A stretch of 64,000 bases of DNA from Tenacibaculum sp. Bg11-29. Its GTDB lineage: Bacteria > Bacteroidota > Bacteroidia > Flavobacteriales > Flavobacteriaceae. The position numbers were made by a program, and so were the translations under genes. The stretch spans positions 2,293,001 through 2,357,000 of the forward strand of contig NZ_PJBB01000003.1 of assembly GCF_002836595.1 (NCBI RefSeq). The letters are read 5' to 3'. Positions 1 through 64,000 of this stretch are shown in pieces; within the stretch, counting starts at the first letter, position 1; every line of letters begins with the position of its first letter. The notes under the pieces were generated by a model that was not told the origin of the DNA, made no database searches, and saw nothing but the letters and a program-made list of their open reading frames with translations.

Positions 1-18
1 AGCTTGAATAGTAGTCAT
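1..18 (-). CDS. 5' end of a leftward gene, possibly aroB (partial)
   Basis: Only the first six codons of a minus-strand gene lie in the window; they read MTTIQA from an ATG at 18. The gene is divergent from proline dehydrogenase. 3-dehydroquinate synthase (AroB) proteins of Flavobacteriaceae often begin with a similar short string and I recall aroB beside proline dehydrogenase, so aroB is a guess from context. Six residues cannot prove it. Confidence 0.35.
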
Positions 19-82
19 TGTAATCTATAATTTAGAGGCGAAAATAAATAGAAAAAATTAAAATAATATGATTACAGTCAGT

Positions 83-90
83 TATATTTG
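83..90 (+). promoter_or_regulatory. -7 promoter box of proline dehydrogenase
   Basis: TATATTTG matches the Bacteroidota -7 consensus TAnnTTTG exactly. Transcription should begin about five bases downstream, near 95, giving a leader of about 29 bases before the ATG at 124. No clear -33 TTG is seen at the right distance. Confidence 0.6.
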
Positions 91-123
91 TCTTTACAAA
101 CTATAGATTAAATTTTTTTAGTA

Positions 124-1287
124 ATGACACTTTTTAATAATACAGAAACGGCTTTTAAATTAAAATCAGACTCAGAGTTAGAGCGTGCTTATTTTTTATT
201 TAGAATGATACAAAACCAACCAATGGTTCGTATTGGTACAGCGGTAACTAATTTTGCATTAAAAGCACACTTGCCTGTTGAAGGATTAATTCGTTCTACG
301 GTTTTTGATCATTTTTGTGGAGGTGTAACAGAAGATGATTGTTTACCTGTAATAGATAAAATGTTTACAAAAGGTAAAGTACATAGTGTGTTAGATTATT
401 CTGTAGAAGGAAAAGAAGAAGAAGAAAGTTTTGATGATGTATTAAGAATGACATTAAAAACAATTGATTTTGCTGAAGAAAAAAAATCGATACCCTATGC
501 TGTTTTTAAACCAACCGGATTTGGACGTTTTGCTTTGTACCAAAAGTTAACAGAGAAAAAAGAATTAACGGTAGAAGAAAAATCTGAATGGATTAAAGTA
601 GTAGAACGTTTTCATACAGTTTGTAAATTAGCTGTAGCAAAAGATGTTCCTTTATTAATTGATGCTGAAGAGAGTTGGATGCAAGATGCAGCTGATAATT
701 TGGTTGAAGAATTAATGGAGACATATAATAAAGAGAAAGCGATTGTTTTCAATACATTACAAATGTATCGTCATGATCGTATGGATTATTTAAGAGGTTT
801 ACATCAAAAAGCATATCAAAAAGGGTACCACATAGGTATGAAAGTAGTACGTGGTGCGTATATGGAGAAGGAACGTGAGAGAGCGGAAAAGAACGAATAT
901 GCCTCTCCAATTTGTAAAGATAAACCGGCTACTGATACTAATTATAACGAAGCAATTCGATTTATGATGGAACATAAAAGTATGGCTATTTTTGCAGGAA
1001 CTCATAATGAAGAGAGTTCTTCTTTATTAATAGATTTAGCTAAAGAGTATAATGTTAAATCAAATGATAATCGTATGTGGTTTGGTCAGTTATATGGTAT
1101 GAGTGATCATATAAGTTTTAACTTAGCAGAACAAGGCTATAATGTAGCAAAGTATGTTCCATTTGGTCCTGTACGTGATGTTATGCCTTATTTAATTCGT
1201 AGAGCAGAAGAAAATACTTCAATAGAAGGACAAACTTCTAGAGAACTTAATTTATTAAAAACAGAAAGAAAACGACGTAAATTGTAA
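124..1287 (+). CDS. Proline dehydrogenase
   Basis: Flavoenzyme that oxidises L-proline to 1-pyrroline-5-carboxylate, the first step of proline catabolism. The 387-residue protein is the single-domain (monofunctional) form and lacks the aldehyde dehydrogenase half of PutA. The family signature around residue 238 (KVVRGAYMEKE) and the C-terminal FGPVRDVMPYLIRRAEEN, which carries the paired arginines that bind the substrate carboxylate, are both present. Length fits the flavobacterial enzymes. The ATG is preceded by a good -7 box at 83-90. Its TAA overlaps by one base the ATG of the next gene (TAATG), so the two are translationally coupled. A PutP-like symporter gene lies 2.7 kb downstream on the other strand. 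Confidence 0.93.
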   Translation: MTLFNNTETAFKLKSDSELERAYFLFRMIQNQPMVRIGTAVTNFALKAHLPVEGLIRSTVFDHFCGGVTEDDCLPVIDKMFTKGKVHSVLDYSVEGKEEEESFDDVLRMTLKTIDFAEEKKSIPYAVFKPTGFGRFALYQKLTEKKELTVEEKSEWIKVVERFHTVCKLAVAKDVPLLIDAEESWMQDAADNLVEELMETYNKEKAIVFNTLQMYRHDRMDYLRGLHQKAYQKGYHIGMKVVRGAYMEKERERAEKNEYASPICKDKPATDTNYNEAIRFMMEHKSMAIFAGTHNEESSSLLIDLAKEYNVKSNDNRMWFGQLYGMSDHISFNLAEQGYNVAKYVPFGPVRDVMPYLIRRAEENTSIEGQTSRELNLLKTERKRRKL

Positions 1288-1589
1288 TGAATGCGGTTGA
1301 TGAAATAAAGGAAGTAATAAAAAAAAATAAAAAAAGAGTAGCAAAAGAACTTCAAGAAAGTAAAGAATTAGTTTTTTTGGTTAAAAAATCTATTACCACA
1401 AAATTGACTGATGAAGAAAAGGGAAAGGTAAAAGAACAACTTTTAGATATTTGTAAAGCAATTCCTGCTTTTACTGTATTTATGCTACCCGGAGGCGCAT
1501 TATTACTCCCTTTATTGATAAAATTAATTCCAGATATTTTGCCAAGTGCCTTTAGAGCAGACGATGAACCTTTAGAAGAAGAAAAATAA
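1287..1589 (+). CDS. Small LETM1-domain-like protein
   Basis: A 100-residue protein with a charged, Lys/Glu-rich N-terminal half and a hydrophobic core at about residues 58-88. The core pattern (IPAFTVFMLPGG, then LLLPLLIKLIPDILPSAF) is the one seen in the LETM1 family of mitochondrial inner-membrane proteins: P-x-x-VF-x-x-P, then LLP, KL-x-P and LPS-x-F. One membrane-associated helix is likely. It starts inside the stop codon of proline dehydrogenase, which suggests coupled translation and perhaps a linked role, but no function is shown. LETM1 proteins in eukaryotes are linked to cation/proton exchange and ribosome binding; whether this short form does either is unknown. Confidence 0.7.
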   Translation: MNAVDEIKEVIKKNKKRVAKELQESKELVFLVKKSITTKLTDEEKGKVKEQLLDICKAIPAFTVFMLPGGALLLPLLIKLIPDILPSAFRADDEPLEEEK

Positions 1590-1605
1590 TTCAGCTTCAT
1601 TTTTA

Positions 1606-1634
1606 TTGTTTTCATTTTTAAAACACTACTTTTG
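1606..1634 (+). promoter_or_regulatory. Promoter of typA
   Basis: A -33 TTG (1606-1608) is followed after 18 bases by TACTTTTG (1627-1634), a perfect TAnnTTTG. Transcription should start near 1639, about 18 bases before the typA ATG at 1657. This also decides the start: the in-frame TTG at 1606 is the -33 element, not a start codon. Confidence 0.65.
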
Positions 1635-1656
1635 CAGCTTTAAAAAACGAGCAAGA

Positions 1657-3429
1657 ATGCAACCAATTAGAAATATCGCTATTATAGCACACGTTGATCA
1701 CGGTAAGACTACCTTGGTAGACAAAATTATAGATCAGGCAAAAGTTTTAGACGATCGTAAAGAACGTACTGACTTATTATTAGATAACAATGACTTAGAG
1801 CGTGAAAGAGGAATTACGATTCTTTCTAAAAACGTATCTGTAAATTATAAGAATACAAAAATCAATGTTATTGATACACCTGGTCACGCCGATTTCGGAG
1901 GAGAAGTAGAGCGTGTATTAAAAATGGCTGATGGTGTTTTATTATTAGTTGATGCATTTGAAGGCCCTATGCCACAAACTCGTTTTGTATTAGGAAAAGC
2001 CTTAGAATTAGGGTTAACACCAATTGTAGTTGTTAATAAAGTAGATAAAGAAAACTGTACTCCTGACATTGTTCATGAAAAAGTTTTCGATTTAATGTTT
2101 GCTTTAGAAGCTACTGAAGAGCAATTAGACTTTGCTACAATCTATGGTTCTGCAAAGAACAACTGGATGAGTACTGATTGGAAAAATGAAACTGATAACA
2201 TCATACCTTTATTAGATGCTGTATTAGAATCTATTCCTGCTACTAAATACAACGAAGGAACTCCACAAATGCAAATTACTTCTTTAGATTTTTCTTCTTT
2301 TACAGGAAGAATTGCTATTGGACGTGTTTTTAGAGGAGATTTAGAAGCTGGTAAAGACTATATGTTATGTAAAGCAGATGGTTCTACTAAAAAAGTAAGA
2401 ATTAAAGAATTGCACATATTCGAAGGAATGGGTAAAGTTCAAGTAGAAAAAGTTCCTTGTGGAGATATTTGTGCTATCACAGGTATTGATGGATTTGAAA
2501 TTGGTGATACTATTGCTGATTTAGAAAACCCAGAAGCATTACCAAGAACAGAAATTGACCAACCTACAATGAGTATGTTGTTTACAATTAACAACTCTCC
2601 TTTCTTTGGTAAAGAAGGTAAATTTGTTACATCTCGTCACATTCGTGATCGTCTGTTTAAAGAATTAGAAAAAAACTTAGCATTAAAAGTTGAAACTACA
2701 GATTCTGAAGATAAATTTAATGTTTTCGGTCGTGGAGTATTACACTTATCTGTATTAATTGAAACAATGCGTCGTGAAGGTTATGAATTACAAGTGGGAA
2801 GACCACAAGTAATTATTAAAATGATTGATGGTAAGAAACATGAGCCAATGGAAACATTGTCTATTGATGTGCCAGAAGATGTTGCTTCTAAAGCTGTAAA
2901 CTTAGTTTCTTTACGTAAAGGAGACTTAATGATTATGGAGCCTAAAGGAGATTTACAACACTTAGAGTTTACAATACCTTCTCGTGGATTAATTGGTTTA
3001 AGAAACAGAATTTTAACTGCAACTGCAGGTACAGCTATTATTAACCACAGATTTAGTGAATACGGTCCTTATAAAGGAGACTTTACGGAAGAAGTAAAAG
3101 GAGCAATTGTTTCTGCAGCAGCTGGTAAAGCAACTGCATATGCATTAAACCGTTTACAAGATAGAGGTAAATTCTTTATCGATGTTAACCAAGAGATTTA
3201 TGTTGGCCAAGTAATTGGAGAGAACAGTAAATCTGATGAAATGGCTGTAAACTTAGTTAAAGGAAAGCAATTAACTAACATGCGTAAATCTGGTACAGAT
3301 GAAGCTATGAAAATTGCACCGAAAGTAGATTTTTCTTTAGAAGAAAATATGGAATATATTAAAGCGGATGAGTATTTAGAAGTTACTCCATTAAGCTTAC
3401 GTATGCGTAAAATTAATTTTAAAGCATAA
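1657..3429 (+). CDS. typA: Translational GTPase TypA/BipA
   Basis: Ribosome-associated GTPase related to EF-G, involved in ribosome assembly and growth under stress or cold. From the ATG at 1657 the protein has 590 residues and begins [21 protein letters not shown] motifs are intact: [10 protein letters not shown] (P-loop), the RERGITI effector segment, [11 protein letters not shown] and NKVD. Domain 2, the EF-G-like V domain and the TypA-specific C-terminal domain follow, ending with [10 protein letters not shown]. An in-frame TTG at 1606 would add 17 residues but belongs to the promoter. The gene ends at a strong terminator (3451-3481). Codon use looks like that of a well-expressed gene. 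Confidence 0.97.
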
Positions 3430-3450
3430 GCTTTAAATTATATATAAATT

Positions 3451-3481
3451 AAAAAGCTCAAGTTTTAAACTTGAGCTTTTT
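3451..3481 (+). terminator. Terminator of typA
   Basis: Near-perfect 31-base palindrome, AAAAAGCTCAAGTTT and its complement around one central T, running into TTTTT. The T run overlaps the promoter of the next gene (3483-3490). Confidence 0.85.
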
Positions 3482-3482
3482 T

Positions 3483-3490
3483 TATATTTG
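3483..3490 (+). promoter_or_regulatory. -7 box of a probably leaderless gene
   Basis: TATATTTG lies directly after the typA terminator. Its last G is five bases before the ATG at 3495, so the predicted transcript start falls on the start codon. The same box-to-ATG spacing occurs upstream of the paralogous methyltransferase at 21368. Confidence 0.6.
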
Positions 3491-3494
3491 CAAT

Positions 3495-3872
3495 ATGAGT
3501 GAATTTAAACAACTTTTTACAATATTACAACAAAGCCTAACGAACGATGGCTTTGTTAAACTAACATTAAGTAAACCTCTTAGAAAAAGTGAAGGCTTAA
3601 AAAACGTATATATGCGTTTGTTTTTGATTGAAGGAAGAGAAATTTTTCAATTCAAATACCGTTATACTGAGGAAGAGATATATAAACAATTCTCTTTAAG
3701 CGAAGCAATAGCTGAAATAGAAAAACTATTACTAGAAACATTTAGGGGAGCAACGTTATTTACTTTAAATGAAGACTTACTAGTTATAGTTTCTAAAAAG
3801 AAATTAGTTTCTTATAGAGATAATGCTCCTAGTTTTAAAAATAAATTACCAGAAGTTCCATTAGAATCATAA
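3495..3872 (+). CDS. Stand-alone N-terminal domain paralogue of the methyltransferase at 21368
   Basis: A 125-residue protein that aligns along its whole length with residues 1 to about 120 of the SAM methyltransferase at 21368-22519. Shared stretches include NFVK/GFVK-x-TLSKP, ATLFTL, the SKKK-x-VSYR block and SFKNKLP. It lacks the methyltransferase domain and stops soon after SFKNKLP; no remnant of that domain is visible downstream. The start is the ATG at 3495 because an in-frame TTG at 3471 lies inside the typA terminator. It is either a domain duplicate kept as an independent protein or a truncated copy. The reading frame is intact. No catalytic motif is seen and its role is unknown. Confidence 0.8.
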   Translation: MSEFKQLFTILQQSLTNDGFVKLTLSKPLRKSEGLKNVYMRLFLIEGREIFQFKYRYTEEEIYKQFSLSEAIAEIEKLLLETFRGATLFTLNEDLLVIVSKKKLVSYRDNAPSFKNKLPEVPLES

Positions 3873-3894
3873 TAATTAATTTTGGTAGAATCAT

Positions 3895-3930
3895 TGAAGT
3901 AATCTTATTTTGAACCTAAAGATTACTTCA
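3895..3930. repeat. Palindromic dispersed repeat (family 1)
   Basis: TGAAGTAATCTT (3895-3906) and its exact complement AAGATTACTTCA (3919-3930) form a 12 bp stem. The core GAAGTAATCT is shared with the elements at 15874-15938 and 33341-33408. It lies between two convergent genes, where it may also act as a terminator. Confidence 0.55.
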
Positions 3931-4000
3931 TACTTAAACTATTGTGGCTTTATGGCAAAATTAAATGATTAATAAGTATTCTCAATTTAAGATGAATTTA

Positions 4001-5539
4001 TCATTCGGTTTCTGCATCAATTTTTTCAATCATTTTTATAGCCTCAATCCTTGGAGGATACATTTTAGATACGATTAAACCAGCGATCATTGCCACCGCA
4101 AAAGAAGGCGCGAGTACATCAAGAGCAACGAAATATTCACCAACACTATCCATTTCTTTAAAAACAAAGTTGAATAATATCACAGCTATAAATCCTGATA
4201 TCATAGAGGCAATAGCTCCTTTTTCAGAATAACCTTTCCAAAAGAGCGATAGAATAATTACAGGGCAAAATGTAGCTGCAATTCCAGACCAACCAAAAAT
4301 TATGACCCAAAAGACTTGCCTGTCTGGAGATACATAATTCATAATCATGGCAATTATTAAAGCTGTAAAAGCCATAATAACTGTTGATATTCTAGATATT
4401 TTGGTAAGGCTTTCATCTTTTATTTCTGGTCTAAATATTTTCTGATAAAAATCTCTTGTAATGGCACTTGAAGCTAATATTAAAAGAGAATCAATGGTAG
4501 ACATTATAGCAGATAAAACGATGGCTACAAAAATCGCTACCAAAATTGTAGGTAAAAAACTTTCAGTAATCATACTTAAAACATTCTCTCCATTATTACC
4601 TAAAATTGCCTCTGGGTTTTGTCCTTCTTTTGTGAAATAAATACGAGCAAGTATTCCAATAGTAACAGCAGCAGCATCTGTTAGTAATGTAAAAGCAGTG
4701 GCTACCCATTTACCTTTGTCTACTTCCTGTTCATTTTTTATAGACATAAATCGAACATATACTTGCGGAGAACCTAAAAATCCTAAACCAATCATTGAGA
4801 ACCCTAAAATTGTAAAAAGATTCATCCAGTCATCAGTACTTCTACCCATAATTTGTGTTAGTGTTGGGTCTATAGCATTTAACCCTTCAGTAATTCCTGC
4901 GCCATGATCCATAGAAAACCATACAACGATAGGTAATAAGACCAATCCGAAAAACATAAGTAACCCCTGAAATAAGTCTGACCAAACCGCAGCAACAAAA
5001 CCACCAATAAATATATAAGTAAGAACAATTAAAAAACCGATTAAAGCTCCTATTTTATAGTCGATTCCAAGCATCGATTTAAAAGCAACGCCAGTAACAT
5101 CTATTTGTGAAGCAACATATATTACAATAAAAATTACGAGAACAGATGCTGCTATAATTCTTAGTGTGTGTGTTGATGATTTAAAATGACTTTGAAGGTA
5201 ATCAGGAATTGTAATAGCTCCATATGCATCAGATCTTCTTTTAAAACGTTTTGCCATAAATTGCCAGGAAACAAATACTCCAAGTAATTCTCCTGCAACA
5301 ACCCAATATCCAGAATAACCTGCGATAGCACCCATTCCGGTAAGACCAATCAGCAACCAACCAGATTCACCAGTTGCTCTTGCTGAAAAAGCAACAGCCC
5401 AAAAGCCCATTTTTTTTCCACCTACATAATAATCACTCATTCCTTTAATTCGGCGAGAAGCAAAAATTCCAATTAGAAATAAAATCGCAACATAAACAGC
5501 TAATACAGCTATTTTTATTATAAAGTTTTGGTCTTGCAT
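4001..5539 (-). CDS. Sodium:solute symporter (PutP-like)
   Basis: A 512-residue integral membrane protein of the SSS family with about 13 predicted membrane segments. Near the N-terminus SDYYVGGKKMG and SARATGESGWLLIGLTG match the sodium/proline symporter signature (PutP has SAGATDMSGWLLMGLPGA), and the HF-x-SSTHTLR region after IPDYLQ is also typical. Proline is the likeliest substrate, consistent with proline dehydrogenase nearby, but other substrates are known in the family and specificity cannot be read from sequence. It is divergent from the cysteine dioxygenase operon across a 263-base gap, so a role with cysteine or hypotaurine should be kept in mind. The start is the only good ATG before the first helix. 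Confidence 0.85.
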   Translation of the reverse strand: MQDQNFIIKIAVLAVYVAILFLIGIFASRRIKGMSDYYVGGKKMGFWAVAFSARATGESGWLLIGLTGMGAIAGYSGYWVVAGELLGVFVSWQFMAKRFKRRSDAYGAITIPDYLQSHFKSSTHTLRIIAASVLVIFIVIYVASQIDVTGVAFKSMLGIDYKIGALIGFLIVLTYIFIGGFVAAVWSDLFQGLLMFFGLVLLPIVVWFSMDHGAGITEGLNAIDPTLTQIMGRSTDDWMNLFTILGFSMIGLGFLGSPQVYVRFMSIKNEQEVDKGKWVATAFTLLTDAAAVTIGILARIYFTKEGQNPEAILGNNGENVLSMITESFLPTILVAIFVAIVLSAIMSTIDSLLILASSAITRDFYQKIFRPEIKDESLTKISRISTVIMAFTALIIAMIMNYVSPDRQVFWVIIFGWSGIAATFCPVIILSLFWKGYSEKGAIASMISGFIAVILFNFVFKEMDSVGEYFVALDVLAPSFAVAMIAGLIVSKMYPPRIEAIKMIEKIDAETE

Positions 5540-5677
5540 AGTGGTTGATTATTGATTCGTTTTAAGGCAATTTTGTTGGTCTATAATCTAAAATAAATCG
5601 AAAAATAAAGAGTTTTAATGATTTTAAAAGTACTAAATAATATGTGATAAAGGGTGTTTTTTATGATAAAAAGCTTA

Positions 5678-5725
5678 AAAATGGTTCGAAAATGGTTCAA
5701 AAACGGCATAAAAAACTTATATTTG
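5678..5725 (+). promoter_or_regulatory. Promoter of the CDO operon with three 11-bp repeats upstream
   Basis: The -7 box TATATTTG is at 5718-5725. Just upstream are three direct repeats of 11 bases: AAAATGGTTCG (5678), AAAATGGTTCA (5689) and AAAACGGCATA (5700). The period is about one helical turn, so a protein could bind all three on one face where the -33 region would be. The leader of about 73 bases contains a small hairpin, TGATT/AATCA. Confidence 0.5.
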
Positions 5726-5802
5726 CAAAACTTGTATGATTGAAATAATCATATCAAGTTCTTTAGTTGGATTTAGGGATTGACCTTGGATTTGTACATT
5801 AA

Positions 5803-6363
5803 ATGAATAAAAAAAAGCAAAACATTATTTTAAATTCAAACGAACACACACCTACAACACTTCAATCACTAGACGAATTAGTCACAGCCCTTTCAGAAGG
5901 AGAGAGGACGACTTACAATCACATAATACACTCAATAAAATTTCCAGCAAACGTTTTTGAAGGTTATAGTTCATGGTCTAACGACTGTTATACTCGAAAT
6001 TGCATAATTAATAATGAAAAGTTTGAATTAATACTGCTTTGTTGGGAGCAAGGACAAATCACACCAATTCACGATCATGGAGGTGAAGAGTGTTGGGTAA
6101 AAGTTGTTGAAGGAGAATTTAGAGAAACGATTTATAAAGAAGATGATATGGGAGAGCTTAATTTTGTTAAGTCTACTATTTCAAAAACGAATGGAGTTAC
6201 TTACATGAAGGACTTTATGGGGTTTCATAGTTTAGAAAATATATCAAAAAAAAGAAGTATGTCTCTTCATTTGTATGCAAAACCGATACGTAAGTGTAGA
6301 GCGTTCGACGAGAAGACAAAAACATTTATAAATAGAAAACTTACTTATTGTACGACAGTGTAA
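5803..6363 (+). CDS. Cysteine dioxygenase
   Basis: Non-haem iron enzyme of the cupin fold that oxidises L-cysteine to cysteine sulfinate. In the 186-residue protein the iron ligands are visible as H90 and H92 (PIHDHGG) and H142 (GFHSLEN). NDCYTRN supplies the substrate-binding Arg65. Cys97 (HDH-GGEEC) and Tyr158 (SLHLYAKP) occupy the positions of the Cys93-Tyr157 cross-link of mammalian CDO; many bacterial CDOs have Gly instead of that Cys. Thirty bases downstream lies a group II decarboxylase that could act on the product. The ATG at 5803 follows a leader of about 73 bases from the promoter at 5718-5725. The protein ends with a short Lys/Arg-rich tail. Confidence 0.88.
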   Translation: MNKKKQNIILNSNEHTPTTLQSLDELVTALSEGERTTYNHIIHSIKFPANVFEGYSSWSNDCYTRNCIINNEKFELILLCWEQGQITPIHDHGGEECWVKVVEGEFRETIYKEDDMGELNFVKSTISKTNGVTYMKDFMGFHSLENISKKRSMSLHLYAKPIRKCRAFDEKTKTFINRKLTYCTTV

Positions 6364-6392
6364 TTAGTAATAAACTTAAAAGAATAAAAAAA

Positions 6393-7793
6393 ATGTCTGA
6401 TATAAGTAACGATTTAGCTTTGTTTAACGAACTTGCAGAAGCTTTAATTACTGAAGAAGAAAAAAATCCTGTAGCTAAAAGAATAGACTCAAATAAATTG
6501 TACGATACTATTGATCTTTCGCTAAATGATTCAGCAATGATTGATGATGAGTTTAAATTTTTATTAAAAGAAATACTTGCTTCAACACCAAAAACAGCAA
6601 CAAATTTATTTTTTAACCAACTTTTTGGAGGCAGACAAAGTAAAGCTGTTTTAGGAGATTTATTAGCTGTTTTACTTAACAATAGTATGTATACTTACAA
6701 AGTCGCAGGTCCGCAAGTTGGTATTGAGCAAGAAATTATAAGACAATCTTGTGATTTAGTGGGGTACGGGTTAGATAGCAATGGTACATTTCCTACAGGA
6801 GGCTCTATGAGTAACTATATGGCGTTAATAATGGCTCGTGATGCTAAGGACCCAACTTGTAGGTTTGACGGGATGACCAAACCATTGATTGTTTATACTT
6901 CTAAAGAATCACATTATTCGAATGCAAAAAACGCTAGTTTTGCAGGAATTGGAAGAAATAATATTCGTTATATTCAAGCTGATAACAAAGGGAAAATGAT
7001 TCCTGAAAAATTAGAAGCACAAATAAAAGAAGATATACAAAAGGGAGGTATTCCAACCTATGTAAATGCTACTGCTGGAACAACTGTTTTAGGAGCTTTT
7101 GATCCAATAGATAAAATTGCAGATATTACAGAAAAATATAAAGTATGGCTTCATGTAGATGGAGCGTATTGCGGTAGTGTAATTTTTAGCGAAAAATATA
7201 AACACCTTATAAAAGGAGTTGAAAGATCTAATTCTTTTAGCTATAATGCGCATAAAATGCTAGGCACACCATTAACTTGTTCGATTATTTTAGTGAATGA
7301 TAAAAAGCATTTATACGATTCATTTAGTAATGATGCTGAGTACTTATATCAAACAGACGGAGATGATTTTAACTTAGGAAAAACATCTTTTCAATGTGGA
7401 AGGAGAAATGATGCTTTAAAATTTTGGACATTATGGAAGTCTATTGGAACAAACGGATTAAAGAAAATTGTAGAGCAACAATTTAGTTTAGCAAATGTAG
7501 CACTTGATTATCTTAAAAATAATCCTGATTATACTTTGTATAGTTTTGATGATTCCATTTCTATCTGTTTTAATTATAAGAATATTGATCCAACAGTACT
7601 TTGTACAGCATTGTATGAACATCAAATTACAGTTGTAGGTTTTGGAGCTTTTAAAGAAAATAGTTTTATTAGGTTGGTAACTATTAATGCAAATAACGAA
7701 AAAATAGATATATTGAATTTCTTTAAAGTATTAGAAGAATTTGTGGAGAATACAATGATTTTAACAACACAAAAGGAAAAAGTTACTTCATAA
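6393..7793 (+). CDS. Group II PLP decarboxylase, probable cysteine sulfinate decarboxylase
   Basis: A 466-residue pyridoxal-phosphate enzyme of the glutamate / cysteine sulfinate / aspartate decarboxylase family. LHVDGAY (Asp256, pyridine N contact) and SYNAHKMLGTPLTCS (Lys288, Schiff base) are intact. GKTSFQCGRRNDALKFWTLW closely resembles the matching segment of animal GAD and CSAD. It follows the cysteine dioxygenase by 29 bases, so cysteine sulfinate is the natural substrate and hypotaurine the product. Glutamate or aspartate decarboxylation cannot be excluded from sequence. The ATG at 6393 is preferred over an upstream in-frame TTG at 6348 that lies inside the CDO gene. A terminator follows at 7859. 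Confidence 0.85.
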   Translation: MSDISNDLALFNELAEALITEEEKNPVAKRIDSNKLYDTIDLSLNDSAMIDDEFKFLLKEILASTPKTATNLFFNQLFGGRQSKAVLGDLLAVLLNNSMYTYKVAGPQVGIEQEIIRQSCDLVGYGLDSNGTFPTGGSMSNYMALIMARDAKDPTCRFDGMTKPLIVYTSKESHYSNAKNASFAGIGRNNIRYIQADNKGKMIPEKLEAQIKEDIQKGGIPTYVNATAGTTVLGAFDPIDKIADITEKYKVWLHVDGAYCGSVIFSEKYKHLIKGVERSNSFSYNAHKMLGTPLTCSIILVNDKKHLYDSFSNDAEYLYQTDGDDFNLGKTSFQCGRRNDALKFWTLWKSIGTNGLKKIVEQQFSLANVALDYLKNNPDYTLYSFDDSISICFNYKNIDPTVLCTALYEHQITVVGFGAFKENSFIRLVTINANNEKIDILNFFKVLEEFVENTMILTTQKEKVTS

Positions 7794-7858
7794 AAAATTA
7801 CTATTTGTCTTTTAAATTATTAAGATAAATAATCTTAATAATTTAAATTAAAAAAAAT

Positions 7859-7882
7859 AAAACCACCTTTAAAGGTGGTTTT
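7859..7882 (+). terminator. Terminator of the CDO-decarboxylase operon
   Basis: AAAACCACCTTT followed directly by AAAGGTGGTTTT, a perfect 24-base palindrome, then ATTTTTTTT. It stands between the operon and the convergent candidate sRNA. Confidence 0.85.
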
Positions 7883-7919
7883 ATTTTTTTTAAAAAAGTG
7901 TGTTGTTGTGTTTGTTTTA

Positions 7920-8054
7920 AATAAAAAAACTACCATAACATCTATAGGGAATAATGTTTTTGGTAGTTTATAAAAATTAATTAATAAGGAAGGGTATAAT
8001 TAATAAAAGGGGGATTAATTAAAGAAGTTATTTAATTAAGGGGGTAATAACTTC
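7920..8054 (-). ncRNA. Candidate small RNA with C-rich hairpin loops
   Basis: On the minus strand, TATATTTG (8066-8059) predicts a start at G8054. From that base the RNA folds as follows. Hairpin 1 has a 9 bp stem (8054-8046 with 8032-8024) and a loop containing CCCCC. Hairpin 2 has an 8 bp stem (8021-8014 with 8004-7997) and a loop CCCCCUUUU. Another ACCC segment follows. The final stem (AAACTACCA/TGGTAGTTT plus an inner ACAT/ATGT) is followed by seven U, a good Rho-independent terminator. No reading frame of note is present on either strand. Promoter, folding from +1 and terminator agree on an RNA of about 130 nucleotides. C-rich loops suggest pairing with G-rich ribosome-binding or coding segments, which is inference. 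It may belong to a known flavobacterial RNA family. Confidence 0.6.
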
Positions 8055-8274
8055 GGTGCAAATATATAAGGGTAAAGAGCTCATAAATTGATTGTAGTGA
8101 TTTTGATGTATATTTTATGCCAATTAACTAATATGTAATTATAGATATGAACGAGTCTATGTTTTTGTTTTAGAGTGTTTTGTGTGTTTTTAAATTGTCA
8201 TTTTTTTTAAAAAAATATTTTGTTACTGTTTTTTCTTTATAAAACCACTAAAGAGGTATTTATACTTTATGTAG

Positions 8275-8282
8275 TATATTTG
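8275..8282 (+). promoter_or_regulatory. -7 box of the TPR/LuxR regulator
   Basis: TATATTTG, a perfect consensus box, predicts a start near 8287 and a 55-base leader. The leader holds a short hairpin (GAATTTAATTGAATTTC). The stretch from 8067 to 8270 between the sRNA promoter and this box is AT-rich and I see nothing else in it. Confidence 0.5.
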
Positions 8283-8341
8283 ACGTATATTTAGAGGGTT
8301 ATTATACGAGGAATTTAATTGAATTTCTACGTGAAAATATT

Positions 8342-9880
8342 ATGAAGTGTATGAGGAGCATTTTTTTTAAAAGTAAAAGATATTTAGTATTTGTATTTTT
8401 TCTGTTTTCTGTTATAAACATAAATGGGCAGCAAAAAGAAAATATTTCAGAAAAAGAATACGAGAAAATAATCGTTAAAGGCTTTTATAAATTTCAAAAT
8501 AATGAAAAATCACAGTTTTTAGATAGCTTATTAACAATCATAAAACTTAATAAGTTTACTGTAAAGGAAGATTCAATCAATAGTAAAATATTATACTTAA
8601 AAGGAGTTAATAATCTTGAATTAAAAAGATTTAAAAAGGCGGAAAATTTATTCATTGAATCATTTGAATTAGCAAAAAACACAAACGATATATTTTTAAT
8701 CGGTTCTATATATAATGCTAGAGGGCTTATTTTTTCATCAGAATATAAAAATGTTGTTAAAGCTGCATTGTATTATAAAAAAGCAATTGCAAATTATAGT
8801 GAGGTTGGTAACTTATTACAATTAATTAACACATATTATAATTTAGTTATAAATGCGAGGTTACGTGGGGAATGGGATGAATCTATAACTTATGCAAAAA
8901 GTTTTTTAAAGTTAATTTTAAAAGACAGTAAAAGAACTGATGGGATAGGTCAAATATATTACTTTATTGCAGACAGTTATTTTGAACTAGGAATGAGTGA
9001 AAAAGCTTTAATAAATTTAGAAAATGCAGAAAAATTTGTTCCTACAGATAATAGTAAATTCCATAGTTTAATTAACAGTGCGTATGCAAAATACTATGAA
9101 AGTAAAGGAGATTATATATTAGCTTTACAAAAATATAAAGAGGTAAATAATGATTTAGAAAAAAAGATTATTAGTGATAATTTAAGAATCAAAGAATCTT
9201 TTGTAAATGAATTGGAACTAGAAAGTGAATTAAAGAATAAACAAAACCTTATTATTAATAATCAAAAAACGAAACTTATTGTAAGTGGTATAATCGCGAT
9301 TTTTTTTATTGGATTAACCATTTTTTTTATTTTCTTACGTAGAAATAATAACAAAAAAAATAAACAAATTGAAAATTTAAATACCGATTTAAACCAGTTA
9401 ATAACTGATTTAAAGATAAATAATGAAGTTATACTTGATAAAAAAAATGAAATTGAAATTCTTCTAAATTTAAATGAGCAAGCATTGTTTTCTCGAGTTT
9501 TAAAAGTATCAACGTATAATGATGCTATTCGAAAAATTACTGATGATATCGAAAATATTCCAAATGCATCTAGTTATTTAATTAACATAAATACAAAATT
9601 ATTAAGTTTAATTTCTGAAGAAGAATTATGGAATGATTTTAAAATTCAATTTGAGAAAATCAGACCAAATTTTTTTAGTAAATTAAAAAAAATATCTCCT
9701 AATTTATCAGTTAACGATTTAAAACACTGTACTTATATTGTATCTAATTTAAAGAGTAAAGAAGTTTCACAATTAATAAGTGTATCACCAAGAAGTGTTG
9801 AAACTACGAGGTATAGGTTGAAGAAAAAAATGGGCTTAGAAAAAGAAGATAGTTTGTATGATTTTTTAATTGACTTATAG
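8342..9880 (+). CDS. TPR-containing membrane regulator with LuxR-type HTH
   Basis: A 512-residue protein of an architecture common in Flavobacteriaceae. It has a signal peptide or first membrane segment (residues 12-29, ending ININGQ) and a tetratricopeptide-like helical region (about 85-275) probably in the periplasm. A membrane helix (311-332) and a coiled coil (about 335-380) follow. The C-terminal LuxR-like helix-turn-helix is at about 455-505 (LSVNDLKHC, then SVSPRSVETTRYRLKKKMGL). This layout suits a one-component system passing a periplasmic signal to DNA. The target is unknown. It stands alone between the sRNA and the his leader. An ATG three codons downstream (8351) is an alternative start. 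Confidence 0.8.
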   Translation: MKCMRSIFFKSKRYLVFVFFLFSVININGQQKENISEKEYEKIIVKGFYKFQNNEKSQFLDSLLTIIKLNKFTVKEDSINSKILYLKGVNNLELKRFKKAENLFIESFELAKNTNDIFLIGSIYNARGLIFSSEYKNVVKAALYYKKAIANYSEVGNLLQLINTYYNLVINARLRGEWDESITYAKSFLKLILKDSKRTDGIGQIYYFIADSYFELGMSEKALINLENAEKFVPTDNSKFHSLINSAYAKYYESKGDYILALQKYKEVNNDLEKKIISDNLRIKESFVNELELESELKNKQNLIINNQKTKLIVSGIIAIFFIGLTIFFIFLRRNNNKKNKQIENLNTDLNQLITDLKINNEVILDKKNEIEILLNLNEQALFSRVLKVSTYNDAIRKITDDIENIPNASSYLININTKLLSLISEEELWNDFKIQFEKIRPNFFSKLKKISPNLSVNDLKHCTYIVSNLKSKEVSQLISVSPRSVETTRYRLKKKMGLEKEDSLYDFLIDL

Positions 9881-9949
9881 GCATATATTAGAATTCTAAG
9901 CATAAATAAACTACTAAAAATATTTATTTTTAAATTTTCATGAAAAAGG

Positions 9950-9980
9950 TTGTGTATTTAAAATAAAAGACAAACATTTG
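9950..9980 (+). promoter_or_regulatory. Promoter of the his operon
   Basis: A -33 TTG (9950-9952) is followed after 20 bases by AACATTTG (9973-9980), one mismatch from TAnnTTTG. The predicted start is near 9985, 15 bases before the leader peptide ATG. Confidence 0.45.
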
Positions 9981-9999
9981 CAGTAATAAAAGTAAGAAC

Positions 10000-10056
10000 A
10001 TGAATTTTAATCAATTACATCACCATCATCATCATATTTGCACTCAAGCGAACTGA
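10000..10056 (+). CDS. hisL: His operon leader peptide with six consecutive His codons
   Basis: ATG at 10000 opens an 18-residue frame, MNFNQLHHHHHHICTQAN, ending at TGA 10054-10056. Codons 7-12 (10018-10035) are all His (CAT CAC CAT CAT CAT CAT). It sits between the his promoter and a Rho-independent terminator, 126 bases before hisG. This is the classic arrangement for amino-acid attenuation: ribosomes short of charged His-tRNA stall in the His run. The peptide itself is not expected to have another function. The run of His codons, the position and the matching RNA structures together make the call strong, although it is too short to be found by ordinary gene callers. Confidence 0.9.
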   Translation: MNFNQLHHHHHHICTQAN

Positions 10057-10117
10057 AGATGTATTGAATAAAATCAAAATATATTTTAAACCCGTTTGAG
10101 TAAATCAAACGGGTTTT
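10042..10117 (+). promoter_or_regulatory. His attenuator (terminator and competing antiterminator)
   Basis: Terminator: AAACCCGTTTGA (10088-10099) pairs with TCAAACGGGTTT (10105-10116), 12 bp with a 5-base loop, followed by TTTT. Antiterminator: ACTCAAGCG (10042-10050) pairs with CGTTTGAGT (10093-10101), 9 bp with one G-U pair, and removes most of the terminator's left arm, so the two structures exclude each other. A ribosome that reaches the leader stop codon (10054) covers 10042-10050 and lets the terminator form. A ribosome stalled in the His codons (10018-10035) leaves it free. After the terminator, TTTACTCAAA (10156-10165) is also complementary to 10095-10104 and may add a post-termination fold near the hisG start. 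Confidence 0.85.
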
Positions 10118-10181
10118 TTATTTCCAAATAAAAGGAAATTATCTTCACGCTACGGTTTACTCAAATTAATTAACAAACAAT

Positions 10182-11039
10182 ATGAGTAAATTAAGAATAG
10201 CAATTCAAAAATCAGGTAGATTAAATCAAGATTCATTACAACTTTTAAAAGACTGTGGAGTTTCTATAGACAATGGAAAAGACCAATTAAAAGCTTCAGC
10301 AAGTAATTTTCCATTAGAAATTTTTTATTTAAGAAATGGTGATATTCCTCAGTATTTAAATGACGGTGTTGTTGATGCAGCAATTATTGGAGAAAATTTA
10401 TTAGTAGAAAAAGGAGGAGATATTAAATTTATAGAAAAACTAGGCTTTTCTAAATGTAAAGTATCTTTAGCCGTTCCTAAAGGAGAAGAGTATAATGGGT
10501 TATCATATTTTCAAGATAAAAGAATAGCAACTTCATATCCGAATACTGTTCAAAATTTCTTAGCTTCAAAAAATATAACAACTCAATTACACATTATAAA
10601 TGGTTCTGTAGAAATAGCTCCGAATATTGGACTTGCAGATGGTATTTGTGATATTGTATCTAGCGGTTCTACACTATTTAAAAACAACTTAAAAGAAGTT
10701 GAAGTAATTTTAAAATCGGAAGCTGTTTTAGCTGTTTCACCTAAATTAGGTACAATACAACAAGAAATTTTAAATAAATTACAGTTTAGAATTCAATCGG
10801 TTTTAAAAGGAAGAAGATCAAAATATATTCTTTTAAACGCTCCAAATAATAAGCTAGCTGAAATTATAGATATTTTACCAGGAATGAGAAGTCCAACTGT
10901 ATTGCCATTGGCAGAAGAAGGTTGGAGTTCGGTACACTCAGTATTAGATAAAAATGAATTCTGGGAAATTATTGATGAGTTAAAGAATAACGGAGCAGAA
11001 GGTATTTTAGTTTGTCCAATAGAAAAAATGGTTGTTTAA
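10182..11039 (+). CDS. hisG: ATP phosphoribosyltransferase HisG
   Basis: First step of histidine synthesis: joins ATP and PRPP to give phosphoribosyl-ATP, and is the usual target of feedback inhibition by histidine. The 285-residue protein is the long form, with a C-terminal ACT-like regulatory domain (about 205-285, containing GMRSPTVLPL and GILVCPIEKM). The N-terminal IAIQKSGRLNQDSL, the DAAIIGENLLVE segment and the PRPP-loop region DIVSSGSTLFKNN are all present. The ATG at 10182 lies 65 bases after the attenuator. It is the first structural gene of an eight-gene operon. Confidence 0.96.
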   Translation: MSKLRIAIQKSGRLNQDSLQLLKDCGVSIDNGKDQLKASASNFPLEIFYLRNGDIPQYLNDGVVDAAIIGENLLVEKGGDIKFIEKLGFSKCKVSLAVPKGEEYNGLSYFQDKRIATSYPNTVQNFLASKNITTQLHIINGSVEIAPNIGLADGICDIVSSGSTLFKNNLKEVEVILKSEAVLAVSPKLGTIQQEILNKLQFRIQSVLKGRRSKYILLNAPNNKLAEIIDILPGMRSPTVLPLAEEGWSSVHSVLDKNEFWEIIDELKNNGAEGILVCPIEKMVV

Positions 11040-11049
11040 AAAAAGAGAG

Positions 11050-12336
11050 ATGAAAGCGATAGAATTAAATAAAAATAATTGGAAGTCATTATTACAGCGA
11101 CCAACAAAGACGGTAGAAGATATAGAAGAAACTGTTAATAAAATATTCAAAGAAGTTAAAGTTAGTGGGAATGTTGCTATAAATAAATACACTTCTCTTT
11201 TTGATGGTGTTAATTTAGAAACGATAGAAGTTACTTCTGATGAAGTTGTAAATGCAAGTAAGTTCGTATCAGAAGAATTAAAAGTAGCGATTGAACAAGC
11301 AAAAAATAATATTGAAGTATTTCACACAGCTCAAAAAACGGCAAGAGTAGCAGTCGAAACAACAAGTGGCGTATTGTGCTGGCAAGAAAAAAGAGGAATT
11401 GAAAAGGTAGGATTATATATTCCTGGAGGAACAGCTCCTTTATTCTCTACCGTTTTAATGTTGGCAGTTCCTGCAAAAATAGCAGGATGTAAAGAAGTTG
11501 TTCTATGCTCTCCACCAGATAAAAACGGAGAAATAAATCCAGCTATTTTATATACAGCAGGTATTTGCGGAGTAACTAAAATCTATAAAGTTGGCGGAAT
11601 ACAAGCGATAGCAGGTTTAACATTTGGTACAGAAACAATACCCAAAGTGTCTAAAATATTCGGACCAGGGAATCAATATGTAACTGTAGCAAAACAATTA
11701 GCAACTAAATACGGAGTTGCTATTGATATGCCTGCCGGACCAAGCGAATTATTGGTTATTGCTGATGATTCAGCGAATCCAACATTTGTAGCTTCAGATT
11801 TACTAAGTCAAGCAGAACACGGAGCAGATAGTCAAGTAGTTTTAGTATCTGATTCTAAAGAATTAATTGATAACGTTTCTAGTGAGATACAAAAACAGGT
11901 CTTAGACCTGCCAAGAAAAGAAATTATTGAAGAAGCTTTAAAAAACACAAAAGCTATTTTAATTAGAGATGAAGGGGAAGCAATTAATTTTGTGAACGAT
12001 TATGCGCCAGAACACTTAATAATAGCAACAGAAAATGATGATTTTTTTATTGATAAAATAATAAACGCGGGCTCGGTATTTATAGGTAATTACACACCTG
12101 AAAGTGCAGGAGATTATGCTTCGGGAACAAACCACACATTACCAACAAACGGATTTGCAAAAGCCTATTCAGGTGTAAATTTAGATAGTTTTACGAAGAG
12201 TATTACGTTTCAAAAAATATCTAAAGAAGGTATTCAAAATATAGGTAAAACAATTGAGTTAATGGCGACAGCAGAAGGTTTAGAAGCTCACAAAAATGCA
12301 GTTACACTAAGATTAAAAGAAATTAATAATGTTTAA
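11050..12336 (+). CDS. hisD: Histidinol dehydrogenase HisD
   Basis: Zinc enzyme catalysing the last two oxidations, L-histidinol to L-histidine, with NAD. The 428-residue protein carries GLYIPGGTAPLFSTVLMLAVPA, the KIFGPGNQYV segment, DMPAGPSELLVIAD, LLSQAEHGADSQ (zinc ligands Gln and His) and YAPEHL (catalytic Glu-His). GDYASGTNHTLPT supplies another zinc-site region. The start is taken at the ATG at 11050 behind GAGAG. An in-frame TTG at 11032 would overlap the end of hisG and is less likely. The 3' end overlaps hisC by 8 bases. Confidence 0.96.
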   Translation: MKAIELNKNNWKSLLQRPTKTVEDIEETVNKIFKEVKVSGNVAINKYTSLFDGVNLETIEVTSDEVVNASKFVSEELKVAIEQAKNNIEVFHTAQKTARVAVETTSGVLCWQEKRGIEKVGLYIPGGTAPLFSTVLMLAVPAKIAGCKEVVLCSPPDKNGEINPAILYTAGICGVTKIYKVGGIQAIAGLTFGTETIPKVSKIFGPGNQYVTVAKQLATKYGVAIDMPAGPSELLVIADDSANPTFVASDLLSQAEHGADSQVVLVSDSKELIDNVSSEIQKQVLDLPRKEIIEEALKNTKAILIRDEGEAINFVNDYAPEHLIIATENDDFFIDKIINAGSVFIGNYTPESAGDYASGTNHTLPTNGFAKAYSGVNLDSFTKSITFQKISKEGIQNIGKTIELMATAEGLEAHKNAVTLRLKEINNV

Positions 12337-13360
12337 TTTAAATAAAATAGTTCGTCCAAATATTCAAAAACTTCAAGCATATTCATCAGCAAGAGATGAG
12401 TTTAAAGGAACTGCTGAAGTATATTTAGATGCAAATGAAAATCCTTTTGGGTTATTAAATAGGTATCCCGATCCTAAGCAAACAAAAATTAAAGAGCGAT
12501 TAACTGAGATAAAAGGCATTGCTAAAAATCAAGTTTTTATAGGAAACGGAAGTGACGAGATAATTGATTTAGCATTCAGAATTTTCTGTGAGCCTGGAAA
12601 AGATAAAGCGTTAACTTTTTCTCCTACTTATGGTATGTATGATGTATCAGCAAATATTAACGATGTTGAATTAATTAAGCAACCTTTGGTAAACGATTTT
12701 CAAATAAGTTTAAACCAATTAGAACCATATTTAGATATGGACGATGTAAAAATTATTTTCATTTGCTCTCCTAATAATCCTACAGGTAATTGTTTTGAAG
12801 ATGAAAGCATCGAATATATTTTAGATAATTATAATGGAATCGTAATTATAGATGAAGCATATATAGATTTTAGCTCAAGAGAATCTTTTATAAAAAAGAT
12901 AGCTAAATATCCAAATTTAATTGTGAGCCAAACTTTTAGTAAGGCTTGGGGATTAGCGGGTGTTAGAGTGGGAGCAGCATATGCTAATTCAGCTATAATT
13001 AATTTGTATAATAAAGTAAAACCACCATACAACGTAAGTACTTTAAATCAAGAAGCTGTATTAATAGCATTAAATAATTTAGCTGAATTTGAGATAAATA
13101 AAAACAGTATTATCAACGAAAAAGAAAAGTTGATCAGTGAGTTGGGAAATATTGAATTGGTCAAAAAAATATACCCATCAGGAGCTAATTTTATTTTAAT
13201 AGAAGTAACAGAAGCAGATTTAATATATAACCAATTAGTTGCTGAAAAAATTATAATTCGTAATAGAAATACGCTGGTAAATAATTGTTTACGAATTACT
13301 GTTGGTAGTTCAAAAGAAAACGCACAACTAATTAAAGCATTAAAATCAATATCAAGTTAA
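12329..13360 (+). CDS. hisC: Histidinol-phosphate aminotransferase HisC
   Basis: PLP enzyme that transaminates imidazole-acetol phosphate with glutamate to give histidinol phosphate. The 343-residue fold-type I protein shows LDANENPFG near the N-terminus, NGSDEIIDLAFR, SPNNPTGN, IIDEAYIDF and SQTFSKAWGLAGVRVG with the Schiff-base lysine. The start codon lies inside the end of hisD, so translation is coupled. A 59-base gap follows before hisB; it holds only a weak hairpin (ATCTCT 13366 / AGAGAT 13382), too weak for a confident terminator. Confidence 0.95.
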   Translation: MFNLNKIVRPNIQKLQAYSSARDEFKGTAEVYLDANENPFGLLNRYPDPKQTKIKERLTEIKGIAKNQVFIGNGSDEIIDLAFRIFCEPGKDKALTFSPTYGMYDVSANINDVELIKQPLVNDFQISLNQLEPYLDMDDVKIIFICSPNNPTGNCFEDESIEYILDNYNGIVIIDEAYIDFSSRESFIKKIAKYPNLIVSQTFSKAWGLAGVRVGAAYANSAIINLYNKVKPPYNVSTLNQEAVLIALNNLAEFEINKNSIINEKEKLISELGNIELVKKIYPSGANFILIEVTEADLIYNQLVAEKIIIRNRNTLVNNCLRITVGSSKENAQLIKALKSISS

Positions 13361-13419
13361 TAGTTATCTCTAGAGCAAATAAGAGATTTTTAACAAGTAT
13401 TTGATTTAAAACAAGAAAC

Positions 13420-14553
13420 ATGAAAAAAGTATTATTTATAGATAGAGATGGAACCTTAATTAAAGAACCAGCAGATGAGCAAACAGATTCATTTGAAAAA
13501 TTAGAATTTTATCCGAAGGTATTTCAAGGGTTAAGTAAGATAGCAAGCGAGTTAGATTTTGAATTGGTATTGGTAACAAATCAAGATGGTTTAGGAACAA
13601 AAGTATACCCTGAAACAACTTTTTGGCCAGTTCACAATTTTGTAATGAAAACTTTAAAAGAAGAAGGAATTATTTTTTCAGAAGAAATTATTGATAGAAC
13701 TTTTGCAAAAGACAATCAACCTACTAGAAAACCAAATACAGGTTTGCTAACGAAGTTTTTTTCTGAGGAATATGATTTAGCGAATTCATTTGTAATAGGA
13801 GATCGTTTAACAGATGTTGAACTAGCTAAAAATTTAGGTTCTAAAGGAATTTATATTAATGATGAAACCTTTTTAGGAACAGACGAAATAACTGTAAAAA
13901 GAAGTGAATTAGATGAATTTATCGCTTTAGAAAGTAGTGACTGGAATGCTATTTACGAGTTTTTAAAATTAGAAGAAAGAACTTCAGGAATTGTTAGAAA
14001 TACTAATGAAACTAAAATTGATATTCAATTAAATCTAGATGGTACAGGTAAAAGTACTATTAATACAGGAATCGCTTTTTTTGACCACATGTTAGATCAA
14101 ATTGCGCGTCACGGACAGATGGATTTAAACATACAAGTTAAAGGAGATTTAGAGGTTGACGAACACCACACAATTGAAGATACAGCGATTGCTTTAGGGG
14201 AAGTTTTTAATAAAGCGTTAGGTAATAAATTAGGTATTGAACGATACGGATTTTGCTTGCCAATGGATGATTGTTTGGCACAAGTAGCTATCGATTTCGG
14301 AGGTAGAAATTGGCTAGTTTGGGAAGCTGATTTTAAAAGAGAAATGGTCGGTAAAATGCCAACTGAAATGTTTTTTCACTTTTTTAAATCGTTTACTGAT
14401 GGAGCTAGGTGTAATTTAAACATTAAGGCAGAAGGTGCAAATGAGCACCATAAAATAGAAGCGATTTTTAAAGCATTTGCAAAAGCAATAAAAGTAGCAG
14501 TAAAAAGAGATAGTAGTAAAATGATTTTACCATCAACTAAAGGAACTTTATAA
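13420..14553 (+). CDS. hisB: Bifunctional histidinol-phosphatase / imidazoleglycerol-phosphate dehydratase HisB
   Basis: Two-domain enzyme for steps 6 and 8 of the pathway. Residues 1 to about 165 form a HAD phosphatase with the FIDRDGTL nucleophile motif (Asp8, Asp10), [10 protein letters not shown] and [13 protein letters not shown]. Residues from about 190 form the IGP dehydratase with the metal-binding repeats [28 protein letters not shown] and [16 protein letters not shown]. The length of 377 is slightly above the E. coli fusion (355). It is the same fusion seen in enterobacteria and widely in Bacteroidota. hisH starts five bases after its stop codon. Confidence 0.96.
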
Positions 14554-14557
14554 TAAG

Positions 14558-15139
14558 ATGATTGCAATTATAAAATACAATGCTGGTAATATACGGTCGG
14601 TTCAAAATGCCATTACTCGTTTAGGATATGAGAGTATAATTACAGATGATCCTCTTGAAATACAGCAAGCAGAAAAAGTGATTTTTCCTGGTGTTGGTGA
14701 AGCTAGTTCGGCAATGGCATATTTAAAAGAACGAAAACTAGACGAACTTTTAGTATCTTTAAAACAACCTGTTTTAGGAATTTGTTTAGGGTTACAGCTT
14801 ATGTGTAACTCTTCAGAAGAAGGAAATACAACATGTCTAGGAATTTTTGATACGCAAACAAAACAGTTTCCACCATTAAAAAAAGTGCCACACATGGGGT
14901 GGAATAATTTTAAGGAAATAAAAGCATCAAAAATAACAGAAAATTTAACCATCTCTGATGATGTATATTATGTACATGGTTATTATGCTGATATCTGTAA
15001 AAACACCATTGCAAGCTGTAATTACATTCAGCCATTTAGTTCAATTATGCAAAAAAATAATTTTTATGCAATGCAGTTTCACCCAGAAAAATCGGCAAGC
15101 ATAGGAGAAAAATTATTAAAAAACTTTTTAGAGTTATAA
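14558..15139 (+). CDS. hisH: Imidazole glycerol phosphate synthase glutaminase subunit HisH
   Basis: Class I glutamine amidotransferase that supplies ammonia to HisF. In the 193-residue protein the triad is visible: Cys76 ([10 protein letters not shown]), His175 and Glu177 (MQFHPEKS). The oxyanion region FPGVGEA and the MGWN segment are typical. It follows hisB by five bases and precedes hisA by eleven. It should act as a cytoplasmic heterodimer with the hisF product encoded two genes downstream. Confidence 0.96.
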
Positions 15140-15150
15140 AACTAGAAAAA

Positions 15151-15870
15151 ATGAGAATTATACCCGCTATAGATATTATTGAAGGAAAATGTGTACGCTT
15201 AACAAAAGGTGATTATGCAACCAAAAAAATATATAATGAGAACCCTGTAGAAGTAGCTAAAGAGTTTGAAGACAACGGAATTGAATATTTACACTTAGTA
15301 GATTTAGATGGTGCAAAATCGCAACATATTGTAAACTATAAAATCTTAGAACAGATCGCTGCTAAAACCAATTTAAAAATTGATTTTGGAGGCGGATTAA
15401 AATCTGACGAAGATTTACGTATTGCTTTTGATAACGGAGCAAATCAAATAACAGGAGGAAGTATTGCTGTTAAAAATTCTGAGGTATTTACAGGATGGTT
15501 TGCTAAGTACGGAGCTGATAAAATTATTTTAGGAGCTGATTGTATTAATAGAAAAATAGCGACCCACGGATGGTTAGAAACATCAGAAGTAGATGTTATT
15601 GATTTTATTAAGCAATATGAAAAAATAGGTTTAAAAAGCACTATTTGTACAGATGTAGCTAAAGACGGAATGTTACAAGGTGCCTCAGTTGATTTATACC
15701 AAGAAATTTTAAATAAAAGCGCTATAAATTTAATAGCAAGTGGAGGTGTTTCTAAAATAGAAGACTTACTTCGATTGAAAGAAATAGGTTGTGAAGGTGC
15801 TATTTTAGGAAAAGCTATTTATGAAAATAGAATTTCATTAAAACAACTAAAAAATTTTATAATAAACTAA
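15151..15870 (+). CDS. hisA: Phosphoribosylformimino-AICAR-phosphate isomerase HisA
   Basis: TIM-barrel isomerase for the fourth step, conversion of ProFAR to PRFAR. The 239-residue protein starts [17 protein letters not shown] with the catalytic Asp8; the second catalytic Asp lies in [10 protein letters not shown]. The phosphate-binding ends FGGGLKS and ASGGVSK are present, the half-barrel signature shared with HisF. An 82-base gap containing a dispersed palindromic repeat separates it from hisF, the only sizeable interruption apart from the hisC-hisB gap. Confidence 0.96.
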
Positions 15871-15873
15871 TAC

Positions 15874-15938
15874 GTCATTACGAGGAAGAATAACGAAGTA
15901 ATCTTTCTATAATTAAAGATTGTTTCATTCATAATGGC
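15874..15938. repeat. Palindromic dispersed repeat (family 1) inside the his operon
   Basis: Outer arms GTCATTA (15874) and TAATGGC (15932) and inner arms GAAGTAATCTTT and AAAGATTGTTTC fold into one long imperfect hairpin. It matches the elements at 3895-3930 and 33341-33408. It lies between hisA and hisF and must be transcribed with the operon; a structure of this kind can stabilise upstream mRNA. Confidence 0.6.
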
Positions 15939-15952
15939 AATAATTATTAAAC

Positions 15953-16705
15953 ATGTTAAAAAAAAGAATAATACCTTGTTTAGATATTAAAAACGGAAGA
16001 ACTGTAAAAGGTGTCAATTTTATTGATATTAAAGATGCAGGAGACCCTATTGAGTTAGCAAAGCAGTATGTAAAAGACGGCGCTGATGAGTTGGTTTTTT
16101 TAGATATTACTGCAACATTAGAAAATAGAAAAACACTTGTTGACTTGGTTGAAAAAATAGCGCAAGAGATAAACATCCCTTTTACCGTTGGTGGAGGTAT
16201 AAGTTCTGTTGATGATGCGTTGGCTTTAATTAAAGCAGGGGCAGATAAGGTTAGTGTTAATTCATCTGCAGTTAAAAATCCGCAACTAATAACCGATTTA
16301 AAAAATCGTTTCGGAAGTCAGTTTGTAGTAGTTGCTATCGATACTAAAAATGTAAATAATGAATGGAAAGTGTTTACAAAAGGAGGTACAAATGAAACTA
16401 CTTTAGAAACGGTAGCTTGGGCTAAAGAAGTTGAAAAACTAGGAGCAGGTGAAATTTTACTAACATCAATGAATAATGACGGTACCAAAGCAGGTTTTGC
16501 AATTGATATTACAAACAATGTTAGTAAAGCGATAAATATTCCTGTAATAGCATCAGGCGGAGCAGGGAAGGAAGAGCATTTTAAAGAGGTGTTTACAAAA
16601 ACAGAAGCAAGTGCAGGTTTGGCAGCAAGTATTTTTCACTTTGCAGAAATACCAGTACCAAAATTAAAAGAATACTTAAAAGAACAAAACATACCAGTAC
16701 GATGA
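15953..16705 (+). CDS. hisF: Imidazole glycerol phosphate synthase cyclase subunit HisF
   Basis: TIM-barrel cyclase that uses ammonia from HisH to form imidazole glycerol phosphate and AICAR. The 250-residue protein has [17 protein letters not shown] at the start (catalytic Asp), [33 protein letters not shown] with the second catalytic Asp, and [11 protein letters not shown]. The ATG at 15953 follows the dispersed repeat. The 3' end overlaps hisIE by four bases (ATGA), so translation is coupled. Confidence 0.96.
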
Positions 16706-17286
16706 ATATAGATTTTACAAAAGGAAACGGATTAGTACCTGTAATAATTCAAAATAATACCACATTACAAGTTTTAATGCTGGGGTATATGAATGAAGCA
16801 GCTTTCTTAAAAACAAAAGAGGAAAAAAAAGTAACTTTTTTTAGTAGAAGTAAAAATAGGTTATGGACAAAAGGAGAAGAATCTGGTAATTTTTTAGAAG
16901 TAAAAGATATTCAAATCGATTGTGATAACGATACTATTTTAATAAAAGCGTTACCAGCAGGACCAACTTGTCATAAAGGAACTACTTCTTGTTTTGCAGA
17001 TGAAACTCCAAAAGGATTTTTATATGAATTAGAACGAATTGTTAGCGATCGTATAGATACTAACGATGAAAAATCATATACAAACAAATTGTATAAAAGA
17101 GGTATTAATAAAGTAGCACAAAAAGTAGGGGAAGAAGCCGTAGAGTTAGTTATTGAAGCAAAAGATAATGATGCTGATTTATTTAAAAATGAAGCTGCCG
17201 ATTTGTTCTATCATATTATAATTCTTTTAAAAGCAAAAGGGTTTACGTTAGCTGAAATAGAAGCAGTTTTGAGAGAGAGGAATTAG
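16702..17286 (+). CDS. hisI: Bifunctional phosphoribosyl-AMP cyclohydrolase / phosphoribosyl-ATP pyrophosphatase HisIE
   Basis: Fusion enzyme for steps 2 and 3 of the pathway. The HisI half (residues 1 to about 105) has [27 protein letters not shown], the metal site DCDNDTILI and [12 protein letters not shown]. The HisE half (about 107-194) is an all-alpha MazG-like domain with [23 protein letters not shown] and [14 protein letters not shown]. The length of 194 residues is usual. The last 100 bases (17185-17286) are repeated in degenerate form at 20594-20695, which marks one end of a duplicated segment. A strong hairpin follows at 17299-17341. Confidence 0.95.
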
Positions 17287-17298
17287 AGTTTCTTTGCT

Positions 17299-17341
17299 AA
17301 CAGCTCATAAATCCCATTTTTAATGGGGTTTATGAGCTGTT
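17299..17341. terminator. Bidirectional terminator at the end of the his operon
   Basis: AACAGCTCATAAA (17299-17311) pairs with TTTATGAGCTGTT (17329-17341), with a second inner stem CCCATT/AATGGG. The long stem lies between hisIE and a convergent lipoprotein gene and can serve both. The T run on the plus side is poor. Confidence 0.6.
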
Positions 17342-17351
17342 ATAAGTTGTT

Positions 17352-17909
17352 TTATTTGTCTAATTCTTCCGTGATTCTTGTCAAGGCACCAACTATTCCG
17401 TCTTTTACCGTTCTCTCAACTTTAGGAAAGTCAAAATATGCATTTCCTTTTTTTGTATTATGTTTTGTATGTAATAATAATTTTCCATTAGAGTTATAGT
17501 ATTGCATTTCTACCTCTGTATCGAAACTTTTTCCTGGTTGAATAAATAGATTACTATATTTTATATTTAAAAATCTTAGCTGAGTAATTATTATTCCTTC
17601 TAGCATATTTTCACGGCAAATTTTTTCAATAATATTTGGATTAACAGATTCAAGTCTATTAAAATCCTTGATTAATATTACATTAGAAAGCATGTTGCGA
17701 CTACTTAATTCACTTGACATTATGTTTCTATAAACAAGTGAACTTCCCTTAGCTATTTGTTCAATTACATCCTCATGAGCTAATTGACTAAATCCAATTC
17801 TAGTTGCTTTTTCAATTCCTGAATTTGATTTGTAAATTGTTCTTGTGCCTAATACACTGCAGCTTGTTAGTATAGCTGTGATAATAAAGAAAATAAATGT
17901 TTTTTTCAT
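17352..17909 (-). CDS. Hypothetical lipoprotein
   Basis: A 185-residue protein with a lipoprotein signal peptide (MKKTFIFFIITAILTSC, lipidated Cys17), so it is probably anchored in the outer or inner membrane facing the periplasm. The mature part has a mixed sequence with a central strand-rich region and a segment of about residues 125-165 (EVEMQYYNSNGKLLLHTKHNT) that suggests a beta sandwich. I do not recognise a family. It is convergent with hisIE. In the duplicated unit at 20.6-21.3 kb its position, between a hisE end and the ~108 bp repeat and in the same orientation, is taken by a different gene. Confidence 0.7.
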   Translation of the reverse strand: MKKTFIFFIITAILTSCSVLGTRTIYKSNSGIEKATRIGFSQLAHEDVIEQIAKGSSLVYRNIMSSELSSRNMLSNVILIKDFNRLESVNPNIIEKICRENMLEGIIITQLRFLNIKYSNLFIQPGKSFDTEVEMQYYNSNGKLLLHTKHNTKKGNAYFDFPKVERTVKDGIVGALTRITEELDK

Positions 17910-17930
17910 ATGCTCTTTTAAATTACTTAT

Positions 17931-18039
17931 AACTTTTTTTAAGAATATGAATCCGTTTTAATGATTTATATTCAACGTTAGCAAATTTCGTGTTTTTTAG
18001 GTTGAGAATCAAGAGGAGAAAAACTAATTTTTAATTATG
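17931..18039. repeat. Direct repeat, copy 1 (~108 bp)
   Basis: From AACTTTTTTTAAGAATATGAATCCG to CTAATTTTTAATTATG this segment matches 21226-21332 in the same orientation with roughly 90% identity by eye and one two-base gap. It begins 22 bases upstream of the lipoprotein start; the second copy begins 37 bases upstream of the gene at 20722-21189. The two copies bound about 3.3 kb. Confidence 0.85.
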
Positions 18040-18331
18040 TTGGTGTAAAATCTACAAACGATAATCTTGGAGTAGTGTAAGAGGAAAAAGTAGCATAAGT
18101 TTAGTAGGAAATAGAAAGCTTCGAGACCTTTTATTTTTGTACTCATTTAATGTGTGTAAATACAATAAAGCAAAGTTTTGTAATTGAAAAATCGGAGTTA
18201 GTATATAATGAAACGTAACGTTTCTATATTTCCCAAATAAATAGTAATTATATGAAACTTAGTATTGCGTAAATTTAATGAAGAATTTGTTCGGTTTTTT
18301 ACCTCAGTTCTTTGTTTCCTGTAGTTTTTAT
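18040..18331. other. Gap with no gene seen
   Basis: 292 bases between the first direct repeat and the leftward gene at 18332. No coding frame with a plausible start is seen. It contains a 15-base palindrome GAAACGTAACGTTTC (18210-18224), which could be an operator, and little else. Confidence 0.5.
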
Positions 18332-18970
18332 TCATAAATGAAATAAGTTCAACTCAATTTTATTCGACAAAGTATCAACTTTAAAGTAAAAAGGTTCAGC
18401 ACGATTATTTTCGTTTTCGCTAGGCTCAAAGTCAAATCCGTTTTCACAATATTTCCAAATTCCTTTTTCCGATTTGGAATCCATTTTTTCGAGTATTTGT
18501 TCCGTTATATATTTTTCTTCAGCTTCTTTATATTTAATTGTCAATTGAATAGAGTAATCAGAATCTAAAGCCTCTTCTGTATGTTTTATTAGGTTCTTTA
18601 AAATCTCAAATTCTTTTGGAATAGTTAAATCAGTTTTTTCCTTAATTACTGGTTCAATATTTTTTAAAGCTAACTTGCTGTCTGGTTTATACATCATTTC
18701 TGCAAAAAGATAAATCATAAACCCAAAAAAAAGAGTAGGTATTATCAAAACAGAAAATTGTAAAAAACCAATTATTTTACTTCCTTTAAATAATTGCCAA
18801 ATAGAAGATATAAATAGAATTAGTGCAGAAAATAGTAGGAGGTAAAGCGAAAAATTAGTGTTTGGTAGTATTGTATCTTTTATAAAAAGTATGAATGATA
18901 CTCCAAGTAGTAGAAGTGGAATCCACCATTTAATAACTAAATATTTTTTTAAAATTTTGATCATTTTCAA
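18332..18970 (-). CDS. Hypothetical membrane protein, possible immunity factor
   Basis: A 212-residue protein. Three membrane helices occupy about residues 14-30, 40-58 and 67-89. A soluble domain of about 120 residues follows with many charged positions (KEAEEKYITEQILEKMDSK). No known family is recognised. It starts 12 bases after the gene at 18983-19459 and is the third gene of a leftward operon headed by a papain-like amidase. Membrane proteins beside such an enzyme are often immunity proteins that protect the producer, but this is inference from position. An ATG two codons downstream is an alternative start. Confidence 0.65.
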   Translation of the reverse strand: MKMIKILKKYLVIKWWIPLLLLGVSFILFIKDTILPNTNFSLYLLLFSALILFISSIWQLFKGSKIIGFLQFSVLIIPTLFFGFMIYLFAEMMYKPDSKLALKNIEPVIKEKTDLTIPKEFEILKNLIKHTEEALDSDYSIQLTIKYKEAEEKYITEQILEKMDSKSEKGIWKYCENGFDFEPSENENNRAEPFYFKVDTLSNKIELNLFHL

Positions 18971-18982
18971 ATTAAGTAATAG

Positions 18983-19459
18983 CTAGTGTAAATGATTGTT
19001 ATAGCGTTTTGGTAGCAGTTTTTTTCCAATTATCATTTGACTAAAGTATATTATAATAGAAATAAAAAAAGACGCAATTAAAGTCTCTTCTTTTATCCCT
19101 ATAAAAATACTTCTTTCAATAATATAATGCGAAATATCATTATAGTATTCTTGATATGATGTAATGTGTAACAAGATGTTATACACTATTAATAGTATTA
19201 TCACCAATAAAAAAAAGGATATAAAAAGATAAAAATGTTTTTTATAATTTTTAAACTTATATATAGAAAAAGGAGCAACCCATGAAATAAAAAATAATGA
19301 CAGCGCATATATCTTATAAAAATAATCTCCTATTCTAGCAAAAAAAGCATGAGAATCAATATATTTTTCAATTACATATTCATGGAGATTCATTAATAAG
19401 AAAATTAAAAAAATATTTAATAGGCTAGCTAAGAAATGAAATTTCACTTTATCTGTCAT
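18983..19459 (-). CDS. Hypothetical four-helix membrane protein, possible immunity factor
   Basis: A 158-residue, very hydrophobic protein with four probable membrane helices (about residues 8-27, 48-66, 74-96 and 122-143) and short charged loops. Its ATG overlaps the stop codon of the amidase gene by four bases, so the two are translationally coupled. That coupling and the membrane location suggest a partner of the amidase, for example an immunity protein. No family was recognised and nothing in the sequence proves the role. Confidence 0.65.
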   Translation of the reverse strand: MTDKVKFHFLASLLNIFLIFLLMNLHEYVIEKYIDSHAFFARIGDYFYKIYALSLFFISWVAPFSIYKFKNYKKHFYLFISFFLLVIILLIVYNILLHITSYQEYYNDISHYIIERSIFIGIKEETLIASFFISIIIYFSQMIIGKKLLPKRYNNHLH

Positions 19460-20202
19460 AATATACTGTAATATGTGTTATTAGAATCTTTTAATTCTCT
19501 ACTGCCACCTATGTACCATTTATGACTATCACATCTAACATCACCCATATCATATCTATTGCCTCCTCTACCTGCTCCTATGGAACAAAAACCATTGTCA
19601 GCTATCCAATTATTTTCGATATCTGTTATAATTTCTACATGTGAAGAACCAAAGACAACTATATCGCCTTTTTGTACATCTTTATAATTATTTCGCTTTC
19701 TTAGAGAGGATTTACCCATATAAATTTGTGATGGGTCGTAATAGTGGTTATTTCCAGAAGTGAAATTTTTACGATTATACAAATAAATTGCATCCCCCAC
19801 AAAAACATTACACAACCAACGTTTCCCATTACTAGCATCACTCCAAAAAACACTATACAAATCACTTCTCCGTCTACTTACAAGAGCTTCTCGTAATTTT
19901 GAAAAGTGAGTGGAACTATCCAAATTAATTCCTCTTCCTTCATATCCAAAACCAGCCAAAGTAGAAATAGTCATTCGCTGTTTGAGAGACAATCTGCTCC
20001 ATATTTGTTTTCTTTCTTTAGATGTTTTCTTTTTCCAAGAATCACTATTTGGAAGATCATGAGGTTTTGATGTCCGACCTTCTAAGTTTGAATTAGGTGA
20101 GAAAAACCAATTTTGTTCTCGCTCGTGATAAGCCCAATAGGAATCCATAATTTCTTTATCAGAACCTAATCGTTTAGCGGCTTCTACTAAAAGTAAATTC
20201 AT
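19456..20202 (-). CDS. Papain-like (CHAP/NlpC-type) amidase, candidate effector
   Basis: A 248-residue protein without a signal peptide. The C-terminal half shows the pattern of CHAP/NlpC-P60 cysteine hydrolases: Cys131 (WLCNVFVGDAIY) at the start of a helix, KGDIVVFGSSHVEIIT with Asp180 and His188, and a later polar residue (Asp202/Asn203) that could complete the triad. Such enzymes cleave peptidoglycan peptides. The N-terminal 120 residues are charged, rich in Trp and Tyr, and unrecognised. Two membrane-protein genes follow in the same operon, the first overlapping by four bases. Lack of an export signal suggests delivery by another system (for example type VI secretion) or a domain cut from a larger toxin. 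Exact family and target are unproven. Confidence 0.6.
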   Translation of the reverse strand: MNLLLVEAAKRLGSDKEIMDSYWAYHEREQNWFFSPNSNLEGRTSKPHDLPNSDSWKKKTSKERKQIWSRLSLKQRMTISTLAGFGYEGRGINLDSSTHFSKLREALVSRRRSDLYSVFWSDASNGKRWLCNVFVGDAIYLYNRKNFTSGNNHYYDPSQIYMGKSSLRKRNNYKDVQKGDIVVFGSSHVEIITDIENNWIADNGFCSIGAGRGGNRYDMGDVRCDSHKWYIGGSRELKDSNNTYYSIL

Positions 20203-20434
20203 AAATAATTATTTTCGTGTTTTTCTAATGTACTACAACAAATACATATAGTTACTATTAACGATATATGTATCATATGTGTGCTAAGATAGTAAAACTA
20301 TAACACCTATGTTACGCAATTTTTTTGTTCTATCTTAACTAAAGCAATACCTAACTAGACATTTTAAATATATTTTAATTAAAAAATAAGTAACTATATA
20401 CAATGCTTTTTTTGTACAGTTTTAAGTTGTGTAT

Positions 20435-20508
20435 TTCTAGAATTGTACAAGCTTGTACAGTTTTTAAATTTTATTTTTAATATTGTACGAGCATGTACAA
20501 TCCTAGAA
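20435..20508. repeat. Nested palindromes with TGTACA cluster
   Basis: Two 26-base arms, 20435-20460 and 20483-20508, are inverted copies of each other (22 of 26 positions). Each arm is itself palindromic (TTGTACAAGCTTGTACA in arm 1, TTGTACGAGCATGTACAA in arm 2). TGTACA occurs at 20413, 20444, 20454, 20494 and 20525, with TGTACG at 20484. The block lies upstream of the amidase operon and just before the hisE remnant. It could be a multi-site operator, a recombination site, or the end of a lost element. The rest of 20203-20720 is AT-rich with no gene seen except the hisE remnant. Confidence 0.7.
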
Positions 20509-20593
20509 TTTAATTTTTTTGTATTGTACAAAATAAAAGTGCTAATTACTTGGTGGGTTTAAAGAAATACTTAAAATTCATTACTAAAAAGAT

Positions 20594-20695
20594 AAAAATG
20601 AAGCAGCGAATTTGTTTTATCATGTTATAATTGCTTTTAGAAGCAAAAGGTTTTAGGTTAGTAGAAATAGAATCGGTTTTGAGATAAACAAATTA
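20594..20695 (+). pseudogene. Degenerate copy of the 3' end of hisE
   Basis: Bases 20594-20695 align with 17185-17286, the last 100 bases of hisIE, with about 85% identity and one single-base indel; AAAAATGAAGC, TTATAATT, AGCAAAAGG and GGTTTTGAGA are visible landmarks. There is no 5' part of the gene and the indel breaks the frame, so it is a non-functional fragment. It shows that the junction between hisIE and its downstream neighbour was once duplicated or moved. Confidence 0.85.
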
Positions 20696-20721
20696 AGATT
20701 ATAAGGTGTTGAGCGTTTTTT

Positions 20722-21189
20722 TTATATAAAGTATACTAAATAAAATCTTTTTAATAAACTTATTCCAGAAAATAACCCGATAATTACAAATATCATAACA
20801 GGAATGTATACAAATGAATATCCTTTTTTTCCAATATGAATAATCATTTGATTATTTATTTCATATTCTGTCATATATTCATTGTTGGGAGATTTATAGA
20901 TTTTAATTATTTGCTCAATTTGATGCTTATCAAAATCACCTCTACTAATTTTAATTTCAATATGTTCGTTATTTTCAATTATCTGACCATTAAAATTTAA
21001 ATCAGGAAATTTTTCATTAGGGCTCTTTTTATTGTATTTATCAATTATCTTAAATGTGAGATTATTATTCAAATCTATTTCATTGTATAGCTTTGTATAT
21101 TTTGAGGCATCTCGCCCAGCAAGAAAAAAAATAATGAAAGAGATTATTGTTAGACTAAACAGTTTATTCGTAGGAATTCTATACTCCAT
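20722..21189 (-). CDS. Hypothetical membrane protein
   Basis: A 155-residue protein with an N-terminal membrane helix (about residues 9-25), a polar central domain of about 95 residues rich in Asn, Lys and Ile, and a C-terminal membrane helix (about 125-146). The central part would face the periplasm if both helices cross once. No family is recognised. Its place between a hisE fragment and the second direct repeat parallels that of the lipoprotein gene beside the intact hisIE, though the two proteins are not related in sequence. Confidence 0.65.
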   Translation of the reverse strand: MEYRIPTNKLFSLTIISFIIFFLAGRDASKYTKLYNEIDLNNNLTFKIIDKYNKKSPNEKFPDLNFNGQIIENNEHIEIKISRGDFDKHQIEQIIKIYKSPNNEYMTEYEINNQMIIHIGKKGYSFVYIPVMIFVIIGLFSGISLLKRFYLVYFI

Positions 21190-21225
21190 GTATTTAATTA
21201 GTAATTTAATTTTGGAATGATGGTC

Positions 21226-21332
21226 AACTTTTTTTAAGAATATGAATCCGTTTATGATTTAGATCCAGCGTTAGCGAAGTTCGTTTTTTTTAGGTTGAAA
21301 ATCAAGAGGAGAAAAACTAATTTTTAATTATG
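21226..21332. repeat. Direct repeat, copy 2 (~108 bp)
   Basis: Second copy of the segment at 17931-18039, same orientation. It ends shortly before the promoter of the methyltransferase gene (21356-21363), so this copy may hold the original position, with copy 1 as the arrival, or the reverse. Confidence 0.85.
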
Positions 21333-21355
21333 GTGTTTTTAAAAACAATCTTATT

Positions 21356-21363
21356 TATTTTTG
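21356..21363 (+). promoter_or_regulatory. -7 box of the methyltransferase gene, probably leaderless
   Basis: TATTTTTG ends five bases before the ATG at 21368, the same spacing as at the paralogue (3490 to 3495). The bases around it (TTGCAGTATGA here, TTGCAATATGA there) are nearly identical, so the promoter was probably duplicated together with the gene. Confidence 0.6.
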
Positions 21364-21367
21364 CAGT

Positions 21368-22519
21368 ATGAATGAATTCCAGCAATTAAGAGATACACTA
21401 AGTAAAAGTGTTTTAGATACCAATTTTGTAAAAATGACTTTAAGTAAGCCTATCAAAAAGAGCGATGGTTTACCAAATATATATATTCGTTTAGTAGCAA
21501 TAAAAGGAACAGAAATGTTTCAGTTTACGTACCATTATACAACAAATGATAAGGTTAAAAATTACACAATAACAGATGCCTTATCTGAATTAGAAATCTT
21601 ATTGATGGACAATTTTAGAGCTGCAACCTTGTTTACTTTATCTAAAGATTTGTTGATTTTTATTTCAAAAAAGAAAAAAGTTTCTTACCGTGAAAATGCT
21701 GCAAGTTTTAAAAATAAATTACCTGTAACACACGATAAACCAAAAGAGCGTTTAGCCGAAGCGGGAAGTTATTTACATCATTTAGGAATTACCGATAAAG
21801 AAGGAAAGGTTATTCATAAAATGGCAGATAAGTACCGTCAAATTAATAAGTATTTAGAGATTATTGAAGGCTTATTAAAATCGACAAAATTGCCAAAACA
21901 TATTAATATTGTTGATATGGGCTCAGGTAAAGGGTATTTAACATTTGCTTTATATGATTATTTAGTAAATCAAAAAAAATACAGTGCTACTGTTACTGGT
22001 ATTGAGTTACGTGAAGAATTGGTAAATTACTGTAATGACATCGCAGAGAAATCGAACTTTGAAAAACTGTCATTTGTTGCTCAACCAATTCAAGAATATG
22101 ATAATAATAAAATAGACATTCTAATTGCATTACATGCTTGTGATACAGCAACCGATGATGCAATTTATAAAGGTTTATCAGCAAAATCTGAATTAATAAT
22201 TTGTGCACCGTGTTGTCATAAACAAATTCGTCAGCAAGTAAAAGGGAAAGAGCAGGAAAGTCCACTTTTAAAATACGGAATTTTTAAAGAACGTCAGTTT
22301 GAAATGGTAACAGATACCATTAGAGCTTTAATTTTAGAAAAGAACAATTACAATACGAAAGTATTTGAATTTATAAGCAACGAACATACACGTAAAAATG
22401 TAATGTTGGTGGGAAGTAAGTCTTCAAAAAAGAATGATATTTCTAAAATTGATGATAGAATATCAAGCTTAAAAGATGCATATTTAATTGAGAATCATTA
22501 TTTAGAAACGCTTTTATAG
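21368..22519 (+). CDS. SAM-dependent methyltransferase (PF13679-like)
   Basis: A 383-residue cytoplasmic protein with two parts. Residues 1-120 form a domain also encoded alone at 3495-3872. Residues from about 130 form a class I methyltransferase. Motif I is NIVDMGSGKGYLTFALYDYL, an acidic IELREELV loop follows, and IDILIALHACDTATDDA and CAPCCHKQIRQQ match the Methyltransf_32 family. The substrate is not known; rRNA or tRNA has been suggested for relatives. A terminator follows at 22728. The ATG is set by the promoter directly upstream. Confidence 0.85.
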   Translation: MNEFQQLRDTLSKSVLDTNFVKMTLSKPIKKSDGLPNIYIRLVAIKGTEMFQFTYHYTTNDKVKNYTITDALSELEILLMDNFRAATLFTLSKDLLIFISKKKKVSYRENAASFKNKLPVTHDKPKERLAEAGSYLHHLGITDKEGKVIHKMADKYRQINKYLEIIEGLLKSTKLPKHINIVDMGSGKGYLTFALYDYLVNQKKYSATVTGIELREELVNYCNDIAEKSNFEKLSFVAQPIQEYDNNKIDILIALHACDTATDDAIYKGLSAKSELIICAPCCHKQIRQQVKGKEQESPLLKYGIFKERQFEMVTDTIRALILEKNNYNTKVFEFISNEHTRKNVMLVGSKSSKKNDISKIDDRISSLKDAYLIENHYLETLL

Positions 22520-22598
22520 GGGTATGATATAGAAGTTAGGTATCTATCAATAAATGCTAATGGGTATTTAATTTTATGAAGTTTAAAATAATTCTTAT

Positions 22599-22667
22599 TG
22601 TCTGTTCGAGCGCAGCCGAGAACTATTAGCTTGTTAAAGATAGGTTTCGACTGCGCTCAACCAGACA
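22599..22667. repeat. Palindromic dispersed repeat (family 2)
   Basis: TGTCTGTTCGAGCGCAGCCGAGA (22599 on) and the near complement TTTCGACTGCGCTCAACCAGACA (ending 22667) form a long hairpin with a loop of about 22 bases. A decayed relative lies at 24911-25024. GC content is well above the surroundings. Elements of this type are scattered through many flavobacterial genomes. Confidence 0.65.
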
Positions 22668-22727
22668 TTTTTAAGATGTTTCAATTAAAATAGAAGTAAC
22701 TATTTACTGAACTCTATTATAAATAAT

Positions 22728-22753
22728 AAAAATCACCAATATTGGTGATTTTT
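22728..22753 (+). terminator. Terminator of the methyltransferase gene
   Basis: AAAAATCACCAAT is followed directly by ATTGGTGATTTTT and TTTT, a perfect palindrome with a T tail. A weak -7 box (TAATTTTA, 22760-22767) for the next gene overlaps the end. Confidence 0.8.
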
Positions 22754-22773
22754 TTAGTTTAATTTTACAAGTA

Positions 22774-23346
22774 ATGGAAAATGAATTATCAATAGTTTTT
22801 AAAGGTTTAGAAATTTCTAACGAAGAAATAAACAGTATTCAAGCAGGTTTTACGAAGGTTACTTTTAAGAAAGGAGCTATTGTTTTAAGAAACAATGAAG
22901 ATGTAAAATATCAATACTATGTTTTAAGTGGTTGTTTACGCGCATTTTTTATTGATAAAAAAGGGAAAGAACATACAGTACAGTTTGCTGTTAATGATTG
23001 GTGGATTAGTGACTATATAGGCTACTTTTCTGAGACAAAATCGGTGTTAACGATTGAATGTATAGAAGAGGCTGTTTTACTAAGAGTATCAAAGAAAAGT
23101 ATAGAAGATACTTACAATCAAATACCTAAAATAGAACGTTTTTTTAGAAAGAAGATGGAACGCTCTTTTGTAAGTTTTCAAAAGAGAATTTTAGCTAACT
23201 TATCTCAATCGGCTAAAGAACGATATCAGAATTTTATAAAAACATATCCTAATATAGAACAGCATGTAAAAAATTATCATATTGCTTCTTTCTTAGGAAT
23301 TACAACCGAAAGTTTAAGTAGAATACGAAAAGAAATAGCAAAATAA
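22774..23346 (+). CDS. Crp/Fnr-family transcriptional regulator
   Basis: A 190-residue protein. Residues 15-115 form a cyclic-nucleotide-binding-like beta roll (FKKGAIVLRNNEDVKYQYYVLSG, then AVNDWWISDY). A connecting helix and a shortened C-terminal winged helix follow (HIASFLGITTESLSRIRKEI). The residues that bind cAMP in Crp are not evident, as is usual for the Bacteroidota group of small Crp-like regulators. It probably controls the adjacent oxidoreductase gene, which starts four bases after its stop, or itself. Signal unknown. Confidence 0.85.
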   Translation: MENELSIVFKGLEISNEEINSIQAGFTKVTFKKGAIVLRNNEDVKYQYYVLSGCLRAFFIDKKGKEHTVQFAVNDWWISDYIGYFSETKSVLTIECIEEAVLLRVSKKSIEDTYNQIPKIERFFRKKMERSFVSFQKRILANLSQSAKERYQNFIKTYPNIEQHVKNYHIASFLGITTESLSRIRKEIAK

Positions 23347-23350
23347 CTTT

Positions 23351-24007
23351 ATGAAAACGGCAATTGTATTAGGAGCAACAGGTTTAACAGGAGGTTTGTT
23401 GTTAGATAAGTTGGTAAAAGACGATAATTATAAAATTATTAAAGTTTTTACGAGACGAACAACTGGTAATAAATCGCCAAAGGTTAAAGAATTTATAATT
23501 GATTTGCTTCTTTTAGATCAGTTTACAACCGATTTTATTGCAGATGAAGTGTTTTGTTGTATTGGTACAACGGCGAAAAAAACGAAAGATAAGACTGTTT
23601 ATAAATCGATAGATTATGGTATTCCGGTTACTGCTGCAAAATTAGCAAAAGCGAATGGAATAGAAGTTTTTACTGTTGTTTCGGCTATGGGAGCAAATTT
23701 AAAAAGCAGCGTATTTTATAATAAAACCAAAGGAGAAATGGAAGCTTCAGTTTTAGAACAAAAAATAAAACACACCTATATTCTTCGTCCATCTTTAATA
23801 AAAGGAAATCGACAAGAAAGTAGGTTAGGAGAAGATATCGGTAATTTTATAGCCAATTTTATGAACCTTTTTTTAATTGGTAGTTTAAGAAAATATAGAA
23901 GTATAAAAGGGGAAACAATAGCTACTGCTTTGAAAAATATTGTGGTGTTAAAACCAGCAGAAACTATAATTTTTTCTAATAAAATCAAAGAAATTTCGAA
24001 GTTGTAA
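23351..24007 (+). CDS. NAD(P)-binding Rossmann oxidoreductase (NmrA/HTATIP2-like)
   Basis: A 218-residue atypical short-chain dehydrogenase. The N-terminal VLGATGLTGGLLLDKL is the glycine-rich nucleotide-binding loop. VFCCIGTT, SAMGA and YNKTKGEME supply the core and the Tyr-x-x-x-Lys-like pair typical of the HTATIP2/NmrA-type group. YILRPSLIKG is a further family mark. Substrate unknown. It lies four bases after the Crp-like regulator gene, so they form an operon. Confidence 0.82.
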   Translation: MKTAIVLGATGLTGGLLLDKLVKDDNYKIIKVFTRRTTGNKSPKVKEFIIDLLLLDQFTTDFIADEVFCCIGTTAKKTKDKTVYKSIDYGIPVTAAKLAKANGIEVFTVVSAMGANLKSSVFYNKTKGEMEASVLEQKIKHTYILRPSLIKGNRQESRLGEDIGNFIANFMNLFLIGSLRKYRSIKGETIATALKNIVVLKPAETIIFSNKIKEISKL

Positions 24008-24048
24008 ATTTCTTACCATACATCAATTTTTACGTTTAGTAGTTGTAG

Positions 24049-24056
24049 TACTTTTG
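24049..24056 (+). promoter_or_regulatory. -7 box of the DJ-1-like lipoprotein gene
   Basis: TACTTTTG, a perfect TAnnTTTG, is 22 bases before the ATG at 24079. No TTG is found at the -33 distance. Confidence 0.5.
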
Positions 24057-24078
24057 ACAAGAATTATAAATATTAAAA

Positions 24079-24861
24079 ATGAAAAAAATTATAACAGCAA
24101 TTTTTGCAATTACTTTACTTGCATCTTGCGGAAATAAAAAAGAAGTTAAAAAAGTTAGCGATACTATAGAAAAAGCTACCAAAACTAAAAAAGTATTATT
24201 CGTTTTAACATCTCATGAAAATTTAGGAGATACAGGACATAAAACAGGTTTTTGGATTGAAGAATTTGCAACACCATATTATACTTTAAAAGACAAAGGT
24301 GTAGAAATTACATTGGCATCTCCAAAAGGAGGACAGCCACCAATTGACCCAAACAGTGCCGCTGAAACTGCAGCTACTGAATCGACAAAACGTTTTGATA
24401 ATGATAAAGAAACACAAGCTATTTTAGCAAAAACATTAAAATTAGCAGATATAAACGAAGCAGATTACGATGCTGTTTTTTATCCAGGAGGTCACGGTCC
24501 TTTATGGGATTTATCTGAAGACAAGAATTCTATTACTTTGATTGAATCTTTTTACAAGAATAATAAGCCAGTAGCAGCAGTTTGTCATGCCCCAGCAATA
24601 TTTAAAAACACAAAAGGAACTGATGGGAAACCGTTAGTAAATGGTAAAAAAGTAACAGGATTTACAAATTCTGAAGAAGCTGCAGTTAAATTAACAGACG
24701 TAGTTCCTTTTTTAGTGGAAGATATGTTAAAGGCTAACGGAGGTGTTTACACTAAAGGATTAGATTGGCAACCTCACGCGGTTGAAGACGGTAATTTAAT
24801 TACTGGTCAAAACCCTGCTTCATCTGAATTAGTAGCAGAAAAGTTATTTGCTAAATTGTAG
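24079..24861 (+). CDS. DJ-1/PfpI-family protein with lipoprotein signal (Hsp31-like)
   Basis: A 260-residue member of the type 1 glutamine-amidotransferase-like superfamily. A lipobox (ITLLASC, Cys17) makes it a membrane-anchored periplasmic or outer-membrane protein, unlike cytoplasmic Hsp31. The nucleophile elbow VAAVCHAPA (Cys169-His170) and FYPGGHGPLWDL are intact; the acidic residue expected beside the Cys may come from EIT or the GGHG region. Relatives are chaperones, glyoxalase III or deglycase enzymes. Activity on oxidised or glycated envelope proteins is possible but not shown. Confidence 0.85.
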   Translation: MKKIITAIFAITLLASCGNKKEVKKVSDTIEKATKTKKVLFVLTSHENLGDTGHKTGFWIEEFATPYYTLKDKGVEITLASPKGGQPPIDPNSAAETAATESTKRFDNDKETQAILAKTLKLADINEADYDAVFYPGGHGPLWDLSEDKNSITLIESFYKNNKPVAAVCHAPAIFKNTKGTDGKPLVNGKKVTGFTNSEEAAVKLTDVVPFLVEDMLKANGGVYTKGLDWQPHAVEDGNLITGQNPASSELVAEKLFAKL

Positions 24862-24910
24862 AAAAATTATTTTAGAGGTCAGTATATAAATACGTATTTT
24901 TAAACTAACT

Positions 24911-25024
24911 ATGTCAGGTAGAGCGTAGTCGAGATCTCTTCATTATAATTTAAAAGTTCTCGAAAGTTCGTTTACTACTTTCAATCAAATTGTCATTTGA
25001 TTTCAACAGTGCTTGAACAGACAA
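24911..25024. repeat. Decayed dispersed repeat (family 2)
   Basis: ATGTCAGGTAGAGCGTAGTCGAGA (24911 on) resembles the left arm at 22599, and CTTGAACAGACA (ending 25024) resembles the right end. The middle is diverged and contains TCGAAAGTTCG-like pieces. It occupies most of the 338-base gap between the DJ-1-like gene and the transporter gene, together with the terminator at 25114. Confidence 0.45.
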
Positions 25025-25113
25025 GTAATTTATTTATTATGTATTAGAAATAAACGTATTAGATATGTTTACAATACGTAATTACTTATTGACCTCCATA
25101 TTATTTATATAAG

Positions 25114-25147
25114 AATCGTCTAAAATTATTTTAGACGATTTTTTTTT
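25114..25147 (+). terminator. Terminator hairpin before the DMT transporter gene
   Basis: AATCGTCTAAAAT, one T, ATTTTAGACGATT and then TTTTTTT: a perfect 13 bp stem with a T tail. The 21-base core CGTCTAAAATTATTTTAGACG occurs again at 44189-44209. Confidence 0.8.
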
Positions 25148-25199
25148 GTGACTAAAACTAAAACATTATCGTACTTTTATCGAAGAAATAAAAAGCAGT

Positions 25200-26123
25200 A
25201 TGAAAAATTCAAAATTATTAATTGTAGGAGCATTTTTATCTATATATGTAATATGGGGATCTACCTATTTATTTAATAAAATAGCAGTTACTGAGATTCC
25301 TCCATTATATTTAGGAGGGATACGCTTTCTTACAGCAGGTACCTTAATTATGATGATTGCAAAAGCAATGAAAATATCTATAAAATTAACAAAGCGTCAA
25401 TTTATAAATTCGATAATAGCTGCTTTTTTGTTTTTAGTATATGGAAACGGCGTTTTTGTATGGGCTCTTAAGTATGTTGATAGTGGTTTTGCTGCTTTAT
25501 TAGCGTCAACACAACCATTATTTGTATTATTTCTATTACGCTTAATAGATGGAAAAAAAATGCAAAGAAAATCTATTATTGGAGTTTTATTTGGCATTTT
25601 CGGAATGTATTTATTGGTAAGTCAAAATGAAATTTCAACATCTGAGGGAAGTGTTTTAGGTATTTTTATGATTCTTTCATGTGTATTAAGTTGGAGCTAC
25701 GGTACTGTTTTTGTATCGAAAGCCGATTTACCTAAAAATTATTTGGTTAGTACTGGCTATCAAATGTTAATTGCGGGGTTTTTACTAGGAATATCAAGTT
25801 TGATATTTAAAGAAACATGGGTTTCTCCATTAAATTGGGCATATAAAATACAAGGATCAGTATTATTTTTAATTATTTTTGGAGGAATCATTGCTTTTAC
25901 GGCCTTTAATTATTTATTAAAAGTAGTATCACCAGAAAAAGTAGCAACATCAGCTTATGTAAATCCGGTAATAGCTTTAATATTAGGTTGGAAATTTTTA
26001 AATGAGCAATTAACAACGCAATCAGTAGTAGCGTCTATTGTTTTATTAACAGGTGTTTATTTTATAACATCAAGAAAAAGAATATCTAAAAATAAAGTTA
26101 CCACCAAACCGCAAAAAATTTAA
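25200..26123 (+). CDS. EamA-family (DMT) transporter
   Basis: A 307-residue integral membrane protein with ten predicted helices in two EamA repeats. IWGSTYLFNKIAV near the N-terminus, the conserved GNGVFVWALKYVDSGFAALL and ASTQPLFV of repeat 1, and the end of repeat 2 (SAYVNPVIALILGW, then LNEQLTTQSVVASIVLLTGVYF) fit the RhaT/YdcZ-like drug/metabolite transporters. It is probably an exporter of small metabolites; the substrate is unknown. The 3' end overlaps the tail of a convergent gene by 26 bases. Confidence 0.87.
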   Translation: MKNSKLLIVGAFLSIYVIWGSTYLFNKIAVTEIPPLYLGGIRFLTAGTLIMMIAKAMKISIKLTKRQFINSIIAAFLFLVYGNGVFVWALKYVDSGFAALLASTQPLFVLFLLRLIDGKKMQRKSIIGVLFGIFGMYLLVSQNEISTSEGSVLGIFMILSCVLSWSYGTVFVSKADLPKNYLVSTGYQMLIAGFLLGISSLIFKETWVSPLNWAYKIQGSVLFLIIFGGIIAFTAFNYLLKVVSPEKVATSAYVNPVIALILGWKFLNEQLTTQSVVASIVLLTGVYFITSRKRISKNKVTTKPQKI

Positions 26124-26916
26124 AAAGTTCTCCATTCGATTTTTTTAACCAACAGAGTGGCGCTTTTTCAGCATCCAAATAAATTTGAAGCTCAGTAATA
26201 AAATCAGTAAAACTTAGCCAATCAATATTTGTATGAGGTTCTACTAACCAATTATGTTTGTTAGGAATGTGAAATTTAGATTCGTTAAAATCATTGAGCT
26301 CTTTTAAATTGATGTAAAACCCGTTTATACATTCATTATTTACCAAAGGAAATTCATTTCCATAATCTTTTAAAGGAACAAATAATTGTGCCTTAAAAAA
26401 TAATTGTTGATCAATTTCAGAAGCAATTAATTTTAAACTTTCTAAGTACGTTAAGCATTCATTCGTGTAGAGTAGTGGGAGTTGTTTTTCTCTTAGTTTA
26501 GTTAGTTTTTGAAGTAAACTATCTCGTCTATTAGGTCCAATCCAATGTTCAATTTCTGAGTTGCCAACAGTACTATCGTACAAATAAAATTTATAAATAA
26601 TTTCTAAATGAATTGGTTTTCTATTTTTAAATAAAATGCAATCTAACTCGCCTAATGTTATTTTTTCTTGCTGAATTTGAATGTTCTCTACAATGATTTC
26701 AATTGATGAGTCTTGTTGTAATTCATAAGATACAAAACGTTCAACAAGTTTACCTAAACGAAGTTTTTGCGGTGTTTTATTGGAATAAGAAGTTGTTTTA
26801 GGTATGCTATTGCTAAATTGTTGCAAACCAAAAACACCTTTTCCATTCCATAGAAAAGGTGTTTTTAAATATCCTTCGTATTGTAATTGTAAATCTTTTG
26901 ATTTTTTGTCCATCAA
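26098..26916 (-). CDS. DUF1853-family protein
   Basis: A 272-residue protein of the DUF1853 family. The central LGELDCILFKNRKPIHLEII followed by YKFYLY resembles the PD-(D/E)xK nuclease core (E-x-D, then HxE-x-x-x-K), and HWIGPNRRDSLLQKL is a family signature. Nuclease activity has not been shown for the family to my knowledge. It is seven bases downstream of the OmpH-like gene and probably cotranscribed. It overlaps tail to tail with the DMT transporter gene. The second codon is also ATG and could be the start. Confidence 0.75.
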   Translation of the reverse strand: MMDKKSKDLQLQYEGYLKTPFLWNGKGVFGLQQFSNSIPKTTSYSNKTPQKLRLGKLVERFVSYELQQDSSIEIIVENIQIQQEKITLGELDCILFKNRKPIHLEIIYKFYLYDSTVGNSEIEHWIGPNRRDSLLQKLTKLREKQLPLLYTNECLTYLESLKLIASEIDQQLFFKAQLFVPLKDYGNEFPLVNNECINGFYINLKELNDFNESKFHIPNKHNWLVEPHTNIDWLSFTDFITELQIYLDAEKAPLCWLKKSNGELFKFFAVWW

Positions 26917-26923
26917 AGCGTTA

Positions 26924-27427
26924 CTATTCTTTAATACCTAACTTAGCTAAAACCAATTTAGTGATATCAAAATTTTCATCGATATATCCAAACTGATTTC
27001 CGTTGGTGGTTAAAACCTGTGTATATCCATTTGCTTTGGCAACTTCGGCTATAACTTCACTTAATTTTTTATATAAAGGACGCATATTATCATCTTTTTG
27101 AAGTTGCATCATTGTACTACCATTTTTACGAAATTTAGCCATCTCTTGTTCTAAAACAGCAATTTCTTGTATTTTAGTTTTTTTATCTGCATCTGATATT
27201 GTTTTTTCTACTGTTTTGTATGCCTTAATTTTTGTTTGATAATTTTTTGCTTTTACTTGAAAAGACGAATCTAATCTCTTTGCATACTTATCAAGTCTAT
27301 GCATAACATTTTTCATTTGTGGCATTTTACCAATAATAAAATCGGTATCTACAGTACCTAGTTTTGTTTGCGCAAATGATATCGTTGTTAATAGAATGGC
27401 TACTAAAAATGTAATTTTTGATTTCAT
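26924..27427 (-). CDS. OmpH/Skp-family periplasmic chaperone
   Basis: A 167-residue protein with a signal peptide (MKSKITFLVAILLTTISFAQ). KLGTVDTDFIIGKMPQM is the usual start of the mature OmpH/Skp domain. A long charged helical hairpin (about residues 40-120, with many Lys, Gln and Glu) follows, and a C-terminal strand region. It binds unfolded outer-membrane proteins in the periplasm. The flavobacterial proteins are shorter in the arms than E. coli Skp. Upstream bases 27428-27557 hold no gene. Confidence 0.82.
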   Translation of the reverse strand: MKSKITFLVAILLTTISFAQTKLGTVDTDFIIGKMPQMKNVMHRLDKYAKRLDSSFQVKAKNYQTKIKAYKTVEKTISDADKKTKIQEIAVLEQEMAKFRKNGSTMMQLQKDDNMRPLYKKLSEVIAEVAKANGYTQVLTTNGNQFGYIDENFDITKLVLAKLGIKE

Positions 27428-27557
27428 GTTTATTATTTAGTTAAAATAGTACAGTATAATTTAAGAACTCAAATATAAGGGATTATCTTAGTTTTATAAA
27501 AACTTAATGAGTGGCGGCAAATATAGAAAACGGAAAAAAAGAACTCTTTAAAAAGCG

Positions 27558-28460
27558 TTAAAATTTATTTTCTATTGATTTGATAATGTGTTCAGTTTTT
27601 TCTTTAAAATCAAACCAAATAATATCTTTATCTTTTCGAAACCAAGTACCTTGTCGTTTAGCAAAACGTCGGGTATTTTTTTTAATTTCATCAATCGCAA
27701 ATTCTTTGGTAAAATTACCATCAATATATTCGAATAATTCTCGATAACCAACCGTTTTTAAAGCATTCAGTTTTTTATGAGAATAAAAACTTCTAACTTC
27801 TTCTAATAAACCATTTTGCATCATAATATCTACACGGCGATTAATGCGGTCGTACATAATTTCTCTATCAGCAGTTAATCCAACTTTAATGGATTGAAAG
27901 TTACGAGGTGTTTTTGGTTTATTTTTAAAAGAAGCATAGGTTTTTCCGCTACCAATACAAATTTCTAAGGCACGAAGTACTCGATGAGGATTATCAATAG
28001 TTATTGAATTATAGGTTTCAATATCTAACTCTTTTAGTTTTTCTTGAAGAGGTACTATTCCTTTCTCTTCAAGTTCTTGGGTAAGCGTAGCTCTTATTAC
28101 TGGATCTACTTCAGGAAAATAATCTAAGCCTTTTAAAACAGCATCGACATATAAACCACTACCACCAACCATAATCTGAATTGGGTTTTTGGCAAATAAT
28201 TCATTTAATTTGGCTAAAGCATCTCTTTCAAACTGACCAACGGAATAGTCTTCTAAAATACTTCTATTTTGAATAAAGTGATGTGTAGCAGCTGCTAGTT
28301 CTTCAGAATCGGGAACAGCAGTTCCTATGCTCATTTCTTTATAAAATTGACGAGAATCACATGAGATTATATCACAACCAAAATGTTGAGCAAGCTTAAT
28401 ACTAAGCGCTGTTTTTCCTATGGCTGTTGCTCCAACAATGGTAATTAATGTGTTTTTCAT
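27558..28460 (-). CDS. miaA: tRNA dimethylallyltransferase MiaA
   Basis: Transfers the dimethylallyl group to A37 of tRNAs that read codons beginning with U. In the 300-residue protein the P-loop GATAIGKTAL, the DSRQFYKEMSIGTA substrate motif, VGGSGLYVDAVLKG, and KKNTRRFAKRQGTWFRKD near the C-terminus are present. The ATG directly abuts the stop codon of the ion channel gene upstream, with no gap, so translation is probably coupled. The length is typical of the family. Confidence 0.95.
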   Translation of the reverse strand: MKNTLITIVGATAIGKTALSIKLAQHFGCDIISCDSRQFYKEMSIGTAVPDSEELAAATHHFIQNRSILEDYSVGQFERDALAKLNELFAKNPIQIMVGGSGLYVDAVLKGLDYFPEVDPVIRATLTQELEEKGIVPLQEKLKELDIETYNSITIDNPHRVLRALEICIGSGKTYASFKNKPKTPRNFQSIKVGLTADREIMYDRINRRVDIMMQNGLLEEVRSFYSHKKLNALKTVGYRELFEYIDGNFTKEFAIDEIKKNTRRFAKRQGTWFRKDKDIIWFDFKEKTEHIIKSIENKF

Positions 28461-29279
28461 TTAATCGTGTAGTTTATTTCCGCAGTGATTACAAAAAATA
28501 GCATCATCATCATGCCCTTCATAAGAACAATTAGGGCAAGATTGAGTGTTTAAATTAATGTCATTTACTTTTACCATTTCTGAACTAACAATACCTGTAG
28601 GAACAGCAATAATACCATATCCTAAAATCATAACAATACTAGCTATAAACTGGCCAAATGGTGTATGAGGTGCAATATCACCATAACCAACAGTTGTTAG
28701 TGTTACAATTGCCCAATATACACTTCTAGGAATACTTGTAAAACCGTTTTCACCACCTTCAATTAAATACATTATAGTTCCTAATATGATGCATAAAATT
28801 AGTACAAAGAATAAAAAGACAGCAATTTTGGCTTTACTTGCCTTTAAGGCTTTCATAAAATTGTTTGATTCACCTACAAAACGAGCTAGTTTTAAAATTC
28901 TAAAAACACGCAATAAACGTAAAGCTCTTAAGGCAACTAAACTGTGCGTTCCTGTAAAGAAAATAGCTAAATATTTTGGCAAGGTTGATAATAAATCAAT
29001 AATACCATAAAAGCTAAAAATGTATTTAGTAGGTTTTTTAATTGAAACGATACGAACAATATATTCGACTGTAAATAGGAGAGTAATTACCCATTCAGAT
29101 ATATTTAAAATAGCACCATATTGTGAGTTAATACTATTAACACTTTCGAGCATTACTAATACAATACTTGCTATTATTGCAATTAATAGAATAACATCAA
29201 ATAACTTACCAGCAGGTGTATCGGCTTCATAAATTACCTCATGAAGTTTTTCTTTCCAATTTTTAGTGTTTTTTTTCAA
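28461..29279 (-). CDS. Voltage-gated-like potassium channel with C-terminal zinc ribbon
   Basis: A 272-residue ion transporter with six membrane helices. The S4-like helix LRALRLLRVFRILKLARFVG carries regularly spaced Arg/Lys (about residues 118-136). The selectivity filter is TTVGYGD (residues 195-201), diagnostic for K+ channels. After S6 a short tail ends in a two-knuckle zinc ribbon with CPNC (248-251) and CNHC (263-266). The start is TTG at 29279; the frame upstream has no ATG or GTG before a stop eight codons away, so TTG is the only usual choice. It is followed without a gap by miaA. Confidence 0.85.
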   Translation of the reverse strand: MKKNTKNWKEKLHEVIYEADTPAGKLFDVILLIAIIASIVLVMLESVNSINSQYGAILNISEWVITLLFTVEYIVRIVSIKKPTKYIFSFYGIIDLLSTLPKYLAIFFTGTHSLVALRALRLLRVFRILKLARFVGESNNFMKALKASKAKIAVFLFFVLILCIILGTIMYLIEGGENGFTSIPRSVYWAIVTLTTVGYGDIAPHTPFGQFIASIVMILGYGIIAVPTGIVSSEMVKVNDINLNTQSCPNCSYEGHDDDAIFCNHCGNKLHD

Positions 29280-29303
29280 GTAAAGAAAGTTGTTTAGATA
29301 CTG

Positions 29304-30401
29304 TTATAAATCATTTTCAGTTTGCAAGCGTACAATTTTCCCTACTTTATTTTTAAGTAAGTAATTCTTAATTATTGTTTTAGCTAAATCAGCATTTTCA
29401 ATAGGAGTTAACATCGGTTTTAAGATGTTTAACTGATTTTCTTGAAAAGCAAAGCTGGTATAAGCGTATCCTAAAACGATGTTTTTTTCGATTAAAATAA
29501 CGGCATGCTCTTCAGGTGTTCTTCCTTTATCTATAATTAATAAATTATCATGATTAAAATTTTTATCAGAAATTTTTCGTTTACGAATAACATTAAATTT
29601 AGGTTTTAAGTTCGTAAGTTCTAAATGATATTTTAATCTCGTAAAAAGAGGGTTTCCTGTTTCTTCATAAGTAACTTCATTAACTCTTTTTATTATTTTT
29701 AGAGCTTTAGGAGTACTTTTTAAAAAGAGCTTATTTACTTCTTGTTTTATGTTTTTACCTCTACCTACATATATAATAGTACCATGTTCACTATGTATAT
29801 AAAAGAGTCCTTGTTTTTCTGGTAATTTGTCTAATATTTTTGTTAAACGTTGCTTTTGTTGCCTACCGTCTGAATATTTTATAGATTGTTGAACAATACT
29901 TTTATCAACGTCTTTTTCTAAAAGTAATTTAAATAATTGCACAGTTGCTAGGGCATCGCCATTTGCTCTATGCCTATCTGACATAGGAATTCCAATGAAT
30001 CTACATAATTTACCTAAACTGTGTGAAGGAGCTTCAGTAATTAGTTTTTTACTAAGTGCTACGGTACAAAGCGTATTTCTTTGAAAATCAAAACCTAAAC
30101 GATCATATTCTGTCCGCAAAATTCGATAATCGAAACTAGCATTGTGAGCAATGATAATACAGCCTTCAGTAATTTCAATAATTCGTTTTGCAACTTCATG
30201 AAATTTAGGTGCGTTTCGAAGCATTTTACTATTAATACCTGTTAGTTTAACAACAAACTCTTGAATCTCTCTCTCAGGATTTACTAAACTAATAAATTGG
30301 TCAACAACTTGATGACCATCAAATTTATGAATAGCAATTTCTGTAATTCCTTCTTCATTAAATTTACCTCCTGTTGTTTCAATATCTAAAACTGCGTACA
30401 A
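29304..30401 (-). CDS. DEDDh exonuclease fused to a GIY-YIG domain
   Basis: A 365-residue protein with two nuclease-type domains. Residues 1 to about 165 are a DnaQ-like exonuclease: AVLDIETTGG (Exo I), IIAHNASFDYRILR (Exo II) and SDRHRANGDALATV (Exo III). From about 195 lies a GIY-YIG domain (GLFYIHSEHGTIIYVGRGKN), as in UvrC/Cho, followed by an unassigned C-terminal part. This fusion occurs in several bacteria and suggests DNA repair, perhaps a UvrC-like incision. The start codon is TTG at 30401; no ATG gives a complete Exo I motif. Confidence 0.85.
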   Translation of the reverse strand: MYAVLDIETTGGKFNEEGITEIAIHKFDGHQVVDQFISLVNPEREIQEFVVKLTGINSKMLRNAPKFHEVAKRIIEITEGCIIIAHNASFDYRILRTEYDRLGFDFQRNTLCTVALSKKLITEAPSHSLGKLCRFIGIPMSDRHRANGDALATVQLFKLLLEKDVDKSIVQQSIKYSDGRQQKQRLTKILDKLPEKQGLFYIHSEHGTIIYVGRGKNIKQEVNKLFLKSTPKALKIIKRVNEVTYEETGNPLFTRLKYHLELTNLKPKFNVIRKRKISDKNFNHDNLLIIDKGRTPEEHAVILIEKNIVLGYAYTSFAFQENQLNILKPMLTPIENADLAKTIIKNYLLKNKVGKIVRLQTENDL

Positions 30402-30430
30402 TTTTTTTTTTTTAGCTGATTAATGTAAAT

Positions 30431-31090
30431 TTAAACAATATAATTTCGAACTCCAAAAATAGCACTACCAATTCTTACCATATTACTACCATTTTTTATA
30501 GCTAATTGATAATCACCACTCATTCCCATTGAAAGAATAGATAATTTTGAATTTTTTTCTTGGTTTTTACTGAAAAAGTTAGCTAATGAGGTAAATTCGT
30601 CCTGTAACTGTTCTTGATTGTCAGTAAAAGTGGCCATTCCCATAAAGCCTACAACTTTTATATGCTGTAATTCAGAAAATTCTTCAGAAGATATAATTTC
30701 ATCAATATCTAAAAAGGACAATCCGAATTTAGTTTCTTCTTTAGCAATACGAGCCTGTAACAAGCAGTTTATTACTCGATTGTGTTTTTTTGCTTGTTTG
30801 TTAATTTCTTTAAGTGTTTTAAAACTATCTACACCGTGAATTAAATTAACAAAGTGGGCCATGTATTTTACTTTGTTACGTTGTAAATGCCCAATCATAT
30901 GCCATTTGATATCTTTTGGCAAAGCATCAAACTTTGTAACCATTTCCTGAATTTTGTTTTCACCAAACACGCGTTGTCCTGCATCGTATGCTTCTTGAAT
31001 ATCAGCAATAGGTTTGGTTTTAGAAACAGCAACTAGTGTTACGTTTTCTGGTAATTCGTTTTTTATAGTAAGTAAATTCTGAGCAATCAT
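30431..31090 (-). CDS. YggS-family PLP homeostasis protein
   Basis: A 219-residue single-domain protein of the alanine-racemase N-terminal fold without racemase activity, which binds pyridoxal phosphate and keeps its level steady. The Schiff-base lysine lies in VAVSKTKP (about residue 25). VFGENKIQEMVTK, WHMIGHLQRNKVKYM and LSMGMSGDYQLAI with MVRIGSAIFG are the family signatures. It lies in a leftward run with serC and the SerA homologue, enzymes that use or produce PLP-linked substrates. Confidence 0.93.
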   Translation of the reverse strand: MIAQNLLTIKNELPENVTLVAVSKTKPIADIQEAYDAGQRVFGENKIQEMVTKFDALPKDIKWHMIGHLQRNKVKYMAHFVNLIHGVDSFKTLKEINKQAKKHNRVINCLLQARIAKEETKFGLSFLDIDEIISSEEFSELQHIKVVGFMGMATFTDNQEQLQDEFTSLANFFSKNQEKNSKLSILSMGMSGDYQLAIKNGSNMVRIGSAIFGVRNYIV

Positions 31091-31120
31091 AGTAGGTTGT
31101 ATGTGAGTACAAAGGTTGTA

Positions 31121-32359
31121 CTAAAATTCATAAATAGTTAAAGCACTTCTTAACTTAGGTTCTATATAGGTTGTTTTTGGAGGCATTAACATATCTGCAT
31201 CAACAATTTCTTTCAGTTCATTTATTGTTGTTGGTAGCATTCCAAAAGAAACTTTAAAATCCCCACTATCAACTTTTGTTTTTAATTCTAAACTATCAGA
31301 CTTGTCTTGTGAGTATAGTATTTTAGATGCGTTTCTTATATCTTTAAGACCTAATATTGGTTTTAAAATTGTTTGATATAAAATTTGAGCATCTAATTTA
31401 CTTAAAGTATCTGTAAATTCATAAGCTGATTTACGTAAATGCAAGGCGTAAAATTCACCATTTAAATACATGGTGAATTGATGTTTCTCTTTAGGTCTGT
31501 ATAACTCTTGCCCTCTGTTTTCTATTCTAAAAAAAGCATCTAATTCAATTAAAAACTCTTCAGGAGTTAGTCCGTTTAAATCTTTTATAAAACGATTAAA
31601 TTCATAAATACTTAGTTGACTTTCGGGTAATAAATAGCTCATAAAAAAGTTATAATTTTCATTACCTGTGTGTTTTAAATTTTCTTTAGCTAAGTTTTTA
31701 GCTAATAAACAAGAAGAGGTAGAACGATGATGCCCATCGGCAATATATAAGGTGTTTATTTCAGCGAAAGCGTTTGTTATTTGTTCAATATCATTCTTAT
31801 CATCAACAAGCCAAAGTAAATGAGCATCTTTATCGGTAGTTGAAAATTCGTATTCAGCTCTATTAGCTCGATATTTTTCAATAACTGAAGTAATGCTATC
31901 ATTGTCAGGGTAGGTAAGTAGTACAGGTTCTGCGTTAAACCCTGTGTTTTTCAAATAGGTTTCAAATAATAACTCTCTTTCTTTAAGTGTACCTTCGTGT
32001 TTTTTAATATTATTGTTATGGTAATCTTCTACTGAAGTCGCAGCAATAATTCCGCAAAAAGAATTCGTTGGTGTTGTTTTTTGATAAATATAAAAACCAG
32101 GAGTTTTATCTTTTGTAAAAATACCATCTTCTTTAAATTCTAAATAACGATTGTGCACCAGTTTAAAACGTTGATCGCCTGTAATGTCTTGTTTATGATA
32201 TTTATAACCAGGGTTTATAACATGTAAAAATGTATATGGGTTAAATGCTAATTTTGCATTTAACATTTCTTGGGAATAAATTTCATATGATTTAGACGAA
32301 ACCATGGCTACTTTATCTCTAGTAGCTCTTACTGCTTTAAAAGGTTTTACAATAGCCAT
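31121..32359 (-). CDS. DUF1015-family protein
   Basis: A 412-residue protein of the DUF1015 family, recognised by its start AIVKPFKAVRATRDK, by the central LYIADGHHRSTSSCLLA motif and by PFTFLHV-like segment NPYTFLHVINPGY. The family is common beside serA/serC in Bacteroidota and Firmicutes; it has been proposed to act as an HPr-like or ATP-dependent serine kinase (SbnI-like). Here it follows the SerA homologue by ten bases. A serine-related activity is an attractive reading but unproven. Confidence 0.8.
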   Translation of the reverse strand: MAIVKPFKAVRATRDKVAMVSSKSYEIYSQEMLNAKLAFNPYTFLHVINPGYKYHKQDITGDQRFKLVHNRYLEFKEDGIFTKDKTPGFYIYQKTTPTNSFCGIIAATSVEDYHNNNIKKHEGTLKERELLFETYLKNTGFNAEPVLLTYPDNDSITSVIEKYRANRAEYEFSTTDKDAHLLWLVDDKNDIEQITNAFAEINTLYIADGHHRSTSSCLLAKNLAKENLKHTGNENYNFFMSYLLPESQLSIYEFNRFIKDLNGLTPEEFLIELDAFFRIENRGQELYRPKEKHQFTMYLNGEFYALHLRKSAYEFTDTLSKLDAQILYQTILKPILGLKDIRNASKILYSQDKSDSLELKTKVDSGDFKVSFGMLPTTINELKEIVDADMLMPPKTTYIEPKLRSALTIYEF

Positions 32360-32369
32360 TAAAATGTAT

Positions 32370-33326
32370 TTATATGTGTAACGATTCTATGATTTTGTTA
32401 GCTAACTCTACACCTGTTTTATGCTGTGATTCGATTGTATTTGCAGCTATATTGGGACTTAAAGATAATTCAGGATTCATTAATAACTGAATTTCAGGTT
32501 TTGGCTGATTTTCAAAAGTATCTAAAGCAGCATATTGTACTTTTCCACTTTCGATAGCTTTTATTAAAGCAATTTCATCTACTAAACCACTTTGCGCAAC
32601 ATTAATAAAGCCAACACCATCTTTCATTTTTTCAAATTCTTTAACTCCAATTAAATGGTTTTCTTGAGCTTCTAAATGTAAACTTATAAAATGTGCTTCT
32701 TTTAAAAGTTCATCTGAACTAATTAAATCAATTTCAAAATCAAGTATTTGTCCGTTATAAAATTCAACAGGAATTGTTATCGTATTTTCATAATTAACGT
32801 CGTAACCAACAACCTTCATTCCTAAACCTAAGGCTATTTTAGCAACTTGTTGTCCTGAGGTACTCATTCCTATAATACCTAATGTTTTTCCTCGTAATTC
32901 AGTACCGTTAGAGAATTGCTTTTTAAGGTTATTAAAATTCATATCACCTTCTAAAGGCATTTCGCGGTTTGCTTGATGTAAAAAACGAGCCATACCTAGC
33001 AAATGTGCAAAAACAAGTTCTGCAACAGCATTGGCACTAGCATCAGAAATATTTACTACTTGTACACCACATTCTTGGGCATAGGCAACATCTATATTAT
33101 CGTTGTTACTACTTGCGTTTGCAATTAATTTTAAACTTGGGCAATTGTCTATAAGTTCAGAATGAATTTCTGTGTTATTTTTAATAATGATTGCGTTAAT
33201 TCCTTCATCATTAATAAAATTATCTAGTTGCTCTTGAGCAACTTTAGTTGCTATTACTTCAAATCCTGCATTTTCTAAAGTAGATTTTCCACTTTCTGAT
33301 ATTCCGTCGTTTGCTAATATTTTCAT
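32370..33326 (-). CDS. SerA-like D-2-hydroxyacid dehydrogenase homologue, catalytic residues lost
   Basis: A 318-residue protein with the fold and length of the short flavobacterial 3-phosphoglycerate dehydrogenase, and in the right place, downstream of serC. The defining residues are replaced. Catalytic Arg of NxARGG is Gln245 (INVAQSGLVDE). Catalytic Glu of VFxxEP is Gln274 (TFENQP). Catalytic His of TPHIG is Asn292 (SPNIAANT). The Rossmann loop GxGxxG is GMSTSG (153-158). The substrate loop usually GRGGVGMDNID is ANASSNNDNID (69-79). The frame is open and the rest is well kept, so it looks like a selected pseudoenzyme, not decay. Normal dehydrogenase activity is very unlikely. Confidence 0.85.
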   Translation of the reverse strand: MKILANDGISESGKSTLENAGFEVIATKVAQEQLDNFINDEGINAIIIKNNTEIHSELIDNCPSLKLIANASSNNDNIDVAYAQECGVQVVNISDASANAVAELVFAHLLGMARFLHQANREMPLEGDMNFNNLKKQFSNGTELRGKTLGIIGMSTSGQQVAKIALGLGMKVVGYDVNYENTITIPVEFYNGQILDFEIDLISSDELLKEAHFISLHLEAQENHLIGVKEFEKMKDGVGFINVAQSGLVDEIALIKAIESGKVQYAALDTFENQPKPEIQLLMNPELSLSPNIAANTIESQHKTGVELANKIIESLHI

Positions 33327-33340
33327 TTTTATTTTATAAT

Positions 33341-33408
33341 GTTATTCCGAGGAATAAAATGACGAGGCAATCTCTATAAACAGATTCCTTCACTTTGTTC
33401 GGAATGAC
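33341..33408. repeat. Palindromic dispersed repeat (family 1)
   Basis: Outer arms GTTATTCCGA (33341-33350) and TCGGAATGAC (33399-33408), inner arms GAGGCAATCT and AGATTCCTTC. Same family as 15874-15938 and 3895-3930. It fills the gap between serC and the SerA-like gene and must be transcribed with them. Confidence 0.6.
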
Positions 33409-33412
33409 GTTT

Positions 33413-34477
33413 TTATGCTTTTCTTTCTAGTTCTTGCATTACATCTACCAAAGCTTGTACGCTATATAAAGGTAATGCGTTGTACATGCTTGCTCTATAT
33501 CCACCAACACTTCTATGACCATCTAAACCATTAATATTGGCTTCTTTCCACATCGTATTGAATTTATCTTTTAAATTAGTGTCAGTTAAGTTAAACGTAG
33601 CGTTCATATGGCTTCTGTCTTCTTTAACAACTACTCCTTTAAAAAGAGAATTTCTATCTATTTCATTATATAAAAGTGCCGACTTTTGTTCGTTTACTTT
33701 TTCTATAAATTTAATTCCACCTAAATCTTTTAACCATTTTAACGTTAACATTGAAGTATAAACTGCAAAAACAGGAGGAGTGTTAAACATACTATCTTTA
33801 TCTATAAAAGATTGATAGTTTAACATTGAAGGGATAACACGTTCTACTTTTCCTAAAATATCATTTTTAATAACGACTAGGGTAGTACCTGCAGGACCCA
33901 TATTTTTTTGTGCACCTGCATAGATTAAATCAAACGTTGAAAAATCTAACTGACGTGAAAAAATATCAGAACTCATATCACATATTAATGGAACATTAAC
34001 TTTTGGGAAATTCTTCATTTGTGTTCCGTAAATAGTGTTATTACTTGTGCAATGAAAATAATCAACATCACTAGGAACTTGATATCCTTTAGGTATATAA
34101 TTAAAATTTTTATCTTTTGACGAAGCGACTTCAACTAGTTCTCCAAATAATTTAGCTTCCGTAATCGCTTTAGAACTCCAAGTACCTGTGTTTAAATATG
34201 CCGCTTTTTTATTTAATAAATTATAGGCAGTCATTAAAAACTGAGCACTAGCTCCACCTTGTAAAAATAAGGCAGTATAACCTTTGTTTTCTAAACCTAA
34301 CAATTCTAAAGCTAAACTTCTTGCGTTTTCAATTACATCAACAAAAGGTTTACTACGATGTGATATTTCAATTAAAGAAAGATCATCGTTATTAAAGTTT
34401 ATAATGGCTTCAGAAGCTTTTTTTAAAACTTCTTCTGGTAAAATACAAGGACCTGCGCTAAAGTTGTGCTTTTTCAT
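33413..34477 (-). CDS. serC: Phosphoserine aminotransferase SerC
   Basis: PLP enzyme converting 3-phosphohydroxypyruvate and glutamate to phosphoserine; it can also serve PLP synthesis by making 4-phosphohydroxythreonine. The 354-residue protein starts KKHNFSAGPCILPEEVL, has FLQGGASAQF, CDMSSDIFSR, and YAGAQKNMGPAGTT with the Schiff-base lysine, and HRSVGGYRASMYNA near the end. All key residues are intact, in contrast to the SerA homologue downstream. Its upstream neighbour is the LuxC-like gene, 54 bases away. Confidence 0.95.
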   Translation of the reverse strand: MKKHNFSAGPCILPEEVLKKASEAIINFNNDDLSLIEISHRSKPFVDVIENARSLALELLGLENKGYTALFLQGGASAQFLMTAYNLLNKKAAYLNTGTWSSKAITEAKLFGELVEVASSKDKNFNYIPKGYQVPSDVDYFHCTSNNTIYGTQMKNFPKVNVPLICDMSSDIFSRQLDFSTFDLIYAGAQKNMGPAGTTLVVIKNDILGKVERVIPSMLNYQSFIDKDSMFNTPPVFAVYTSMLTLKWLKDLGGIKFIEKVNEQKSALLYNEIDRNSLFKGVVVKEDRSHMNATFNLTDTNLKDKFNTMWKEANINGLDGHRSVGGYRASMYNALPLYSVQALVDVMQELERKA

Positions 34478-34531
34478 TAGTAAGTGGTATTTCGTTAGAA
34501 CAAAGGTGCAAAATTTATAGGGAGTTCATCT

Positions 34532-35593
34532 TTAAATTTTTGATAAAAAAGCTAAAGTGTTTACGCTATCTGCATAATCCCATAATTGAGGATGCTGAGT
34601 TTGACCGAAAGCTATTTCGCTTTCAATACAATTACGAGCAACAACGCATTGCGTTTTTTCTCTATCTTCCCAAAGTTTTATTTTTAAATCATCAATATTG
34701 TCGTAATATTCATAAAAAATAGAGGCGATAGGTGAAGTATAACTTTCATCTTCTTTAATCATTAAAAATCCGTTTTCTAAAATATCAAATTCACTCATTA
34801 AATACACGGTTTTATTATAATCGTAATTATTTGCGTATTTAGCGTTGTTAATAATTTCATGTTGATTATACATTCCTTTAAAAAAGGCATCGAAATCATA
34901 GTTTTTAGGAACAAATAATTTAGAAACAGAACGACAACCTAAACCAAAATAACGAAATATATCGTTACTTAAGTTTTCAAGATCTTGTTTAGTTTCATTT
35001 CCTGTTAAAACAGCAACTGAATTTCTACTTTTCCTAATAATATTAGGCTTGTTTTTAAAGTAATATTCAAAATAACGAGCTGTATTGTTACTTCCTGTAG
35101 CAATTACAGCATCGAAACCTTCTAGTTTTTCTTCAGTAAATACAATGTTTCCTTTTAGTTTAGGTTCAACATATTCTAAATATTTTGCTAAAAAAGGTAA
35201 TAAATGTTTATCGTTTGATGACTGTTTTACTAAAACAGCATGTCCTGATATTAAAACAGATAAAAAATCATGAAAACCAACAAGAGGTATGTTTCCAGCC
35301 ATAATGATAGCAACTTTTTTCGAGTTGTTATTACCTAAACTCTCACTAGAAACCCATTGTTGAATGTTTTCTTTTGTTAATGCTTCAGACCAGCTTTTTA
35401 TGGCAAACATTAAATTTTGTTTAGTAAACCACCTATTATTCTCTTCAGAAATTTTTAATTGATGGTTAAATCCATCAAAAAACAAATCATTAAATTGAAT
35501 ATTGTCTTTTTGAATTGTATTTGTTTCAGTAAATTGACTTAAAAACTTCCCTAATTCTATAAAAGCTGAAATTCTATTTTGGATTGTATCCAT
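34532..35593 (-). CDS. LuxC-like acyl-CoA reductase
   Basis: A 353-residue member of the acyl-CoA reductase (LuxC, PF05893) family, which reduces acyl-CoA or acyl-phosphate to aldehyde with NADPH. GNIPLVGFHDFLSVLISGH, ATGSNNTARYFEYYF and RYFGLGCRSVSKLFVP, which contains the probable catalytic Cys, are visible. There are no luxAB genes, so bioluminescence is not implied. The gene is the first of a leftward run into serC and is divergent from the ferredoxin gene, a pairing often seen in flavobacteria. The ferredoxin could be a partner, which is inference. Confidence 0.82.
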   Translation of the reverse strand: MDTIQNRISAFIELGKFLSQFTETNTIQKDNIQFNDLFFDGFNHQLKISEENNRWFTKQNLMFAIKSWSEALTKENIQQWVSSESLGNNNSKKVAIIMAGNIPLVGFHDFLSVLISGHAVLVKQSSNDKHLLPFLAKYLEYVEPKLKGNIVFTEEKLEGFDAVIATGSNNTARYFEYYFKNKPNIIRKSRNSVAVLTGNETKQDLENLSNDIFRYFGLGCRSVSKLFVPKNYDFDAFFKGMYNQHEIINNAKYANNYDYNKTVYLMSEFDILENGFLMIKEDESYTSPIASIFYEYYDNIDDLKIKLWEDREKTQCVVARNCIESEIAFGQTQHPQLWDYADSVNTLAFLSKI

Positions 35594-35598
35594 TTATT

Positions 35599-35629
35599 TT
35601 GTTTCTAAATTAATTTGGAACTATTTTTG
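35599..35629 (+). promoter_or_regulatory. Promoter of the ferredoxin gene
   Basis: TTG (35599-35601), 20 bases, then TATTTTTG (35622-35629), a perfect -7 box. The start is predicted near 35634, giving a 31-base leader to the ATG at 35665. Confidence 0.6.
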
Positions 35630-35664
35630 CATTTGCAAAGTTACAAAACTGAAACAGATTAATT

Positions 35665-36015
35665 ATGGCTATTATAATAACTGATGAATGTATAAATTGT
35701 GGGGCGTGTGAACCAGAATGTCCGAATACAGCAATATATGAAGGGGCGGATGATTGGAAATATGAAGATGGAACCGATTTAAAAGGAGATGTTGTTTTAC
35801 CTAATGGTGAAAAAGCCAATGCAGAGGATGTTCAAGAGCCTATTTCTGATGAGATATATTATATTGTAGCAGATAAATGTACTGAGTGCAAAGGTTTTCA
35901 TGAAGAGCCTCAATGTGCAGCAGTATGTCCTGTAGATTGTTGCGTACCTGATGATGATAATGTAGAAACAGAAGAAGAGTTACTTGCTAAGCAACGTTTT
36001 ATGCATAACGAATAA
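35665..36015 (+). CDS. 2[4Fe-4S] ferredoxin
   Basis: A 116-residue acidic electron carrier. The first cluster set is [19 protein letters not shown]; the second is [20 protein letters not shown], with the longer spacing seen in the Alvin-type ferredoxins. A 50-residue insert lies between the two, and a C-terminal tail is rich in Asp and Glu. It is divergent from the LuxC-like reductase gene. Strong promoter upstream and terminator downstream mark it as a single-gene unit. Confidence 0.93.
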
Positions 36016-36042
36016 GGTATATTTTTTTAAAAAATAAATATT

Positions 36043-36068
36043 AAAAACCGAGCTAGAGCTCGGTTTTT
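36043..36068 (+). terminator. Terminator of the ferredoxin gene
   Basis: AAAAACCGAGCT (36043-36054), AG, AGCTCGGTTTTT (36057-36068), then TT: a 12 bp stem and T tail. Confidence 0.85.
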
Positions 36069-36093
36069 TTGTTTAATTTTTCTGTAAAAAAAA

Positions 36094-36117
36094 GACCGAA
36101 ACGTATACGTTTCGGTC
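36094..36117 (-). terminator. Terminator of the first TonB-dependent receptor gene
   Basis: GACCGAAACGTATACGTTTCGGTC is a perfect 24-base palindrome written here as positions 36094-36117. On the minus strand it is followed by a run of T (from the A run at 36086-36093). It ends the leftward receptor gene. Confidence 0.8.
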
Positions 36118-36151
36118 AATTTTCAAATAAAAATAAACGAGAGTTTATAAT

Positions 36152-39130
36152 TTAAAATTGGTAATTAACAGACAAATTAAACATTGTACCTAATTGACTA
36201 AAATGATATCCATCATATGTCATTTGAGAATAACGCTGATTGAATGTAATTAAGTTAGATTGGTTTTTAACTTGTACAGGATCTGCTAATATTGCTGAAC
36301 CAGCTGCATTTTCTGCTTTAAAAGACCACTCTGGTAATACATTAAGTAAGTTATTTACGTTTAAAGCAACTGTCCAGTGACTATCTACGTTAAAGTTTAT
36401 TCCTAAATCTGTAACAATTTTAGGTGTAAATTCTGTTCTTAAATTAGAATCCATTCCTTGTTGTTTAAATGTAGTTTTACCAAAGTATGTGTTGTTTAAA
36501 GATACACCGAATTTACCAATATCATAAGTTGTTCCTAAGATCCATTTTGTTTTTGGTCTAGAAGTGAAAAATAAAGCTTCTTGTGTGTCATTCACTACAG
36601 ATTGGCCAGCATCAGAAACTATTTTCGGGTTTTTAACAGCGCCATCTCTTTCATTTTCAATAGTGTAATTACCAGATAAATTAAAGCCTAATTTGCCAGA
36701 ACCTAATTCAATAGCTTTATAACCAACCACAACATCTAAACCTGATGTTTTAGTATCTAAAGCATTTACAAAGAAACTCAGGTCACTTAAATTATTTGCA
36801 TTTAAAACTTGATCTAATGCAGTATTACCAATACTATTTCCAACAGCATCCGTTGCCGTTTTACCTATTTCAGTACTTAAAACAATTCTATCTTTTACGG
36901 CGATATTATAATAATCTACCGTAAAACTTAAGTGCTTGTTTACTTTTCCACCTACACCTATTGTAAAGTTTGTAGATTCTTCAGCATCTAATTTAGGAAT
37001 TCCTAAAAGTTCAGCTTGAGATGATACATTATTTATTAAACCACCAACTTGTATTCCTTGACCAGGAATAAAGCTATACTGTGCTTTTTGCGTATAAATT
37101 TGATGTAATGTTGGGGCTCTAAATCCTGTAGATACAGACCCTCTTAAGGTATATTTATCTGAAATCTTGTACCTAGAACTTAGTTTCCATATAAATGTAC
37201 TACCAAAGTCAGAATAGTTTTCAGCTCTTATTGTTCCACTAACAAGGAAGTCTTTTGAAATATCCCAATCTAAACTAGCATACCCTCCTAAATTATAACG
37301 ACTAAACTTTCCTGAGTTTTCAGGGCTATTTCCAGCAAAAGAATCTGCTCCTCCACCATCATAAGAACCTAATTCTCCTTCAATTACTTCAAAAAGTTCT
37401 GCTCTAAATTCAGAACCAAAAGCAATACTTACTTTTTCTGATAGTATTCTTGAAATATCCATATTACCAACGTTATGAGAAAAAGAAGTTCCTCCTGGAT
37501 CAAAAGAACGTTTACTGTTTTTTCTATATAATTGAGATCCTTGAGTAATTTCACCTGTATCTACTGTTCCGTTATTATTTGAATCAATCCATGTAGAAGG
37601 AGAGTATACTACATTTCTGTTGTGAGAATTACTTACTTTATAGGTTTGTGAATTACCTCCAGTTGTAAAACTTACATCAATATTCCACTCATTCTTTTTA
37701 GTCCTAAAACCAATAGTAGCATTATAATCATTTAATTCTCCTTCAAAGGTTGGAACATAACCATCATATCCTTTTTTTGCTCCTGGATTATTAGGGTTAT
37801 TACCTGGGAAAAAATCTGCTAAATAATCCATGCTTTCTACTGTTCTCCAATATGGAGTTCTATAGTTAGCAAAAGAATTTACTTTTTTATATACATAGGC
37901 TGCGTTTCCATACATTTCGGTATTATCACTAATATTAAAACCAGCATTTATAGAAAATTTGGCAACAGCATTTTCGGGAGAACCATTAATGTTACCTGCA
38001 TCAGGCCTTCTTCCAAGAAATTCATTAACATCTGCTTTACCTGCCGTATTTGCAGCTGTAATAGTAGATAATTTAGTGTTATACTCAGGGGTACCAACAT
38101 ACGAATTTGTAAAAAGAGCATTTGCTTGATCTTCACTCATTCCTGTTAAATCTGTACCTCCTAGAGAGCTACCATTAAGATAACTACTATAACTGTTAGG
38201 GTTTGTGTGTACGAAATCGGCATAATCCCCATCAGCATCTACTTTTCCAGGCCTATTTGATATCGCTGTTTTAGAAAAATCAGCAGTATAATTAACAAAA
38301 CCTTTATCATCACCAATAGTAGATCCATTATTAATGGCTACCCCAAGCATTTCTCCATCTCCTTCACTTGTAATACCCGATCTAAAAGTTGCAGAGCCAT
38401 TTTTGTAATCATCCTTTAAAATAATATTAATTACACCAGCAATAGCATCAGAACCATATTGAGCAGAAGCTCCGTCTCTAAGTACTTGTACACTTTTAAT
38501 AGCATCTGTTGGTATACCAGAAATATCAGAACCTGTTTCACCACGCCCAGGAGATGTTTGTGTATACAGTAATGCACTTAAATTTTTACGTTTACCGTTA
38601 ATTAAAATTAAAGTTCTACTTGGTCCCATATTTCTAATTTCGTATGGATCTAGTAAAGAAGTTGCATCATTTACAGGTGTTTGTACTGTGTTAAACGATG
38701 GTATTTTGTATTGTAAAGCTTTATCAAAACTAGCTTGTCCTGTAGATTGTAAATCTTTTGAAGATACAATGTCTATTGGTAAAGCACTTGTTGTATTACT
38801 TCTAGAAGGGGTTCTTGATCCAGTAATAACAACTTCATCTAACTGTAAACCTTCTTTTAAAGTGATCTTAAATTTTGATTTTCCGTTTACGATTATTTCT
38901 TGAGTTTCAAAACCAGAAAAGCTAACGATTAATGTGGCATCTGCTTTAACTGTTAGTTTAAAAGCCCCATTAAAATCGGAGTTTGCACCATTAGAAGTGC
39001 CTTTTTCGATAATATTGGCACCAGGTAAAGGCTGATTATCGCTATCTACAATAGTACCAGAGATTTGTGATTGTGACCACATAGCACTAGTACATAATAT
39101 TGCAATAAGTAAAAGTTTAATTTTTTTCAT
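36152..39130 (-). CDS. TonB-dependent receptor 1
   Basis: A 992-residue outer-membrane transporter. It has a signal peptide (MKKIKLLLIAILCTSAMWSQ) and a carboxypeptidase-D-like beta domain (about 24-100, GTIVDSDNQPLPGANIIEKGT). The plug domain (about 110-245) contains TLILINGKRK and [19 protein letters not shown]. The 22-strand barrel ends in NLSVNYQF with a C-terminal aromatic residue. It has no STN domain and no SusD partner, so it is not a typical glycan SusCD pair. Ligand unknown; a siderophore, peptide or other large ligand is possible. It is highly similar in layout to receptor 3 at 44235-47204. Confidence 0.9.
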   Translation of the reverse strand: MKKIKLLLIAILCTSAMWSQSQISGTIVDSDNQPLPGANIIEKGTSNGANSDFNGAFKLTVKADATLIVSFSGFETQEIIVNGKSKFKITLKEGLQLDEVVITGSRTPSRSNTTSALPIDIVSSKDLQSTGQASFDKALQYKIPSFNTVQTPVNDATSLLDPYEIRNMGPSRTLILINGKRKNLSALLYTQTSPGRGETGSDISGIPTDAIKSVQVLRDGASAQYGSDAIAGVINIILKDDYKNGSATFRSGITSEGDGEMLGVAINNGSTIGDDKGFVNYTADFSKTAISNRPGKVDADGDYADFVHTNPNSYSSYLNGSSLGGTDLTGMSEDQANALFTNSYVGTPEYNTKLSTITAANTAGKADVNEFLGRRPDAGNINGSPENAVAKFSINAGFNISDNTEMYGNAAYVYKKVNSFANYRTPYWRTVESMDYLADFFPGNNPNNPGAKKGYDGYVPTFEGELNDYNATIGFRTKKNEWNIDVSFTTGGNSQTYKVSNSHNRNVVYSPSTWIDSNNNGTVDTGEITQGSQLYRKNSKRSFDPGGTSFSHNVGNMDISRILSEKVSIAFGSEFRAELFEVIEGELGSYDGGGADSFAGNSPENSGKFSRYNLGGYASLDWDISKDFLVSGTIRAENYSDFGSTFIWKLSSRYKISDKYTLRGSVSTGFRAPTLHQIYTQKAQYSFIPGQGIQVGGLINNVSSQAELLGIPKLDAEESTNFTIGVGGKVNKHLSFTVDYYNIAVKDRIVLSTEIGKTATDAVGNSIGNTALDQVLNANNLSDLSFFVNALDTKTSGLDVVVGYKAIELGSGKLGFNLSGNYTIENERDGAVKNPKIVSDAGQSVVNDTQEALFFTSRPKTKWILGTTYDIGKFGVSLNNTYFGKTTFKQQGMDSNLRTEFTPKIVTDLGINFNVDSHWTVALNVNNLLNVLPEWSFKAENAAGSAILADPVQVKNQSNLITFNQRYSQMTYDGYHFSQLGTMFNLSVNYQF

Positions 39131-39274
39131 AAAAAATCATTTAATTAATAATTATTAAGTCAATAATTTACAGTTAATTTGGTTATGTAGATTACTGGGT
39201 ATATTATTAATAAGGGATAGGTTGCTTTTTTATACTCTTTAATTTTAACATTTTTTTTAGAAAAAATAAAAAAA

Positions 39275-39291
39275 AGCTATTTTGGATAGCT
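39275..39291 (-). terminator. Terminator of the second receptor gene
   Basis: On the minus strand AGCTATCCAAAATAGCT is followed by a run of eight T. The stem has only 6 bp but the T tail is strong. It lies 92 bases after the stop codon of the receptor gene at 39383. Confidence 0.6.
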
Positions 39292-39382
39292 GTTTTATAA
39301 CATAAAAAATATTTATTTAAAGTTTTTAAGCAAAATCAAAACTTTTATAAATGGGAGATTTAAATGTATCGAACTAGGGTTT

Positions 39383-42220
39383 TTAGAATGAAATCTGAAT
39401 TTTTGTGTAGTAAAAAGCACCACTAGTTCCCATTTGTGTAGCATCCCACAAGCCACCGCTATCGGTAAATTTATCTTGTACAGTTGGATGGGTATTAAAA
39501 AGATTGGTAACTCCTGTTTGATAACTTATATTTTTTAAAAAATGATATCTTAAGTGTAAATCAACAGTGTATTTTGATTCATAAGTATCAGTAGCAGCTG
39601 TAATACGATTAGCTTCTGAATTGTTAAAAAAACTAAGGTCTTTACTTATTTGCCAATCTATTAGTTGAACACTACTAAATCTGGTAATGTTTGCGTTTAA
39701 ATTAAATTTCTCCTTCTGATAATTAAAGTTTAAGCTAAATTTATTTTTAGGGGCAGATGCTAATAGAAAATGACGTTCTCTAATTCCAAAAAAGGTTTCT
39801 TTATCTAAGTTTTTGTTATTTACATTATCTATTTTCATAGAATTAATATTCCCAAAAAAACTAATCGAAAATTTAGACTTGTTAAATTTTTTAAACCAAT
39901 TTATTTTAAGATCTATACCACGAGTTGTTGTATTTACTCCATTTGCGAAGAATTGTATATTTTCAACATTCAACCCTAATGTAGAAGGGGTAAAGTTTCC
40001 ACTCAATATAATTCTGTCTTTTATAGAAATATAATAAGAATCAATACTGAAGTTAAAATTAGTAAATGGAGTATAAGCAAGACCAATACTTATGTTTTTA
40101 GCTTTTTCTTCTTTTAATTTACCAATACCAAATAGCCTTGTAATAGGGTTGTTATTGGCAATTAATAAAGATTCTGTAGGTTTGTTACCCATGTAATTTG
40201 TAAAGGCTAAATTGTAATATATTTGAGCTAATGAAGGGGCTCTAAAACCAGTGCTAAATGAGCTTCTTAAGCTAAGGCTAGGGGTAAGTTTTACCCGGGT
40301 AGCCAATTTAGAATTAAGAGTACTTCCAAAATCGCTATAGTTTTCATATCTTAAAGCAGTAGCAATCATCCAATTTTTTGTAAAATCAAATTCACTATCT
40401 ATATACAAGCTTGAGTTTGTACGAACCCTTTTTAATTCATTATTAGGAGAGTATCCAGGAAAACCTTGTGAACCTCCAGGACGAATTTTGTTGTTTAAAG
40501 TAACCAAATCTGTTATAGGAGTAGAAGGAGTAACAGTATTACCGTATATATCATAGGAGTTGTATGAAGCTTTTTCTCCTGCAAAAATTTCATAGTTTTC
40601 TAGTCTATGTTCCGCTCCAAAAGCTACATTTATTCCTTTAAGTGGTTTTTTGAAGTTTCTAGAAAGGTCAATACTAGTTGTGTTTTGACTTAATGAATGG
40701 CCACCTGCATCAAATTCGGTTGGAGATTTATTAACTAATGTCGCATTTAATGTGTTTTTAATGAAGTAATGAAAGTTGTTAGCCCCATAAGTATTGTTAA
40801 AATCGATATTCCAGTTTTTATAGTTTGACCTTAGTCCTATAGAAAAAGATTTGTCTGAAATTTGTGAAGTAATTAAAGGGTTAAACCCATTAGGATAAAT
40901 ATCAGTTATATTTCTTTCTCCGTTTGGTTTTCTTGTAAAAGCATAAGCATTTGTGTTTTTTAAATTATAACCTCCATTTGTATAAATAACAGATTTACTT
41001 GTAATAGGGATTTCAGAATTAAAAAAAGTACTCATGTTTTTTATAGCTGCATCTCCAAACTTTTCTCTTAAATTTGTGCCTATTCTAAAGGTATGATCTT
41101 TAGATAAAAAATCAGTTGAAATATTTAAAAAACCATTTTCTAGTATTTTTGTACCATAGTTTATGTCAATCTTGTAGGTAAGTCCATCAATATTGTTTCT
41201 TTTTGGCTTATTGTTTACCGTAGCATTATTAAAACCTAAAGTTGTATTTACTTTAAGAGAATTTTTATTTTTTTTTAATATAATATTAATTACTCCAGCG
41301 ATAGCATCTGAACCATATTGAGCAGAAGCACCATCTTTTAAAATCTCAATTCTTTTAATAGCAGAAACAGGAATTGTGTTTAAATCTGTACCAGAATTAC
41401 CTCTTCCTCTTGTTCCGTATAAATTAATAAGCGATGCTTGATGTCTTCTTTTTCCGTTGATAAGTACCAATGTTTGATCAGGACCTAAACCTCTATAAGT
41501 AGCAGGCACAATATGATCGGCCCCATCGGCTCCAGATTGCTTTGTGGCGTTAAAAGACGGAATACTATATTGTAAAAATTGATTAACTTCTAATAACCCA
41601 CTTTTTAATGAAATTTTATTAATATCAATAATATCGGTAGCAATGGCGGCATCTTTCTTTTTTCTTAAGCTATTTCTAGAACCTACAACTAGAATTTCAT
41701 CTAATTGTAAACCTGATTGTAATATTATTTTTAGTTGATTATTAAAAGAGGTAATAGTTTGAGATTCGTAACCAACATGTGCTATGATTATAGGGTTATT
41801 CTTGTTTAGTTTTAAAGAGAAAGAACCATCAGATAAAGTAACAGTACCGTTATTAGTTTCACTTTCTATAATACTTGCTCCTTTTATAGGGCTATAATTA
41901 GTATTTAAAACAACTCCAGTAACTATTCTCTTAGTAATTTTTATATAATTATTTACCGAATCTAAAGTGTTTGTAATTCTTGTTTTTTCGGTTTTTGTAT
42001 TGTTATAAATAACATAATAATTGTTACCTAGGTAATCTAATTTTAAAGAGGTGCTTTTTTTTAAAAGACGTAAAGCTTTTTTTAGAGAGAGCGTTTCAAA
42101 ATTCGTTTTATTAATGAATTTTTCTTTTAAGTCGGTAGGGTTGTATGTAAAGTATATATTATGCTTTTTACTTAAATGATTGATAAGTTGTATAATAGGT
42201 GTTTTGTTTTTTTTAAACAC
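39383..42220 (-). CDS. TonB-dependent receptor 2 with STN signalling domain, start codon in doubt
   Basis: FecA-like receptor. Residues 8-75 are the secretin/TonB N-terminal (STN) domain that signals to FecR (QLINHLSKKHNIYFTYNP). A carboxypeptidase-like domain, plug ([35 protein letters not shown]) and barrel ending KIQISF follow. The first standard start is GTG at 42220, which gives no signal peptide. The same frame stays open upstream to 42322, just after the FecR stop, and encodes a clear signal peptide, (I)KLLKLLKNRFSSNIII and then FGFLCFFTTVHSQ. At 42310, where its Met should be, the codon is ATC. The gene either uses a rare start or has lost its start. Confidence 0.85.
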   Translation of the reverse strand: MFKKNKTPIIQLINHLSKKHNIYFTYNPTDLKEKFINKTNFETLSLKKALRLLKKSTSLKLDYLGNNYYVIYNNTKTEKTRITNTLDSVNNYIKITKRIVTGVVLNTNYSPIKGASIIESETNNGTVTLSDGSFSLKLNKNNPIIIAHVGYESQTITSFNNQLKIILQSGLQLDEILVVGSRNSLRKKKDAAIATDIIDINKISLKSGLLEVNQFLQYSIPSFNATKQSGADGADHIVPATYRGLGPDQTLVLINGKRRHQASLINLYGTRGRGNSGTDLNTIPVSAIKRIEILKDGASAQYGSDAIAGVINIILKKNKNSLKVNTTLGFNNATVNNKPKRNNIDGLTYKIDINYGTKILENGFLNISTDFLSKDHTFRIGTNLREKFGDAAIKNMSTFFNSEIPITSKSVIYTNGGYNLKNTNAYAFTRKPNGERNITDIYPNGFNPLITSQISDKSFSIGLRSNYKNWNIDFNNTYGANNFHYFIKNTLNATLVNKSPTEFDAGGHSLSQNTTSIDLSRNFKKPLKGINVAFGAEHRLENYEIFAGEKASYNSYDIYGNTVTPSTPITDLVTLNNKIRPGGSQGFPGYSPNNELKRVRTNSSLYIDSEFDFTKNWMIATALRYENYSDFGSTLNSKLATRVKLTPSLSLRSSFSTGFRAPSLAQIYYNLAFTNYMGNKPTESLLIANNNPITRLFGIGKLKEEKAKNISIGLAYTPFTNFNFSIDSYYISIKDRIILSGNFTPSTLGLNVENIQFFANGVNTTTRGIDLKINWFKKFNKSKFSISFFGNINSMKIDNVNNKNLDKETFFGIRERHFLLASAPKNKFSLNFNYQKEKFNLNANITRFSSVQLIDWQISKDLSFFNNSEANRITAATDTYESKYTVDLHLRYHFLKNISYQTGVTNLFNTHPTVQDKFTDSGGLWDATQMGTSGAFYYTKIQISF

Positions 42221-42322
42221 TTGGCTATGTACTGTAGTAAAAAAGCATAAGAATCCAAAGATAATTATGTTAGATGAAAAGCGGTTTTTTAGTAGTTTTA
42301 ATAGTTTGATGAATGGTATAAG

Positions 42323-43312
42323 TTATTTTTTAGAAACAACTAATTTAGTGTTTTCTTTTGTAATTATAACATTTGCAGACTTTTCTATAGCTTTCAAACA
42401 AATATTTAGGTTCGTAGTCGGTACTGTTCCTGTAATTATGGTATTCTTAATTTTTGTGTTCTTAAAAATAATTTTATAACCGTAGGTTTCGGTAACTTTT
42501 TTTAAAGCATTAGTTAATGTGGTGTTATTAAAAGTTAAGGTACCATTTTTCCAAGAAGTTTTTTCTATAGCTATTACTTTGGTATGATCTTCTAAAATTT
42601 TATTTTGTTTTGCAGAGAAAGAGATAAAGTCACCTGGAAGCATTTTTTTTGACTTTCCATTTTTTAATGATAACCAAATATTGCCTTCTTCTAAGAAAAC
42701 TTGAGTTTTTTCTTTTCTAGAATTTACATTAAACATAGTACCATAAACTTCAACTTTTAGATCGTTCGTAAGTACCCAAAACTTTGCATTTGTAGATTTT
42801 TTCTTATCTACTTGAAAATACGCTTCACCTTTTAACCAAACTTTTCTAAAGTTATTTTTTGAGTAAGAAAGGGTTGAATTAGCATTTAAGGTAACAGTAC
42901 TTCCGTCTTGAAGTTTTAAGTTTAATGTTTCTCCAAAACCAGTTGTATATGTTGTGATTGTATTATTAGAAGCATAAAAACCAATAGATAGAAATAAAAC
43001 AATAGTTGCAGCAATTCCAATCCATTTACTTTTTTTAAAAGAAATTTTTTTAGGTGTTTTTTGTTTTTCTAAAACTTTTTCCTCAAAAGCATTCCATTCA
43101 AAATTTATTTTTTTTTCAGGAACAAGATTCTCTTTAAATTGGAGGCCAATAATAATATCTTTTGCTTCTTTAATAAGTTCTTTTTTATCAAGGTTGTTTT
43201 CTAACCAATAATTCCAAAATGATACATCGCTCAATTTTGTATTCAACGCCCAATTTTTAAAAGAGGTATCGTTTAAAAAGTCGTTAATGTTATTGTATGT
43301 TTTATTCGTCAT
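42323..43312 (-). CDS. FecR-family anti-sigma factor
   Basis: A 329-residue inner-membrane regulator. Its N-terminal cytoplasmic part (about 1-92) should bind the sigma factor. One membrane helix (about 96-113) follows, then the periplasmic FecR domain (LKLQDGSTVTLNANSTLSY, FLEEGNIWLSL) and a C-terminal DUF4974-type region (LTFNNTTLTNALKKVTETYGY). It relays the state of receptor 2's STN domain to the sigma factor. It lies 79 bases after the sigma gene. Its TAA is the only stop codon between its frame and the signal-peptide frame of receptor 2. Confidence 0.92.
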   Translation of the reverse strand: MTNKTYNNINDFLNDTSFKNWALNTKLSDVSFWNYWLENNLDKKELIKEAKDIIIGLQFKENLVPEKKINFEWNAFEEKVLEKQKTPKKISFKKSKWIGIAATIVLFLSIGFYASNNTITTYTTGFGETLNLKLQDGSTVTLNANSTLSYSKNNFRKVWLKGEAYFQVDKKKSTNAKFWVLTNDLKVEVYGTMFNVNSRKEKTQVFLEEGNIWLSLKNGKSKKMLPGDFISFSAKQNKILEDHTKVIAIEKTSWKNGTLTFNNTTLTNALKKVTETYGYKIIFKNTKIKNTIITGTVPTTNLNICLKAIEKSANVIITKENTKLVVSKK

Positions 43313-43391
43313 TATTTAATGTAGGAAAAACGTATGCTTATATACTTATAAGTACTTAAATTAGAATATATACTCTTTTAAGATTGCAAAT

Positions 43392-43964
43392 TTAAGAATT
43401 AAATAATTGTAATATTTTAATTTCATCTCTTAATCCTTTTATAGCTTTATGTATGTTATTTACTACGCTTTGGTAGTTGATATCCATTACATCTGCTATT
43501 TCTTGAGTTTTAAGATTACAATTATATTTTAAATATAAAACTTCACGTTGTCTTTTGGGAAGTTTATTTAATAAGATGGTTAAGTTTTTGTTTCTAAAAG
43601 TAGTTGATTCTTGATGGGTAATAAGTTCTTCAGGAGTAAATTGAATATCAACAATATTCTCGTTAATATTACGTACCATTTTTGTTTTTTGATTTTTCTG
43701 AATTATTTTAATAATAAATCTTCTATAAGAAGTAAATAGATATGGAGCAATATGATCTAAATTACTTAAGTTTTCTCGATGTTCATAAATGTACATGAAA
43801 AAATCTTGAAGAGAATCTTCTGTAACTGTTTTGTTACCAGAAATTTTTAATCCATAATTAAATAAACTAGAATAATAATTTTTAAAAAGGGCCCCAAAAG
43901 CTTTTAAATCGCCCTCTTTTAAGGATTTCCATAAAATTTCATCAGACAATTTTTTCATAAACAA
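43392..43964 (-). CDS. ECF-type RNA polymerase sigma factor (FecI-like)
   Basis: A 190-residue sigma-70 family protein. Region 2 lies at about residues 25-95 (GALFKNYYSSLFNYGLKI, TEDSLQDFFMYIYEHRENL) and region 4 at about 125-180 (LNKLPKRQREVLYLKYNC, LKTQEIADVMDINYQSVVNNIHKA). With the FecR-like anti-sigma gene and receptor 2 it forms a cell-surface signalling unit that should activate receptor genes when the ligand is bound. The start may be the ATG at codon 3 (MKKLSDEIL). The 270 bases upstream, to receptor 3, hold the terminator at 44185. Confidence 0.92.
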   Translation of the reverse strand: MFMKKLSDEILWKSLKEGDLKAFGALFKNYYSSLFNYGLKISGNKTVTEDSLQDFFMYIYEHRENLSNLDHIAPYLFTSYRRFIIKIIQKNQKTKMVRNINENIVDIQFTPEELITHQESTTFRNKNLTILLNKLPKRQREVLYLKYNCNLKTQEIADVMDINYQSVVNNIHKAIKGLRDEIKILQLFNS

Positions 43965-44184
43965 AAGAGAATGTTTGGTTTAAATGTTCTTGAAATATAA
44001 TAAAAAATATTTAAATGTTTTTTTATTTCCTTTTTGTTTAATGCAATTCAACTTAAATTGAGTTAAAAATGAAAATTTAAATGATAAGTTATCACTTGCT
44101 TTAAATTTAGATGTTAACTTAAAATTGTGTGCACGTTATTTGCATCTACTTTTTTAGTTAGAGGAACTAGTTTTGTATATAAAA

Positions 44185-44213
44185 AAGACGTCTAAAATTA
44201 TTTTAGACGTCTT
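44185..44213 (-). terminator. Terminator of the third receptor gene
   Basis: AAGACGTCTAAAAT, T, ATTTTAGACGTCTT: a 14 bp stem followed on the minus strand by TTTT. It shares the 21-base core CGTCTAAAATTATTTTAGACG with the terminator at 25114. Confidence 0.75.
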
Positions 44214-44234
44214 CATTTTTTATTTTTAGTAATT

Positions 44235-47204
44235 TTATTTTAAATTAAAGCTAACTCTAGCAAATAAGAATCGACCACTAATACCAAATTGTTGAGATCT
44301 TCTAGACCAATCAAAACGACCTCCACTACGGTTAGCTTCAATAGCTCTATCTGGGTAAATATCTAATAAATTATTAGCACCTACTGTTAACGTTAAGTTT
44401 TCTGTAGCTTTGTAACCAACGGATAAATCAGTAACAATTTTAGAACTAAATTCTTGTTGATTAGCTATTGAACTTGTTGCTTCAGATACTTTGCCAAAAT
44501 ACACATTTCTAAAGAAAATATTAAATTTACCTGTAGTTAAATTATTGGTTAAGTTTACTTTAGCTCTTGGTACTGCTTCTTCTAAATAAATTCTACTATC
44601 TTCAGGAAAATAAGTACTTTCTTGTCCTGCATCTTTTAAAATTTGTGAAGAGTTAATTCCGCCTTCTTGTCTTGTCTGAGAAAAAGTTCCTGATAAGTCA
44701 GTTTTTAATTTTGTGTTTTCTCCAAAAGTTGCTTTGTGCGTAATTACAACATCTACTCCTGTAGATTTTGTATCTATAGCATTTGCAAAGAATGCAGCTG
44801 CTGTTGCATTTGCTTGAGTTAGTAAAGTTTGCAATTCTGCATTTGCTGCATCAACTGGTACACCGCTAGCATCAAGTGTCGGTTTAAACTGACCTGTATA
44901 TACTACTCTGTCAGCAATATTTACAATATAACCATCTACGGTAAATGAAAGATTAGATTCTGGTAACTTCGCTGTAAAACCTGCACTAAAACTATTTGAT
45001 GTTTCTTCTTTTAATTTAGGAATCCCTAATAATTGCGCTGCTTTGCTATCATTCGAAAAAGTACCAACTTCAACAGGTACACCGTCTTGGAAAATCGTAG
45101 AAGTAGAATTGTAGTTTAATTGATGTAATGATGGAGCTCTAAAGCCAGTATTAAAAGACGCTCTAATTCTAAAATTGTCAGAAGCTTTATATATAGAGGC
45201 TAATTTAAAGTTCAGCGTAGAACCAAAATCTGAATAATTTTCATAACGTGTTGCAAAAGTAGTTGAGAATACGTCAGAAAACTTAGCATCTAAATCTACA
45301 TAGGTAGCAACACTACTACGAGCTCTATCTAATTCATTTTTTGGACCAAATCCTGGAAATACCTGAGAGCCTCCTGGTCTTGAGTTTCCAAAAAAGTCTT
45401 TTAAAGGAGTTGTACCAGTAACACCATTAAAGGCCGAACCGTCAGCTTGATATTGTGTATAAGAAGCTTCTTCACCAGAAATAATTTCGTAATTTTCAAG
45501 CCTATATTCACCACCAAAAGCGACACCAAAACCATCAAAGGTATTTTCGTAAAACTTAGCTATATCTAAATTAGTCGTATTTTGAGAAAAAGCAAATCCA
45601 CCAGCATCAAAAGTTGTTCTTGATGCATTTCCTTGAGAAGCATTGTACGTATTACCAATTATAAAATTAAAAGCATTTTTACCATAGGTATTTGAAAAAT
45701 CGACACTCCATTCACCAATTTTACCTTTAATACCTATAGCTAATGATTGATCAGAAATCGTTGAGTTAATTTCTGGTAAAAAACCATTAATATACGCAGG
45801 GGTAAATGTTCTACTTTGGCTTGGTAGTCGGTAAAAACCAGCAGAATTACCATCTCTAGAGCTCATCCCTGCAAAAGAATATAATTCTGTGGCATTGTCA
45901 TCTAAAGGGAGTTTAAAGTTCGCAAAGAATCGACCTCCACGTACTTTAGATTGACCTACTCTCATATTAAAATCAGTTCTTTGTAAACCTCTTGCTGCTA
46001 ATTCAGAAGAGGTAGCATCTGTTTCTAATAAACTTTGTAAAGCTCTGAATCTTTCTGTATCTGTTCCTGTAGTTGGTGTTACGTATCCTGCTGTACTAGC
46101 AAATCCTTGTAGGTCAGAAAACAAAGCTAATTCATCACTATTCATAACATAATCAGGTATTGTTAAGTCTGATCCTCTAGAAGGTATGGTTCCTAAAGAT
46201 AAAAAATCTGAAGAATTGTAACCAGTTGTATTTGCTAATCTTTCAACAGCATTGAATCCATTAAAAATACCGCCTTCCCATTCTTTCATTCTGTTGTATG
46301 ATTTACGTACATCAAAATCCCCAGAGAAAGTAATAAAACCACCTTTTTCACCTAAAGGTAATCCGTAGCTAGCGCTAACGTTAGTCGTTTCACCATCTAC
46401 ACCACCTGTTTGAGAATTCGCGTTTTTACTAAAGTTTGCACCTGTAGTAACAGACATAGATAATTCATTGACAGTTTCGTTTAAAACAATGTTAATAACA
46501 CCCGCAATAGCATCAGAACCATATTGTGCAGCAGCACCGTCTCTTAATACTTCTAATCTTTTAATAGCAGAAGCAGGTATTGCGTTTAGATCTGTACCCA
46601 CAGAACCTCTACCAAAAGTACCATTTACATTTATTAAAGAAGAAGTGTGTCTTCTTTTTCCGTTTATTAAGACTAATACTTGGTCAGGCCCTAACCCCCT
46701 TAATGAAGCAGGATCAACATGATCTGTTCCATCTGAAATTGTTTGTGTATTAGAGGTAAATGAAGGAGCTACAAAATTTAAAATTTGGTTTAAATTTACT
46801 TGTGGCGAGGAAGCCGCTAATTCTTTTATATCGACAATGTCAATAGGTACTGGAGAATCAATGGCTGATCTACTGGGGTTTCTAGAACCTATAATTACAA
46901 TCTCATCTAGCTCTAAGCCTTCCTTAAGAATAATACTAAAATTTATTTTTCCATTAAGGGCAACCTCTTGAGTTTCAAAACCAGAAAAACTAATAATTAA
47001 TACTGCATTAGGAGCTACACTAATGTTAAAATTACCATCTAAATCAGATGAACCACCGTTGTTAGTCCCTTTTTCTAGGATATTGGCGCCTGGTAAAGGA
47101 TTATTACTGATGTCTTTGATTGTTCCTTTAATTTGTACTTGGGCACTTATTAGTTGTATGCCTAAGAATAAAAAACAAATTAAAAAAAAATGTTGTCTTT
47201 TCAT
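44235..47204 (-). CDS. TonB-dependent receptor 3
   Basis: A 989-residue outer-membrane receptor counted from the ATG at 47204, which opens a clear signal peptide ([22 protein letters not shown]). A possible upstream start at 47249 overlaps the promoter box and is rejected. A carboxypeptidase-D-like domain ([17 protein letters not shown]), plug ([38 protein letters not shown]) and barrel ending FARVSFNLK follow. There is no STN domain, so it is probably not directly coupled to the sigma/anti-sigma pair, though it may be a target of it. It is divergent from ychF. Ligand unknown. Confidence 0.9.
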
Positions 47205-47246
47205 ATGAAGAGTTTTTTTGTTAATATTTACTAAAAGTAGTGAAAT

Positions 47247-47254
47247 CAAATATA
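47247..47254 (-). promoter_or_regulatory. -7 box of receptor 3
   Basis: On the minus strand TATATTTG (47254-47247) is a perfect -7 box. The start is predicted near 47242, giving a 38-base leader to the ATG at 47204. Confidence 0.55.
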
Positions 47255-47339
47255 AAATGTAATAAAAATACCTAATTAGTATCTAATTAGGTAATTCTTT
47301 AAAAATTTTAATTTCTAATATTTTTAGAAATCAAAACAT

Positions 47340-47347
47340 TATATTTG
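47340..47347 (+). promoter_or_regulatory. -7 box of ychF
   Basis: TATATTTG followed by CATTCGC; start near 47352, leader about 26 bases. A short AT-rich hairpin (TTTCTAATATTTTTAGAAA) lies upstream. Confidence 0.5.
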
Positions 47348-47377
47348 CATTCGCAAAATTTTCAATAAAAGAATAGA

Positions 47378-48469
47378 ATGAAAGCAGGAATTGTAGGGTT
47401 ACCAAATGTAGGAAAATCAACATTATTTAATTGTTTATCAAATGCAAAAGCGCAAAGTGCAAATTTTCCGTTTTGTACTATTGAGCCAAACATCGGTGTT
47501 GTAAATGTACCTGATCCTAGAATTCAGGTTTTAGAGGGGATGGTTAATCCTGAAAGAGTAATGCCGGCAACAGTTGAGATTGTTGATATTGCAGGATTGG
47601 TAAAAGGAGCAAGTAAAGGTGAAGGTTTAGGAAACCAATTTTTAGCAAATATTCGTGAAACAGATGCAATTATTCACGTATTACGTTGTTTTGATAATGA
47701 TAATATTATTCATGTTGATGCTTCAATAGACCCTATTAGAGATAAAGAAACTATTGATATTGAATTACAATTAAAAGATTTAGAAACTGTTCAAAAACGT
47801 TTAGAACGTGTAAAAAGAACAGCTAAAACAGGGAATAAAGAAGCGCAAATAGAACTAGAAATCTTATTAAAAGTTGAAGAAACTTTATTACAAGGAGTTT
47901 CTGTAAGAGCTATTGAGTTTTCAGAAAAAGATAATGAAATTGTTAAATCATTACAGTTTATTACTGCAAAACCAGTATTATATGTTTGTAATGTTGATGA
48001 AGGTGCTGCTGTTAACGGTAATGACTATGTTACTAAAGTAAGAGAAGCTGTAAAAGATGAAAATGCAGAAGTAATTGTTTTAGCTGTAGGTACAGAAGCT
48101 GATATTACTGAATTAGATGATTATGAAGAGCGTGAAATGTTTTTAGCCGATATGGGGTTAAAAGAAGCTGGTGCTTCTGTTTTAATTAGAGCTGCTTATA
48201 AATTATTAAATCTACAAACCTATTTTACGGTAGGAGTAAAAGAAGTAAGAGCTTGGACTATAAATGTTGGTGATACAGCGCCGCAAGCAGCTGGAGTTAT
48301 TCATACGGATTTTGAAAAAGGATTTATTCGTGCAGAAGTAACTAAATATGAGGATTATACTTCTTTAGGGGGAGAGCAAAAAGTAAAAGAAGCTGGTAAA
48401 TTAGGCGTAGAAGGAAAAGAATACATCGTTCAAGATGGTGATATTATGAATTTTAGATTCAACGTGTAA
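47378..48469 (+). CDS. ychF: Redox-regulated ATPase YchF
   Basis: A 363-residue member of the Obg-related P-loop family that prefers ATP. The G1 motif is GLPNVGKSTLFNCLSNA, G3 is DIAGLVKGASKGEGLGNQFL, and the NVDEG segment replaces the GTP-specific NKxD, which fits ATP use. The C-terminal TGS-like domain (LQTYFTVGVKEVRAWTI) and final FRFNV are typical. It binds ribosomes and is linked to oxidative stress response. It is a single-gene unit with promoter at 47340 and terminator at 48495. Confidence 0.96.
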   Translation: MKAGIVGLPNVGKSTLFNCLSNAKAQSANFPFCTIEPNIGVVNVPDPRIQVLEGMVNPERVMPATVEIVDIAGLVKGASKGEGLGNQFLANIRETDAIIHVLRCFDNDNIIHVDASIDPIRDKETIDIELQLKDLETVQKRLERVKRTAKTGNKEAQIELEILLKVEETLLQGVSVRAIEFSEKDNEIVKSLQFITAKPVLYVCNVDEGAAVNGNDYVTKVREAVKDENAEVIVLAVGTEADITELDDYEEREMFLADMGLKEAGASVLIRAAYKLLNLQTYFTVGVKEVRAWTINVGDTAPQAAGVIHTDFEKGFIRAEVTKYEDYTSLGGEQKVKEAGKLGVEGKEYIVQDGDIMNFRFNV

Positions 48470-48494
48470 TATTATAAATAAAGATTCAAAATTA

Positions 48495-48537
48495 AAACGC
48501 TCCGTTGAATTATATTCAATGGAGCGTTTTTTTTATT
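48495..48537 (+). terminator. Terminator of ychF
   Basis: AAAACGCTCCGTTGAAT pairs with ATTCAATGGAGCGTTTT (one G-U) and runs into TTTTTT. It abuts the end of the convergent T9SS protein gene. Confidence 0.85.
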
Positions 48538-51500
48538 ATTTTACAATCATTCTTTTAGAGTTAATCTTTACTCCATCAGTATATAATGTGTATATATAAA
48601 CACCTGAAGATAAAAATTCATTATCGTAGATAATACTATTTTCACCTCTATTATTAATCATTACTTTTTGGATGAATTGACCAATATTATTATGTATTTT
48701 CAAGTATGCTGTAGTAACGTTTTCAGGAATATAGAAAGCTATTTTAGTTTCTAGTGAAGATGGATTAGGAACATTTTGATAAAGAGCTGCTTCTGGATTT
48801 CTATTTTGAGGGATATTACCATCACAAGCACAGCTTTCTATTCTTTCTATTCTTTCTATTAAGTTATTTATTTTAGATTCATGAGCTGCTAAAATAGGAG
48901 ATAAGTCTACTGAAACTGAATTTCCATTTTGAATATCTATTTGTAGTATATTACCTGTTAAAACAGTTGTTAAATCTTGATTATCTGTTCCAATACCATC
49001 TTTTAAAACAGCTAAGTCAATTGAGTTTCCATCAGCAATACTTAATGATGTTCCTGTTAAAGTAAGATTTTGATTATCTGTATTATCCTTATAAGCAGAT
49101 AAATCAATAGTTGTAGCATCGTTAGTTAAACTTAATATATTAGAGGTTGTATTAATTGTTAAGTCTTGATTATCTGTATTGTCTTTATAAGCAGACAAAT
49201 CAATAGTTGTAGTATCGTTAGTTAAACTTAATATATTAGAAGTTGTGTTAATAGTTAAGTCTTGATTATCCGTATTGTCTTTATAAGCAGACAAATCAAT
49301 AGTTGTAGTATCGTTAGTTAAACTTAATATATTAGAAGTTGTGTTAATAGTTAAGTCTTGATTATCCGTATTGTCTTTAAAATCAGAAAGGTCTAAAGAA
49401 TTCCCTCCTGAAATTACAATATTATCTCCAGTGAGGCTTAAGTTTTGACTATCTGTGTTGTCCTTATAAGCAGATAAATCAATAGTTGTAGCATCGTTAG
49501 TTAAACTTAATATATTAGAGGTTGTGTTAATAGTTAAGTCTTGATTATCCGTATTGTCTTTAAAATCAGAAAGGTCTAAAGAATTCCCTCCTGAAATTAC
49601 AATGTTATCTCCAGAGAAGCTTAAGTTTTGGCTATCCGTATTGTCCTTATAAGCAGATAAATCAATAGTTGTAGCATCATTGGTTAAACTTAATACATTA
49701 GAAGTTGTGTTGATAGTTAAATCTTGATTATCCGTATTGTCTTTGTAAGCAGATAAATCAATAGTTGTAGTATCATTGGTTAAACTTAATACATTAGAAG
49801 TTGTGTTGATAGTTAAATCTTGATTATCCGTATTGTCTTTGTAAGCAGATAAATCAATAGTTGTAGCATCATTGGTTAAACTTAATACATTAGAAGTTGT
49901 ATTGATAGCTAAATCTTGATTATCCGTATTGTCTTTAAAATCAGAAAGGTCTAAAGAATTTCCACCAGAGATTAAAACGTTATTTCCAGACAAACTTAAA
50001 TTTTGGGTATCCGTATTGTCTTTATAAGCAGACAAGTCAATGGTTGAAGTATCGTTTGTTAAACTTAATACATTAGAAGTTGTATTAATAGTTAAATCTT
50101 GATTATCGGTATTAATTGCAGATTCCCATGCTGTACCATTCCATGCTAGGAGCGATTTTTCTTCAGAATCATACACTAACATACCAATTTCGACTAGACT
50201 TAAACTACTTGTTAATGTGGTTCTTTGAGCGGTTGTTAATCTATTTAGTAAAAAACCTTTATCAGTATCAGCTAAATGAATACTCGATTTTATATTTGGA
50301 GCATTCGTTCCAATTCCTACAGTAACTCTATCGGTAGCTGTAATACCACCTAAAATCATGGTATTACTTAGTGTTGCCTTAGATCCTGCACCTATAGCAG
50401 AGGCATAACTTAAGCCATCCTCAATACGAACATTGTTACCAATAGCGGTAGAAAAATCTCCTTTAACACTTACTTTATATCCTAAACCGACGGAGTTAGC
50501 CTTAGTAATGGTATCATTAGCACCTATTAAAACGGAATAATGTGATCCATTTGGCGCGTAATTTTTATGACCAATACTTATGGTTTCTAGCCCATTATTA
50601 TACCCATAATTACCAATAGTCATATTTCTATAATGTTCTGATTTAGCTTCATGCCCAATTAAAATAGCATCATCTCGTTTAACTTTAGTATTGGTACCAA
50701 TAAACAAAGCTCTACTAACATTGATAGAACTTCCACTATAAATATAATCTGCTTTAGAACCAATTCCTATATTATCGTGGCCCTTTCTGTTCGAAAAACC
50801 AGCTTCAAAACCTAAATAGGTATTGTAATTGGCTCCTCCTACATCATTTGTTCTATTATTATCCCATCCCGCTCTGGCACCAACAAATGTATTGTAACTA
50901 CCATATTCAGTAGCTGCACCTGCTGCTTGACCAATAAAAGTATTATAAGAGCCACTACCAACATCAACACCAGAAGAATCTCCTACAAATGTATTATAAC
51001 TGGCTTCTTTTCTAAGGGCAAGAGTAACACCTGAGCGACTATTTAGATCATAACCAGCTTGATTACCAATAGCAGTATTTCTGTCACCACTTGTTATGTT
51101 AAAACCAGCTTCTGAACCTACAAATGTATTATCTGATCCTGAGTGTTCAGTATCTGTATTCGGTGCTTTAGTTGATGAAATATCATAGACTCCTCCTGCA
51201 CCTGCTTTATGACCTATATATGTATTATCATCTCCTGAGTAATTCTGTGCTCCAGCAACTTCACCTAGAAAAGTATTATCGTCCCCTTCAAAATTAGAAA
51301 ACCCTGCAGCATCACCTATAAATGTATTGTCACTTCTATTTACAGTAGCATAACCTGCCCTAAAACCTATAAAAATATTATCTACAGCTGTTGTATTATT
51401 ATAACCAGCTTCATATCCCATAAAAATATTACCATCTGCAGTTGTACTATTAAAACCAGCTTTATAGCCTATAAAAGTATTCCAAAGTGATGATGTTGTT

Positions 51501-51706
51501 ATTTTTTTACCAGCAGCAAAACCCATAAATGTATTGTATTTACTTCCAGTACCTCCAGCACCATTTGCTATAGAATCGCCGTAAAAAGTATTGTACTCCG
51601 CGCCTTGACCTGTGTTGTCCCCAGAAAAATGATTGGTGTTTTGAGCAAAACTTATTGAAGTAATAAAGAGGAATAAAATTAACTGAAGGTGTAGTTTTTT
51701 GTACAT
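48536..51706 (-). CDS. Large repetitive T9SS-secreted surface protein
   Basis: A 1056-residue exported protein. Signal peptide about 1-21 (ending ITSISFAQ). Residues about 25-420 are YadA-head-like repeats of the type N-T-F-I/V-G-x-x-A-G. Residues about 430-525 contain HLADTDKGFLLNRLTT, as in proteins of the tail-fibre/trimeric class, and LVYDSEEKSLLAWNGTAWE. Residues about 531-873 are eleven tandem units (eight of 32 residues, three of 29). A T9SS type A sorting domain follows (YQNVPNPSSLETKIAFYIPE to the end). It is probably a cell-surface or released adhesin-like protein; no enzyme motif is seen. Upstream bases 51707-52163 hold a palindrome and a short repeat. Confidence 0.85.
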   Translation of the reverse strand: MYKKLHLQLILFLFITSISFAQNTNHFSGDNTGQGAEYNTFYGDSIANGAGGTGSKYNTFMGFAAGKKITTSSLWNTFIGYKAGFNSTTADGNIFMGYEAGYNNTTAVDNIFIGFRAGYATVNRSDNTFIGDAAGFSNFEGDDNTFLGEVAGAQNYSGDDNTYIGHKAGAGGVYDISSTKAPNTDTEHSGSDNTFVGSEAGFNITSGDRNTAIGNQAGYDLNSRSGVTLALRKEASYNTFVGDSSGVDVGSGSYNTFIGQAAGAATEYGSYNTFVGARAGWDNNRTNDVGGANYNTYLGFEAGFSNRKGHDNIGIGSKADYIYSGSSINVSRALFIGTNTKVKRDDAILIGHEAKSEHYRNMTIGNYGYNNGLETISIGHKNYAPNGSHYSVLIGANDTITKANSVGLGYKVSVKGDFSTAIGNNVRIEDGLSYASAIGAGSKATLSNTMILGGITATDRVTVGIGTNAPNIKSSIHLADTDKGFLLNRLTTAQRTTLTSSLSLVEIGMLVYDSEEKSLLAWNGTAWESAINTDNQDLTINTTSNVLSLTNDTSTIDLSAYKDNTDTQNLSLSGNNVLISGGNSLDLSDFKDNTDNQDLAINTTSNVLSLTNDATTIDLSAYKDNTDNQDLTINTTSNVLSLTNDTTTIDLSAYKDNTDNQDLTINTTSNVLSLTNDATTIDLSAYKDNTDSQNLSFSGDNIVISGGNSLDLSDFKDNTDNQDLTINTTSNILSLTNDATTIDLSAYKDNTDSQNLSLTGDNIVISGGNSLDLSDFKDNTDNQDLTINTTSNILSLTNDTTTIDLSAYKDNTDNQDLTINTTSNILSLTNDTTTIDLSAYKDNTDNQDLTINTTSNILSLTNDATTIDLSAYKDNTDNQNLTLTGTSLSIADGNSIDLAVLKDGIGTDNQDLTTVLTGNILQIDIQNGNSVSVDLSPILAAHESKINNLIERIERIESCACDGNIPQNRNPEAALYQNVPNPSSLETKIAFYIPENVTTAYLKIHNNIGQFIQKVMINNRGENSIIYDNEFLSSGVYIYTLYTDGVKINSKRMIVK
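49088..50116 (-). repeat. Tandem 96/87-base coding repeats
   Basis: Within the T9SS protein gene eleven units lie head to tail. Eight A units are 96 bases (NQDLTINTTSNVLSLTN, then TIDLSAYKDNTD). Three B units are 87 bases (QNLSLTGDNIVISGGNSLDL). In coding order they run A B A A A B A B A A A. Several A units are nearly identical at the DNA level, which points to recent expansion and makes the region prone to length change and assembly error. Confidence 0.9.
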
Positions 51707-51862
51707 AAGAGGGTGTTTAATTAGCTATTGCTAATTGATTGTTTTAACAATATCTTATAAGACTTAGAGAATCATTATTAAATTAACCATTGTGTTTACG
51801 TTCTTTTTAAGAATCAGCGTTCTGTTAATTCACAAAAAATACGATACGTAAAACCTATTGCA

Positions 51863-51878
51863 GTACTCACTTGAGTAC
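51863..51878. promoter_or_regulatory. Palindrome GTACTCA-N2-TGAGTAC
   Basis: Seven-base inverted arms around CT, 157 bases upstream of the T9SS protein gene on the minus strand. Such symmetry suggests a dimeric regulator site. Nothing shows which gene it serves. Confidence 0.4.
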
Positions 51879-51955
51879 CTTAACTACGATGCTCTTTAAA
51901 CCTTATGATATTTTTGTCAAAAATACATTATCACTATGTTTTAGCTATTTTTTAA

Positions 51956-51996
51956 AGGTGGACAAATAAGGGGAGAATAGGTGGACAAATAGGGGG
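51956..51996. repeat. Direct repeat AGGTGGACAAATA-GGGG
   Basis: Two copies, 51956-51973 (AGGTGGACAAATAAGGGG) and 51979-51996 (AGGTGGACAAATAGGGGG), with a period of 23 bases, unusually G-rich for this genome. They lie about 170 bases upstream of the DMT transporter gene. The rest of 51707-52163 is AT-rich with no gene seen. Confidence 0.5.
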
Positions 51997-52151
51997 ACAT
52001 ACACGAATCAAAAAACTAAAAAACATATACTGACACATTAAAATCGCGTATTGATAGGAGCTTTTTTATTTATATATTATTTTTTAAAGAAAAGAAAGTT
52101 GACCATCGTAAATAATAATTTTTTAATATATCAAAAAAAAAGAAGTAGTGT

Positions 52152-52159
52152 TATGTTTG
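52152..52159 (+). promoter_or_regulatory. -7 box of a probably leaderless gene
   Basis: TATGTTTG ends five bases before the ATG at 52164, so transcription should begin at or next to the start codon. Confidence 0.5.
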
Positions 52160-52163
52160 TATA

Positions 52164-53063
52164 ATGAGATTAAAAAATAACTTTACGTATGGTGTATTAT
52201 TAGGGATTTTAGGAATCGTTTTATTTTCTTCTAAAGCTGTAATGGTAAAACTCGTATATAGATACGATGTAGATGCAATTAGTGCTTTATTGTTGAGAAT
52301 GCTTTTTTCTTTTCCTTTTTATATACTAATTGCGTATTATTATAGGAATGAAAATAAAGAGATAACGAATACAAGAAAAGATTATTTATGGATCTTTTTT
52401 TTCGGTTTTGTTGGTTATTACTTAGCTAGTTTTTTTGATTTTGTAGGCTTAACATATATCAAAGCGAGTTTAGAACGTATCATTTTATTTATATACCCAA
52501 CAATTGTATTGTTGTTTAATAAGTTATTCTTTAAACAACCTATAAATAAAAAACAAAGACTCGCCATTTTTATTACCTATTTAGGTATCGTAATTACATT
52601 TGGAAGCGAAGTAAGTATTTCAGGAAGCAATACTTATTTAGGAGGTTTCTTTGTGTTGTTAAGTGCAATAACTTATGCCTCATATTTGGTAGGAAGTGGT
52701 TGGTTAATTCCGAAATTTGGTGTTATGCGTTTTACGGCGTTTGCAATGTTAATATCATGTATTTGCGTTTTTATACATTTTGGAATTACCTCAAATGTAA
52801 ATATTTTTAGCTTTTCATGGCAGGTATATGCTTTGGGTTTTCTTATAGCCGTTTTTGCGACGGTTATTCCGTCATTTTTGGTTTCAATATCTATAAAATT
52901 AATAAATTCGTCAAACTTTGCCATTGTTGCAGGAGTAGGGCCAATATCAACAATTATACTTGCTACTATTTTCTTAAATGAAACAGTAACGATGCTACAA
53001 GTAGGAGGGATTATAATAGTCATATCAGGAATTTTATTAATTTCAAAAAGCAAGAAAAAGTAG
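52164..53063 (+). CDS. EamA-family (DMT) transporter
   Basis: A 299-residue protein with ten predicted membrane helices in two EamA halves. Recognisable segments are GILGIVLFSSKAVMVKL (helix 1), FFGFVGYYLASFFDFVGLTYI and ERIILFIYPTIVLLF in the first half, and GVGPISTIILATIFLNETVT in the second. It is probably an exporter; substrate unknown. It is not closely similar to the transporter at 25200. The ATG is fixed by the promoter directly upstream (52152-52159). Confidence 0.85.
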   Translation: MRLKNNFTYGVLLGILGIVLFSSKAVMVKLVYRYDVDAISALLLRMLFSFPFYILIAYYYRNENKEITNTRKDYLWIFFFGFVGYYLASFFDFVGLTYIKASLERIILFIYPTIVLLFNKLFFKQPINKKQRLAIFITYLGIVITFGSEVSISGSNTYLGGFFVLLSAITYASYLVGSGWLIPKFGVMRFTAFAMLISCICVFIHFGITSNVNIFSFSWQVYALGFLIAVFATVIPSFLVSISIKLINSSNFAIVAGVGPISTIILATIFLNETVTMLQVGGIIIVISGILLISKSKKK

Positions 53064-53159
53064 TTTTATAAATATACGGTTTTATGCTTTTATTAAAACT
53101 TAATCGATATTATTATTCCGCTAAAATTAGTATCTTCCACTTCCTAAAATTCAATAGTA

Positions 53160-53834
53160 ATGCAAATAGAAAAATCTACTTTTCAATTTTTAAAAGACTT
53201 AAAGGGAAATAATAATCGTGATTGGTTTGCAGAAAGTAAGAGTTTGTATGATCTTTCTTTACTTAATGCAAAAGAAGTTTTTTCTAATATTCATCAAAAT
53301 GTAGAATTACATGATGAAATTGAAAAACAAAAAATATATAGAATATACAGAGATGTACGTTTTTCAAAAGATAAAACTCCTTATAACCCTCGTTTTGCAG
53401 TTTCATATTCAAGAGGAGGAAAGCATTTGCGTGGTGGCTATTTTTTACAAATAAAACCTGGAGACACTATTTTAGGAGGAGGGTTTTGGCAGCCTGAAAA
53501 AGAAGATTTACTTCGTATTCGTAAAGAATTTGAATTAGATGCTACTGAAATAAGAGAGATATTAGCAGAGGAAGATTTTGTGAAGCACTTTGGTGGGAAA
53601 TTAGAAGGAGATGAATTGAAAACGGCTCCTAAAGGATTTGATAAAGAACATAAATCTATCGATTTAATAAAGAAGAAAGGTTTTATAGCTATTCGTAGGT
53701 TTACAGATAAAGAAGTAATGTCTAAAAATTTTGTAAATGAAATTGACGCCTCATTTAAAGCACTCCGACCTTATTTTAATTTAATGAGCGATATACTTAC
53801 TACTAATTTAAATGGAGAAAGTTTAATAGAGTAA
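53160..53834 (+). CDS. DUF2461 (TIGR02453) family protein
   Basis: A 224-residue protein of the DUF2461 family. The N-terminal TFQFLKDLKGNNNRDWF, the RDVRFSKDKTPYN motif (probably at the active or binding site), GGYFLQIKPGDTILGGGFWQP and LKTAPKGFDKEH are diagnostic. Function is unknown; the protein is cytoplasmic and stands alone. A strong bidirectional terminator follows. Confidence 0.88.
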   Translation: MQIEKSTFQFLKDLKGNNNRDWFAESKSLYDLSLLNAKEVFSNIHQNVELHDEIEKQKIYRIYRDVRFSKDKTPYNPRFAVSYSRGGKHLRGGYFLQIKPGDTILGGGFWQPEKEDLLRIRKEFELDATEIREILAEEDFVKHFGGKLEGDELKTAPKGFDKEHKSIDLIKKKGFIAIRRFTDKEVMSKNFVNEIDASFKALRPYFNLMSDILTTNLNGESLIE

Positions 53835-53895
53835 CGATACTTATCTTCTGAATAATTAGGAATCGATTAAAAATTATTCATATTATTTTTTGATA

Positions 53896-53927
53896 AAACC
53901 CTTGTGAATTTAAATTCACAAGGGTTT
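53896..53927. terminator. Bidirectional terminator
   Basis: AAACCCTTGTGAATTT followed directly by AAATTCACAAGGGTTT, a perfect 32-base palindrome between the convergent DUF2461 and SDR genes. Confidence 0.8.
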
Positions 53928-53948
53928 ATAGTTTTCATTAATTTGAAA

Positions 53949-54698
53949 TTATATTTGACTTAAACCTCCATCAACTTCTAACTCAACCCCGTTAATATAT
54001 GAAGCATCGTCTGAAGCTAAGAATAATGCTGTATTAGCAATTTCTTCAGCAGTTCCGAATCTACCTAAAGGTACTTGGCTAGCAAACCCTTTACCCATTT
54101 CTTCAACAACTTCTTGTGGTAACCCCATTTTTCCATAAATAGGAGTATCTATAGGACCTGGTGCAATTGAATTTACACGTATACCTCTCGATTTTACTTC
54201 AGAAGTTAGTACTCTAGCATACGCTCTTAACGCACCTTTACTAGCAGAGTAAACAGATAAACCATCAAAACCTTTTTGATGAACAATAGAATTTGTAAAT
54301 AGTATACTACCTTTATCATTCATATGTGGTAAAGCTTCTTTTGTCGCTAGCATTGGTCCTTTAACGTTAATGTCAAAAACTTCATTATAATGCGCAGCTG
54401 TAATGTCAGTAGTAGGAGCAACAGGAGCAACTCCAGCATTTAAATATAGAATATCTATATTACCATATTTCTCAATAGTTTTTTGGATTAGTGTTATATT
54501 ATCTTCCTCTATAGATACATCTGCAACAATAGTTATAAAATCACCAGATAAGTTTTTTGTTGCTTCTTTTAAAGCATTCTCTCTTCTGCCTGCTAATACA
54601 ACTTTTGCTCCGTGTTTTAAAAACAGTTTAGCTGTTGCTAAACCAATTCCACTATTTGCACCTGTGATTACAGCTACCTTGTTTTGTAATTTATTCAT
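53949..54698 (-). CDS. Short-chain dehydrogenase/reductase
   Basis: A 249-residue classical SDR. VITGANSGIGLATAK is the NAD(P)-binding loop, LYLNAGVAPV the structural NAG motif, and YSASKGAL the catalytic Tyr-x-x-x-Lys. IRVNSIAPGPIDTPIYG and ASYINGVELEVDGG complete the family pattern. Substrate unknown. It lies 50 bases after the TetR gene, and the gap contains a TetR-like operator (54714-54733), so it is probably repressed by that regulator. The ATG at 54698 is the first in frame. Confidence 0.92.
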   Translation of the reverse strand: MNKLQNKVAVITGANSGIGLATAKLFLKHGAKVVLAGRRENALKEATKNLSGDFITIVADVSIEEDNITLIQKTIEKYGNIDILYLNAGVAPVAPTTDITAAHYNEVFDINVKGPMLATKEALPHMNDKGSILFTNSIVHQKGFDGLSVYSASKGALRAYARVLTSEVKSRGIRVNSIAPGPIDTPIYGKMGLPQEVVEEMGKGFASQVPLGRFGTAEEIANTALFLASDDASYINGVELEVDGGLSQI

Positions 54699-54713
54699 TA
54701 TTATTTGTTTTTA

Positions 54714-54733
54714 TTTGAAACGTTCGTTTCAAA
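54714..54733. promoter_or_regulatory. Probable TetR operator before the SDR gene
   Basis: TTTGAAACG, TT, CGTTTCAAA: 9 bp inverted arms around two bases, 16 bases upstream of the SDR start. A related site lies at 55331-55350 before tetR. Symmetry, spacing and position fit binding by the TetR-family protein encoded next door. Confidence 0.65.
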
Positions 54734-54748
54734 TTAAGTTAAAAAAAA

Positions 54749-55327
54749 TTATTTTAATATAGAAAGGGTTGTTTTCACTATGCCCTCTAGTTTATTATAA
54801 TCGTTCATTAAAATACCAGAAATACTTAAACCTTGAATAGCGTTTAGTAAGTATAATGCATATCCATGAGAAGAATTATTATTATTAATAGAACCTTCTT
54901 GTTGTCCTTTTTCTATAAGTTCTTGAAATAATTGAATCATATTTTTATGATTATTATTCAAAAAGTTATTAATTGTAACTTCTTGATTGGCCATTTCTGA
55001 AGTACAATTATTAATTAAGCAACCTATGTTATTATTTACTTTATTATTTTTAATATTTAAGTTAAAAATAGCTTCTATTGCTTGAATAGGAGAATTTACA
55101 TTACTTAATACTTTTTCAACAGTACATTTAAAAGAAGCTTGATAATCCTTTAAGCAAACCATATAAAGGTCAAGTTTGCTACCAAAAGAATTATATATAC
55201 TCGAACGGTTTAAACCAGTGGCATCTACTAGATCTTGCATAGATGTTAAACTGTAGCTTTTACGATGAAAAACTTCAGTTGCCTGTTTTATTACAGCTTC
55301 TTTATTAAATGTTTCTACTTTTGGCAT
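54749..55327 (-). CDS. TetR/AcrR-family repressor
   Basis: A 192-residue regulator. The N-terminal helix-turn-helix is at about residues 12-58 (TEVFHRKSYSLTSMQDLVDATGLNRSSIYNSFGSK written in parts: TSMQDLVDATGLNRSSIYN). The C-terminal ligand domain has a GCLINNCTSEMA motif with two Cys, as in the relatives that sense electrophiles or quinones, though that sensing role is inference. It is followed by the SDR gene and preceded by a MATE transporter gene, all leftward. Palindromic sites flank it on both sides, which suggests autoregulation. Confidence 0.88.
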   Translation of the reverse strand: MPKVETFNKEAVIKQATEVFHRKSYSLTSMQDLVDATGLNRSSIYNSFGSKLDLYMVCLKDYQASFKCTVEKVLSNVNSPIQAIEAIFNLNIKNNKVNNNIGCLINNCTSEMANQEVTINNFLNNNHKNMIQLFQELIEKGQQEGSINNNNSSHGYALYLLNAIQGLSISGILMNDYNKLEGIVKTTLSILK

Positions 55328-55330
55328 CTT

Positions 55331-55350
55331 ACTGGAATGAACGTTTCAAA
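55331..55350. promoter_or_regulatory. Probable TetR operator before tetR
   Basis: The right arm CGTTTCAAA (55342-55350) is identical to that of the site at 54714-54733; the left arm ACTGGAATG is degenerate (5 of 9). It lies 4 bases upstream of the tetR start codon, where binding would block transcription or initiation. Confidence 0.5.
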
Positions 55351-55387
55351 TGTATAACTTTTTTTAATAGACAATTAAAAAGAAATG

Positions 55388-56734
55388 TTAAATTTTACAT
55401 TTTAGGTTTAATTTGATTTCTTTTTGTAGGAAAAAAAAAGTAACGATAGTCGATAAAATATCAGCTATGGGAAAAGACATCCATACGCCGTTTATTCCAT
55501 AATATTTGGGTAAAATATATACCAATGGAATTAAGAAAAAACCTTGTTTTAATAATGTTAATAGTAAAGCAGGTAAAGCCTTTCCTGCTGCTTGAAAATA
55601 AGCTGAACCAATTAATTGAGTTGTAATTACGGGAATAGCTAAAAATGCTATAATTAAAGCATTAGGTGTGCGACTTAATAGTTCTTTATCATTAGTAAAT
55701 AAACTAACCAATTGAGTAGGAAATACCATTATTAAAATAAAAATGAAAGTTGCGATTACTGTTCCAAATAGGATGGCAACTTTAATAGATTCTTTAACTC
55801 TTTTTGAATCATTAGCTCCATAATTATATCCAGCAATTGGTAAAAAACCTTGGGTGACACCTAATACAGGAAAGAGAGCAAACATCATTACTCTATTAAT
55901 AATTCCGTATACAGCTATTGATACTTCTCCTCCATATTTAAATAATGTATAATTTAGAATGATAATTAGAATACTAATAGTTCCTTGCCTAACAATAGTA
56001 ATACCTCCTAAAGCAATTATTTCTTTTAAAATTAAAAAATTAATTTTTAAATATTTTGGAATAATTTTAAGTTCCGTATTTTTTGATAGAAAAAACCATA
56101 AAACAAATAACCCGCTTATTCCATAAGAAATTGAAGTTGCTAAACCAGCTCCATACATTCCTAAGTTCATGAACTTTATGAAAATAATATCTAAAATAAT
56201 ATTACCTATGGCTGGTAAAATCATGGTAAACATGGCGTAATTAGGTTTCCCAACAGCTCTTATTACTGGGTTTCCCATCATAGCAAATGCTAAAAAAGGA
56301 ACTCCCCAAATAATGACATGAAAATATTCGGTAGCTGGAGCTACGATATTGCCATTAGCTCCAAACAATTGAAGAATAGGAAAGCAGAATAAAGTTCCCA
56401 TTGCTACAAATAGTAAGGATAAACCAACAGTTAAGCTAATTTGGTTACCAAATACATTAAAGGCTTTTAAAGTATTTCCTTTACCCAAATTCCTGGAAAT
56501 TATGGAACTTCCACCAATACCAATTCCCATACCTATAGAAGAAATTAAAAAAGCGATAGGCAATACTACAGTAATAGCAGCTATAGCCATAACGCTAATC
56601 CAGCGTCCAACAAAAATAGTATCAACAATCATATTTAAAGACATTACTAAAATACCTATAGATGCAGGTATTGCTTGCTTTAAAAGCAATTTACTTATTT
56701 TTTCTGTACCAAATTTGCTAGTAATTTTATTCAT
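55388..56734 (-). CDS. MATE-family efflux transporter
   Basis: A 448-residue protein with twelve predicted membrane helices. ASIGILVMSLNMIVDTIFVGRW at the start, GGSSIISRNLGKGN in the first half, GVTQGFLPIAGYNYGAND in the second half and AYFQAAGKALPALLLTL near the end are MATE signatures. It should export cationic or aromatic compounds by Na+ or H+ antiport. It lies 60 bases upstream of tetR on the same strand, so it may be part of the same response even though the clear operators lie further downstream. Confidence 0.93.
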   Translation of the reverse strand: MNKITSKFGTEKISKLLLKQAIPASIGILVMSLNMIVDTIFVGRWISVMAIAAITVVLPIAFLISSIGMGIGIGGSSIISRNLGKGNTLKAFNVFGNQISLTVGLSLLFVAMGTLFCFPILQLFGANGNIVAPATEYFHVIIWGVPFLAFAMMGNPVIRAVGKPNYAMFTMILPAIGNIILDIIFIKFMNLGMYGAGLATSISYGISGLFVLWFFLSKNTELKIIPKYLKINFLILKEIIALGGITIVRQGTISILIIILNYTLFKYGGEVSIAVYGIINRVMMFALFPVLGVTQGFLPIAGYNYGANDSKRVKESIKVAILFGTVIATFIFILIMVFPTQLVSLFTNDKELLSRTPNALIIAFLAIPVITTQLIGSAYFQAAGKALPALLLTLLKQGFFLIPLVYILPKYYGINGVWMSFPIADILSTIVTFFFLQKEIKLNLKCKI

Positions 56735-56823
56735 AAATAATTTTAAACATTCGAATATCAGAAATATTATGTTACAACGACAAAATCAACAGTCGATTTA
56801 AGTAATAATTAACATCATTCATG

Positions 56824-56831
56824 TAATTTTG
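56824..56831 (+). promoter_or_regulatory. -7 box of a probably leaderless gene
   Basis: TAATTTTG ends five bases before the ATG at 56836, the same spacing as at 3495, 21368 and 52164. Confidence 0.5.
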
Positions 56832-56835
56832 TAGC

Positions 56836-57228
56836 ATGAATTTTTATGAAAAAAAATATATAGTCACTTCAAATGAAATTGACGAATACCAACATGTAAA
56901 TAATGTAGTATACGTACAATGGATGCAAAATGTATCTAATGATCATTGGTTGTTACTCACAAAAGATATTCCTAAATTAGATTATGTTTGGTTTGTAATT
57001 CGCCATGAAGTAGATTATAAAAAGCAAGGTGTTTTAGGAGATGAAATAACGGTGAAAACATGGGTTGGAGAAACGGCAGGAATAAAATCTATTCGTCACT
57101 TTGAAATGCATAGAGGAGAGGTACTTTTAGTAAAATCACAAACCACATTTTGCTTATTAGATGCAACCTCACAAAAACCAAAAAGAATAACTAAAGAAGT
57201 AACAAACTTACTTTTAGGCAAAAAATAA
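56836..57228 (+). CDS. Acyl-CoA thioesterase, 4HBT hotdog fold
   Basis: A 130-residue single hotdog-fold protein of the 4-hydroxybenzoyl-CoA thioesterase type. The early segment IDEYQHVNNVVYVQWM carries the conserved Asp/Asn-HVNN region of the active site, and FEMHRGEVLLVKSQTTFCLLD the long strand. It hydrolyses acyl-CoA or aryl-CoA; the substrate is unknown. It precedes the helicase gene, which has its own promoter (57233-57240). The ATG lies directly after a consensus -7 box. Confidence 0.88.
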   Translation: MNFYEKKYIVTSNEIDEYQHVNNVVYVQWMQNVSNDHWLLLTKDIPKLDYVWFVIRHEVDYKKQGVLGDEITVKTWVGETAGIKSIRHFEMHRGEVLLVKSQTTFCLLDATSQKPKRITKEVTNLLLGKK

Positions 57229-57232
57229 GCAA

Positions 57233-57240
57233 TATCTTTG
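57233..57240 (+). promoter_or_regulatory. -7 box of the DEAD-box helicase gene
   Basis: TATCTTTG, 18 bases before the ATG at 57259, overlapping the end of the intergenic gap. Predicted leader about 14 bases. Confidence 0.55.
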
Positions 57241-57258
57241 CATTTATAAATAAAGAGA

Positions 57259-58377
57259 ATGACAACATTTAGAGCATTAGGAGTACGAAAGGAATATATT
57301 GAAGGATTGAAGGAGTTAGGAATAACAACTCCTACTGAAGTACAGAAAGAAACGATACCATATTTGTTAGAAAATGATGCTGATTTTATTGGGTTAGCAC
57401 AAACAGGTACAGGTAAAACTGCTGCATATGGTTTGCCTGCTTTACATAAAATAGACACTTCAAAAGACACAATTCAGGCGTTAATATTATCGCCTACAAG
57501 AGAGTTGGTGCAACAAATAAAAAAACAATTATTTAAGTTTACAAAATATGTAGACGATAAGATTTTTATAGAAGCTGTTTATGGTGGAGAAAAAATTGAT
57601 CGTCAGATTAATAATTTAAAAAGAACTACACATGTAGTAGTAGCAACTCCAGGTCGTTTGATTGATTTGATAGAAAGAGGTGAAGTTGATTTAAAAGAAA
57701 TTAACACCTTGGTACTTGATGAAGCTGATGAAATGTTGAGTATGGGGTTTAAATTAGATATAAACCGTATTTTAAAATATACTTCAGGTACAAGAAAAAC
57801 ATGGTTGTTTTCGGCAACAATGCCAGATGAAATAAGAAGTATTATTAAAAAATATATGGATGCTTCAGCAAAACAGGTTGAAGTGAATAAAAACTCATTG
57901 GTAAACGCAAATATTACGCATCAGTTTGTGCAAACTACAATTCCAGAAAAAGTTGATGTAATTGTTAAGTTTTTAGAAAAAAGACATTCCGAAAGAGGAA
58001 TTATTTTTGCTAGAACAAAAGCTGGAGCTCAAAAATTAACGAAAGAGTTAAAAGAAGAAGGTTTTTCTGTTGAAGCTTTAGAGGGAGATATGCAACAAAG
58101 AGATCGTGAAAAAGTAATGCGTGCTTTTAAAAATGAAAGCCTTCAAATTTTAGTGTCAACAGATGTTGCAGCAAGAGGTATTGATGTACATAATTTAGGA
58201 TTTGTTGTACATCATCAATTACCAGAACAAATTGAATATTACACACATAGAAGTGGAAGAACTGCAAGAGCAGGTAAAAAAGGGGTTTCATTGGTGTTAA
58301 TTCTTAATAATGAAAGAAATAATATTAAAGAAGTTGAAAAAACATTACAAATAAAATTTTCTGAAATAAGTATATAG
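57259..58377 (+). CDS. DEAD-box RNA helicase
   Basis: A 372-residue ATP-dependent RNA helicase with little more than the two RecA cores. Motifs in order: AQTGTGKTAAYG (I), SPTRELVQQ (Ia), TPGRLIDL (Ib), DEADEMLSMGF (II), FSATMP (III), GIIFARTKAGAQ (IV), STDVAARGID (V) and HRSGRTARAGKKG (VI). It lacks the long basic tail of CsdA/RhlE-type proteins, so it is a short form. It may work in ribosome assembly or RNA turnover. Its stop codon is directly followed by the GTG of the next gene. Confidence 0.94.
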   Translation: MTTFRALGVRKEYIEGLKELGITTPTEVQKETIPYLLENDADFIGLAQTGTGKTAAYGLPALHKIDTSKDTIQALILSPTRELVQQIKKQLFKFTKYVDDKIFIEAVYGGEKIDRQINNLKRTTHVVVATPGRLIDLIERGEVDLKEINTLVLDEADEMLSMGFKLDINRILKYTSGTRKTWLFSATMPDEIRSIIKKYMDASAKQVEVNKNSLVNANITHQFVQTTIPEKVDVIVKFLEKRHSERGIIFARTKAGAQKLTKELKEEGFSVEALEGDMQQRDREKVMRAFKNESLQILVSTDVAARGIDVHNLGFVVHHQLPEQIEYYTHRSGRTARAGKKGVSLVLILNNERNNIKEVEKTLQIKFSEISI

Positions 58378-58998
58378 GTGAACATTATTTATGCTTTAGA
58401 CATCGCAGGAACTTTTGCCTTTGCTATAAGCGGAGCGTTGGTTGCTATAAAAAAAGACTTTGATATATTTGGAGTCGTTATTATTGCCTTTGTTACCGCA
58501 GTAGGTGGAGGTATGATGCGAGATGTTTTAATTAATGCACATCCAATAAATTGGATTGGTGATATAAATTATATTTGGACAATTTTAGCTGCAGTAGGAA
58601 TTACATTTTTATTTAGAAGTAGAATAGCTCCTTTACGTAAAACTATGTTTTTATTCGATACTATTGGTATAAGTGTATTTACTTTATCGGGGTTAGAAAA
58701 AGCATTGACATATGATTTACATCCATTTTTAGCTTTAGTTATGGGAATGATTTCTGCTGTTTTTGGAGGCGTAATTAGAGATGTACTTACCCGAAAAGTT
58801 CCCTTGATATTTAAAAAAGAAATTTACGCCTCTGCTTGTTTAGCAGGCGGAGTTGTATATCTTATTTTAATGAATTTTAATGTAAATAAAAACCTTCATT
58901 TTATTATTCCAGCTATTGTTATTTTTATAATAAGAACAGTTGTAGTTAAATATAAATTAGAATTACCTAAAGTAAAAAACGATGTACTTGGTAAGTAA
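58378..58998 (+). CDS. UPF0126/TRIC-type trimeric cation channel family protein
   Basis: A 206-residue protein with seven predicted membrane helices made of two similar halves. Each half has the glycine-rich GG-x-x-RD motif: VGGGMMRDVLI and FGGVIRDVLT. These are the marks of the YadS/YicG (UPF0126) family, prokaryotic relatives of TRIC cation channels; other reports suggest amino-acid transport for some members. The start is GTG at 58378, touching the helicase stop codon; the frame has no ATG until codon 43, after the first helix. It is probably coupled to the helicase gene. Confidence 0.87.
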   Translation: MNIIYALDIAGTFAFAISGALVAIKKDFDIFGVVIIAFVTAVGGGMMRDVLINAHPINWIGDINYIWTILAAVGITFLFRSRIAPLRKTMFLFDTIGISVFTLSGLEKALTYDLHPFLALVMGMISAVFGGVIRDVLTRKVPLIFKKEIYASACLAGGVVYLILMNFNVNKNLHFIIPAIVIFIIRTVVVKYKLELPKVKNDVLGK

Positions 58999-59185
58999 TT
59001 AATTGTTGAAATATTTTTTTTAAAAATTTGAGAGCATTACATAGTTTAGAAGGTAAATAGCTAAAAATAGGGTAATTGTTTACGGTTAGTTAAAAAATGA
59101 TTAATTATTTTTAAATCTACATAAGCTAAACAGTGGTTTTATGATTTAAAAATATTAAGAAAGCCAGCCTTTAACTTTACATTTT

Positions 59186-59587
59186 TTAGTATACCAAAGT
59201 ATAAATAGAGCAAAACCAATAACCATAATAGGCATTATAAACGCCTGGTCCGTAAACATCCATAGCACGACTCATAAATACATTATAAAACATTTGTATA
59301 ATAATGGCTACTAACGAAACCAAAAATATAGGTTTTGCTATTTGTTTACGAAGTAATAAAAAAATACTGCCAAAAACGCCTCCAAAAACAGCTATTGCAA
59401 AAGCTGCCATTACCCATGATGGGGTATTTAATGCTAGTTCCATTACTTTTTTATCAGGATACATTGCTTTAAAGGCATCAGTATTATAAGCTTGTTGAAT
59501 GTATTGGTTAACACCCATTGCATTCCATAATAAAGAGATAATACCAATTATCCAGAATAAGGCATTCGGTTTGTTTGAATTAGACAT
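59186..59587 (-). CDS. Small membrane protein, frameshifted near the C-terminus
   Basis: The present frame encodes 133 residues with three membrane helices (about 10-28, 58-79 and 84-105) and then ends in an unlikely tail (YYGYWFCSIYTLVY). In another frame the following DNA encodes IMPIMVIGFALFILWY and TKKCKVKGWLS to a stop at 59155-59157, a natural fourth helix and basic end. A shift near GGCGTTTATAATG (about 59240) therefore separates the two parts. The ancestral gene would span 59155-59587. The family is a small hydrophobic protein seen in flavobacteria; function unknown. Confidence 0.7.
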   Translation of the reverse strand: MSNSNKPNALFWIIGIISLLWNAMGVNQYIQQAYNTDAFKAMYPDKKVMELALNTPSWVMAAFAIAVFGGVFGSIFLLLRKQIAKPIFLVSLVAIIIQMFYNVFMSRAMDVYGPGVYNAYYGYWFCSIYTLVY

Positions 59588-59812
59588 AAGTTGTATATAG
59601 TTAAGTAGTTATAAAAATACTTGTAAATTATTAGAACTAAAAATTACTTTATAAAGATGGGTTAAATTAATGTTTTTTAAACTTATAAAAGTGTGTTTAA
59701 GTGATGAAAAATGTATTTAAGTGTTGTTTTTTGGTTGTTTAGCTATTTTTTTTTAAGGTAAAATATATTCGTCATAATTTTAAAAAGAATTAATTAATTT
59801 AAAATAAAACTT

Positions 59813-62800
59813 ATGACACCCTTCAAATTCGTTAGAAAAAAACTGAAAATAGTTTTTTTCTTTATCACTGCATTTATGTTTTCACAGGTAAATACAGGTG
59901 GAAAAGCAACAACAGCCGATCATCAAAAGCAAGTTATTGGCTATATTAGTAATTGGGACGCTTGGAAAGACACAAAAGCAGGTGTTCCTCAAGCAGGCGC
60001 TTTAACACATTTAAATATTGATTACTCTAAGTACACTATTTTAAACTATTCTTTTTTTGGAGTAGCACGTGATGGTTCTTTACATAGTGGAGATCATAGA
60101 AATAAGAAAATTTACCAAGCAAGTGAATCGCAAGAACCAGCAGATTTATTTTACACAGATTTATACAGTAGCTGGGATTTACACCTTTTATTCGGAGAAT
60201 TAGAATATGTAAATTATGTTAATGAATCTATAAAGGTTCGTGCAGAAGCACAAGGATTTCAAGTAGAAGTAGGAGCTAGTACTTGGACGCACCCTGTTTG
60301 GGGACTAAGCGGAGGATTACCATTACCACTTAAGAAAGAGAATGGAGCTCTTGGTTTATTAGATATGGCACACAAGAATGGTGTAAAAGTAATGGCATCT
60401 ATTGGTGGATGGAGTATGTGTAAGCATTTTCCTGAAATGGCTGCAGATCCTGTAAAAAAAGCTAAGTTTATCGAAGGCTGTAAAAAATTAATAGCTATTG
60501 GATTTGATGGAATTGATTTAGATTGGGAATACCCAGGACCATATGCAGGAATGAATTTTACAGGTTCACAGGCAGATTTTGCAAATTTTGAAACTTTAGT
60601 ACAAGATATAAGAAATGCTATTGGAACAGACAAATTAATTACTTCTGCGATGGCTGCAGATCCAAGAAAGTTAGAAGGGTTCAACTGGACAAAACTTTCT
60701 AAGAATATGGATTACTATAATATTATGACTTATGATTATAATGGTGGATGGTCTAATAAAGCAGGACATAACTCACCAGTATATCCTTATTCAGGAGCTG
60801 AGGTTGATTTTTTTAATTGGCAAAGTACTTTAAATAAATTAGTAGAGGTAGGGGTTCCAAAAAAGCAAATTTGTTTTGGAGCACCTTTTTATGGAAGAGG
60901 GGTAATTACAGATGGTCCTGCAGCTCTTAATAAAAAAACAGTAAAAAGAGCAGAAAATTTACAGCCAGATGGTCCAATTCAAACAGCAGCAGATTACACT
61001 AACTGGCCTAAAGAAGTGTATGATGGAACTCCAAATTATTTTTTCATCAAACAAAAAGCATTATCGGCAAATAGTGGATGGACAAGGAAATGGGATGATG
61101 AAGCTAAAGTACCATATTTGGTAAAAGATAATTTTTTTCTTAGTTATGACGATGAGGAATCAATAGCTATAAAAGCTAAATTTATTAATGATAATGGATT
61201 AGGCGGTACTATTGTATGGACTGTTTTTGGGGATCTTGAAATTTCAGGATCAGTAACTTCTTTTGGTAGAAAACTTAAAAGATGGTCTAATGTAAAATCT
61301 CCATTAGTTAATAAAATTAATGAAGTCTTTGCAGAAATTACCACACCTCCAAATAATGAGGCTCCAACAGTAAGTATTTTAACACCAGTAAATAATAGTA
61401 CTCTTACAGCAGGAACAGCAGTAACGATATCAGCAAAAGCAGCTGATTCTGATGGAACTGTTACTAAAGTAGAATTTTATGATGGAACTGTTTTATTAGG
61501 ACAGGATACAAGTTCTCCGTATGAATATAATTGGGCAACGCCAAGTTTAGGAGCTCATACAATTACAGCAAAGGCTTTTGACAATGATAATGCTTCAGCA
61601 GTATCTTTAGGAGTAAATATTACGGTAGAAGCTAATACAGCTTCACCAGTGGTAACCATAACAAGTCCTGAGAATAATTATTCTTCAGAAATTGGTTTAA
61701 ATGTAACATTAGCAGCAACGGTAACAAACGCTATAGGAAATATAACCAGTGTTGTTTTTGATGTAAATGGAGTTATCGTTTCAGCAACAAATACAGGTGG
61801 TAATTATACGGCAACCTATACGGATTCTGCAGTAGGAGAATATGTATTTAAAGTTAAAGCGACTAATAGTGAAAATAAAAGTAGTGAAAGCCAAGTAGCA
61901 TTTTCAATAACAAAAGCTAGTACCGATTTATGTGTAAATTACCCTGTATGGTCATCAACAAAAGTGTATACTAACGAAGATGATGTTCAGTATAATAATG
62001 TGCATTATAGAGCTAAATGGTGGACAAAAAATGAGACTCCAGGTAAATCAGGAGTTTGGGAAAAAATTAAAAAATGTGAAGGTGATACAGGAGGTGGAGA
62101 TAAAAATGTCGTTCCAACAGTAAGTATTTCTGCACCAACTAATAATAGTGTTATCACAGAAGGAAACATATTAAATATAGCAGCAAATGCAGCGGATAGT
62201 GATGGAACAGTTACTTTAGTTGAGTTTTATAGAGGAACTATAAAGTTAGGACAAGATACTACAAGTCCTTATACTTATTCTGTAGATAATTTAAAAGTTG
62301 GTACCTATGAGTTATCGGTTGTTGCTACAGATAATGATATGGCTAAAACTACATCGAGTAGTGTAATTGTTACAGTAGAATCTGCAGGAAATACAGGGGA
62401 GTGTAATGGAGTAGTACAATATGTAGTAGGAACATCATATAAGCAAAATGCAGAAGTACAAAATAATGGAGAGCAGTTTAGTTGTAGTGTAGCAGGTTGG
62501 TGTTCTTCAAGTGCGGCATGGGCATATGCGCCAGGAACTGGAACTCATTGGCAGGCAGCATGGAAAAAGACAGGTGTTTGTAGTGCTACGGTAGCTTCTT
62601 TACCAAAACAAAACATAGTAACAAAAAATAAAGATAAAATTAAAGTATTCTCTAACCCAGTAGTAGATGATTTGATTATTGTTAACTTAAGTGATTTAAA
62701 TTTAAGAGGTAATGTACAATCAAAATCTACAATACAGATTTTTGATATTAATGGTGTTGTTGTTCTTAGTAAAAAGATTAATCTAGGTAACAAGAAAAAT

Positions 62801-62896
62801 ACATTTGACGTTCGTTCTTTAAAGAATGGAATCTATTTTTACGGGTTTGAAAAAAATGGAAAAAAGCATACAGGAAGATTTATTAAAGTAAAATAA
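59813..62896 (+). CDS. GH18 chitinase with Ig-like and chitin-binding domains, T9SS-secreted
   Basis: A 1027-residue secreted enzyme that cleaves chitin. Signal peptide about 1-24. The GH18 catalytic domain (about 38-495) contains SIGGWSM and the active motif FDGIDLDWEYPG, with catalytic Glu239 and Asp232/235/237. Three Ig-like domains follow: about 513-605, 610-700 and 766-862. Two carbohydrate-binding modules of the CBM5/12 type come after the second and third (YPVWSSTKVYTNEDDVQY, HYRAKWWTKNETPG; and the more diverged AEVQNNGEQFSC, HWQAAWKKTG). The end is a T9SS type A sorting domain (IKVFSNPVVDDLIIV, NGIYFYGFEKNGKK). A -7-like box TATATTCG lies at 59764. Confidence 0.93.
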   Translation: MTPFKFVRKKLKIVFFFITAFMFSQVNTGGKATTADHQKQVIGYISNWDAWKDTKAGVPQAGALTHLNIDYSKYTILNYSFFGVARDGSLHSGDHRNKKIYQASESQEPADLFYTDLYSSWDLHLLFGELEYVNYVNESIKVRAEAQGFQVEVGASTWTHPVWGLSGGLPLPLKKENGALGLLDMAHKNGVKVMASIGGWSMCKHFPEMAADPVKKAKFIEGCKKLIAIGFDGIDLDWEYPGPYAGMNFTGSQADFANFETLVQDIRNAIGTDKLITSAMAADPRKLEGFNWTKLSKNMDYYNIMTYDYNGGWSNKAGHNSPVYPYSGAEVDFFNWQSTLNKLVEVGVPKKQICFGAPFYGRGVITDGPAALNKKTVKRAENLQPDGPIQTAADYTNWPKEVYDGTPNYFFIKQKALSANSGWTRKWDDEAKVPYLVKDNFFLSYDDEESIAIKAKFINDNGLGGTIVWTVFGDLEISGSVTSFGRKLKRWSNVKSPLVNKINEVFAEITTPPNNEAPTVSILTPVNNSTLTAGTAVTISAKAADSDGTVTKVEFYDGTVLLGQDTSSPYEYNWATPSLGAHTITAKAFDNDNASAVSLGVNITVEANTASPVVTITSPENNYSSEIGLNVTLAATVTNAIGNITSVVFDVNGVIVSATNTGGNYTATYTDSAVGEYVFKVKATNSENKSSESQVAFSITKASTDLCVNYPVWSSTKVYTNEDDVQYNNVHYRAKWWTKNETPGKSGVWEKIKKCEGDTGGGDKNVVPTVSISAPTNNSVITEGNILNIAANAADSDGTVTLVEFYRGTIKLGQDTTSPYTYSVDNLKVGTYELSVVATDNDMAKTTSSSVIVTVESAGNTGECNGVVQYVVGTSYKQNAEVQNNGEQFSCSVAGWCSSSAAWAYAPGTGTHWQAAWKKTGVCSATVASLPKQNIVTKNKDKIKVFSNPVVDDLIIVNLSDLNLRGNVQSKSTIQIFDINGVVVLSKKINLGNKKNTFDVRSLKNGIYFYGFEKNGKKHTGRFIKVK

Positions 62897-62916
62897 TCTT
62901 TTTTAGCTTATTACTA

Positions 62917-62954
62917 ACCTCATATAACTGTATTGGTTGTATGGGGTTTTTTTT
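62917..62954 (+). terminator. Terminator of the chitinase gene
   Basis: ACCTCATATAAC (62917-62928) pairs with GTTGTATGGGGT (62936-62947), 12 bp with two G-U pairs, followed by TTTTTTT. The rest of 62955-63164 is AT-rich with nothing seen. Confidence 0.7.
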
Positions 62955-63164
62955 ATGGAATAATGTAATGTGGTTAAGTAAAAGGGGTAATTATTTGGTA
63001 GTTAATTTTTTAAAGCAAGGAGCACTTCTTTTTTAAATAAAGAATATCATAAAAAAATGTTAAACTAGAAATGTAGGTGTAACGAATCAATAAATATATC
63101 GTCTTATAAGTGTAATTACTTAACAAAAAGTTTTAGTGATTAATTAGTTTTTAATAGTTGATTG

Positions 63165-63198
63165 AAAAGGCTCGTGATTTAAAAATCACGAGCCTTTT
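63165..63198 (-). terminator. Terminator of the rRNA methyltransferase gene
   Basis: AAAAGGCTCGTGATTT, AA, AAATCACGAGCCTTTT: a perfect 16 bp stem, 22 bases after the stop codon of the leftward gene. Confidence 0.8.
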
Positions 63199-63219
63199 GT
63201 TTTATATAAAAAGTAAAAA

Positions 63220-64000
63220 TTATTTTCTTATTAACTGAGCCATGTAAAAACCATCAAACCCAAATTTATGAGCCAATACTTTGCTGTCTTTTACAAAGGT
63301 AAAATCTGTACCATCTTCAGAAGCTAAAAATGTTTTAACTTGATCTTGGTTTTCAGAAGGTAGTACAGAACAAGTAGCGTATACTAATTTACCTCCAGGT
63401 TTTACCATTCTAGAATATTGTTGTAAAACGTCTTGTTGAATTTTTTTGATGTTTTCTATAAATTCAGGTTGTAATTTCCATTTACTATCTGGGTTTCTAC
63501 GAATAACACCTAAGCCAGAACATGGAGCATCAATTAAAACTCTATCAGCTTTACCATGTAGTTTTTTAATTACTTTAGTAGAATCAATAACTTTTAAGTT
63601 AACATTACTAACTCCGTTTCTACGAGCTCTAACTTTTAACTTTTTCAATTTACTTTCATAAATATCCATCGCTATAATTTGCCCTTTATTTTTCATTAAA
63701 GAAGCTAAATGTAATGTTTTACCACCAGCACCAGCACAAGTATCAATTACTTTCATACCTGGTTCAACATCTAAATATGCAGCTACTAATTGAGAAGAAG
63801 CATCTTGCACTTCAAAAAAACCTTTATGAAAAGCTTCTGTTTTAAAAACATTAGCACGTTCAATTAAACGTAAAGCATCATCACATCCCTCTATGAATTC
63901 AGTTTCTATACCTTCAGCTTTTAAATCGTTTCGTAAGTGTTCTTTTGTTACATTTAAAGTATTGGTACGTAAAATAACATCGGCTTGTTTATTTAAAGCA
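63220..64000 (-). CDS. RsmB/RsmF-type rRNA cytosine-C5 methyltransferase, 5' end outside window
   Basis: The 3' 260 codons of a minus-strand gene that continues past the window edge; the frame is open through 64000. SAM-binding motif I is VIDTCAGAGGKTLHLA. RVLIDAPCSGLGVIRRNPD is motif IV with the PC dipeptide, and LVYATCSVLPSENQDQV is motif VI with the catalytic Cys; these are the two conserved cysteines of 5-methylcytosine RNA methyltransferases. FEVQDASSQLVA before motif I is also typical. Upstream residues (VILRTNTL, then FEVQDASS) resemble the RsmB N1 region. It probably methylates 16S rRNA; the exact site is unknown. Confidence 0.9.
   Translation of the reverse strand, partial: ALNKQADVILRTNTLNVTKEHLRNDLKAEGIETEFIEGCDDALRLIERANVFKTEAFHKGFFEVQDASSQLVAAYLDVEPGMKVIDTCAGAGGKTLHLASLMKNKGQIIAMDIYESKLKKLKVRARRNGVSNVNLKVIDSTKVIKKLHGKADRVLIDAPCSGLGVIRRNPDSKWKLQPEFIENIKKIQQDVLQQYSRMVKPGGKLVYATCSVLPSENQDQVKTFLASEDGTDFTFVKDSKVLAHKFGFDGFYMAQLIRK

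Follow-up and report, generated by a model that had tools for sequence, protein, structure and literature searches.

Why should a SerA homologue encoded beside serC be kept as an open, constrained frame when it has none of the three residues (Arg, Glu and His) that D-2-hydroxyacid dehydrogenases need for hydride transfer? The gene, which we refer to as pseudo-serA, comes from the marine Tenacibaculum sp. Bg11-29 and lies in a window of 64,000 nt (contig NZ_PJBB01000003.1, positions 2,293,001 to 2,357,000), this window being the whole stretch of DNA analysed. An earlier note made from the letters of this DNA had described the loss of the triad together with changes in the nucleotide and substrate loops, had read the protein as a pseudoenzyme with a new role, and had predicted either another serA elsewhere in the genome or a need for serine. 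The features of the locus, in window coordinates, are:

30431..31090, minus strand: YggS-family PLP protein, a neighbour that directly follows DUF1015 in the same orientation
31121..32359, minus strand: DUF1015 gene, 10 bases downstream of pseudo-serA, with the predicted fold of the free serine kinases SerK/SbnI
31724..31738, minus strand: conserved DUF1015 motif DGHHR, residues 208-212
31994..31996, minus strand: Glu122 of DUF1015, unchanged throughout the set read and a putative active-site residue of SerK type
32370..33326, minus strand: pseudo-SerA, 318 aa, a short SerA homologue that has lost the catalytic triad
32451..32453, minus strand: codon 292, Asn in place of the catalytic His (alignment)
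32505..32507, minus strand: codon 274, Gln in place of the catalytic Glu (alignment)
32592..32594, minus strand: codon 245, Gln in place of the catalytic Arg (alignment)
32853..32870, minus strand: GMSTSG in the nucleotide loop (residues 153-158), lacking the second Gly of GxGxxG
33102..33122, minus strand: former substrate loop, ANASSNN replacing GRGGVGM, residues 69-75
33413..34477, minus strand: serC, encoding phosphoserine transaminase and lying 86 bases upstream of pseudo-serA (PRK05355, 462.5 bits against a cut-off of 253)

An altered active site in a short SerA homologue

Pseudo-SerA is a member of the D-2-hydroxyacid dehydrogenase superfamily, scoring 71.7 bits with PF00389 and 129.8 bits with PF02826 (curated cut-offs 24.6 and 25.1, respectively), and it aligns over its full length with short SerA proteins such as that of P. 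horikoshii (1wwk), with which it shares length, both domains and the fold. It differs from this family in being without the triad, the second glycine of GxGxxG and the substrate loop. The alignment bore out the earlier description of Gln245, Gln274, Asn292, GMSTSG and an altered substrate loop in the homologue beside serC, and it revealed no Arg, Glu or His at shifted positions, thereby ruling out a displaced triad. In the nucleotide loop Gly153 and Gly158 are present and Gly155 is missing, so that the dinucleotide-binding pattern is incomplete. The protein does not have the Arg/Glu/His set of an active D-2-hydroxyacid dehydrogenase and is a pseudoenzyme in the sense of an enzyme homologue without catalytic residues. 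Its AlphaFold model is weak at residues 117-133 and 269-296.

With the equivalog model TIGR01327 the protein scored 213.8 against a cut-off of 454, a value that the intact relative P0025 also fails to reach (295.3), since the model spans 525 positions. An identity as PdxB (4-phosphoerythronate dehydrogenase) was rejected (NF001309, 80.3 against a cut-off of 434), as was a role in the PLP pathway, given that PdxJ occurs in 136/136 genomes whatever the state of SerA and PLP synthesis therefore does not separate the changed and intact groups. No relative of pseudo-SerA was matched in the plasmid collection searched.

The nearest 22 of the 120 protein matches listed (P0002-P0023, 71-97% identical) are likewise without the triad. 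Throughout the clade that includes pseudo-SerA the residues are Gln274 (23/23) and Asn292 (23/23), and position 245 is Gln in 18 members and Glu in five; the count of 33 rows for this clade in the column-conservation analysis holds near-identical rows from two sources, and a recount gave 23 clusters. In some sources proteins of the clade (e.g. P0003, P0004 and P0019) are still named '3-phosphoglycerate dehydrogenase', which can mislead metabolic models. A metagenomic relative of 348 aa, P0024, agrees with the family as far as about residue 238, beyond which its sequence is unrelated, and is either an assembly chimera or an insertion.

Distribution, constraint and repeated loss in the genus

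A whole-genome search found short SerA in all 136 Tenacibaculum/Polaribacter genomes of at least 85% completeness, with internal stops in none, and the active site was read in 137 copies, i.e. those of the 136 genomes plus that of the less complete G033. The triad is intact in 75 copies and altered in 62; we call changed any of these 62, in which at least one of Arg, Glu and His is replaced. One residue is lost in 17 of them, two in 23 and three in 22, and the altered triads form 19 combinations (e.g. QQN 12, HQH 7, KEN 7, KQN 6, QEH 5, KEH 4 and KEK 4), so that a single genus displays the loss of a core enzyme's active site at every stage. Among 79 named-genome loci, mostly from other Flavobacteriaceae, the triad is intact in 76, these loci not being an unbiased outgroup since they are selected best matches (the 80 best among 578 matches to either of two peptide patterns, minus L086, where the matching frame was not found) and include some Tenacibaculum/Polaribacter. 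The three altered ones belong to Tenacibaculum finnmarkense, T. agarivorans and Tenacibaculum sp. SG-28.

In disjoint close pairs, the median dN/dS (Nei-Gojobori) was 0.074 for changed serA (range 0.028-0.155, 18 pairs) and 0.068 for intact serA (range 0.030-0.205, 23 pairs), and serC in the same pair sets gave 0.068 and 0.071, respectively; pseudo-serA compared with the G081 copy gave 0.058. Pseudo-SerA is under purifying selection and is not a pseudogene, and simple decay, the alternative that the earlier note had recognised, is rejected on the low dN/dS values, far from 1, and the open, undamaged frames. A larger set of overlapping, non-independent pairs had serA medians of 0.128 and 0.148 against 0.087 and 0.095 for serC, serA of both kinds evolving faster than serC. 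Between the pseudo-SerA clade and intact copies the values were 0.14-0.38 among the pairs listed, with serC mostly lower; an early burst followed by constraint is a rough reading of these figures, because in comparisons across this divide dS approaches or exceeds 1 and is close to saturation.

Sixty-five of the 96 columns conserved in intact copies are still conserved in changed ones, where D76, D79, N242 and D269 are each present in at least 90%, and the clade has fixed residues of its own (K49, A69, N70, Q274, N292, A294 and others). The replacements are also restricted. At position 274 Glu gave way to Gln alone (32/62 changed copies), whereas nine other variable Glu columns show Asp (8 columns), Asn (4), Gln (3), Ala (3) and Lys (2); if six to eight random single-base events are assumed, Gln alone would arise by chance with a probability below about 1e-5. 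Position 292 is replaced in 38 copies, by Asn in 32, Lys in five and Arg in one. The triad loss, the purifying selection and the new, conserved pocket residues specific to the clade support the pseudoenzyme reading of the earlier note, that is, a constrained protein whose lack of activity is predicted from sequence.

On trees obtained by quick searches with SH-aLRT support only, the changed/intact label takes 17 changes for SerC (6 forced by starred branches), 16 for SerC combined with the SerB-SerA-ACT fusion described below (984 columns, of which several rows have only 36% filled; 12 forced by supported branches) and 12 for pseudo-SerA's own gene tree with the active-site columns removed (4 forced). 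Among relatives the triad has been lost separately, several times. Since these counts are undirected, some of the changes could be regains, and horizontal transfer of serA or of the operon within the genus could mimic independent losses and lower their true number, but on these data it does not reduce them to one. Four intact copies, L133 and L137 (from G114 and G155) and L012 and L121 (from G089 and G116), are nested among changed lineages in the tree of SerC and the fusion; either the losses are more numerous or genes may have been exchanged or regained.

A second phosphoglycerate dehydrogenase

The further serA that had been predicted is indeed present in the genome, as a 647-aa fusion (L002, 709-2652) of phosphoserine phosphatase, phosphoglycerate dehydrogenase (PGDH) and ACT-like regions, the last of which is a putative ACT domain by reading of the C-terminus. 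This SerB-SerA-ACT protein shares with pseudo-SerA the PGDH superfamily region, at about 29% identity, and differs from it in the attached phosphatase and ACT regions and in its intact Arg/Glu/His and nucleotide loop (GYGNIG). Two other D-2-hydroxyacid dehydrogenases of the same genome (L003, beside panB, and L004) also have an intact triad.

In the genus, the fusion was matched at E 1e-100 or better in 134/136 genomes (G033 not being part of this search), the exceptions being G131 and G138. The 130 copies fetched include 126 of full or nearly full length; Arg/Glu/His and GYGNIG are kept in 126/126, a residue check that left out four full-length copies (G056, G067, G069 and G090). A full-length or nearly full-length match occurs in 61 of the 62 genomes whose short SerA is changed, 59 of which were residue-checked. 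Catalysis by the changed protein would be dispensable, because a second PGDH able to make serine is at hand, and the staged losses, the intact relatives and the redundant enzyme together provide a natural experiment on how enzymes become non-enzymes.

The fusions of G058, G135, G140 and G145 (L350, L351, L349 and L352, respectively) have lost the NAD-binding dehydrogenase domain; what remains, SerB with a portion of the substrate domain and the C-terminal region, reads through as a single open frame of 430-455 aa. These four genomes present the mirror image of the changed ones, the dehydrogenase domain of the fusion being gone and the short SerA intact, as would be expected if the two PGDHs trade off. 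A complete fusion is missing from six genomes, and five of these, the four just named and G138, have an intact short SerA; the five are related and therefore represent few independent events; in G138 the SerB model gave no clear match. The sixth, G131, is a 1.6-Mb draft of 96% completeness that encodes an NEN short SerA with serC and DUF1015, and a search of its genome found no SerB match and no fusion beyond a 53-residue stretch (53% identity, with stops). Either G131 is auxotrophic for serine or, as it is a draft, the missing genes may correspond to assembly gaps.

The DUF1015 neighbour and the possible roles of pseudo-SerA

The gene serC is found near short serA in 137/137 genus loci. DUF1015 adjoins the changed short SerA in 61/62 copies and also adjoins 32 intact copies, so a changed SerA is no precondition for the pairing with DUF1015, and in G149 the Arg was lost though there is no DUF1015. 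Among about 10 independent pairs differing in DUF1015 on the tree of SerC and the fusion, five go with loss, none against and five show no difference; once phylogeny is taken into account the link is borderline and not significant (median p 0.0625, range 0.016-0.375), with a median p of 0.125 on the SerC tree. By Foldseek, the predicted fold of DUF1015 is shared with SerK (archaea) and SbnI (Staphylococcus) over residues 87-412, with moderate TM-scores (0.33-0.39 by query and 0.51-0.63 by target). Neither phmmer nor hmmsearch of PDB sequences found a SerK/SbnI sequence match to DUF1015, an absence that is no disproof, and the glutathione transferase PDB matches from the sequence search (E 0.59 and 1.1) were taken as chance.

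According to PMC5120207, SerK, an aminotransferase and PGDH have been proposed to convert serine to 3-phosphoglycerate in Thermococcus, and in three Desulfurococcales serK is found close to genes for PGDH and an aminotransferase; here, by contrast, the SerA beside DUF1015 is without the triad. In the open-licence literature searched, that paper alone dealt with SerK serine kinase together with SerC and PGDH, nothing was found on phosphoglycerate dehydrogenase or serine biosynthesis in Tenacibaculum or on a pseudoenzyme of the hydroxyacid dehydrogenase family, pseudoenzyme combined with phosphoglycerate dehydrogenase returned only off-topic papers, and no paper on the function of DUF1015 came up. 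The accessible part of the GapMind paper (PMC7311316) holds nothing on pseudo-serA. PMC12704722 names 'DU1015' among ParB-CTPase-fold fusions, so the ParB-fold link of DUF1015 is already in print.

Given that the triad has become Gln/Gln/Asn and the substrate and nucleotide loops are rebuilt, hydride transfer by pseudo-SerA should be gone, and since the protein is constrained it would keep a job without need of catalysis; the changed copy probably has a new, non-catalytic one. On balance we lean towards a non-catalytic subunit or ligand-sensing regulator of a module of SerC and the serine-kinase-like DUF1015 protein, with inactivity, partner and ligand all predicted. Operon order, co-occurrence and the predicted serine-kinase fold suggest the link to SerC and DUF1015, with which pseudo-SerA would act as a subunit or sensor. 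If DUF1015 has the kinase activity that its fold points to, it would, together with SerC, connect serine with phosphoserine and phosphohydroxypyruvate, any one of which, or else a nucleotide, may be bound but not turned over in the altered pocket of SerA; DUF1015 would also gain a candidate function as a serine-kinase-like protein of serine metabolism. That the replacement residues differ by lineage fits poorly with one shared new ligand. A broader scenario is tentative and rather doubtful, namely that PGDH turned sensor or scaffold of a DUF1015 free-serine-kinase-SerC module perhaps a dozen times in the genus, the same amide replacements (Gln for Glu and, in many cases, Asn for His) recurring, after the fused SerB-SerA took over serine synthesis.

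It is unlikely that pseudo-SerA is still an enzyme, with a new reaction in a rebuilt pocket that needs neither Arg/Glu/His nor tight NAD binding. The pocket residues newly fixed in the clade are non-random and D76, D79, N242 and D269 are widely kept, but the replacement sets vary by lineage (QQN, HQH, KEN, KQN, KEK and others), which is hard to square with one chemistry, and the three catalytic positions are all uncharged in pseudo-SerA. The helix AELVFAH..R.LHQ.NR.MPLEG, which we take to be the dimer arm of the D-2-hydroxyacid dehydrogenase family, is among the best-kept parts of the changed copies and, with the co-occurrence of the fusion in 61/62 genomes, would suit a regulatory pseudo-subunit that assembles with the fusion into mixed oligomers and adjusts feedback by serine; however, at the low identity between the two proteins mixed dimers are unlikely, the two genes are far apart in the genome, and G131 keeps a changed SerA with no fusion found, so we consider this quite unlikely.

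Retention of a weak or altered hydroxyacid dehydrogenase activity is improbable for a clade in which Arg, Glu and His have disappeared along with the Arg and glycines of the substrate loop, most members having lost Pro219 as well, even though G153, G158 and D176 of the nucleotide site persist in 23/23 members, the second Gly of GxGxxG is still present in one, and the 17 least altered of the changed copies are without just one of the three residues. Finally, the protein could be a relic, redundant through the fusion, whose frame survives by chance or through operon structure, as the intact fused PGDH and the repeated, scattered losses might suggest. In an unfiltered draw of 97 genomes, moreover, short SerA was unseen in four, with no match in G032 and G039 and only a distant one in G007 and G088, all drafts of 59-75% completeness. 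This reading is highly improbable and largely refuted, since dN/dS equals that of intact copies and serC, no match in the 136 genomes has an internal stop, and Glu274 is replaced by Gln alone.

Catalytically dead regulators of the Rossmann type are known in eukaryotes, such as AHCYL1/IRBIT or the plant ANGUSTIFOLIA. Pseudo-SerA resembles them in that the enzyme fold is retained and catalysis apparently abandoned, but its losses recur within one bacterial genus. As to the wider neighbourhood, a frame for YggS (PLP homeostasis) was found in 9/79 named-genome loci, whose flanks vary in length, and contig C196:64542-66404 of G090 (contamination 7%) carries a second, divergent short SerA (43%) paired with its own second DUF1015.
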